From a virus, in IMG/VR virus record IMGVR_UViG_3300033233_000141, positions 1 to 28,499 of that record: a stretch of 28,499 bases of DNA; one strand, 5' to 3'. Of this stretch, positions 1-28,499 are shown one piece after another. A program made the position numbers and the translations under genes. The notes under the pieces were generated by a model. It ran no database searches, was not told the DNA's origin, and was given only the letters and a program-made list of their open reading frames with translations. How positions within the stretch are numbered: the stretch's first letter is position 1; the number at the start of each line of letters is the position of its first letter.

Positions 1-904
1 CGAACGTGCGGTCCGGGCGCTTCGGGTCGGGCGTCCACGAGTCGGGCTTCTTGAGCAGCGCCTCCACGTCGGGGAGGTCGGACTTGCGCTCGTACGAGAC
101 GAGTTCCGTCGCGGCGCCTTCACCGACGCACCCACCCAGCAGGCGGGTCTTGTTGTCGTTGTCACCGAACACGGTGAGCGTGGCGTGCAGCCGCGCAGCC
201 GCGTCCCACGTACGGGGCGTTGCGATCGCCATCGGGAACCGGCCGCGCGCCTTGTCCGGCGACTCGCGGAACAACGGCGCGCGCTTGCTGAGGAACGCAG
301 CGATGAGCGCACGCGACAGCGGCAACTGCCGGTCCCACGCCTGCTGGTCGAACGTCGGCAGGTTGTCCACGACCGTGGCACCCGACAGCATGTACTCGGA
401 CCACTCGCTCACGTCCGGCCCCGGCCACGTCAGGTGCACGAAGCGGTTGGCCATCGAGTCACTCTGCTCGTGACCACCGGCAGCCTGCTCGGGAGGGTTC
501 GCTGCGGCAGCGAAGCGCACGTTCGTCAGCTTCGTGTCGCCAGCAACACCCTCCAGCACGAGGCGCAGCAGCGCTGCCTGCACGGCCGGGGGCGCCGTGC
601 TCACTTCGTCGAGGAACAGGATTCCGCCGCCCTGCTCGATGAGGCGCATCGCCCACTCCATCGGGAGACGCTTCACCCTGTCACCGTCCGGCCACAGCGC
701 ACCGCCGATGTCGGTCGGGTCGCAGATGCTGGCGATGAGGGTCTCCATCGGCAGGTCGAGCCGCTGCGCCAGCGCGTTCATCACGCTGGTCTTCGCTTCA
801 CCCGGCGCGCCCCACGCCAGCGGCGGCAGGCAGCCCGGGGTCACGAGGCAGTAGTACATGCAGCGAACGACAGCAGCGAACGAGGTCATCGGATTGTTGC
901 TCAT
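1..904 (-). CDS. MoxR-type AAA+ ATPase (3' end beyond window)
   Basis: The minus-strand frame starts at ATG 904 and stays open to the left edge (301 codons, no stop), so it is C-terminally truncated by the window. I read the translation directly. It has a Walker A at residues 32-39 (GAPGEAKT), a Walker B at 95-100 (ILFLDE), a sensor-1 like Asn in AAANPPE (N136) and a candidate arginine finger in MANRF (R154). This is the layout of MoxR/RavA-like AAA+ ATPases, which usually act as chaperones with a von Willebrand factor A protein on metal- or complex-assembly tasks. The VWA partner, if present, should lie just left of the window. A GGAG lies about 10 bases upstream, in a leader resembling that of the gene starting at 1390. 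The ATPase call is firm; its role in the phage is unknown. Confidence 0.85.
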   Translation of the reverse strand, partial: MSNNPMTSFAAVVRCMYYCLVTPGCLPPLAWGAPGEAKTSVMNALAQRLDLPMETLIASICDPTDIGGALWPDGDRVKRLPMEWAMRLIEQGGGILFLDEVSTAPPAVQAALLRLVLEGVAGDTKLTNVRFAAAANPPEQAAGGHEQSDSMANRFVHLTWPGPDVSEWSEYMLSGATVVDNLPTFDQQAWDRQLPLSRALIAAFLSKRAPLFRESPDKARGRFPMAIATPRTWDAAARLHATLTVFGDNDNKTRLLGGCVGEGAATELVSYERKSDLPDVEALLKKPDSWTPDPKRPDRTF

Positions 905-917
905 GGTCGTGTGTCTC

Positions 918-929
918 CGTACAGCGTTG
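918..929 (-). repeat. Direct repeat copy 1 in the leader of the AAA+ gene
   Basis: The 12 bases CAACGCTGTACG (minus strand) occur here and again at 1449-1460. Here they run into GGAGACACACGACC and the ATG at 904, so they form part of a ribosome-binding leader. Confidence 0.6.
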
Positions 930-932
930 GGG

Positions 933-1145
933 TCAGTAGGTGTCCGCCAGAGCAGCGGCTTCCTTCGGGAACAGCAGCACGTACGCGGCCGCATCGCGGG
1001 CCGACTTGTTGAAGCGAGGCTTGCTGAGGTGGTCCAGCACTCCGCCGTGTTCCACGCGCATCGCGGCTTCCACGAGGCGCGGGTTCGCGTCCTCCCAGAT
1101 TGTGCCGCTCAGCGCGAACGCGATGAGCTTCTCGTAGCCGCTCAC
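933..1145 (-). CDS. Small hypothetical protein (70 aa)
   Basis: The start is GTG at 1145, whose bases overlap the TGA of the upstream gene (GTGA, 4-base overlap), a typical coupled junction. No good Shine-Dalgarno precedes it, so re-initiation after the upstream gene is likely. The 70-residue product begins MSGYEKLIAFAL, is mostly helical by eye and slightly charged, and has no recognisable motif. Its composition is protein-like, unlike the adjacent non-coding region. It sits between another small unknown gene and the MoxR-type ATPase, so it may belong to the same functional unit. No function is assigned. Confidence 0.65.
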   Translation of the reverse strand: MSGYEKLIAFALSGTIWEDANPRLVEAAMRVEHGGVLDHLSKPRFNKSARDAAAYVLLFPKEAAALADTY

Positions 1146-1390
1146 CGCACACCCACCAGCCGGAACTTCCGGTAGAACTTCTTGACGCTAATCATTTCCG
1201 CCTCGGGCATGTTGGCCGGGGCGTCGGCGTCGTGGAAGTCAACGTAGAGCGTGGACTTGCCCATCACGAGCCGTTCAGCGACGACGCGGTAGCCAGTGAT
1301 GCGGTCCTCGTACAGGCCGTTCAGCAGCACACGCTTCCCGCCAATGCACTCCTGCAACATCGCAACCGGCATCCAGACGTTCGTGGTCAT
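1142..1390 (-). CDS. Small hypothetical protein (82 aa)
   Basis: ATG at 1390 is preceded by GGAGA about 7 bases upstream, in a leader (CTGAACGGAGAACGACA) very like that of the AAA+ gene at 904. The 82-residue product (MTTNVWMPVAML...) mixes beta-like hydrophobic stretches with a basic C-terminus (VKKFYRKFRLVGVR). It resembles small phage proteins of unknown function; I recognise no domain. It is the first gene after the long non-coding stretch 1391-2186, so it may head a separate transcript with the two genes to its left. Confidence 0.65.
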   Translation of the reverse strand: MTTNVWMPVAMLQECIGGKRVLLNGLYEDRITGYRVVAERLVMGKSTLYVDFHDADAPANMPEAEMISVKKFYRKFRLVGVR

Positions 1391-1448
1391 TGTCGTTCTC
1401 CGTTCAGTGGTGTTCCGCCATGCACTTCAAGTGGTGGTCGGTGTGAGT

Positions 1449-1460
1449 CGTACAGCGTTG
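1449..1460 (-). repeat. Direct repeat copy 2 inside the non-coding region (pseudo-leader)
   Basis: This is the second copy of CAACGCTGTACG (first copy 918-929). The following bases also resemble the AAA+ gene leader (ACTCACACCGACCACC against GGAGACACACGACCATG), but the GGAG and ATG are lost. It looks like a degenerate duplicate of a translation leader. Confidence 0.5.
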
Positions 1461-1462
1461 CT

Positions 1463-1500
1463 GCGGAGGTGGTCGTCGCGTAACTCGCTCGCACCTCCGC
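1463..1500. repeat. Inverted repeat, 9-bp perfect stem, 20-base loop
   Basis: GCGGAGGTG at 1463-1471 is the exact reverse complement of CACCTCCGC at 1492-1500. It lies inside the gene-free region and is one of several local stems that suggest a folded transcript. Confidence 0.6.
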
Positions 1501-1711
1501 GCCGCGGACCGCAAGCACGGCGCCAGCCGTGTCCCGCAGAACCGCTCGTTGCCAGACTTCCCTCTCGCCGCCCGTCTCCGGTCGGTGCCCAGTCCGCTCT
1601 GCTCGGCTCTCGCCACTGCGGTGGAACAAGTCGTGCGGCGGTATGCGTTGCGCCCGCGCCGCAGCGACCTGCTTTGAGGTACTCCGTCTGGCTTTCCTGC
1701 CCCGGCCTTTC

Positions 1712-1729
1712 GCGGAGGGCATCCTCCGC
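1712..1729. repeat. Inverted repeat, 7-bp perfect stem, 4-base loop
   Basis: GCGGAGG at 1712-1718 pairs with CCTCCGC at 1723-1729 around a 4-base loop. It lies inside the gene-free region 1391-2186. Confidence 0.6.
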
Positions 1730-2108
1730 TCCCGCGCTCCCCTCCGACCTCGTAGGTCATCGGGCACTCCCGCGCGCTCCTGCCGTTGCTCCGGTTGTCG
1801 GAGGGTCGCCGCTTTGGGCTTCCCGCTGTCGCTCCCTCCTCCGCTGCCCGGCGCCCTACCCGGAGGTCGCCGTTACTGCAAGGGGAACTCTGCTCTCCCT
1901 GCCCCGGGCGCACAAGGTATTTTTATGCTTTGCAGGGTGCTCGCTGGAGACCGAGCATGGCTCGGCCAGTTCGTCACGGTGCGCAGCGCGACCGCATGCA
2001 GCTCGGTCTGGCGCGGGCGTCACCAGCGGGGGCAGGTTTGCAGCTGCCACGGCCCCGCAGAACTCCTGTGATTTCAGCACTCGTGCCCATAAGGCCGAGG
2101 AGCACAGC

Positions 2109-2143
2109 AAGGTGCCGCGAGGCCCTCTGGCGGCCTCCACCTT
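2109..2143 (-). repeat. Two-part hairpin just downstream of the glycosyltransferase gene
   Basis: On the minus strand AAGGTG pairs with CACCTT on the outside, and an inner AGGCC pairs with GGCCT, about 45 bases after the glycosyltransferase stop. No U-run follows, so it is not a classical terminator. It could be the first stem of a structured RNA or an mRNA 3'-end stabiliser. Confidence 0.45.
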
Positions 2144-2186
2144 TAGAATGCAGCGGGCCGGGCCGGGGGGCGCCCGGGAGGCCGGG

Positions 2187-3182
2187 CTAGGGCAGCAGCG
2201 CCTCGGTGAACGGGCGTGGGCCGTGCGCTGCCAGCGCGTGCTGCCCCGCGGCCAGTAGCGCCCGGTGGCGCTCAGGCTCCATCCGCCGCATGAGCACGTC
2301 CGCCAGCATGGCGCCACCGGACACGCCGATGCAGTTCACCTCGTCCACCAGCTCGGACTCCGGCAAACCCAGCCACCGTTCAGCCACGACCGGCACGGTG
2401 CACGCGGCCCATGCTTCAAGTGTGGTGAGCTGCGTGCCTCCGCCATCGCCAGCGATTGTGCTCATGTCCACACCGTAGAGCGCCATCCCGGCCATGTACT
2501 CGCCAGCGCCCGGCTGCCGCGGATACGTGCCCCCGTAAAGGCTGCGCCAGCCAGCGAAGTCGGCGTCGAGTTTGTGGTGTGTGTACATCCTGTTCTCCGC
2601 TCCGAAGATGCGGACGCGCGCGCGCTGCGGCAGAACGAGGTTCGCGCGCAGGATGACGTCGGTGTTCTTATCGAAGTCCAGCCGCGAGTACGCGATGGCG
2701 TGGTACTCGCGCTTCGCAGGGGCGCGCGTCAGCCCCGGGACGTACGGCATGGGGACAAAGCTGATGCGAGGGCCGAGGTCGGCCAACAGCCGCTCGTTGC
2801 TGCGCCGGAATACGACGACACGGTTGGCGCGCGCGAGCACGGCGCGACTCTCTGGGCGCAGCTCGGTAGGGTCGTGGAACACTACCGCGGCCCCGTGCGC
2901 GACGAGAGCCTCGGCCTCGCCCCAATGTTTCGGGTCGGTGGCCATGATGAAGGTGTCCGACGCATGGCACAGCTGCTCGGCCGTCCGCAGCGACACATTC
3001 ATATACGGGAACAGCTCGCCGAACATGCGCTCCTTGCCCTCGGTCTTGGCGCCAACGCGGTACACGTGCACGGGGAACCCGCACCGGATGAGTGACTCGC
3101 GCGCGTGGGCGAGCGCTGTGACCCAGCCTCCGTACATGGCCTCAGCGAGGTAGAACAGCGCTACCGGCCTCCGCTTAATCAC
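2187..3182 (-). CDS. GT-B fold glycosyltransferase of the DNA-modification cassette
   Basis: The start is GTG at 3182, overlapping the dioxygenase stop by 8 bases; the product is 331 residues. The N-terminal half (about 1-150) reads as a Rossmann-like domain and the C-terminal half (about 160-331) as the donor-binding domain. Residues 164-176 (AYSRLDFDKNTDV) correspond to the opening strand of that domain. The stretch 246-266 (DGGGTQLTTLEAW..., E256) matches the acidic and glycine-rich nucleotide-sugar-binding segment of GT4-like enzymes. Phage TET/JBP genes are known to be accompanied by glycosyltransferases that decorate hydroxymethylated bases in DNA. Position and overlap make that the best role here. 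The sugar and linkage cannot be read from sequence. It is unlike T4 alpha- or beta-glucosyltransferase in obvious motifs, and a role in glycosylating a virion protein is the main alternative. Confidence 0.8.
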   Translation of the reverse strand: MIKRRPVALFYLAEAMYGGWVTALAHARESLIRCGFPVHVYRVGAKTEGKERMFGELFPYMNVSLRTAEQLCHASDTFIMATDPKHWGEAEALVAHGAAVVFHDPTELRPESRAVLARANRVVVFRRSNERLLADLGPRISFVPMPYVPGLTRAPAKREYHAIAYSRLDFDKNTDVILRANLVLPQRARVRIFGAENRMYTHHKLDADFAGWRSLYGGTYPRQPGAGEYMAGMALYGVDMSTIAGDGGGTQLTTLEAWAACTVPVVAERWLGLPESELVDEVNCIGVSGGAMLADVLMRRMEPERHRALLAAGQHALAAHGPRPFTEALLP

Positions 3183-4080
3183 GAAGGCGCTGCCCCGGCA
3201 GCCTGCCCTTCGCGCGGGCAAGCTCCTGCTCCGCCGTGCCGCAGGAGACCATGTGCTCGCGGTAGTAGAACACGCAGCTGATGCGCTCGAACCGCTTCTT
3301 GTCGCCCACGATGTCGGTGTTGCCGTGCCACTCGTGCACGTCAGCGAGCAGCAGGTCGCGGTTGCCCATGTCGAACGCCACGCGGTACTTCGGCAGCACG
3401 AAGTGCGAGCCCGAGTAGTGCCCCTTGCGGAACACAGTCATCACGCCGAACCCTTCCTTCAGGTCACCTTGGTCCTTGTGAACGCGCGTGGGGTAGTTGC
3501 GGTTCACCGTGATGGTGGTGAACACCGTGCCCGGGATGATGAAGTCCTTGCTCGTGCGGTCGCACACCGAGAGCTGCGCCGCATAGCGTTCCGGCGCGTG
3601 CTCTGCGAACAGACCGTCCACCGTGCGGATGAACGGCATGGCCTCGTTGAACAGGTCGGCGTGGTCCATGTTGAAGGCGGTCGTGCGGCAGTACGGCATG
3701 CGCGAGTAGCGGTCCATGAAGCCCATCACGCCACTGACCGCGTGCTCCATGCCGTGTGCCTTCAGCTCGGACACGCGGATGGCGCTGGTCTTGCTCTTGG
3801 AGCCGTCCGCCTTGATGCGCACATTCGGACGACGCCCGATTGTGCTGATGCCGCGGTTGGTCGGCGCTCCCTCCATCGCGCGGAACACCGGATAGGCGGA
3901 TAGCGTCTGGTCCTCGGGGAGCGCCTCGCGCAGGTACACGGCCAGCAGGCTGCCGTCAGGCTTCAGCAGCTTCACGCTGCGGCGGAACACAGTGTCGTAG
4001 CTCGCGGGCGCGAGACGCGCGCCGCACAGCGCATCGCACTCCTCGTCCGTCATCCGCGGCTCGACCGTGTAGCTCTGCAC
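3175..4080 (-). CDS. TET/JBP-family 2-oxoglutarate/Fe(II) DNA dioxygenase
   Basis: The start is GTG at 4080 with AGGAG about 8 bases upstream, 2 bases after the ParB-like gene's stop; the product is 301 residues. The C-terminal double-stranded beta-helix carries the iron facial triad: H201-K-D203 in TRVHKDQGD, and H252 in DVHEWHGN. R266 (FERIS) is the likely 2-oxoglutarate ligand. Surrounding signatures (VNRNYPTRVHKD, EGFGVMTVFRKGHYSG, LPKYRVAFDM, RDLLLADVHEWHGN, CVFYYRE) are those I know from JBP/TET-type enzymes including phage members. The family oxidises the methyl group of a pyrimidine in DNA: thymine in JBP, 5-methylcytosine in TET and characterised phage relatives. The following glycosyltransferase suggests the hydroxymethyl product is capped with sugar. 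The family call is strong; the substrate (5-methylcytosine more likely than thymine) is inferred. Confidence 0.88.
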   Translation of the reverse strand: MQSYTVEPRMTDEECDALCGARLAPASYDTVFRRSVKLLKPDGSLLAVYLREALPEDQTLSAYPVFRAMEGAPTNRGISTIGRRPNVRIKADGSKSKTSAIRVSELKAHGMEHAVSGVMGFMDRYSRMPYCRTTAFNMDHADLFNEAMPFIRTVDGLFAEHAPERYAAQLSVCDRTSKDFIIPGTVFTTITVNRNYPTRVHKDQGDLKEGFGVMTVFRKGHYSGSHFVLPKYRVAFDMGNRDLLLADVHEWHGNTDIVGDKKRFERISCVFYYREHMVSCGTAEQELARAKGRLPGQRLRD

Positions 4081-4082
4081 GG

Positions 4083-4754
4083 CTACGACTCCTCGTGGGA
4101 TGCACCCGTCTGGAGGTCGTAACACTCCTTCACGCAGTGGCGCACGGTGTCGGTGATGTTCTCGGTGCCGTAGCGGGCGCGCAGCTCCGCCTCCCACTTG
4201 ATGAACTCGGGGTGCGTCACCGTGTCGAGGAACAGCTGCACCATGCGCACGTGACTGGGCTGGAGCGACGGGTCCACAGGCGCCGCGGCCGTAGCCGCGA
4301 CAGCGAGCGGCGCGTTGGGCGCGGGCATGGCGGGCAACTCCAGCACGACGTGCTCGGTGCGTATGCGGTCGAGCAGCTCATCCAGTTCCGGCGAGGACGA
4401 AGCGGCCACTTGCTCCAGCAGCGTGCGCAGGGCGGTCTGGTCGGCCTCGGCCATCTGGCTGATGGGGTCGGCCGCGAGCAGGTACTTGCCTGCCTCCTCG
4501 TCGTCGAGGTCCACGACGAGCACCGGCACCTGCTGGTCCGGGTCCAGCCCGGCGCGCAGGTGCCCGTCGAGCAGCTCCAGTGAGCCATCCGGCAGCTCGC
4601 GTGCGATGAGCGCGTCGGCCCACCCGATTTCGCCAAGCAGGGCACGTACGGCGCTCTGCTGGGCTTCGGGGTGCTTGCGCCAGTTACGCGGGTTGGCCAG
4701 CAGGTCGCTGGCCTTGACGCGTCGCAGCTCCTTGATGCGGTCCTTCGTTTGCAC
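4083..4754 (-). CDS. ParB/Srx-like N-terminal domain protein
   Basis: The start is GTG at 4754, preceded by GGGGAGG at about 6 bases; the long open extension upstream overlaps the membrane-protein gene and is not believable. The product is 223 residues. Residues 10-70 carry the ParB N-terminal fold: LLANPRNWRKHP, then an EIGWADALIA strand and the ParB-box equivalent LLDGHLR (62-67). Residues 175-215 (HVRMVQLFLDT... TENITDTVRH) match a C-terminal segment I know from phage ParB-like proteins found beside DNA methylases. Such ParB-like domains are recurrent members of phage DNA-modification loci and may guide or regulate modification, or act as a nuclease or nucleotidase. Here the gene directly precedes the TET/JBP dioxygenase. 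A chromosome-partition role is unlikely, as no ParA is visible. Confidence 0.78.
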   Translation of the reverse strand: MQTKDRIKELRRVKASDLLANPRNWRKHPEAQQSAVRALLGEIGWADALIARELPDGSLELLDGHLRAGLDPDQQVPVLVVDLDDEEAGKYLLAADPISQMAEADQTALRTLLEQVAASSSPELDELLDRIRTEHVVLELPAMPAPNAPLAVAATAAAPVDPSLQPSHVRMVQLFLDTVTHPEFIKWEAELRARYGTENITDTVRHCVKECYDLQTGASHEES

Positions 4755-4777
4755 GTCCGGCCTCCCCTGCGATGGGA

Positions 4778-5230
4778 CTACCGCTTCCGCTCCACGTCCT
4801 TCCACAGCTGGAAGCCCAGCTCGGCCCACTCGCGGTGATTCTTCGGTCCCGAGTGCAGGCCGACAGCGATGGCGGTGGCCGCCACGGTGTTCGCCACGAC
4901 GGCCCACCACGGTGCGTGGGGCGCGCTCACGGCCGCTGCGGCTGCGGCGTGGGCCGCGGGCACCAGCGCCGGGAAGAACGCCTGCACGAGGCTCACGAGC
5001 GTGCTGGCGACGAACAGGACGAACGGCACCGCCTTCTTGACGAAGCCCTCGTTCCGGGTCAGCAACTGTGCCCCGGCGAACAGCATGAGCCCGCGCGCGA
5101 GCGGGTTCGCCAGCAGGAGGTTGATTGTGTCCATGACGCTCGGCGCGGCAGCAGCGGCTGCATCCGCGCCCCATGCGACCCCGAACGCGGCAAGCAGGGC
5201 AACGAACGCGACAGTGAGGATGCGCTTCAC
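4778..5230 (-). CDS. Membrane protein of the lysis cassette (putative holin or accessory)
   Basis: I place the start at GTG 5230 because GGGAGGT sits 5-6 bases upstream; an in-frame TTG at 5251 overlaps the previous stop (TTGA) but would carry that Shine-Dalgarno inside the gene. The product is 150 residues. It begins with a signal-like segment (VKRILTVAFVALLAAFG...WGADA, residues 1-24), then hydrophobic segments near 44-57, 67-90 and 107-124, separated by Ala-rich runs, and ends in a charged tail (QLWKDVERKR). Several membrane segments beside an amidase make a holin plausible. No holin family is recognised, and the signal-peptide-like start is unusual for one. Confidence 0.6.
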   Translation of the reverse strand: MKRILTVAFVALLAAFGVAWGADAAAAAAPSVMDTINLLLANPLARGLMLFAGAQLLTRNEGFVKKAVPFVLFVASTLVSLVQAFFPALVPAAHAAAAAAVSAPHAPWWAVVANTVAATAIAVGLHSGPKNHREWAELGFQLWKDVERKR

Positions 5231-5247
5231 GGTGTACCTCCCTTGGG

Positions 5248-5571
5248 TCAATGGGGCCAGAACCGCTCGGCCCCCACTTTGGTCAGTTCGGCGACGATGA
5301 CGAGTGCCGTGCAGAAGATGGCCAGCTTGCGGTCGTCGGCGCGAGCCTTCTCGGTCACGATGGCCAGCGTCGTGGTGACGTGAACCTTCAGGTCCGAGAC
5401 GGCTGCCTCGCGCGCATCGTCCGCCCGATGCAGGTGGGCGTCAAGGGCGACAGCGATGCCCGTGAGGCGCTCCGTGTTCACCGCCTGCCTTTGCGACGTA
5501 TCGGCCTGCGTTGCGGCGATGTTTGCGAGCTGCGACAGGATGGCCGCTTCTCCATCGGTAAGCGGTGTCAT
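5248..5571 (-). CDS. Single-TM coiled-coil protein, XhlA-like (lysis accessory or holin)
   Basis: ATG 5571 overlaps the endolysin TGA (ATGA) and has GGAGG 8 bases upstream; the in-frame GTG at 5577 is too close to that site. The 107-residue product has an amphipathic, probably coiled-coil region (about 5-80), then one membrane segment at about 83-100 (LAIFCTALVIVAEL) and a short tail. This topology is that of XhlA/haemolysin-type phage proteins, which cooperate with a holin and endolysin. Its position between the endolysin and a multi-segment membrane protein supports a lysis role. The assignment rests on topology and context, not on clear sequence identity. Confidence 0.6.
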   Translation of the reverse strand: MTPLTDGEAAILSQLANIAATQADTSQRQAVNTERLTGIAVALDAHLHRADDAREAAVSDLKVHVTTTLAIVTEKARADDRKLAIFCTALVIVAELTKVGAERFWPH

Positions 5572-5996
5572 GCGCACAGCCTCCGCAGTCGGTCGAGGTC
5601 GAACTGTGTGCCCGGGCAGCTCTTGTAAGTCGCATAGTCACGGTGCCCGACGATGTGCTCCACGGTCAGCTTGTACCGCTCCAGCCACGGGCGCACGACG
5701 TACTTGGCGGTGAACTCCAGCAGCGCGTCGCTCGGGGGCGCGAGGTCGTAGTTGCCGACGAGACAGACGTGCAGCGCCAGCTCGTTCATGTGCTGTTCCT
5801 TGCACGCAGCGGCCACCTCGTTCTCGGGGCGCCCGATGAACGCTTCGAGGTGGTCGTTCACCAGCTCCACGCCTGCGTGGTAGCCGATGTCGTGCCAGCC
5901 GAGCCCGATGTGGTAGCGCCGGATGGCCTGCCACGAGACGGTCTGCCCGTCCTCGGTGAGGCTGTGGTGAATCATCACGAATGCGCGCATGCCCAT
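5568..5996 (-). CDS. Endolysin: N-acetylmuramoyl-L-alanine amidase (T7 lysozyme type)
   Basis: ATG 5996 (an alternative ATG lies at 5990) begins 2 bases after the upstream stop, giving 142 residues, close to T7 lysozyme (151). It is a single Amidase_2/PGRP domain. The expected zinc ligands are H10 (MIHHS), H118 (VGHRD) and C127 (KSCPG). K125 aligns with the catalytic Lys of T7 lysozyme and Y39 (GYHAG) with its catalytic Tyr. It should cleave the amide bond between N-acetylmuramate and L-alanine in peptidoglycan. There is no cell-wall-binding domain and no signal peptide, so export would depend on a holin, consistent with the two membrane proteins that follow. Confidence 0.9.
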   Translation of the reverse strand: MGMRAFVMIHHSLTEDGQTVSWQAIRRYHIGLGWHDIGYHAGVELVNDHLEAFIGRPENEVAAACKEQHMNELALHVCLVGNYDLAPPSDALLEFTAKYVVRPWLERYKLTVEHIVGHRDYATYKSCPGTQFDLDRLRRLCA

Positions 5997-5998
5997 GA

Positions 5999-6343
5999 CT
6001 ACGCCCCCAGCGGATTGTCCTTGAAGACCAGCTCGAACTCCGGCCCGAAGTCCACCTTCGCGCTCGCGTCGGTGAAGCGCACGCGCAGCGTGTACGTCCC
6101 GCTCTTGAGCCCGCCGAGGTTCGCATGCGTGAGCAGGCTGCCAAGACCCGCGTACGTGACCTTGCCGTTGGCCGGGTCGGTGAGCGTCATGACGACATCG
6201 AACGGGAACGAGGGAAGGTCCGGGCACTTGCCCTGCATCTTGGCGCTGCCGCCCGACAGATTGATGGGCACGCCCGTGGTCGCGTCCACGAGCGTAACCA
6301 CGAGGTCCTTTCGGCTCGCACCGACCACGACTTCATCAGCCAC
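5999..6343 (-). CDS. BppU N-terminal-like baseplate/fibre adaptor (114 aa)
   Basis: The start is GTG 6343, strongly supported by AGGAGGT about 6 bases upstream. The 114-residue product reads as a single beta-sandwich: VTLVDATTGVPINLSGGSAKMQ, then PANGKVTYAGLG, GTYTLRVRFTDAS and FGPEFELVF. This pattern (a permitted-function strand, a Gly-rich AKM/KF segment, GKVTY, then a xGxY strand with a closing P) is that of BppU N-terminal domains and similar virion adaptors that link fibres to the tail tip. It follows the tail-tip genes and precedes the endolysin, which fits a small structural protein. Exact partners are unknown. Confidence 0.65.
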   Translation of the reverse strand: MADEVVVGASRKDLVVTLVDATTGVPINLSGGSAKMQGKCPDLPSFPFDVVMTLTDPANGKVTYAGLGSLLTHANLGGLKSGTYTLRVRFTDASAKVDFGPEFELVFKDNPLGA

Positions 6344-6353
6344 GAGTCACCTC

Positions 6354-7616
6354 CTAGAACGTGCCCACGAGCGACTGCACCTTCGGGGCGAGGTTCAGCG
6401 CGTGCGTGAGTTCGATGAGGATGGGCTGCGCGCCACTCGGGCCGTGCACCTCCACCCATGCTTCGGCAATCTCGACGCGGACCTGCACACCACCAGTCCA
6501 GTCGTAGTTCAGGGTCCACGTCGGAGACACGAGGTTCGCCCACACGCTGTCCACGCCATTGCCCCACAGGAACGGGTTGGCGAAGGCGCCGAGCGTGATG
6601 AGGTTCGATTCGAGCGTCTGATACATGGCGAGCGTGAGCCCGCCCGAGTTGTCGTACACGGTCGGCTGCGCGAGCAGGGTCTTCGCGCCCATGGCGGTGC
6701 CGAACTTGAAGTTCGTGAGCGTGCCTGTTCCGCCGTTGCGCGTCGCGCGCACTGTGGCGAACAGTTTGATGCCGCTGATGAGACCGCTGCCGTTGATGGC
6801 CGTTGCGCCCTGCACGCCACCGAGGTTCAGCAAGTCGGTGCCGCTTCCGCCCGGGCCGTTGTTCTTCGTGGTGGCCGTGCTGAGGTCTTGGTCGTTGTAC
6901 GTGCCAGTGCCGGAGCGCAGTGTGACGAGCGCACTTGTCGCGTCGAGCGTCGCGGCCTGCGGCACCACTGCCGCGGGGTCGCGCGTTCCCTTGTCCCCAA
7001 CGAGCGCTCCGCCTGCCTCGGGAGCAGCAGCAGCGCTGCCCTGCGAGACGGCGGGCGTGGCCGTGGCGAGGATGTCCTGACCCCACACCTCGACCGTGAA
7101 CTCCGTCATGCGAAGCGTTGCGATGGCGGAGAACGAAACGTTCTCCGCATTGGCAGCCAGCAGGAGGCCGAACTTCTTCGCTGCGATACCGGCAGCCGTC
7201 CACGCGAGTCCTGTCGCGGGGTCCGTCGTCAGGTCGAACTGGTAGCTCGTGTACGAGCTGTCCAGCGATTGCGTCGCAACGAGCGCTCCTCCGATTAGAA
7301 CCTGAAACGAGCCCGAGCCGGTAGGGCTGCTGGGGCCAGTGATGACCACGCGCCCGCGCGCCTTGATGCGCAGGAACTTGATGCCCCCTGTCGCGGCCGT
7401 GATGAACTGTTCCTGCTGGATTGTGGCCGAGCCATCGAGGCTGATGCCGTCGCCCAAGCAACGCAGCTCCTCGTACGTGGTGTCGAGGGCGTCGTGCACT
7501 TCAGCAGCAGTCCACAGACGGTTCTCGCCTCCACCGCCGCTGCCGCTCACGTCAAAGTACGTACCAGCGGGCGGGTTGCTGCTCCACCAGTTCGTGGTCT
7601 TCAGCACGTCGGCCAT
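6354..7616 (-). CDS. Virion tip/fibre protein with two related beta-sandwich regions
   Basis: ATG 7616 follows the previous stop by 3 bases, without a clear Shine-Dalgarno. The product is 420 residues. Residues 78-179 and 282-392 look like two copies of one beta-rich module: each begins GIK, has a glycine-rich turn and an F-containing strand, a central Y...L segment, and ends in VEVWG or VEVHG. A linker of about 100 residues, rich in Ala, Gly and Thr, joins them. Gly/Ser/Thr-rich beta structure in the tip cluster suggests a fibre or a decoration protein of the tail end. No enzymatic motif is visible. Confidence 0.6.
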   Translation of the reverse strand: MADVLKTTNWWSSNPPAGTYFDVSGSGGGGENRLWTAAEVHDALDTTYEELRCLGDGISLDGSATIQQEQFITAATGGIKFLRIKARGRVVITGPSSPTGSGSFQVLIGGALVATQSLDSSYTSYQFDLTTDPATGLAWTAAGIAAKKFGLLLAANAENVSFSAIATLRMTEFTVEVWGQDILATATPAVSQGSAAAAPEAGGALVGDKGTRDPAAVVPQAATLDATSALVTLRSGTGTYNDQDLSTATTKNNGPGGSGTDLLNLGGVQGATAINGSGLISGIKLFATVRATRNGGTGTLTNFKFGTAMGAKTLLAQPTVYDNSGGLTLAMYQTLESNLITLGAFANPFLWGNGVDSVWANLVSPTWTLNYDWTGGVQVRVEIAEAWVEVHGPSGAQPILIELTHALNLAPKVQSLVGTF

Positions 7617-7619
7617 GAG

Positions 7620-8063
7620 CTATGCCGACAGCTTGAGCGCGAACGAGCCGAGCTGCACGGTGAACGTGCCGCCCATCGTGAGCACACCACCAGTGCCGAG
7701 GTCGAGGATGGCGAGCACGGGACTGTCGCCATTGTTCGTGACCTCCTGCACGATGGCCATGAATCCTGCCGTGCCGAAGTCAGCGCCCGCCCACGTCGGG
7801 TCCGTGGCATCCATCGTGGCGCAGTTGAGGGTGTCGTCCTTGGCAAACGCTTTCCCTGCGAGCGTCTTCCGCCCGCTGCCGCCGAAACCGCCCACGTAGC
7901 CGGTGCCGGACATCTCGAACGCCGAGAGCGAGGACACGAACTCATGGTCGGGGTCCGGCACGTATGCCGTGTTGAGGAGCATCACCTTCACCACGCCGCT
8001 CGTGAGGTTGAACGTCCCGTCGAGCACGCGCCGCAGCCCGCCGTTCGTCCACTTGGACGGCAC
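7620..8063 (-). CDS. Phage minor structural protein (147 aa)
   Basis: The start is GTG 8063, whose first base is shared with the previous TAG (TAGTG), so translation is probably coupled; no good Shine-Dalgarno is present. The 147-residue product contains a pattern that recurs in tail-region proteins of many siphoviruses: DGTFNLTSGVVKVMLLNTAY, then HEFVSSLSAFEMSGTGY and a Gly-rich GGFGGSGRKT. It is beta-rich with a conserved-looking GTGY motif (near residue 55). Position between tail-tip genes and the duplicated beta-sandwich protein supports a virion role. Molecular function is unknown. Confidence 0.65.
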   Translation of the reverse strand: MPSKWTNGGLRRVLDGTFNLTSGVVKVMLLNTAYVPDPDHEFVSSLSAFEMSGTGYVGGFGGSGRKTLAGKAFAKDDTLNCATMDATDPTWAGADFGTAGFMAIVQEVTNNGDSPVLAILDLGTGGVLTMGGTFTVQLGSFALKLSA

Positions 8064-8530
8064 TAGAGCGCGGTCAGCGTCTGACCAGCAAGCTGGTCGA
8101 AGCCGTCCTTGTACAGAACCTCTGCGGTGATTTCAAACCCAGAGATGTCGTTCGTGGGCGTCACGCCGCCGGTGACGGTGTTCACAAAGCAGCGGATGAA
8201 CTCGTGCATGAAAACGCCGTTGACATCCTGCGGCAGAATCATGCTGTTGAAGCCATCCCCCTTGTCCAGTCGCACCGTGATGGGGACGCCGCGCGTGAGA
8301 TAGCCCTGCGCCGTAGTCACCTGCGTGACAGTGGGCGCAGCGACGTACTCGTTGAACACCTCGAACGACACGCCGCCGAGCGTGTCGGAGGCATCCGTGG
8401 ACTTCCAGCGGAAGATGACCGCCGAGGCCCACTTGCAGGGGATGGTTCGGAACGGGACGTTCAGGGTGTTGCCCGGCAGGTTGGCTGCGTCTCGAACCTG
8501 ATAGCGATAGCTGCGAGCGAGAGGCTCCAT
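8063..8530 (-). CDS. Hypothetical tail-region protein (155 aa)
   Basis: ATG 8530 is preceded by AGGAGG at 4-5 bases, a strong start, and the gene follows the hub gene by 8 bases. The 155-residue product appears beta-rich and acidic-to-neutral (MEPLARSYRYQVRDAANLPG...). I recognise no domain. The sequence FRTIPCKWASAVIFRWKSTDASDT reads like a receptor-tail or tip accessory protein, where a small domain reports a physical quantity per molecule in the virion. Location between the 1123-residue hub and the GTGY-type protein supports a structural role only by context. Confidence 0.6.
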   Translation of the reverse strand: MEPLARSYRYQVRDAANLPGNTLNVPFRTIPCKWASAVIFRWKSTDASDTLGGVSFEVFNEYVAAPTVTQVTTAQGYLTRGVPITVRLDKGDGFNSMILPQDVNGVFMHEFIRCFVNTVTGGVTPTNDISGFEITAEVLYKDGFDQLAGQTLTAL

Positions 8531-8538
8531 CGTTCCTC

Positions 8539-11500
8539 CTAGTCGAGCGACACGGCGGTGACCTTCGTGTAGAACGCGACCGGGCCGACCTGCTGCTCGG
8601 TCTCAACGACCACGAATCGCTTCCCGACCCACGACCCGTCCGTGTCGGGGTCAGGATAGGGCAAGATGGCATCGAAGTCACCCGAGAACTGGATGACGCG
8701 CGTGCGCTCCAAGTCCGGGGCCATTTCGGTGGAGAAGTTGAGGATGACGCGGGGCTTGCCGATGAGCGCGCCCACGCGGTTGCGCAGCTCTCGGGCCGTC
8801 TCCGACTCCTGCACGGCGCGCGCGTCCAGCACCGTGTCTCGCCGCGCGCCGTAGCGCTGGGCCGTCTTGGTGAGCTGCGCCTCCAGCACGCACTTGGGCG
8901 CGTCGGCCAGCAGGCACGTGGCGGGCACGGACAGGCCGATTCCGACGCTGTCGCGGATGCCCTCGAAGCCGAGCAACGCGTGGCAGTCCGTGCGCGTGCC
9001 GTTGATGCCGCTCGCGCCCAGCTCCCAGTTCAGGTTCATGGCGAGTGTGTTGTTGCCCACGATGAAGAACTCGTCGTCGCGCTCGTAGGCACTCGTGACG
9101 TTGCAGGTGCCATTGCTCGTGACGGCAGCCGCTGTTTGGTCGAATCCCATCGTGGCGAGGAAGCGGCGCGAGCGGAGCGGCGCAGTCGTGCGGTACATCG
9201 TGAAGAACGCGGCAACGGCTGCACCGCGACGCTCGAAGGTGGTCTTCCGTGTGCTGCGCGAGTAGGTGATATTCATGGGGTCCACACCATTCGCTGCATC
9301 CATCTTCGCTGCCACGTGCGCGCAGAGCCCCTCGAAGGTGTAGGTGCCCGGGTCGAACGTCACCGTGCGGTCCACCGCGTTGCTCGTGTCGTGGTAGAAC
9401 AGCTGGTCGTTGTAACCTGGGATGATGGTCGCGCCGTTCACCACGATGTAGTCCCGCGCCGCATCGGCAGCCTTCATGACCGCGTTCACCATCGTGGCGA
9501 AGCCGAGAACGTCGTACGTGCCGTTCGTGAGCGTCGCATTCACCGACCCGACACCGCTCAACTGCCAGCTCAGCTTGTTGTTGGTGGCGTCCACGGTGAT
9601 GTAGCCGTCGCGGATGCCGCGGTACTTCTGACCGGCGCTGCTCCCGTCCCACGCGAGGCGGTTCTTGTGGAGCGATTCCTTCGTGATGCCGCTGTAGCTG
9701 TAGGTGACCTGAACGCCGGACATGATGCTGGAGAGCGGAGTGCGCGTGAGCGAAGGGCCGACCTTCTCGATGATGTCCTTGGGGCGGAACGTCCAGTCGT
9801 AGTCCACGGGCGAGTCGGTGCGCCATGGGGTGATGCGCCACTTGTCGGTGAAGCGGTCGAGGAACACGAACGACAGCGAGCCCTGCGCCAGCCAGCTGAT
9901 GGCCGTCATCACGTCCGTGGTCTTGTCCACGCTGAAGGCGTAGGTCATGTCGCGGTTCTGAGGGTTCTTGAGGCGCACCCGCGCATCCACGAACGACGCG
10001 AACGACCCGACGCCCTGCTCCACATTGGCGAGCGCCTCGCCGCCGTAGTTGACGAGCATGTGCGCGAGGATGTCCGGTGCGCGCTCCAGCAGGGCGTTGC
10101 GCAGCTTGATGCCGAGCGTGGCGCCATGCACGGGGCCGGTGCTTGTGTTGGGCAGGCTGACCGACAGCACGAAGGTGGCGGGATTGTAACCGCTCACCGT
10201 GGAACCTGCGCTCGGCCCGCCCGTCGCTGTGGTGACGAGGTCGCCGACGCTCACGCGCAGCAGCCGGTCCTTCATGAGCTGCGATGCGTCAGCGAAGCTC
10301 ACCGTGAACTGCCCGACCACGGCCGTGCCCCAGTCAATGGTGAGCGTCTCGGCCGCGTAGCTGCCGCTGCCGTCGTCGGGCCAGCCGTCCACGTTGGCGA
10401 AGAACTTGCCGCGCAGCTCGGTCACGGGCGGCAGCGTCTCCTCGACCGTGTACGGCATGAAGACCGTCTTGCCGCTGCGCGGGCTCGTCACCGGTCGCGT
10501 GCCGGTCTTCGTGATGATGCGCTCGCTCTGGACGACGCTCTGGCCCGGCACGAAGCGCACGAGCCAGCCCGCGCAGTACAGTTCGGCGGCGCCGGTGCCG
10601 GTGATGAGCGACGGGAAGTTCGACCAGCCGAACTCCATGTTGGTCTCGGAGAAGGCGTACGGAGACACCGGGATGTGATTGCCGATGAGCCCCGTGCCCC
10701 ACGCGGTCGCCACGCGGAACATGCGGACCTTGCGCGTCGCGGTCGTGGGGATTGCGAAGTCCGTTGCCGCCGTGGGGCTCGCGTCGCGGTAGAGCCGCAG
10801 CGTGAGGTTCGTGCTGGTCGGGCTCTTGTACGACACGAACAGGTACAGTTCGGTCATCACGCCCAGCTCCTGCGGAAGCGCGGGGAAGTGCATGTGGCAG
10901 AACTTGAACCCGGCCGTCCAGTCGAGGCGGCAGTAGTTGTTGTCGTTCCACGGGTCGAGCACGGCGCGGATGTTCTCGGCGGAACCGGAGAAGTCGGCCA
11001 CGCCCGTGGGCAGTGCCGACGCCCACGCGATGGACTCGTCGTCGCGGATGAGGATGCCTGCCTCGGTCACGGTGTTGAAGATGTCCGTGCCGGGCGTGAT
11101 GACCTCCAGAGCAACGAGCCGGTCGGCCCCCGCGTCGAGGAAGAAGCCGGTCCCGGTCTTGTGGTCGCCGATGCGCGACACCTTGTGCGATGCGCACAAC
11201 ACCTTGGCCGCGGGGTTGTTGGCGGCACCGGCCCCGCGCCCCGTGTCCACGATGATGGCAGCGCCCGCGCGGCGCCCGCCGAAGATGAGCGACGAGCCGC
11301 GGATGACCGTGCCGCTCGTCACGTCTTCCGCCTGCGGGTACTCGGCCCACGGGAACCGGAAGGGGATGTCGCGCAGGCGCCCGTACACGATGGGGACGCG
11401 CTGTCCGATGGAGTCCTCGGGCGCCATGGGGTACGCCTGCGTGGTGACTTCCACGGGCGTGATGTCGCGGTTCCAGTTCACGCGCTGGCGGCACTCCAGC

Positions 11501-11910
11501 GTCATGAGTGTCGTGTCCTGCGACCAGCTCAGCACCTCACCCTTGAAAATCATGAGTGCGTCGTCGAACGTGGCGAGCCGCTCGTCCCACAGCCACACTT
11601 CGACCGACGCGCCTTCGAGCAACAGGTACGACGGAAGTGCGTTGGCCTCGAACTTGAGCGTCGTGGAGCAGAGGCGCACGCTCGTTTCTGCGAGAGCGCC
11701 CGGCGCGTTGACGGGGGACATGGATTTGAGCGTGTTGGGCCAGTAGCTCGATTCCATAGTGGCGCCCGCGGGCGTGTCGGCAGCTGCGCTGGCGCCGCGG
11801 ATGAAGGTCGTGGCCAGCGTGAACGGGTCGCGCATGCCCACGCGCGCGAGGACCGCGAGCTGCCGCTGCCCGGAACGCCACAGTGTCTTGAACGCCGCGG
11901 TCGCGCTCAC
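8539..11910 (-). CDS. Large tail hub/tip protein (1123 aa)
   Basis: The start is GTG 11910, overlapping the previous TGA (GTGA). At 1123 residues it is the longest gene of the window. The N-terminal part contains a hub-like segment: FKGEVLSWSQDTTLMTLECR (near 120-140) followed by IGQRVPIVYGRLRDIPFRFP, a signature I associate with siphovirus tail-tip proteins whose first domain has a hub or Dit-like fold. The central part is beta-rich and Ser/Thr/Gly-rich. The last 120 residues (from LDARAVQESETARELRNRV to the end) read as a closing hub domain with a strand-rich finish. Its place directly after the Dit-like gene is that of the baseplate hub or central fibre. Host-recognition determinants probably lie in the middle region. 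Confidence 0.7.
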   Translation of the reverse strand: MSATAAFKTLWRSGQRQLAVLARVGMRDPFTLATTFIRGASAAADTPAGATMESSYWPNTLKSMSPVNAPGALAETSVRLCSTTLKFEANALPSYLLLEGASVEVWLWDERLATFDDALMIFKGEVLSWSQDTTLMTLECRQRVNWNRDITPVEVTTQAYPMAPEDSIGQRVPIVYGRLRDIPFRFPWAEYPQAEDVTSGTVIRGSSLIFGGRRAGAAIIVDTGRGAGAANNPAAKVLCASHKVSRIGDHKTGTGFFLDAGADRLVALEVITPGTDIFNTVTEAGILIRDDESIAWASALPTGVADFSGSAENIRAVLDPWNDNNYCRLDWTAGFKFCHMHFPALPQELGVMTELYLFVSYKSPTSTNLTLRLYRDASPTAATDFAIPTTATRKVRMFRVATAWGTGLIGNHIPVSPYAFSETNMEFGWSNFPSLITGTGAAELYCAGWLVRFVPGQSVVQSERIITKTGTRPVTSPRSGKTVFMPYTVEETLPPVTELRGKFFANVDGWPDDGSGSYAAETLTIDWGTAVVGQFTVSFADASQLMKDRLLRVSVGDLVTTATGGPSAGSTVSGYNPATFVLSVSLPNTSTGPVHGATLGIKLRNALLERAPDILAHMLVNYGGEALANVEQGVGSFASFVDARVRLKNPQNRDMTYAFSVDKTTDVMTAISWLAQGSLSFVFLDRFTDKWRITPWRTDSPVDYDWTFRPKDIIEKVGPSLTRTPLSSIMSGVQVTYSYSGITKESLHKNRLAWDGSSAGQKYRGIRDGYITVDATNNKLSWQLSGVGSVNATLTNGTYDVLGFATMVNAVMKAADAARDYIVVNGATIIPGYNDQLFYHDTSNAVDRTVTFDPGTYTFEGLCAHVAAKMDAANGVDPMNITYSRSTRKTTFERRGAAVAAFFTMYRTTAPLRSRRFLATMGFDQTAAAVTSNGTCNVTSAYERDDEFFIVGNNTLAMNLNWELGASGINGTRTDCHALLGFEGIRDSVGIGLSVPATCLLADAPKCVLEAQLTKTAQRYGARRDTVLDARAVQESETARELRNRVGALIGKPRVILNFSTEMAPDLERTRVIQFSGDFDAILPYPDPDTDGSWVGKRFVVVETEQQVGPVAFYTKVTAVSLD

Positions 11911-12761
11911 GTCAAGGCCCGGAATCCCGCCACCATCTGGTATCGGTCCGGTGGCGCCCAGATGTGGCTACGGGTGAACTCCTCGGTGTCCCACACGCAC
12001 TCCTGCCACAGGTTGTCCGGCGTGAGGAAAACGAACGGCTGCGAGTCACCGAACAGGTCATCGAGGATGGCCCGGAGTGCTGCGTCGTTGTTGTCGTAGC
12101 GAGCTTCCCAGCGTCGGTACTCGGGGCCGGTGTAGGTGATGGACGGGGAGCGGTCGTAGCCCTCGACGAGGGTGCGTGGGCGCACGCGCGTCTCGTCGGC
12201 TCCCGAGTACAGGAAGCCGAGGTCAGTCACGGTCGTGGCCAGCACGACGGACGCGACCGTGAAGCCTGCGCTGATGCTCGCCGAGACCCAGCGGAAGCGC
12301 CAGTACCGGGCGCTCTGCGGAGCGATGGTGGTGCCGAAGTCGCGGAGGAAGTTCTGATTGCCAATGCTCAGGCCACCAAGCACGTTCACCCAGCCAGTGG
12401 TGCTGTACACCGTGGCGCCCGGTATGCACTCGACCATGAGGGAGTTCGGGAACAGCGTGCCGAACAGGTTGCTCACGCCCAGCACGCCGACCGCGCCGAT
12501 GGCCTTGACCGAGCCGAGGTCAATCTCCAAGAGTACGTCGGAACCGCCGTCGTTGATGCCCGCCGACGCGGGCCACACCCACACAGCCCCCGTGCGGCCA
12601 TTCAGGAGCGCATTCGACATTGGGAACTGCGGGTCCTGCACGATGGCCGGTGCGCCCGCGTAGGCGCCGTTGCCATTGATGATGCGCGGGAACGTCGCGG
12701 CCAAGTTCACGCGGCGAGCCACGTTCTGCCCGACGCGGATGAAGCGGCAGTTGAGCGACAT
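11907..12761 (-). CDS. Distal-tail (Dit-like) protein with discoidin-like region
   Basis: ATG 12761 shares one base with the tape-measure stop (TGATG) and has GGGAG about 7 bases upstream. The 284-residue product has a central region, about 70-185, with the rhythm of a discoidin/F5-8C-type jelly roll: LLEIDLGSVKAIGAVGVLG, then a loop, then SARYWRFRW. The C-terminal 100 residues (GPEYRRWEARYDNNDAALRAILDDLFGD... RYQMVAGFRAL) match a segment I know from tail proteins encoded right after tape measures. Together with position this suggests a distal tail protein that may also bind carbohydrate. The family assignment is inferred. Confidence 0.6.
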   Translation of the reverse strand: MSLNCRFIRVGQNVARRVNLAATFPRIINGNGAYAGAPAIVQDPQFPMSNALLNGRTGAVWVWPASAGINDGGSDVLLEIDLGSVKAIGAVGVLGVSNLFGTLFPNSLMVECIPGATVYSTTGWVNVLGGLSIGNQNFLRDFGTTIAPQSARYWRFRWVSASISAGFTVASVVLATTVTDLGFLYSGADETRVRPRTLVEGYDRSPSITYTGPEYRRWEARYDNNDAALRAILDDLFGDSQPFVFLTPDNLWQECVWDTEEFTRSHIWAPPDRYQMVAGFRALT

Positions 12762-14632
12762 CAGTACGCTCCCATGAAGGCGATGCGGTCTTCTGCGCGC
12801 CGCAGCTTGCCACTCGGAGACATGAGGTCCTGCACGATGGTGTGGTTGTCGTAGCCGTACACGTTCACGTTGATGGGAGCGCCACGAGCCGAGCCGACCT
12901 GCGCCACAGCGTTCTGCTGATTCACCGCGGTCGGTCCACCGAACTGCGCCAGCGACTTGTTCTCGTCACCACCGGCCAGCAGCCGACCGCCAGCGGCACC
13001 GGCAATCTTTGCGAGCGTGCCGATGGGGATGCCGGTCACGGCGCTGATGATGCCGAGCACCACTGCGGCCGCAGCCAACCGAGCCAGCATGGCGATGATG
13101 GAGTCCACGACTCCCTGCCAGATGCTTTTCATCACGCTGCCAACCGTCGCGGTGCCGGAGGCGATGAGGTGGAATGCTGTCGTGAACCCACTCGTGAGGC
13201 CATCGAACATCGCATCAAACGCGCCCTCGACGAGGCTCTTGAAGGTGAGCATCTTGGCGAGTGTGTCCGCGAGACGCGCGCCAATCTCGTCGCCCTCGGG
13301 GAACAGCTTCTTCACGAGGTCGGCCTTCTTCGCCTCGTCGGAGAGCGCGTGGAGCTTCTTCACGAATGCGTCGGCCTCGTCCGTGGTCACACCCATGATG
13401 CGCGCCGTCTCAGCGACCTCGGCGTTGTACGCCTTGAGTTCGGCGGGCACCTCGGGGCCGAGCGTGAGCTGGTCCTTGATGTTGGTGGCGAACTTCGCGT
13501 CGCTGATTCGCTGGAGCGCCTCGTAGGTCGCAACCGCCTCCTCGCGCGTGACGTGCAGGCGATTCTGGAGCTGCTCGATTTCCTTCTCGCGTGGCGTCTT
13601 CTCCGCGGGCGGGCCGATGGTGACGCTCGCCACAACGTCCTTGCCCTTCGTGCGCTGCGCGCGGTCGAACGCGGCCATGATGTTGGCTTCCTCGTCCTCC
13701 GTCTCGGCACGCACTCCGCGCAACTTGCCGACCTGAAGTTCCAGCTTCTTGACGACGCCCTCGTACTCGTCCACGAACGACTGGCCCCAGCCCTCCTGCC
13801 GCGCCTTCTGGGCAGCATGCTTGTTCGCCTCGATGGTGCGCTCGAGCATTTCGATGAGGCGGTCCGTCATGACCCCGGGCGCCTTCTTCTGGCCCGTCAT
13901 GGCGTCCCACATGTCGTTCAGCGCCTCGACCACGGAGTTCGCCGTGGGCACGGTGCTGGCGCGCATGCTCGTCATGAGGCTCGACCAGTTGCGGCCGAGG
14001 CGGTCGCTCTCGGCGTCGAGGTTGCGCGCGCTTTCCAGCACGTTGCCCGAGAGGACACCACCCGCCGCCTCCATGCTGCTGCGCGTGCTGTCGAAGCTGG
14101 CGGCCAGCTTGGGCAGGATGCCGAGCAGCTGCGCCGAGCCGCGACCGAGGAGTTGGTACGCGATTTCGGTCTTCTTTGCGGTGTCGTCGCTGGACGCGAA
14201 TGCCGTGCTGAGCTGCGTGAACGCCGCGAACGTGTCGTGCGTCGTGATGCCGAGCTGCTTCAGGAGCGGGTCGCCCTTGGCGATGGCACGGTTCAGGAAC
14301 GTGAGGGCCATTGTGAGGCTCTCGCTGTCGCCCCCCATTTCCTTGATTTCCTGCCGCAGCACCTGAAGCGCCTCGACCGAGACGCCAGTGCGCGTCGCCA
14401 TCAGGTCGAGCTGCTCCACTTGGTCGGCGACGCCGCGCCCAACGACCGTGATGCCACCGAGCGCTGCGCCAACGGCCGCGACCCCCAGTCCGGCGAGCCC
14501 GCCCTTGCTGGCGAGCTGCACGAGCGTGTCGCCGAGCGCGCCCATTTCGCCGGACACGCGACGGATGATGTCCGTCGCGCGGTCCTGCGCCTCGACCACT
14601 ACTTGGGCTTGGAGGTCCTGCTCGCCACTCAT
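12761..14632 (-). CDS. Tail tape measure protein
   Basis: ATG 14632 has GGAG 7 bases upstream. The 623-residue product starts with a helical region (QAQVVVEAQDRATDIIRRVSGEMGALGDT), then a hydrophobic stretch at 43-65, long charged alpha-helical segments (about 230-470) and a second hydrophobic region at about 511-538 (IIAMLARLAAAAVVLGIISAV). This is the standard architecture: a length-determining rod with membrane-active segments used at DNA ejection. Using the usual ratio of about 0.15 nm per residue, a tail near 90-95 nm is expected. It lies between the tail chaperone pair and the Dit-like gene, the canonical siphovirus order. Confidence 0.9.
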   Translation of the reverse strand: MSGEQDLQAQVVVEAQDRATDIIRRVSGEMGALGDTLVQLASKGGLAGLGVAAVGAALGGITVVGRGVADQVEQLDLMATRTGVSVEALQVLRQEIKEMGGDSESLTMALTFLNRAIAKGDPLLKQLGITTHDTFAAFTQLSTAFASSDDTAKKTEIAYQLLGRGSAQLLGILPKLAASFDSTRSSMEAAGGVLSGNVLESARNLDAESDRLGRNWSSLMTSMRASTVPTANSVVEALNDMWDAMTGQKKAPGVMTDRLIEMLERTIEANKHAAQKARQEGWGQSFVDEYEGVVKKLELQVGKLRGVRAETEDEEANIMAAFDRAQRTKGKDVVASVTIGPPAEKTPREKEIEQLQNRLHVTREEAVATYEALQRISDAKFATNIKDQLTLGPEVPAELKAYNAEVAETARIMGVTTDEADAFVKKLHALSDEAKKADLVKKLFPEGDEIGARLADTLAKMLTFKSLVEGAFDAMFDGLTSGFTTAFHLIASGTATVGSVMKSIWQGVVDSIIAMLARLAAAAVVLGIISAVTGIPIGTLAKIAGAAGGRLLAGGDENKSLAQFGGPTAVNQQNAVAQVGSARGAPINVNVYGYDNHTIVQDLMSPSGKLRRAEDRIAFMGAY

Positions 14633-14636
14633 CGCG

Positions 14637-14846
14637 TCACTCCATTGCGAGGATGCGTGCGGCCGTGCTGCTCTTGTCCTGCGACCGGTCCAGCGTGACG
14701 CGCTTCAGTTCCATCGCCGCGCGGAACACGGTCATGTTGTACGCCTTATGCGGGTCGTGCACCCACTGCCACGGAGTCATCCCCGCTGCCTTCGCGTTCA
14801 CCCAGATGGTCAGCGCCACCTCCGCTCCCTCCTCCGTCTCCACCAT
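14637..14846 (-). CDS. Tail assembly chaperone, T-like second frame (69 aa)
   Basis: This frame overlaps the end of the preceding chaperone gene by 101 bases and lies in the +1 (equivalently -2) frame relative to it. It may be reached by ribosomal frameshifting, or start alone at ATG 14846, which has GGAGG 9 bases upstream. The sequence is protein-like (ALTIWVNAKAAGMTPWQWVHDPHKAYNMTV), while the competing frame across the overlap is Gly-rich and uninformative. Paired overlapping frames immediately before the tape measure are the hallmark of lambda G/GT-type tail chaperones, where the extended form recruits tail tube protein. If read by slippage at ACC TTT C the fusion would be about 216 residues. 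Confidence 0.7.
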   Translation of the reverse strand: MVETEEGAEVALTIWVNAKAAGMTPWQWVHDPHKAYNMTVFRAAMELKRVTLDRSQDKSSTAARILAME

Positions 14847-15288
14847 GAAAGGTCGCCTCCGCGGCGGCCTCCTTGGTCCAGCCGCTGAGCTTGAGGGTGG
14901 CGTTCATGATGAGCGTGCGGTCGCGCGCCGTGAGGTACTTGCCCGGCACCCCACCCGGCGTCGGGTCGTTGAAGTAGAAGGCCGGGCGCACCTCGCGCCC
15001 GTCTGCCATGCGCAGGAACGAGCTGGCCCCGATGAGCTGCGGTGCCCATCCAAGCCAGCGTCGCACGCGCGTTTCACGCTGCTGTGCATCCGCCTCGGGG
15101 TCGTTCGTGTTCACGTCCATCGCGGCCGGTGCCTCTCCGGGCAGGGTCCGCATGATGTCCACGAGCTGCTCCTCGGGGATGCGCTCCACGTACACGCGGA
15201 ACGGGTTGCCCGCTCGCGTCTTCAGGTCCATCAGTTCGACGAGCGCGACCGGCTCGGCGACTTCATCTGCGGTGCTGCTCGGGTCCAT
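14746..15288 (-). CDS. Tail assembly chaperone, G-like
   Basis: ATG 15288 has GGAGG 6 bases upstream. The 180-residue product shows a folded part up to about residue 147 (acidic N-terminus, then FRVYVERIPEEQLVDIMRTL, RRWLGWAPQLIGASS, ARDRTLIMNATLKLSGW), followed by a 33-residue Gly/Asp-rich tail that arises in the overlap with the T-like frame. Position between tail tube and tape measure genes, and the overlap, indicate a G-type chaperone that coats the tape measure during tail assembly and is absent from the finished virion. Sequence identity to lambda gpG is not evident; this family is recognised mainly by position. Confidence 0.7.
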   Translation of the reverse strand: MDPSSTADEVAEPVALVELMDLKTRAGNPFRVYVERIPEEQLVDIMRTLPGEAPAAMDVNTNDPEADAQQRETRVRRWLGWAPQLIGASSFLRMADGREVRPAFYFNDPTPGGVPGKYLTARDRTLIMNATLKLSGWTKEAAAEATFHGGDGGGSGGGADHLGEREGSGDDSVAVGARPA

Positions 15289-15306
15289 GGTCGGCCTCCG
15301 GTGTGA

Positions 15307-16323
15307 CTAGAACGGCATCGCCACTTCGGTGCTGCGCACGCGGATGACGGCGATGCTCGCGTCCGACGTGTTGAACGCTCCCTTGAATCCACCGCGCTGC
15401 GTGATGACGCCGAAGCCCGGAACCTGCGTGCCGAACTCGGCCGCGGTGGGGCTGTTCACGTCAATCTGGAGTTCGCGCTTCGACACGGTGCCGATGGTGG
15501 TGGGGTGCTGGAAGAACAGCCGCAGCCCAGTCGGCGAGTTGGCGAGGCACGCGTTCATGAGGCTGACCGTCGCGTACTCCTCCTCGAAGTTGAACATCGC
15601 GTCGAGGAACCCGTTCGGCACCGGCTGCTCGGCATTCACCTGCCCGAACAGAAAGCGCTGGGCGTCGTGCGGTGCCTGCGCGCTGAACTCGAACGAGCGC
15701 AGCTGGATGGAGTCCACCGCATCGGCCGAGCCGTCCTTGAAGTTACCGGCCGTGCGGAGCTGCTGGTGGTAGATGACACCGAACGGGGTCGGCAGCGTGG
15801 CCGTGGTCATCGGCGTGGTGTTCGGAGTAGCCGAGCGCGCGACACCGGACAGCTCCAGCATGAGCATGGCGCCATCGCCCGTGCCAGCCTGCCCCGTGAT
15901 GCGGAAGCTGGTGCAGAACGCCCCGAGCAGCCGGATGACCTTGTTCGCGGGCGTGTTGCCCCACGAGAAGTCGAGCGTCCACGAGAGCAGCGACGTGCCC
16001 TCCTTGAAGGTGTGGTCCTTGATGGTGTCCACGGTCGCCTGCGTGTAGCCGGGCCACATCATGCGGAACAAGGGCAGCATGCCCTCGAAGCCGACGCGGA
16101 CCTTCATGCTCCACTCGACGTACTGGCCGCCCTGCCCGACGAAGCGGCGCGACCGCTGCCCGGCCGACAGGGACGGGTCGTCAATGGTGGAGAGGCGCGG
16201 GTTGATTTCCGCCGTGATGAGTTCGCAGGCGTACTCGGCCGCGGCGGGAGCGGTGGCGTACGTGGTCTCGTGCGCGAGCAGCAGCTTGCTGTTGAAGCCC
16301 AAGCCCGGGATGACGAACGGCAT
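15307..16323 (-). CDS. Major tail tube protein
   Basis: ATG 16323 is preceded by AGGAGGAGAGG, an excellent Shine-Dalgarno, which rules out the longer in-frame extension that overlaps the tail terminator gene. The 338-residue product begins MPFVIPGLGFNSKLLLAHETTYATAP, a typical tail tube opening in which the chain mentions an external reference (ETTYATAP). Beta-rich segments follow (YVEWSMKVRVGFEGMLPL, TLDFSWGNTPANKVIRLLGAFCTSFRITGQAG, SGVARSATPN, LRSFEFSAQAPHDAQRF). That pattern, and the place between tail terminator and chaperones, identify the tube subunit. No sheath gene is nearby, in line with a non-contractile tail. Confidence 0.85.
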   Translation of the reverse strand: MPFVIPGLGFNSKLLLAHETTYATAPAAAEYACELITAEINPRLSTIDDPSLSAGQRSRRFVGQGGQYVEWSMKVRVGFEGMLPLFRMMWPGYTQATVDTIKDHTFKEGTSLLSWTLDFSWGNTPANKVIRLLGAFCTSFRITGQAGTGDGAMLMLELSGVARSATPNTTPMTTATLPTPFGVIYHQQLRTAGNFKDGSADAVDSIQLRSFEFSAQAPHDAQRFLFGQVNAEQPVPNGFLDAMFNFEEEYATVSLMNACLANSPTGLRLFFQHPTTIGTVSKRELQIDVNSPTAAEFGTQVPGFGVITQRGGFKGAFNTSDASIAVIRVRSTEVAMPF

Positions 16324-16342
16324 GTCCTCTCCTCCTCGGGGG

Positions 16343-16813
16343 CTACGGCGTGGCCGCGTCCCAGATGTACAGCGACTCGAAGGTGACGGCGGCCTGCGCG
16401 TAACCCGTGTTGGTAGCCGTGTCCACGACGGGCGTGAACTCGACCGGGAAAGTGTACACGACGAGGCCACCCAGCGTCTCGTCCTTGCACAGAGCGCGGA
16501 CCACATCCGTGGCGAGGTCCAGCAGCTGCTGCTCGTCCTTGGCGTTGTCCGCGCTCGTCATGATGGTGACCGAGAAGCGCATCGTGCCGTAGAAGCGGCG
16601 CCCGCCAGAGGGCTCGGTGTTCCAGCTCATCATCTGCACCACGAGCAGGGGCTTGGCCGCGCCCGTGAAGTCGCCGAGCCGCAGCATGCGCTTGACCGTG
16701 ACGGTCTTCGTGACGAGGTTCAGGCCGCTCTGCGGCTTGACGTTCAACTCAAGAGCGGCCACGACAGCGTCGAGAAACTGATTCAGCTTGCTCGTGGTGG
16801 GCAGGGCGGCCAT
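16343..16813 (-). CDS. Tail terminator / completion protein
   Basis: ATG 16813 lies 3 bases after the preceding stop, with GGGG about 8 bases upstream. The 156-residue product has an N-terminal helix (LNQFLDAVVAALEL), then strands with KPLLVVQMMSWNTEPSG and FYGTMRFSVTIMTSADN, a helix DEQQLLDLATDVVRAL and a C-terminal strand EFTPVVDTATNTGYAQAAVTFES. This alpha/beta order is usual for phage tail terminators (lambda gpU-like), which cap the tail tube and join it to the head. Order in the operon, between gp10-like and tail tube genes, agrees. Confidence 0.7.
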   Translation of the reverse strand: MAALPTTSKLNQFLDAVVAALELNVKPQSGLNLVTKTVTVKRMLRLGDFTGAAKPLLVVQMMSWNTEPSGGRRFYGTMRFSVTIMTSADNAKDEQQLLDLATDVVRALCKDETLGGLVVYTFPVEFTPVVDTATNTGYAQAAVTFESLYIWDAATP

Positions 16814-16816
16814 GGG

Positions 16817-17467
16817 CTAGCCCCGCTTCACGGTGGCCCACGCGGAGGTGAACGACGCCTTGATGAGCGCGCGGTTCTTCCGCAGGGCATTGCGCAGCAT
16901 GTGGCGGGCACGGAGCTTCACGCTGGGCTTCAGCAGGTAGAGAGGCACCGGTCGCCCGGCAGAACGCGCGCGCGCCGTGCCAATCTCCCAGATGAACAGG
17001 TTCCCCGCGCGGCTGCGGAACAGGCGCGTGTTCGGCAGCGTGCGGGCGCTCCGTCCTGCGAGGCGGTCCACTCCCGAGGCCGTCTTCATGAACTTGGTAG
17101 GGATGCGCAGCAGGGGCTTGCCCGTGATGGTGGCGCCGAACTCGTGCGCGGCGAAGGACGCGAGCGGGCTGCCGACGACCCCCACAACATGCATCAGCCG
17201 CGTGAACACGCGCCGGACGATGGAACGCCGGGTGTGCCCGGACCGGCTCGCAAGAGCATCGCCTGCTGCGCCGGTGGAACCGAACAACTCGTTCTCGCCG
17301 CCCTTGCCGCTGAGGCCGTCCTTCTTCACGTCGCGCTCGATGGTGAGCGTCACGCGCTCCATGGCGGCAGCGTTGCGCTGCGAGAGCTTGACGGCCCGCT
17401 CGGACAGTACGCGCGACACGTTCTTGACGGACGAGGCGCCGCGGATGCTGATGCCGGTCAGACCCAT
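16817..17467 (-). CDS. HK97 gp10-like head-tail / minor tail protein
   Basis: I use ATG 17467, overlapping the connector gene by 10 bases; the longer in-frame version is an Arg/His-rich shadow of that gene. The 216-residue product is very basic. The segment LSQRNAAAMERVTLTIERDVKK, a linker, then SRSGHTRRSIVRRVF and ASFAAHEFGATITGKPLLRIP follow the HK97 gp10 pattern (helix, L-R-S-I, then HEFG). The C-terminus (AGRPVPLYLLKPSVKLRARHMLRNALRKN) is the usual closing region. These proteins act at the head-tail junction or in tail completion. The family call is reasonable, with a fairly long C-terminal half. Confidence 0.7.
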   Translation of the reverse strand: MGLTGISIRGASSVKNVSRVLSERAVKLSQRNAAAMERVTLTIERDVKKDGLSGKGGENELFGSTGAAGDALASRSGHTRRSIVRRVFTRLMHVVGVVGSPLASFAAHEFGATITGKPLLRIPTKFMKTASGVDRLAGRSARTLPNTRLFRSRAGNLFIWEIGTARARSAGRPVPLYLLKPSVKLRARHMLRNALRKNRALIKASFTSAWATVKRG

Positions 17468-18084
17468 CGCACGAACGGCGCGAGCGCCTTCTCCACGTCC
17501 GGGGGGATGGCCGTGCTGATGAGCTGCACGCTGTCGCCTCCCACGCCGAAGCTCGTGCCACGCCCGATGGCTGCGTCGCGGTCCTGCCACAGCACCTGAA
17601 CCCAGCGGCAGGCGATGGCCTCAAGCGCGCGGCGCTCGCGGTCGTGCGTCCCAGCAGCGTAGCCGAGGTTGCACTTGACCTCGATGTTCTGGAGCGAGCG
17701 CCCGAACGAGTCGTAAGGCAGATAGATGCCGTGCCCCTTCACCTTCCGCAGGCCGGTGATGTTGAGCGTGCGCGTGGTCGTGCCGTCCGGGTATCGTTCG
17801 AGGATGGACGACACGCTGTTCACCGGGTACTCGGGGAAGTAGATGAGGCCGTTGCCGGTTCCGTCGAGGATGAGCGTGTCCCGGTGCCCGGCCACGGCCG
17901 AGCCGCTGTCGTAGTCGCGCGCGAGCAAGTACCGGCGCGTGTGCATGCCGATTTGCGCGCTCGCGTGGTCAATGAGCAGCTTGATGGTCTCGTCGAACTG
18001 GTTCGTGTCCGGCGTCTTCAGGTAGCCGCGCGCCGTGTCGAGGTCCACCAGAGGCAGCGGGTCAACCGGGACGATTTCAGACAT
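17458..18084 (-). CDS. Head-tail connector (gp6-like)
   Basis: ATG 18084 has GAGGT 4-5 bases upstream, so I reject the longer in-frame start at 18174. The 208-residue product begins MSEIVPVDPLPLVDLDTARGYLKTPDTNQFDETIKLLIDHASAQI: an initial loop, then the helix-turn arrangement typical of gp6/gp15-like connectors (the xxLxxxxxYLK ... DxxIxxLIxxAsxxI pattern). A beta-rich middle (RDTLILDGTGNGLIYFPEYPVNSVSSI) and C-terminal helices (RRALEAIACRWVQVLWQDRDA) complete it. It would form the ring below the portal. Location two genes after the major capsid protein agrees. Confidence 0.8.
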   Translation of the reverse strand: MSEIVPVDPLPLVDLDTARGYLKTPDTNQFDETIKLLIDHASAQIGMHTRRYLLARDYDSGSAVAGHRDTLILDGTGNGLIYFPEYPVNSVSSILERYPDGTTTRTLNITGLRKVKGHGIYLPYDSFGRSLQNIEVKCNLGYAAGTHDRERRALEAIACRWVQVLWQDRDAAIGRGTSFGVGGDSVQLISTAIPPDVEKALAPFVRWV

Positions 18085-18154
18085 GCCGACCTCGCACAGA
18101 AAGAGACGGGCGCCGTGGACCGAGTACGAGCCGGAGGCCGCCCCATGCTCGCAC

Positions 18155-18169
18155 GCGGGCGGCGCCCGC
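18155..18169. repeat. Short perfect hairpin in the intergenic gap 18085-18186
   Basis: GCGGGC at 18155-18160 pairs with GCCCGC at 18164-18169 around a 3-base loop. No U-run follows on the minus strand. The 102-base gap otherwise holds nothing I recognise. Confidence 0.4.
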
Positions 18170-18186
18170 CACATCGCTCCGCTGCG

Positions 18187-18480
18187 CTACGAGTACTTGA
18201 CCTGCTCCGGGTTCACGGCGGGCACCAGCTGCTCGTCGCCCAGCCACTCCCACACGGCCGCGAACTGCGGGTCCGTCCAGAGGTAGCGGAACGCCTCGGT
18301 GACCGTGTACTCCTGCCCCGGCTTGGCGAGCAACGCCTCGCCGAACGGCACGCTCTGGAACGACCGGCTGTACTGGCCGGTGAAGCGACCCTTGCGCACG
18401 CGCATCATCGCCGCGGCCGGTTCGGGCGTCGGGCTGGTCTCCGCGGGCTTGTCGCCTGCGGGCTCGCTGGGCTTCGCCAT
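18187..18480 (-). CDS. Small hypothetical head-region protein (97 aa)
   Basis: ATG 18480 has AAGGGAGG about 9 bases upstream. The 97-residue product has a disordered Pro/Glu/Ala-rich start (AKPSEPAGDKPAETSPTPEPAA) followed by a compact part with VRKGRFTGQYSRSFQSVPFGEALLAKPGQEYTVTEAF and TDPQFAAVWEWLG. It lies between the major capsid gene and the connector, where head decoration, head completion or small accessory proteins are often encoded. No specific family is recognised. Confidence 0.65.
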   Translation of the reverse strand: MAKPSEPAGDKPAETSPTPEPAAAMMRVRKGRFTGQYSRSFQSVPFGEALLAKPGQEYTVTEAFRYLWTDPQFAAVWEWLGDEQLVPAVNPEQVKYS

Positions 18481-18504
18481 CTGGTGTGGCCTCCCTTCAC
18501 TGAA

Positions 18505-18544
18505 CCGGCCTGCCGCTCGCGCGGGAGCGCTTACGGCAGGCCGG
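18505..18544 (-). terminator. Strong hairpin after the major capsid gene (possible terminator or mRNA stabiliser)
   Basis: CCGGCCTGCCG (18505-18515) and CGGCAGGCCGG (18534-18544) form a perfect 11-bp stem with an 18-base loop, 24 bases downstream of the capsid stop. A smaller stem, CCCCG/CGGGG at 18550-18562, lies just before it. No T-run follows on the minus strand, so partial termination or protection of the abundant capsid message are both possible; this is inference from structure and place. Confidence 0.5.
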
Positions 18545-18568
18545 TCTGTCCCCGTGGCGGGGTTTCGG

Positions 18569-20197
18569 TTACGTGATGTTGTAGATGATGCCCACCGGGG
18601 TCACGGTCGCGCTCGGCGTGTAGAAAGCCTTGTAGTCATTGCGGCACGTGGCCACGAACACCGTCTGGTCCACTTCGATGTAGCGGTCCGTGCTGCCGTT
18701 GACGCTGATGCCGCGCCGGGTAGCCAGACCGTACGACTCGCGGTGCGCGCACAGCACGCTGCCCTTGATGTTGTTCGCGGGCGTCGCGTTGTGCACACCG
18801 GTCGCATCCTTCTCCGTCACGAACTCGGAGAGGATGACCGGCGACCCGAAGATGTTCGCCACCTGACCCGAGAGGATGGTCGCGGCGGTACCGAACTTCT
18901 CCAGCGTCAGGACGCTCGCCAGCTTCATGATGGACTTCAGGCCGTGGAAGCCCGTAATCCACGCGAGCGGTGCCGGGGAGGCACCCCACGCGCCCATGTT
19001 GAACTGGAGGTCGAGCATCTTGGCCTCGGTGATGGCCGCCGCGCCCATGTCGAGCTTCGCCGGGTACGAGGCCGTGGTCAGCGCGTGCTTACGCAGACCG
19101 TCCCACGCGCGGCGCACGCCACTCAAGGGATTGAACGTGGCGCCGTCCATCGTCGCGGCGTTGAACTCCCCGTTGATGATAGCGTCCTCGATGCCACGAG
19201 CGAGCACCTTGGCAGCGTTGCCGATGATGAACGAAATCATGGGCACGATGCTGTCCTCGATGAGTTCGCTCGACGCGAACGTGCGGACACCCATCTTCTG
19301 CGCCGTGAACGTGACCTTGTTCGTGGTCGCGGTCGAGGCCGTGATGGGCGCATCCGTGCCGTCGAGGATGGCTTCCGGCATCAGGAACGCGGTCAGGTCT
19401 GAGCCGAGCACCGGCCAGTCCAGCGTCTTGCTCGTCATGGTGACGGGCGTGAACAGCGGCGCGACCTTGCCCCACACCTGCACGAGGTCCATGAGCTGGC
19501 TCGACAGGATGACGGGCACCCAGTTGAGGCCGGACGTGGACGTGGTCTCGTTGAACGAGCGCTCGACCTTCATGGCGTCGCACAGCTCGTTCACGACGCG
19601 CGTGTACTCGGGCCAGCGCTTGTAGTTGCCCATGCGCTGGAGCCGGGCGTTCAGGTCGGGCTTGCGGCTCTCCTGCGGGCACATCAGCGTGTCCAGCACG
19701 AGCAGCTCGTCGTTCAGGGTCTGGAACCGCGTGACGACATCACGCAGCTTCTCGGAGTTGCTGCTGGAGCCCATGCGCTGCACGCGCTCCGTGATGCCGA
19801 GGGCGCGAGCCTGCTGGGCGCCGAGGTGCGACAGCCCGGCCAGCTCGTCCCAGCGCAGCACGGCGATGTTGAAGTAGTCGCGCTGGCGCTTGTGTACGTC
19901 CTCGGGCATGTCGAGCCGGAGGGCGCCGCGTTCCAGCGTGAGCTGCTCGCTGCCACCGCTCAGCGTCGCTGCCTGAGCCTTCATCACCTCGTCGAGGGTC
20001 TGGGTGCGCGCGGCGAGCTTCTTGATGCCCTCGTCGAGCGTGCCCCACTCGTCCTCGGTGATGATGCGCCCGGTCGCCTGCGTGCGGATGAGTTCGTTCA
20101 GGCGGTCGGTGATGTCCTTCGTGTGCTGGCGCAGCCCATCCGCAGACGTGAGGTCTGGCGCGAGCGGCAGCTCCACGATGGCCTTCGGCTTCGTCAT
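18569..20197 (-). CDS. Major capsid protein (HK97 fold) with long N-terminal region
   Basis: ATG 20197 has GGAGGGG about 7-9 bases upstream. The product is 542 residues. Residues 1 to about 190 are mostly helical and charged (GLRQHTKDITDRLNELIRT, EWGTLDEGIKKLAARTQTLDEVMKAQ), as in scaffold or delta domains removed by the prohead protease. The HK97-fold core starts near 215: GLNWVPVILSSQLMDLVQVWGKVAPLFTPV, then the spine and A-domain region (FASSELIEDSIVPMISFIIGNAAKVLARGIEDAIING) and a closing segment (YGLATRRGISVNGSTDRYIEVDQTVFVATCRNDYKAF). Direct order protease then capsid supports the call. There is no separate scaffold gene, so the N-terminal region probably serves as scaffold. Confidence 0.9.
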   Translation of the reverse strand: MTKPKAIVELPLAPDLTSADGLRQHTKDITDRLNELIRTQATGRIITEDEWGTLDEGIKKLAARTQTLDEVMKAQAATLSGGSEQLTLERGALRLDMPEDVHKRQRDYFNIAVLRWDELAGLSHLGAQQARALGITERVQRMGSSSNSEKLRDVVTRFQTLNDELLVLDTLMCPQESRKPDLNARLQRMGNYKRWPEYTRVVNELCDAMKVERSFNETTSTSGLNWVPVILSSQLMDLVQVWGKVAPLFTPVTMTSKTLDWPVLGSDLTAFLMPEAILDGTDAPITASTATTNKVTFTAQKMGVRTFASSELIEDSIVPMISFIIGNAAKVLARGIEDAIINGEFNAATMDGATFNPLSGVRRAWDGLRKHALTTASYPAKLDMGAAAITEAKMLDLQFNMGAWGASPAPLAWITGFHGLKSIMKLASVLTLEKFGTAATILSGQVANIFGSPVILSEFVTEKDATGVHNATPANNIKGSVLCAHRESYGLATRRGISVNGSTDRYIEVDQTVFVATCRNDYKAFYTPSATVTPVGIIYNIT

Positions 20198-20218
20198 CGG
20201 TGGTCCCCTCCGGTGTCG

Positions 20219-21403
20219 CTACGCGGAGCTGCCCGCGAGCCAGTCTTCCAACGACACAGTGCCGTTGGTGCGAGCGGAGGCGGCTCCACTCACGGTCTGA
20301 GGAGCGGCGGGCTTGCCCACGCGCGCCTCGATTCCGTTGTCCAGCCGGATACTACGCCAACCGTCCGAGGAAAAGCGAGCCTCGTTCTGCTGGGTGAAGC
20401 TGTACACCCCGTCTCGCTCGGCGACCTTGTCGGCGCGGAAGTCGTGGTCGCGCACCCAGCGCTGGGCCGCAGCCTTGCTCGTGAAGCGGTCGGCGTTCAC
20501 GCGGACGCTCTGCGTGTTGCCGCGCTCGCCAGGCATGCCGAAGAAGTAGGCGCCCATGCCCACGGCGCGCTGCCCCTCGTCACCGGCCAGCCACCGCTCC
20601 AACGTCATGTCCTCGTGCAGCTTGCCACGCAGCAGCGAGCCGTTGTGGCGCTTGGCGATGATGAGCTGCGCGGGGTCCACATCGCGTGTACCCGGGACGA
20701 ACGCGCGCATGGCGGCCGCGCTCACCGGGTCGGCCCCGCTGTCTGCCGATGCGTCCGGCACGAACGTGCTGGTGTCCTTCTGGCCGCCACGGAACACGTG
20801 GCTCACTTCGAGCGCGGCGGTGATGCCGGAGAACTCGTACTCCGCGAACCCCTTCTTCTCGTAGATGTCGCCCGGGATGTGGGGGCAGCGGTAGATGCTG
20901 TCGCCACACACGTTGCACTCCTGCCCGAGGCACCGCCAGCCGAAGCTAACCTCACGATAGATGCCGAGGTCCACACGCTTCACATGCGCATCGCCCTCGG
21001 CATCGCGCGGCACGTAGTAGAGCGCCTCCAGCCAGTTCTGGTCCCGGGCGTGGAGGTTCGGGTCCTCGACGCGCGTGACGCGCGCGTGAAAGATGCGACC
21101 GACCGGCTGCGTGCCGTAGTTGTGGCCGTACATGGCCGGTGCGCCGGGGAGCAGCTCGGCCGATTCCTGAAGCGCGTCCTTGCTGAAGCGCGAGTAGTAG
21201 TAGTCGCGCTGCGAGTTGGCCACCATCATGCCGCGGATGTGGAAGTCTTCCTCGCCAACGGCACGACCTGCGAACTGCTGCACGTCCTTCAGGTGGGTCT
21301 TGCGCAGCTCGCGCTCGTTGTCAGGGTTGAGCCAGAAGCCCATGCCAACACGGCGGTCCCGGGCTGCGTCCTGCCGGGCGAGCACGAACAGGGAGTCGTG
21401 CAT
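20219..21403 (-). CDS. Prohead maturation protease with Cys cluster
   Basis: ATG 21403 shares a base with the zinc-ribbon stop (TAATG); the longer in-frame start runs through that gene and is rejected. The 394-residue product follows the HK97-type serine protease scheme: FHIRGMMVANSQRDYYYSRFSKDALQE, then PAMYGHNYGTQPVGRI with candidate catalytic His at H94, and YREVSFGW with candidate Ser at S153. Right after that Ser is a Cys/His cluster (C158, C163, C166, C173, H175) that could bind zinc. Residues about 205-394 form a less ordered tail, with two regions ending in similar ERWLAGDEG and EDWLAGSSA. It should cleave the capsid N-terminal region during head maturation. Confidence 0.75.
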   Translation of the reverse strand: MHDSLFVLARQDAARDRRVGMGFWLNPDNERELRKTHLKDVQQFAGRAVGEEDFHIRGMMVANSQRDYYYSRFSKDALQESAELLPGAPAMYGHNYGTQPVGRIFHARVTRVEDPNLHARDQNWLEALYYVPRDAEGDAHVKRVDLGIYREVSFGWRCLGQECNVCGDSIYRCPHIPGDIYEKKGFAEYEFSGITAALEVSHVFRGGQKDTSTFVPDASADSGADPVSAAAMRAFVPGTRDVDPAQLIIAKRHNGSLLRGKLHEDMTLERWLAGDEGQRAVGMGAYFFGMPGERGNTQSVRVNADRFTSKAAAQRWVRDHDFRADKVAERDGVYSFTQQNEARFSSDGWRSIRLDNGIEARVGKPAAPQTVSGAASARTNGTVSLEDWLAGSSA

Positions 21404-21564
21404 TAGCGAGTCACGTTCGCCGCAACCGGCGCTCCCTGCGAAAGTGGAGGTTGCCCGCACTTGGGGCACGCAACGCGACCGGCCTTGTCGTGCACGAAGC
21501 TCGTCTCGCAAGGCTTGCACTTATGCACCGGCAGGTACACGGGCGGCGGGCTGACGTCACGCAT
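21403..21564 (-). CDS. Small zinc-ribbon protein (53 aa)
   Basis: ATG 21564 overlaps the portal gene by 8 bases, with GGAGG about 9 bases upstream, and its TAA shares a base with the protease start. The 53-residue product has two CxxC knuckles: C16-x2-C19 (HKCKPCE) and C33-x2-C36 (ACPKCG), separated by 13 residues, a rubredoxin/zinc-ribbon layout. A Pro-rich start (SPPPVYLP) precedes it. Tight coupling on both sides argues that it is a real gene of the head module. Role unknown; nucleic-acid or protein binding during head assembly is possible. Confidence 0.75.
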   Translation of the reverse strand: MRDVSPPPVYLPVHKCKPCETSFVHDKAGRVACPKCGQPPLSQGAPVAANVTR

Positions 21565-23770
21565 TGAGCCATTCCTCCAGCGACTGCGGATGCTTGCCGT
21601 TCTTGCTCGGCGCGGCGCCCTTGAGTCGGCGGGCGATGGCGTCGGGGAGCGGCGCGCTCTCCTGCTGCGAGCCATTATCCACAACGGGCACCAGAGTGCA
21701 ACGGCAGTTGATGACCTCGCCCGCATCGTTGCAGTCGGGGTCGCCGGGGAAGCTGAGCCGGGCGCCGCTGCTGCTCACGAAAACGTCATCGAGCGGCACG
21801 GCGGTGCCGTCGAGCTGCTGATGCGTGTCGCGCACGTGCTCGTCGCCCGCCGTGAGCCATTCCTTCTGCTCCACGACACCACTCTGGCGGTAGCCCTCGA
21901 CCGTGCCGAAGTTGAACGCTGCTGCCGTCTCCGTGCGTGCCACACGCGCCGAGCGCGCGAGCCGGTCCCCGAAGATGGCGTCAACGCGCGCGGTCAGGTC
22001 CCCGAGCGACTCGCCCGCGGCGATGCCCTCGGACAGCGCGTCACGCAGCATGCCGCGCGTGGTGTCGTCAATGTTCTGCACCATCGTCATGGCCTTGTCC
22101 GCGATGAACGAGTTCACGTCGGCAGCATGCAGCGAGAACGCGAGGTCCAGACCCAGCCCAGCGATTGCGTCGTCTCCCGCGTCGGACACGATGCCCCGCA
22201 CGAGGCGCCGCGCCTTGCGGATGGCGTCCGGGTCGTCCAGTTCGCGGATGATGTCGTCGAGTTCCCACGAGCGTGACTGCTCTTTGAGCTTGCTGACCAC
22301 ACGGCGCTGTTGTGCAGCGAAGTGGCGACGCGCGAAGACGTTCACGCGACCCTCGTGCGCGCGGAGGCGCCGGTCTGCCCGCACGCGCGCAAGCTCCGCG
22401 CGAGCGCGCTTCTCCTCAGCGGTGCGCGCCTTGGCGACAGGCGGTGGCACGGGCGCCTTCGGCAGGATGACGGGCGCGGGTGGGTTCTCGGCGTTCTTCA
22501 CGTCGGCCTCGGCCATGGCGCGCGCACTCATGCTGTCGGTGAGCGTCGTGGGCACGAGGATGTCGTCGAGACCCTCCGCCTCCGGCCGCGGCGGCAGACC
22601 CTGATGGTCGCGTGCCTCGGCGCGACTCACATGCGGAGCGCCCGTGGCCTTGTTCCACATTTCGGCCTGCTTCAGCCAAGCCTCGACCATCACGGGGTCG
22701 TTGCTGAAGTCGAACTCGCAGCTGATGTTGAAACCGAACTCGCCCGAGCCGAGCAGCGCCTCGTTCAGCTTCTTGCTGATGCGCATGGCTGCGGGCATCA
22801 CGCCGAAGCGAAGGAACAGCATCATGCTCACCTGAGCCACGTCCGAGTTCAGGCCCGTGCCGCCCTCCATGTCACCGGCCAGCATGGGGGGAATCTTGAA
22901 CAGCTTGTACATGTGCGCGGCCGTGAGCTTCTCGCTCTCGATGAACTGCATTTCCTCCATCGTCAGGCCCGCGCGCGTGAACGCCAGCTTCTTCGGCAGG
23001 AACACCGGGTCCCACGAGTTCTCGATGCCCTGATAGCGCGACTTGAACTGCTTCTTCAGGCGCTCCACGTCATCGTCGTCGAGGGAGTTCTCGGTGGAGT
23101 AGTGGCCCGCGACCATGCCGCCCTTCTGGTAGAACAGCCGCAGGAAGCGCGCGCTGTCGCGCTGCGTCTCGTACGCGAGCCGGAGTGCCTGAAGGCGCGA
23201 CACGCCCACGGCGGCCATTTCCGGGTCGTACCGCTTGAAGTGCACGATTTGGATGCGCGGCACCTTGATGACCTTGCCGCCGTCCTGCACTTCGTACTCG
23301 ACCACGCCACGGCCGGGGCCACGCACCGGCTTCACGCTCGCGGGGTTCAGCATCCAGAACTGCTGGACCTTTTGCGTGCCCATGTAGTCCTTGAACAGGT
23401 AGGCGTTGCCGAACAGCTCCAGCGAACCGACGAGGTCCTCGGTCAGCTCGTAGCCGGTCTGCTCGATGTTCGCTGCCTCCCACAGGTCGCAGATGTTGCC
23501 GGGAGCGCGAGGCAGTTCCTTCTTCGTGTCGCCCTCGCCCACGTACCACTTGAGCGGGGTCGCTGCCAGCGTGGACTGGTACAGCTCGACGCAGAACTGC
23601 ACGGTCGGCACGAGGCGGTACGCCCACGGGTAGTCCACCGCTTCAGCGGGCAGGTTCCATGGCCGATTCAGCAGCCACGGCGCGCCGGACGGCAGGTCGC
23701 CAGCGCTCACGAGGCGCGACTGAATAGGCGCGAGCGCGCGCGCGATGGACCGGACCACCAGACCGCTCAC
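21557..23770 (-). CDS. Portal protein fused to MuF-like head morphogenesis domain
   Basis: The start is GTG 23770, sharing a base with the upstream TAG (TAGTG) and preceded by GGAGG at 5-6 bases. The product is 737 residues. Residues about 30-400 are an HK97-type portal (VPTVQFCVELYQSTLAATPLKWYV, QFWMLNPASVKPV, IVHFKRYDPEMAAVGVSRLQALRLAY, FKIPPMLAGD). A Pro/Ala/Arg-rich linker (about 425-475) leads to a MuF/SPP1 gp7-like domain at about 560-695: RVARTETAAAFNFG (609-622), KEWLTAGDEHVRDTHQQLDG (636-655), PGDP (675-678) and NCRC (688-691). MuF domains are minor head proteins that enter with or process DNA at the portal. Fusion of both on one chain means one MuF copy per portal subunit. Confidence 0.92.
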   Translation of the reverse strand: MSGLVVRSIARALAPIQSRLVSAGDLPSGAPWLLNRPWNLPAEAVDYPWAYRLVPTVQFCVELYQSTLAATPLKWYVGEGDTKKELPRAPGNICDLWEAANIEQTGYELTEDLVGSLELFGNAYLFKDYMGTQKVQQFWMLNPASVKPVRGPGRGVVEYEVQDGGKVIKVPRIQIVHFKRYDPEMAAVGVSRLQALRLAYETQRDSARFLRLFYQKGGMVAGHYSTENSLDDDDVERLKKQFKSRYQGIENSWDPVFLPKKLAFTRAGLTMEEMQFIESEKLTAAHMYKLFKIPPMLAGDMEGGTGLNSDVAQVSMMLFLRFGVMPAAMRISKKLNEALLGSGEFGFNISCEFDFSNDPVMVEAWLKQAEMWNKATGAPHVSRAEARDHQGLPPRPEAEGLDDILVPTTLTDSMSARAMAEADVKNAENPPAPVILPKAPVPPPVAKARTAEEKRARAELARVRADRRLRAHEGRVNVFARRHFAAQQRRVVSKLKEQSRSWELDDIIRELDDPDAIRKARRLVRGIVSDAGDDAIAGLGLDLAFSLHAADVNSFIADKAMTMVQNIDDTTRGMLRDALSEGIAAGESLGDLTARVDAIFGDRLARSARVARTETAAAFNFGTVEGYRQSGVVEQKEWLTAGDEHVRDTHQQLDGTAVPLDDVFVSSSGARLSFPGDPDCNDAGEVINCRCTLVPVVDNGSQQESAPLPDAIARRLKGAAPSKNGKHPQSLEEWLNA

Positions 23771-25071
23771 TACAACCTCCGCTGCTGCGGCGACTGCGCG
23801 TGGGGCTTCTCGACGAGGAACACGGCATCGTAAGCGGGCACGAGGAACCGGCGCTGGCTGTCGCCGCCGCGGTTGGAGTATGGGTCACGGACGCCGTAGA
23901 TGCCATACCAGATGTCGGTCGCGCCCAAGTCCACCCACCGCGGCGAGGAGGAGCCGTTCAGCAGGACGGCCCCATGCGGGAACTTGCGGATGAGGACCCC
24001 GCTGCTGTCCGTGTAGGCCGGTCCGGCCTTCTCCCCGAGCCAACCCGAGTGCATGCCGCTCAGGTCCGTGCGCCGCGCGTACCAGCCCGCCACGCTCCGC
24101 TCGTCGTACGTCCACGCGAGATAGGTCGGCGTGCCAACGAGGTCGCGGTCGGGGCCGAAGCATGCGTACCCATCGCCCATACACGCGCAAGCGAGGCCGA
24201 ACCGCTGCATGCGGCACGCGTCGGCCGTGTACGCGCCGCTCCACCCGCCCTCCACCTTGATGATGCTGAACGGTCCGGCCGCGAGGTAAGCAGTCATGGA
24301 TGGGCCGAAGCCACCGCGGGCGCTGGGCCAGCTCTCGAACATGTCGCCGTCCCATAGCGCGCGCTTCGTGCTGTCGGGCGTGGTGCCGTTCCCGACGAAC
24401 AGCATCTGCGGGTAGGAAGCGCGGAGCCGAGCGAAGAACGCGGTGAGGTTCGCCACGCGCGCGCTGTCCATGGCGGCCATGGTGGTGAAGCCCGCGCGGT
24501 GGTAGTCAATCGTCGCGCCGGTCGCACTGTGTGCCCACCCCACGTAGAAGTCCGCGAAGTCGAAGAACGCGCCATCGAGACCCGGGGTCCAGAGCACGTT
24601 GTAGAGCCACGCGTCGCCGAGCTGCATCACCAGCACCTTGTCCGCGAGGTTGGGCCATGGGCTGCTGGAATCGGGGAACAGCTTGCCATCCGTTCCGTAG
24701 AGCAGCTTGCTGCTGACGAGAGCCCACTCGGCCGCCCACTCGTTGTTACCCCCGTAGGGGAACCGCTGCCCGAGCAGGTCGTACGCGAGCACCTTGAGCT
24801 TCGGGTTGTACGACTTGAGCAGCTCGATGATGTGAACGCGCGGCGTCCCCGTGAAGGGCACCACGTTCAGCGTGATGATGTCGTGCGTCTGCGCCATCGT
24901 GCGCACGAGAGCCGAGTCGAGCGTGCCGTCGGGGTTCACGACGGGCCAGCCGGTGCCCTTCGTGGCCGCGTACAGCGCCGAGTGCGGATATGGAGCAGCA
25001 TGCGCGGAGCAGCCACCGAGCAACACCCAGCAGAGGGCCATCGTGAACACGGCGCATTGCCACGGCTTCAT
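23770..25071 (-). CDS. Lipobox-bearing secreted protein resembling a glycoside hydrolase (GHL15-like)
   Basis: ATG 25071 overlaps the small membrane-protein stop (ATGA) and has GGAAGG 7 bases upstream. The 433-residue product starts with a signal sequence ending in the lipobox LLGGC (C21), so it is probably a lipoprotein. The mature part reads as a TIM-barrel like hypothetical glycosyl hydrolases: ITLNVVPFTGTPRVHIIELLKSYNPKLKVLAYD, then GLDGAFFDFADFYVGW (D166, D171, D174), LFVGNGT, FESW (E246), SIIKVEGGW (E274) and a C-terminal beta part after about 355. This set of acidic residues at strand ends is consistent with a hydrolase. Its position between terminase and portal is unusual. It may modify the host envelope, for example capsule or O-antigen. 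Enzyme activity is inferred. Confidence 0.65.
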   Translation of the reverse strand: MKPWQCAVFTMALCWVLLGGCSAHAAPYPHSALYAATKGTGWPVVNPDGTLDSALVRTMAQTHDIITLNVVPFTGTPRVHIIELLKSYNPKLKVLAYDLLGQRFPYGGNNEWAAEWALVSSKLLYGTDGKLFPDSSSPWPNLADKVLVMQLGDAWLYNVLWTPGLDGAFFDFADFYVGWAHSATGATIDYHRAGFTTMAAMDSARVANLTAFFARLRASYPQMLFVGNGTTPDSTKRALWDGDMFESWPSARGGFGPSMTAYLAAGPFSIIKVEGGWSGAYTADACRMQRFGLACACMGDGYACFGPDRDLVGTPTYLAWTYDERSVAGWYARRTDLSGMHSGWLGEKAGPAYTDSSGVLIRKFPHGAVLLNGSSSPRWVDLGATDIWYGIYGVRDPYSNRGGDSQRRFLVPAYDAVFLVEKPHAQSPQQRRL

Positions 25072-25193
25072 GTCTTGGCCTTCCGCGCGATGGCGTCGGC
25101 CATCACATTGAACACGAGCCATCCGGTGAGGGCCAACGCCGCCACGACCAGCAGCGCGGCCCCCACCGCCACGACACACAGGAACAGCGTCAC
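25068..25193 (-). CDS. Tiny single-TM membrane protein (41 aa)
   Basis: The start is GTG 25193, overlapping the preceding TGA (GTGA), and the stop overlaps the next ATG (ATGA). I translated it directly: 41 residues, with one hydrophobic segment at about 2-30 (LFLCVVAVGAALLVVAALAL, then TGWLVF) and a basic tail (ADAIARKAKT). Coupled overlaps on both sides and a clean membrane segment make it convincing in spite of its size. It directly precedes the lipobox protein and may assist its function, or be a small lysis or envelope-acting protein. No family recognised. Confidence 0.7.
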   Translation of the reverse strand: MTLFLCVVAVGAALLVVAALALTGWLVFNVMADAIARKAKT

Positions 25194-25360
25194 TGCGAGA
25201 TGCACTCGGCCACCTCTCGCTTGAGTGAACTACGGAGCCGCGCGCGTGCGCGACGGTGAGCTTCGCGTCGGTTCTTGCCGCTGTTGCCGCGTCGGCATTG
25301 GCGGCACGTGCAGGCCATGTAGCCCTCGTGCCGGATGGCGCGCGTGAACTCGTCGCGCAT
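25190..25360 (-). CDS. Small basic Cys-containing protein (56 aa)
   Basis: ATG 25360 shares a base with the previous TGA (TGATG). The 56-residue product, translated directly, begins MRDEFTRAIRHEGYMACTCRQCRRGN and continues with many Arg and Lys (KNRREAHRRARARLRSSLKREV). Three cysteines (C17, C19, C22) in CTCRQC could bind a metal together with H11, and the highly basic helix could bind nucleic acid. It is too short for a full known zinc-finger family assignment. Overlap with both neighbours supports expression. Confidence 0.65.
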   Translation of the reverse strand: MRDEFTRAIRHEGYMACTCRQCRRGNSGKNRREAHRRARARLRSSLKREVAECISQ

Positions 25361-25653
25361 CAGCTGAGGTTCGACTCACCGTGCTTCAGGTTGAACGACC
25401 CCTTGCGCTCGTACGTGAGCAGGTCGTCCACCACGGAGTCCGCCTTCAGCGTGCCGTCGGGATTCGGCCAGTGCGTGAGCGTGGCGCTGCCGACATTCGT
25501 GCCCCACTTCTTGAGCAACGCGACCATGAGGCGCGCGATACAGTCGGGGCAGCCGGGTGCGCCGCACCCGGCCGCGACCTTCTGCCCGCTCGGCACTTCA
25601 CGCTGGCAGCCGTGACTTCCGGCCGCTTCGACCTTGATGACGAAGTTCCCCAC
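25360..25653 (-). CDS. Conserved-looking Cys-rich phage protein (97 aa)
   Basis: The start is GTG 25653, chosen because GGAGG lies 6 bases upstream; a further in-frame ATG at 25704 has no such site. The 97-residue product begins VGNFVIKVEAAGSHGCQREVPSGQK and has H14, C16, C30, C35 and C38 (AGCGAPGCPDC), a possible zinc site, then a helix (IARLMVALLKKWG) and TLTHWPN...VVDDLLTYERKGSF. I recognise the pattern (HGCQREV ... CGxPxCPDC ... HWP ... VDDLLT) from small uncharacterised phage proteins. Function unknown. Confidence 0.7.
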   Translation of the reverse strand: MGNFVIKVEAAGSHGCQREVPSGQKVAAGCGAPGCPDCIARLMVALLKKWGTNVGSATLTHWPNPDGTLKADSVVDDLLTYERKGSFNLKHGESNLS

Positions 25654-25725
25654 GCGACACCTCCGAAGATGAAGCGGAGCAGGAGGTCCGTTCCCTCCAC
25701 CCACGACGCTCTCGCGTTCGCGTCA

Positions 25726-25742
25726 GATGCGCGGGGCGCATC
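25726..25742 (-). repeat. Perfect 7-bp hairpin downstream of the tRNA
   Basis: GATGCGC (25726-25732) pairs with GCGCATC (25736-25742) around a 3-base loop, 11 bases beyond the tRNA 3' end. It may be a tRNA 3' processing or termination element; no T-run follows. Confidence 0.45.
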
Positions 25743-25753
25743 CGGCTCCACAG

Positions 25754-25827
25754 TGGTAGCGGCGGCCGGACTTGCACCGGCAACCTCGCGGGTATGAACC
25801 GCGCGCTCTGCGTTGAGCTACGCCGCA
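25754..25827 (-). tRNA. tRNA with anticodon CAT (Met or Ile2), atypical
   Basis: A 74-base cloverleaf can be drawn on the minus strand. The acceptor has 6 pairs (GCGGCG with CGCCGC) plus a T1-T72 mismatch. The D arm is GCTC/GAGC with a 6-base loop, the anticodon arm CGCGG TTCATAC CCGCG (anticodon at 25794-25796), the variable loop AGGTT, the T arm GCCGG/CCGGC with loop TGCAAGT, and discriminator A plus an encoded CCA (25754-25756) complete it. The D loop AACGCA lacks the usual GG pair and the T loop lacks TTC, so tertiary contacts may be weak. The 1-72 mismatch recalls initiator tRNA, but the anticodon stem lacks the three G-C pairs of initiators. An Ile2 identity would need lysidine modification by the host. 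Confidence 0.75.
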
Positions 25828-25901
25828 ACAAGTAGGACGAACCGCTGGCCTCGCCTTTACAAGGTGCGAGATTCCCGGCACTGCCGTTCGCAGTCGAACG
25901 A

Positions 25902-25927
25902 GCGCGACCCTGCCACGATGGTCGCGC
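25902..25927 (-). terminator. Hairpin just after the large terminase gene
   Basis: GCGCGACC (25902-25909 complement) and GGTCGCGC (25920-25927) form an 8-bp perfect stem with a 10-base loop, starting 10 bases after the terminase stop. There is no U-run, so intrinsic termination would be weak. It marks the start of a 283-base gap (25654-25936) that otherwise holds the tRNA. Confidence 0.45.
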
Positions 25928-25936
25928 GAGCGCAAG

Positions 25937-27436
25937 CTACTTCAGCAGCGTGAGGTCGCCCGTGCCGTTCATGCGGAACGTGTGCAGTGCGTACCGCGCG
26001 GCATCGTAGCCGTGGTCGTCGCCCTTCAGGTGCTCCTCCGGCTGGGTCTTGTTCTTGCCCGAGGTGGGCGTGGGGCGGAACTGGAGCAGCGGGAACTCCT
26101 CCCACGTGCAGGTCGGCTTGCCGTTGTGCAGCAGCCGCGGGTCGGGAGGCTCGCAACGAGCGTCGCGCACGAAGTACATGCGTGCGGTTACCTCGTTGGT
26201 GACCGGGTTCAGGCGAGGGGCCAGCGCCTCGTAGAGCGTCTGGTAGCCTGCGTCCCGGTCCTTGATGGCGGGGATGGTGCTGAAGCCCAAGCCGTCGAGC
26301 TGCGCGCGCGACTCGGCATCGGCGTGGTCGGCTGGGCTCATGCTGAAGGACATGCGTTCCAGCAGCGGCATGCGTGGCCAGCTCGTGGCGTTGTGCCGCG
26401 CGATGGTGGCGTTCAGCGTGGTAAGCTCGATGGCCTCGCATGCCTTGGCCACCTTGGCGTGGTCAGCCACGAGCCGCTGCGTGCGGTAGATTTCCCGGTA
26501 CAGCCAGAACACTCCCTCCGGGGAACGCGCCCACCACTGGAGCACGAACGGCGCCGCGTAGCCGAAGTCCACGCTGCGCACACGCTTCCAGTTCGGCGGA
26601 GGGAAGCCACCCCACTCGGCCCATTCGGCAGGGCGCGCGCGCACATGGAAGCGCTCGTCGAACTTGTCGAACAACGCACCCTCGAACGCGACCCACCGGC
26701 CGAGCACGTAGCGGTCGCGGTAGCCACCCGTATATGATTGCAGCAGCATCTGGTAGTCGTGTTCGAGGTTCTCGATGTTGTCCGCACCACCGGCCACGAC
26801 GACCTCGCGCAGCGGCGCGCCCGCGGGCACCTGCGTCACACCGTCGAGAAGCGTGGTGGGCTCGATGCTCCACTCGATGTGCGAGCCGAGGTCGGGCCGG
26901 AACCGCTTGAACAGGAAGTGACTGGGCGACGCGGGGTTACAGAAGCCAGCGAGCTGCCGGTACGGTCCGACGCGGTGGCGCAGTCGCCCGAGGATGGCGT
27001 TCCACTCCTCCTCCTCCAGCTCCTCGCACTGGTCCACGAGCGCGAGGTCGAACTCGCCGGAGCGCAGCTTGCCCGGGTTGTCGAGCCCCACGCACAGGAT
27101 GCGGCTGCCGTTCCGGTAGTGGAGGGTGCTGCCGCCGTCGGCCGACACCCGCCAGCCCCACGCGCGCTCGTGGGCGCTCACGGTCTGCTCCAGCAGGACG
27201 GGCAGCGTGGTCTGGCCTAGGTCGGTGCGCCGCTTGCGCGCGATGACCACGCGGGCGCCGGGGAACGCGCGGCACCGGTAGTCGGCCTTCTCGCACAGGG
27301 TGCGGCTCTTGCTGCTGCCGTAGCGCCCCGAGTACAGCAGCTGCGGCACGGGGCTCAGGATGCAACGGCGCTGCGCCCAGCTGTTGGGGCGGAAGCGCTG
27401 CTGCCCGCCGGGGGAGGGCGCGAGTGCCGTGCTCAC
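25937..27436 (-). CDS. terL: Terminase large subunit
   Basis: ATG 27436 overlaps the preceding stop (ATGA). The 499-residue product has both terminase domains. The ATPase has a Walker A-like SGRYGSSKS (36-44, K43), a Walker B LALVDQCEEL (131-140, D135 with catalytic Glu near 138-139) and a coupling motif in GFCNPAS (164-170). The RNase H-like nuclease has D290 (VRSVDFGYA), an acidic motif near D370-D373 (SPADHAD) and D473/D474 with D478 (GDDHGYDAARYAL). It packages DNA into the prohead using ATP and cuts the concatemer. The C-terminal half fits headful- or site-specific-type enzymes; the mode is not readable here. It stands between the probable small terminase and the tRNA/accessory patch. 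Confidence 0.93.
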   Translation of the reverse strand: MSTALAPSPGGQQRFRPNSWAQRRCILSPVPQLLYSGRYGSSKSRTLCEKADYRCRAFPGARVVIARKRRTDLGQTTLPVLLEQTVSAHERAWGWRVSADGGSTLHYRNGSRILCVGLDNPGKLRSGEFDLALVDQCEELEEEEWNAILGRLRHRVGPYRQLAGFCNPASPSHFLFKRFRPDLGSHIEWSIEPTTLLDGVTQVPAGAPLREVVVAGGADNIENLEHDYQMLLQSYTGGYRDRYVLGRWVAFEGALFDKFDERFHVRARPAEWAEWGGFPPPNWKRVRSVDFGYAAPFVLQWWARSPEGVFWLYREIYRTQRLVADHAKVAKACEAIELTTLNATIARHNATSWPRMPLLERMSFSMSPADHADAESRAQLDGLGFSTIPAIKDRDAGYQTLYEALAPRLNPVTNEVTARMYFVRDARCEPPDPRLLHNGKPTCTWEEFPLLQFRPTPTSGKNKTQPEEHLKGDDHGYDAARYALHTFRMNGTGDLTLLK

Positions 27437-27951
27437 GATGCCGGATGCGGGGTGTAGCCGTTTGCTCCGGCTTCCCCGTTCGGGTGCGCACGCCCGTCAT
27501 CCGTAGCGCCATCACCGTTCCCGTGAGCCCCGCTACCGCGGCTCTCTACGTGAACGGCAGCTTCATCGCCCACTGGCTCCTCGCGCCACCCCGGAGGCTG
27601 CTGCATCTTCTCATCGGACAGGTCCAACTCGCCAAGCTCAAACAGCTTAGGAGCCTCGCCCGCAGGCACGGCCACGTCGTACTCGCCGCGCGCGCGCGCC
27701 GTCTCCGGGTCGCGGTCGAGCAGGTTCTCGGCAGCCCGCAACCGGTCTGCGAGGGTGCTGCTCGGCAGGAGGCCATCCCGCAAGTCCACGAGGAACTGGA
27801 AGTTACGCTCGCGCTCCCGCTTCAGGGCACGAGTGAGGTCGAAGTCCGGCCCGGTCGGCACCGGTTCCGGCTTGGGCTTCGCCTTGCGCCCGCCCTTCTG
27901 GCCGTTACGGCGCGCCGCAGCAGCCTGAGCCGGTGTGGGGTTACGAGGCAC
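27433..27951 (-). CDS. Probable terminase small subunit
   Basis: The start is GTG 27951, overlapping the nuclease gene by 11 bases; the longer in-frame ATG at 28131 runs deep through that gene and is rejected. The upstream Shine-Dalgarno is weak. The 172-residue product starts basic (PRNPTPAQAAAARRNGQKGGRKAKPKPEP), has a helical core (LTRALKRERERNFQFLVDLRDGLLPSSTLADRLRAAENLLD) and ends in a Gly/Asn/Glu-rich disordered tail. The N-terminal AQxAAxRRNGxKGGR is common in phage small-terminase-like and DNA-binding starts. The assignment rests mainly on its place directly before the large subunit. Confidence 0.55.
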   Translation of the reverse strand: MPRNPTPAQAAAARRNGQKGGRKAKPKPEPVPTGPDFDLTRALKRERERNFQFLVDLRDGLLPSSTLADRLRAAENLLDRDPETARARGEYDVAVPAGEAPKLFELGELDLSDEKMQQPPGWREEPVGDEAAVHVESRGSGAHGNGDGATDDGRAHPNGEAGANGYTPHPAS

Positions 27952-28456
27952 GTCGCGCTGCCCGGCGCGCCTTGGCCCGCGCGTCGTCGCGCAGGGCAGC
28001 CGTCTCGGCCTTGGCGCGCTGATCCGCAGTGAGCCGGAAGGGGCTCGCCAGACCGTACCAGCCACCGTTGGCGCCGCGCCCCAGCGTACGGAGAACATCG
28101 TCGGCGCTGCGCGCTTCCACGGCCAACCCACCGAGGCGCGCCACGTCGTCGAGGTAGAGTGCCTGCCGTGGGCTCAGCCGACCCGTGCCGCTCTTGACCT
28201 CGATGGCCACGAACCGCCCACCCGGGCACACTCCGCCGATGTCACTCAACCCCGTCTTCCCGCTGGCGTTGCTGCGGTAGATGATGCGGTCGCCCATGCG
28301 CAACGGTGCGGCGATGGGATTCTGCCGCCACACCATGATGCCCAGCGCCTTCGCTGCCTCGACCACTTCGTGCATCGTGGCGCTGCCGGTGTTGCGCTTC
28401 CGGCTCGTGGCGAGTGATGCGACCGACGCGAGTGAGTGGATTCTGAGCTGAGCCAT
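27941..28456 (-). CDS. VRR-NUC domain nuclease
   Basis: I choose ATG 28456, which has AAGGAG 8 bases upstream; an in-frame ATG at 28477 precedes that site. The 171-residue product carries the VRR-NUC layout at about 28-125: a helix TMHEVVEAAKALG, R44, then GLSDIGG (D72), FVAIEVKSGTG (E86 and K88) and LSPRQALYLDD (Q98), followed by a helix-strand closing segment. These are the metal-binding and catalytic positions of the restriction-endonuclease-like fold. Phage VRR-NUC proteins may act as Holliday-junction or flap nucleases that trim DNA before packaging. It overlaps the probable small terminase, supporting that role. Confidence 0.85.
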   Translation of the reverse strand: MAQLRIHSLASVASLATSRKRNTGSATMHEVVEAAKALGIMVWRQNPIAAPLRMGDRIIYRSNASGKTGLSDIGGVCPGGRFVAIEVKSGTGRLSPRQALYLDDVARLGGLAVEARSADDVLRTLGRGANGGWYGLASPFRLTADQRAKAETAALRDDARAKARRAARRAS

Positions 28457-28499
28457 GCCTGCAACTCCTTGTCGCATCGAACCCTGACATGCTTGGGTT

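Follow-up and report, generated by a model that had tools for sequence, protein, structure and literature searches.

The DNA analysed here, record IMGVR_UViG_3300033233_000141 from an uncultured phage, was taken at its full length of 28,499 bases (hereafter the window). A codon-usage gene finder, trained on the record's own genes, placed every gene on the minus strand. Along that strand, the genes for the terminase large subunit (25937-27436), the portal (21557-23770) and the major head protein (18569-20197) are followed by tail genes, then by a set of ParB-like, TET/JBP and glycosyltransferase-like genes, a gap, two small ORFs and an AAA ATPase gene. The sole tRNA of the window, a tRNA-Met (CAT) at 25754-25827 on the minus strand, is located near the terminase gene; a tRNA-Met also follows the terminase gene in the related phage G001 described below (L103 15509-15581) and occupies a different place in another phage, G003 (L105 8325-8397).

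The neighbours of the gap are those named in the earlier note, with an AAA+ gene on one side and putative DNA-modification genes on the other. The TET/JBP gene matched PF12851 (E 1.7e-24), while the glycosyltransferase-like gene, the last before the gap (2187-3221, minus strand), gave a weak match to PF13524 (E 0.0012) that at 19.2 bits stays below the cut-off of 25. Past the gap, an 82-aa ORF without family (1142-1390, minus strand) is followed on the same strand by a 70-aa ORF (933-1145) and by a MoxR-like AAA ATPase (2-994; PF07728, E 2.6e-6; phrog_1297, E 1.3e-38), which is truncated at the record end and likely starts near 904. The phage lineage is probably a DNA-modifying one. The ParB-like/TET/JBP/glycosyltransferase-like cassette (2187-5174) is unmatched in G001, where different genes continue the late operon beyond the homologues of window positions 5577-6328; the cassette has the look of an interchangeable block for DNA modification. 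On either side of the gap, the two adjoining genes each contain one copy of a 15-nt direct repeat (1271-1285 and 2376-2390, 93% alike), probably by chance.

A gene-free gap in two parts

The gap extends from 1391 to 2186 (796 nt) and was left empty by the gene finder, which firmly upholds its earlier description as gene-free. It is the only non-coding stretch longer than 283 nt in the 28.5-kb record. The surrounding operon had been called gapless, which is nearly right: the other gaps above 150 nt measure 283 nt (the one holding the tRNA-Met), 166 nt and 153 nt. Six long ORFs span the gap, but their GC content hardly differs between the three codon positions, whereas the third position reaches about 0.8-0.93 in most genes. 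Period-3 power was 0.84 in 1391-1913 and 1.6 in 1914-2186, compared with a lowest value of 5.2 among 30 coding windows. None of the ORFs crossing the gap matched Pfam, and their best PHROG match had an E value of 0.18, so the absence of a protein-like frame noted before also stands.

Analysis of base composition divided the gap in two. The minus strand of 1391-1915 is purine-rich, with 9.5% U and 21.5% A against 15.7% and 17.6% in genes, while 1916-2186 is of ordinary composition. Over 500-nt windows of the record's minus strand, purine content and A/(A+T) peaked and U was lowest in the windows that overlap 1391-1915. A composition change point was placed at 1945-1931, with a score of 8.4 that is below the shuffle maximum of 10.3. 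On the basis of composition, period-3 and folding, the minus strand of 1391-1913 was delimited as the candidate for a structured, non-coding leader RNA in front of the AAA operon; it measures about 520 nt, its 5′ end being uncertain between about 1913 and 1945.

The remainder, 1914-2186 on the minus strand, is a spacer after the glycosyltransferase-like gene with no structure signal of its own (fold z -0.28), and probably corresponds to the end of the late operon and a promoter region. A consensus scan of 1350-2250 detected no sigma-70 promoter and no intrinsic terminator. An A/T-rich spot (1915-1930, minus strand; A reaches 30% in 1960-1921) sits at the candidate's 5′ edge and contains GCATAAAAATACC at 1928-1916; judged from its letters, it is a possible -10 element, with no -35 seen and a negative consensus scan. 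Just upstream, an imperfect inverted repeat (1939-2018, minus strand; arms 1939-1956 and 2001-2018, 78% alike) competes with a small hairpin at 1951-1965 on the same strand and could be an operator or a terminator. Group II introns start with GUGYG, a motif that the GTGCG at 1913 resembles, but no Rfam model of group I or group II introns matched in the window.

Folding of the candidate RNA

The gap had been described as hairpin-dense, which applies in a mild sense: hairpins are moderately enriched, but their density is just modestly above chance. Nine perfect hairpins of at least 5 bp with loops of 3-8 nt were counted in the gap, against a mean of 5.6 in shuffles (20 of 200 reach nine) and a mean of 5.2, with a maximum of 11, in 31 coding windows. 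With stems of at least 6 bp, the count was five, compared with a shuffle mean of 1.8 (5/200 reach five) and a coding maximum of five.

Over the whole gap, the minus strand gave a fold z of -1.57, the plus strand one of +0.33. The signal comes from the U-poor part: the minus strand of 1391-1912 folds better than its dinucleotide shuffles (z -2.6; 0/60), while the plus strand is ordinary (-0.14), and a slightly longer version, 1391-1920, gave -2.77 on the minus strand (1/100 shuffles). By comparison, 23 coding windows of 400 nt from this phage and G001 had a mean z of -0.46 and a minimum of -1.96. Within the stretch, 150-nt windows were mostly unremarkable and 1551-1700 alone reached -3.3, a value exceeded by background windows (down to -4.3), so that the fold signal rests on longer-range pairing.

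Thirteen helices of at least 4 bp were predicted with a mean pair probability above 0.75, all on the minus strand. They include a perfect 7-bp hairpin with a 4-nt loop at 1712-1729 (predicted probability 0.99), a perfect helix of 9 bp that closes an apical part of 20 nt at 1463-1500 (0.99) and, at 1504-1545, three stacked helices pairing 1542-1545 with 1504-1507, 1533-1539 with 1509-1515, and 1526-1531 with 1516-1521 (0.99-1.0). A long-range helix between 1686-1692 and 1551-1557 (1.0) encloses a predicted multibranch domain (1551-1692), in which a stacked helix of 9 bp and 7 bp spans 1625-1673 (0.94 and 0.99). Two G-quadruplex patterns in this leader are not above shuffles (39/200), and the G001 leader has none. 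The C-over-G profile, with a maximum of 0.28 that is within the range of genes, gave no clear sign of Rho evasion.

A related phage with a similar stretch

A portal search yielded 16 loci, of which seven showed 64-68% identity. Among 12 records searched for the AAA protein, one carries it (E 2.7e-41): IMGVR_UViG_3300046747_000284, here G001, of 37,372 bases, whose portal and AAA proteins are 68% and 35% identical to those of the window. G001 has an 850-nt gap (5702-6551) directly upstream of its AAA operon. The operon occupies the minus strand there and the late genes face the other way, whereas both share one strand in the window. The gap is thus kept at the 5′ end of the AAA operon despite a differing orientation relative to the late genes. 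On the minus strand of G001, 5702-6200 (499 nt) contains 6.2% U and 22.4% A, shows no period-3 (0.52) and has two or three stops in each of the three sense frames. It folds with a z of -2.23 on the sense strand (2/60 shuffles) and -1.51 on the opposite strand, and a slightly shorter version, 5702-6190, gave -2.91. The stretch begins just after a sigma-70-like promoter, TTGACT-18-TACATT, ending at 6204 (shuffle mean 0.1), and the composition change point at 6171-6191 scored 15.8, above all 100 shuffles (maximum 9.3). The G001 operon (L103 179-4736) unites MoxR-like AAA with DUF2201 metallopeptidase/VWA genes; its VWA protein was matched only distantly, by two of 50,697 phage records.

Another phage, G006, shares two small proteins of the AAA operon and has a leader of about 90 nt after TTGACT-17-TAGGCT, a promoter read by eye; the long leader is therefore not universal. 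Elsewhere in G006, an A/T-rich non-coding gap (L107 4791-5149) in an otherwise GC-rich phage contains TTATCCACA-like sequences that we take to be DnaA boxes, and is possibly a replication origin.

A total of 56,414 windows of 399 nt from all loci collected, overlapping G001 copies included, were screened for A/(A+T) of at least 0.68 on one strand with period-3 below 2. The stretches of the window and of G001 ranked first and second (0.81 and 0.73), the next value being 0.715. Of the other A-skewed hits, the two inspected, L114 and L025, were largely covered by ORFs.

The two leaders do not resemble each other significantly in sequence: under four alignment settings 50, 56, 114 and 55 of 1000 shuffles reached the observed score, and in a further test 132 of 1000 did. 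A 75-nt match of 68% between them (relaxed blastn, E 0.002) was dropped, since the shuffles show such scores not to be significant. Translated-frame matches, with E values down to 1.8e-6 when composition correction was off, were read as shared composition because stops occur in the best pair and similar scores were reached by several frame pairs. A structure-aware alignment gave a shared base-pair probability of 16.7 compared with 7.4-7.7 in shuffles, 9/200 of which reach 16.7; the alignment score itself is ordinary (reached by 9/100 and 60/100 shuffles). The excess of shared pairs is no more than suggestive.

Searches elsewhere returned little. Blastn of the gap gave one 31-nt match among phages (E 0.8) and one match among plasmids, 37 nt of a Burkholderia replicon (89%, E 5e-3) to the upstream part of the gap (1982-2018); that place on the replicon holds no listed gene. 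The 74 loci from the TET-JBP and glycosyltransferase searches showed no match to the gap below E 1.5, and six of 15 related records showed short ones at E of at most 1 (the best, of 34 nt, at 2.7e-4), attributed to fortuitous resemblance of GC-rich DNA. In chosen subsets of the loci, the window's leader had one 23-nt match among 39 records (E 0.01) and the G001 leader none among 44. Scans with the AAA, DUF2201 and phrog_10048-type proteins and of terminase in genomes brought up no additional phage with this region, and the gene table of Mx4 has no comparable gap beside its matching gene. At gathering score, Rfam matched only the tRNA in the whole window; with hits accepted up to E 10, 1300-2300 gave two chance-level hits, to families other than ROOL, GOLLD and OLE, and the G001 stretch gave three of the same sort. 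A thin search of the open-access literature returned no description of such a leader.

A candidate leader RNA of the AAA operon

Of the three origins proposed earlier for the gap (a new RNA, a replication or packaging site, a decayed gene), a new RNA is the best supported, for about 520 nt of the minus strand and not for the whole 800 nt. Since a related phage has the same odd composition at the same place, this part of the gap is probably DNA for a folded RNA of about 500 bases. At somewhat better than even odds (roughly 0.52), we read 1391-1913 as a folded, non-coding RNA of about 520 nt leading the transcript of the MoxR-type AAA operon. Transcription would start in or near the A/T-rich spot (1915-1930), cross the U-poor stretch (about 1913 to 1391) and enter the small ORF at 1390. 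The nascent folded leader would then act in cis on the polymerase, or protect the untranslated 5′ end, allowing read-through of the operon, in a mode likened to a long put-type or stabilising leader. Transcription of the stretch, its linkage to the AAA genes in a single transcript and its activity are all inferences. A function in cis, on transcription or on transcript stability, seems most likely given the position of the stretch, its strand specificity and the absence of an intrinsic terminator between it and the ORF in the consensus scan; a role in trans is the main alternative.

RNAs of this general kind are already known, and the present one is a candidate new member. As outlined in PMC9378689, the put RNA of phage HK022 is a folded, cis-acting antitermination element of about 70 nt with two stem-loops, located downstream of an early promoter and working without a dedicated protein. 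The cis folded-leader mode is, by analogy, the one proposed here; the candidate leader, at about 520 nt, is far longer than the two-stem put RNA, and a promoter in the corresponding place was recognised in G001 but not in the window. ROOL and GOLLD are presented in PMC12286853 as large folded non-coding phage RNAs of unassigned function, often near tRNA islands. The candidate resembles them as a large, non-coding phage RNA with predicted folding, but it matches none of the Rfam covariance models of ROOL, GOLLD and OLE, is shorter than GOLLD, is placed at the head of an operon and has no adjacent tRNA, the window containing a single, distant tRNA-Met. It is doubtful, though conceivable, that the two stretches represent a new class of ornate, U-poor RNAs of about 500 nt belonging to MoxR AAA/DUF2201 VWA operons, acting either in an RNA-protein machine or as a cis antitermination leader far larger than put.

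Among the competing explanations, the leader reading must be weighed against a spacer without function, in which a promoter and operator region precedes a long untranslated 5′ end, the skew results from mutation bias and the folding from GC-rich composition. U-depletion can indeed come from strand mutation bias without function, which counts against a leader, and the modest hairpin excess, the lack of sequence conservation between the two phages, the 90 nt that suffice in G006 and the knowledge of the long form from two cases only all fit such a spacer. It is nevertheless an unlikely one, as the fold z values of both leaders lie beyond all 23 coding windows, with strand specificity in the window, and about 500 nt have been retained in two phages whose AAA proteins are only 35% identical. 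A separate large RNA acting in trans as a scaffold, cage or RNA-protein partner, in the manner of ROOL and GOLLD, and merely sited where the AAA operon begins, would account for the size, extensive predicted folding, purine richness and non-coding nature of the stretch, and phage RNAs of this kind with no assigned function are described (PMC12286853). This too is improbable: neither phage yielded a noteworthy hit in Rfam at E values up to 10, the ORF is preceded by neither a terminator nor a second boundary, and the tRNA is 24 kb away.

The remaining possibilities are weaker still. An origin of replication, perhaps RNA-primed as in non-RepA mycobacteriophage prophages, is quite unlikely. The RNA-based prophage origins of Alma and LadyBird, 400-500-nt non-coding regions according to PMC7157519, are of similar size, and the Alma RNA folds well (z -3.4) without period-3 (0.35); they lie, however, beside parABS and serve a temperate prophage, and the Alma RNA, with 16.9% U, is not U-poor as the candidate is and folds well on both strands. 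In the window, the only element of this kind was a protein with a ParB-like domain, encoded next to the TET/JBP gene, with no ParA among the scanned proteins, and no iterons were found; in G006, the A/T-rich gap with DnaA-like boxes sits elsewhere. A decayed or unusual protein gene is very improbable, even though a 169-aa ORF (1404-1913, minus strand) covers exactly the stretch: few stops are expected by chance in U-poor sequence, no residual period-3, codon-position bias, family match or homologous protein was found, and the corresponding G001 stretch is equally non-coding, with stops in every sense frame. A packaging site (pac or cos) would be non-coding and bear hairpins, but with the terminase gene 24 kb distant and the G001 gap within a divergent control region it can practically be set aside; for neither origin nor packaging site did the gap offer a positive sign.

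Should transcription and conservation of the candidate leader be borne out, an uncultured, probably DNA-modifying phage lineage would gain a large folded RNA, linked to a widespread and unexplained type of phage gene, the MoxR-like ATPase, accompanied in G001 by a DUF2201/VWA partner. Strand-specific depletion of U without a coding rhythm would then also provide a cheap means of finding such RNAs in single metagenomic phages.

Follow-up and report, generated by a model that had tools for sequence, protein, structure and literature searches.

Phage systems in which a TET/JBP dioxygenase is accompanied by glycosyltransferases were reportedly predicted by Iyer et al. in 2013 to hypermodify DNA, and Burke et al. 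are said to have shown phage TET activity in 2021, in C5-cytosine hypermodification. A sugar-bearing base, base J, occurs in trypanosomes. Work on phage TET hypermodification is summarized in PMC12730594 and PMC11404850, and systems of TET plus glycosyltransferase are already known in phages, both by prediction and by experiment. The hypermodified bases of phages PhiW-14, M6, and ViI derive from 5hmdU, and these phages are thought to bring in 5-hydroxymethyluracil (5hmU) at the nucleotide level (PMC6449724); glucosylated 5hmdU in phage genomes was stated in 2019 to be unreported (PMC6449724).

The locus described here lies in an IMG/VR viral record of 28.5 kb, possibly a fragment; this whole stretch is referred to as the window. 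As in the phage TET/JBP systems, a TET-fold dioxygenase is joined to a linked glycosyltransferase (GT), and a base would be hydroxylated in DNA and then capped. The window and nearly all of its relatives differ in that no C5-methyltransferase was found in them, and the window is further set apart from those systems, as reported, by a GT of the GT-B type rather than a TAGT and by a ParB-like partner encoded directly upstream. The proposed order of reactions, from thymine through 5hmU to glycosyl-5hmU within DNA, is that of kinetoplastid base J (JBP1/2 and JGT), whereas the window has phage genes, a GT-B enzyme, and no J-binding domain that we could see. With M6, ViI, and PhiW-14, the locus would share 5hmU as a chemical handle, and amino acid:DNA transferases (ADDT) are common to many of its ParB-TET relatives; those three phages have a PF00303-family enzyme, whereas TET phages lack it and would form 5hmU in place. 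New here are a near-obligate ParB partner, a TET-linked GT-B family, a third gene that has been exchanged repeatedly, and a case from gene content for thymine.

A three-gene cassette in a tailed-phage record

The remaining genes of the window make up a normal tailed-phage complement (terminase, portal, capsid, tail, and lysis). The features discussed below are as follows.

4083..4754, minus strand: ParB-like protein, 223 amino acids; GTG start, TAG stop; assigned by PHROG families and a profile of TET-linked ParBs
3175..4080, minus strand: TET/JBP-type Fe(II)/2-oxoglutarate dioxygenase, 301 amino acids; GTG start at 4080; assigned by Pfam, AlphaFold model, and TET2 motifs
2187..3182, minus strand: GT-B-fold glycosyltransferase, 331 amino acids, predicted DNA glycosyltransferase; GTG start at 3182; assigned by AlphaFold model and linkage to ParB and TET
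1391..2186, no strand assigned: ~800 bases that lack a coding signal and may be regulatory or untranslated; flat GC by codon position

The first-pass annotation had described a cassette of three genes spaced 2 bases apart or overlapping by 8, and these values are exact: the cassette runs on the minus strand from 4754 to 2187, with the TET start codon 2 bases past the ParB stop and an 8-base overlap between the GT and TET genes. All three genes look truly coding because their GC content at codon position 3 is 0.86 to 0.91, compared with flat values of 0.63 to 0.74 across codon positions in the open reading frames of 1391 to 2186.

The dioxygenase is a TET/JBP enzyme

By profile, active-site residues, and fold, the window dioxygenase (P0002) is a real TET/JBP enzyme. 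It matches the Pfam family Tet_JBP (PF12851) with 86.7 bits against a curated cutoff of 34.9 (E = 1.3e-24). The iron triad and 2-oxoglutarate arginine that had been read from the translation (H201, D203, H252, and R266 in the 301-amino-acid numbering; 203, 205, 254, and 268 in P0002) are present; the HxD...H ligands and the arginine are invariant in an alignment of 43 members, and a profile alignment matches the catalytic residues to the TET2 motifs HRD, ELHATTP, and TRISLVFY. Structure prediction, which had been suggested as a check, likewise gave a TET fold. The AlphaFold model (pLDDT 89.9, pTM 0.87) retrieved NgTET1 first in Foldseek (6.6e-14), and the first 16 matches in VIA-align were TET2, CMD1, NgTET1, and CcTET (Z 22.3 to 18.0), with the next family at Z 13.9; TET2 was the closest structure (Z 22.3 over 265 amino acids). 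Searching the PDB by sequence with each of the three proteins alone returned nothing usable. The predicted activity of the window TET is oxidation of a 5-methylpyrimidine in DNA. In the phage records MN698246, KU682439, KF301602, and MG450654, TET/JBP genes are labeled "SNF2 DNA repair protein" and are therefore missed by name searches.

The ParB-like protein and its pairing with TET

A scan of IMG/VR with the window TET found at least 582 relatives, the closest of which were used for neighborhood counts. Among these, with loci cut by a contig edge excluded, 82 of 84 have a ParB-like gene no more than 250 bases upstream of TET, mostly overlapping it or separated from it by a few bases, and a ParB-like gene likewise stands beside TET in Pelagibacter phage HTVC112P. 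The ParB-TET pairing is near-obligate among the closest viral relatives, beyond chance, a far stronger tie than the first-pass annotation could have seen from the sequence. The distant TETs of P12024L, DLP_6, and Cr30 have no adjoining ParB, and the pairing is therefore a mark of the window's TET clade. We found no literature linking ParB with TET phages.

The window protein (P0001) matches PHROG 620 (ParB-like; 1.6e-11), PHROG 498 (DNA methyltransferase; 7.3e-12), and a profile of TET-linked ParBs (2.7e-12). The ParB-like N-domain proposed in the first-pass annotation is upheld by the PHROG 620 match, though P0001 itself has no match in Pfam; its relatives match PF02195. The matches of P0001 are confined to the ParB N-domain region, with those to DNA-methyltransferase families falling over that same region, and in alignment a C-terminal segment (VQLF...YGTxNxTDTV...C) is common to the TET-linked ParBs. 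A search of the window record for HTH_3 gave no match. In the window protein (4083 to 4754) the GHxR motif is kept and ADPISQ stands in place of the relatives' ADNRVNE, so that the usual nucleotide-binding region seems partly changed; since the relatives' DNR segment is missing, nucleotide chemistry may be lost.

Sibling phage G045, which has the same gene order as the window and a portal protein 68% identical to the window's, encodes a ParB_N-N6_N4_Mtase fusion in the slot of the cassette, after the lysis genes (L119:17239-18558). Such phage fusions resemble the window pair in coupling a ParB-like domain to a DNA-modifying enzyme, and they differ in that the enzyme is an amino-methyltransferase and the ParB is fused rather than separate. 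In the Tet_JBP search of sibling phages, the absence of TET is firm only for G045, in which the slot was read directly. The presence of this fusion in the slot argues for the ParB-like domain as a general partner of DNA-modifying enzymes and suggests that the window ParB is a DNA-modification partner as well.

A glycosyltransferase linked to ParB and TET

Pfam gave only a sub-threshold match for the third protein (P0003; E = 1e-3). Its AlphaFold model (pLDDT 83.3, pTM 0.85) shows a clear full-length GT-B fold, with two Rossmann domains and an NDP-sugar site, and confirms the GT-B glycosyltransferase named from the sequence in the first-pass annotation. The best matches of the model include HepE (Z 25.5), HepE with UDP-Glc (Z 25.3), PimA, and TarM, and many GT4 structures scored Z > 21; a conserved segment reads D-G-x-G-x-Q-x-T-x-L-E-A. 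The T4 DNA alpha-glucosyltransferase (AGT), in its structure with HMU-DNA, shares the GT-B fold (Z 23.2 over 316 residues) and differs in sequence (12% identity). Z scores do not set this AGT match apart from GT4-type enzymes with other acceptors, and a DNA substrate is therefore unproven by fold alone.

The linkage of the GT gene is more specific. A search of IMG/VR from P0003, in which TET was not used, found three viral homologues (L091, L100, and L101), and in 3/3 the GT adjoins ParB-like and TET genes, a case that comprises four sequences only. From this linkage to TET, the GT is predicted to act on a 5-hydroxymethylpyrimidine in DNA. No homologue was matched in 50,697 phage records, and the TAGT profile (PF20691) did not match P0003; TAGT instead fills the slot in relatives. 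A radical SAM gene separates GT and TET in L101, where genes for ParB, GT-B, a radical SAM/SPASM protein, and TET stand in a row just ahead of the terminase genes (L101:5276-8869). The radical SAM enzyme may contribute an extra step in that phage.

Swapping of the third gene

The first slot after TET is occupied by class II glutamine amidotransferases in 31 cases, often with a GNAT gene next, by TAGT glycosyltransferases in 19, by FkbM methyltransferases in 8, by the ADDT group in 5, and by P-loop kinases in 4, the others being GT-B enzymes and singletons; these groups were built by BLAST, and representatives were checked with Pfam. On the TET tree, the third slot was swapped at least 18 times versus a minimum of 5, a count that is approximate, as the tree was built quickly and has long branches. 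A natural one-protein TET-TAGT fusion is encoded at L019:941-2650, with a ParB-like gene ahead of it. At L026:5355-9268, genes for ParB, TET, a class II amidotransferase, GNAT, ADDT, and a P-loop kinase lie within ~4 kb, a run that is a possible pathway to an amino-acid-decorated base. The third genes of L016-L020/L046 and L073/L074 had been read by eye as GT-B, and Pfam gave no support to this reading.

Thymine or 5-methylcytosine as substrate

Gene content was compared across 44 TET-phage records (42 from IMG/VR plus HTVC112P and P12024L). ADDT occurs in 18 of the 44, and PF00303 (thymidylate synthase and hydroxymethylases) in 0 of the 44, most of which are fragments; in the control phages PhiW-14, M6, and ViI, both are present (3/3). 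The simplest reading of this pattern is that TET makes 5hmU in place from thymine. The genomes nearest to the window by TET include the ADDT-bearing L015 and L036, and the GT-bearing members of the family have no ADDT, the ADDT and GT genomes being different members. Given the fragmentary records and these GT members without ADDT, the argument by association puts thymine at about two chances in three, with 5-methylcytosine (5mC) the less likely substrate. The first-pass annotation had claimed glycosylated hydroxymethyl-pyrimidine DNA for this phage. The cassette part of that claim is supported by the folds, the ParB-TET conservation, and the GT linkage; the pyrimidine had been left open, and gene content now points toward thymine. 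The annotation's single capping glycosyltransferase is a count from a genome that may be partial.

The competing route runs through cytosine: a C5-methyltransferase of the phage or its host would make 5mC, TET would convert it to 5hmC, and the GT would glycosylate the product. The structural matches of the window TET speak for such a route, as NgTET1, TET2, and CMD1 act on 5mC, and so does the biochemically studied phage TET, which acts in C5-cytosine hypermodification. A C5-cytosine methyltransferase (PF00145) is found in 2 of the 44 TET-phage records (L026 and L060), and one is present in the Actinomadura genome that holds prophage L095. However, both of these phage records also hold ADDT, and no such enzyme was found in the complete HTVC112P and P12024L genomes or in the window, itself possibly a fragment. 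Nor was any found, even at E ≤ 10, in the whole 4.7-Mb genome of the host Haloechinothrix alba, which carries a ParB-TAGT-TET prophage. We therefore regard the cytosine route as unlikely, yet as a serious candidate.

Proposed mechanism and alternatives

We consider it fairly probable that the three genes form a post-replicative DNA-hypermodification cassette in which TET hydroxylates a pyrimidine, likeliest thymine, the GT-B enzyme glycosylates it, and the ParB-like protein partners TET. The genes, folds, intact active site, ParB-TET pairing, GT-TET linkage, and third-gene swapping are computed results; activity on DNA, thymine as the target, the way the sugar is linked, what ParB does, and protection of the genome are inferences. 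TET would hydroxylate the 5-methyl group of the pyrimidine in phage DNA, most likely turning thymine into 5hmU, and the GT, probably a retaining (alpha) enzyme like its closest folds, would move a sugar from an NDP-sugar to the 5hmU hydroxyl. The product would be a base-J-like glycosylated 5hmU that may block enzymes of restriction and repair. As the partner of the dioxygenase, the ParB-like protein would probably load TET on phage DNA or steer it along.

Other functions can be imagined for each of the three proteins. The GT might work on a surface polysaccharide or a protein and stand next to TET by chance or through shared regulation, since its fold is a generic GT-B that has HepE, PimA, and TarM among the best matches and is equally close to transferases for small molecules and for polysaccharides. 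All three viral homologues adjoin ParB and TET, however, and relatives carry TAGT or ADDT in the slot, with one TET fused to TAGT, so a non-DNA acceptor is very improbable. The ParB-like annotation, together with ParB_N in the relatives, could likewise point to a partition protein of a plasmid-like prophage, unconnected with modification. That is barely plausible for a gene found directly upstream of TET in nearly all of the closest loci, whose counterpart in the cassette slot of G045 is fused to a DNA methyltransferase and whose own ParB region also matches DNA-methyltransferase families; moreover, no ParA was recognized among the annotated genes of the window. An eraser of methyl marks, of host or defense origin, rather than a builder of a hypermodified base is what the example of eukaryotic TETs might suggest, since these erase 5mC and iterative oxidation is known chemistry. 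Scarcely any weight falls on this reading, as the downstream slot holds group-transfer enzymes in most assigned relatives, and such partners require a lasting hydroxyl.

Beyond the hypermodification cassette, we tentatively propose a phage counterpart of base J synthesis, in which a ParB-guided TET would hydroxylate thymine in place and a TET-dedicated GT-B enzyme would cap the 5hmU. The window would then be one member of a large plug-in family, with ParB and TET as the constant makers of the handle and the third gene setting the decoration. If thymine is the substrate, 5hmU would arise in DNA with the thymidylate pathway left in place, and phages would possess a DNA mark resembling base J. 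The ParB protein that nearly always accompanies TET offers a concrete system for studying the loading and movement of in situ modification enzymes on DNA. The swapped third genes supply candidate enzymes for decorating DNA (with amino acid, amidotransferase-linked, methyl, or sugar groups) that could serve as tools.

Other features of the window

The stretch from 1391 to 2186 lies directly downstream of the cassette in a genome that is otherwise tightly packed, and its belonging to the cassette is a guess. An Rfam scan of the window matched a tRNA only, with none in 1391 to 2186, and no convincing inverted repeats were found near the cassette. Farther downstream, at 2 to 994, the window encodes a MoxR-type AAA ATPase; the MoxR-type ATPase of sibling G045 is 33% identical and lies on the opposite strand relative to the G045 structural genes. 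Between terminase and portal, at 23770 to 25179, is a gene for a weak GHL15-type glycosyl hydrolase-like protein, of which low-identity versions occur in sibling phages.
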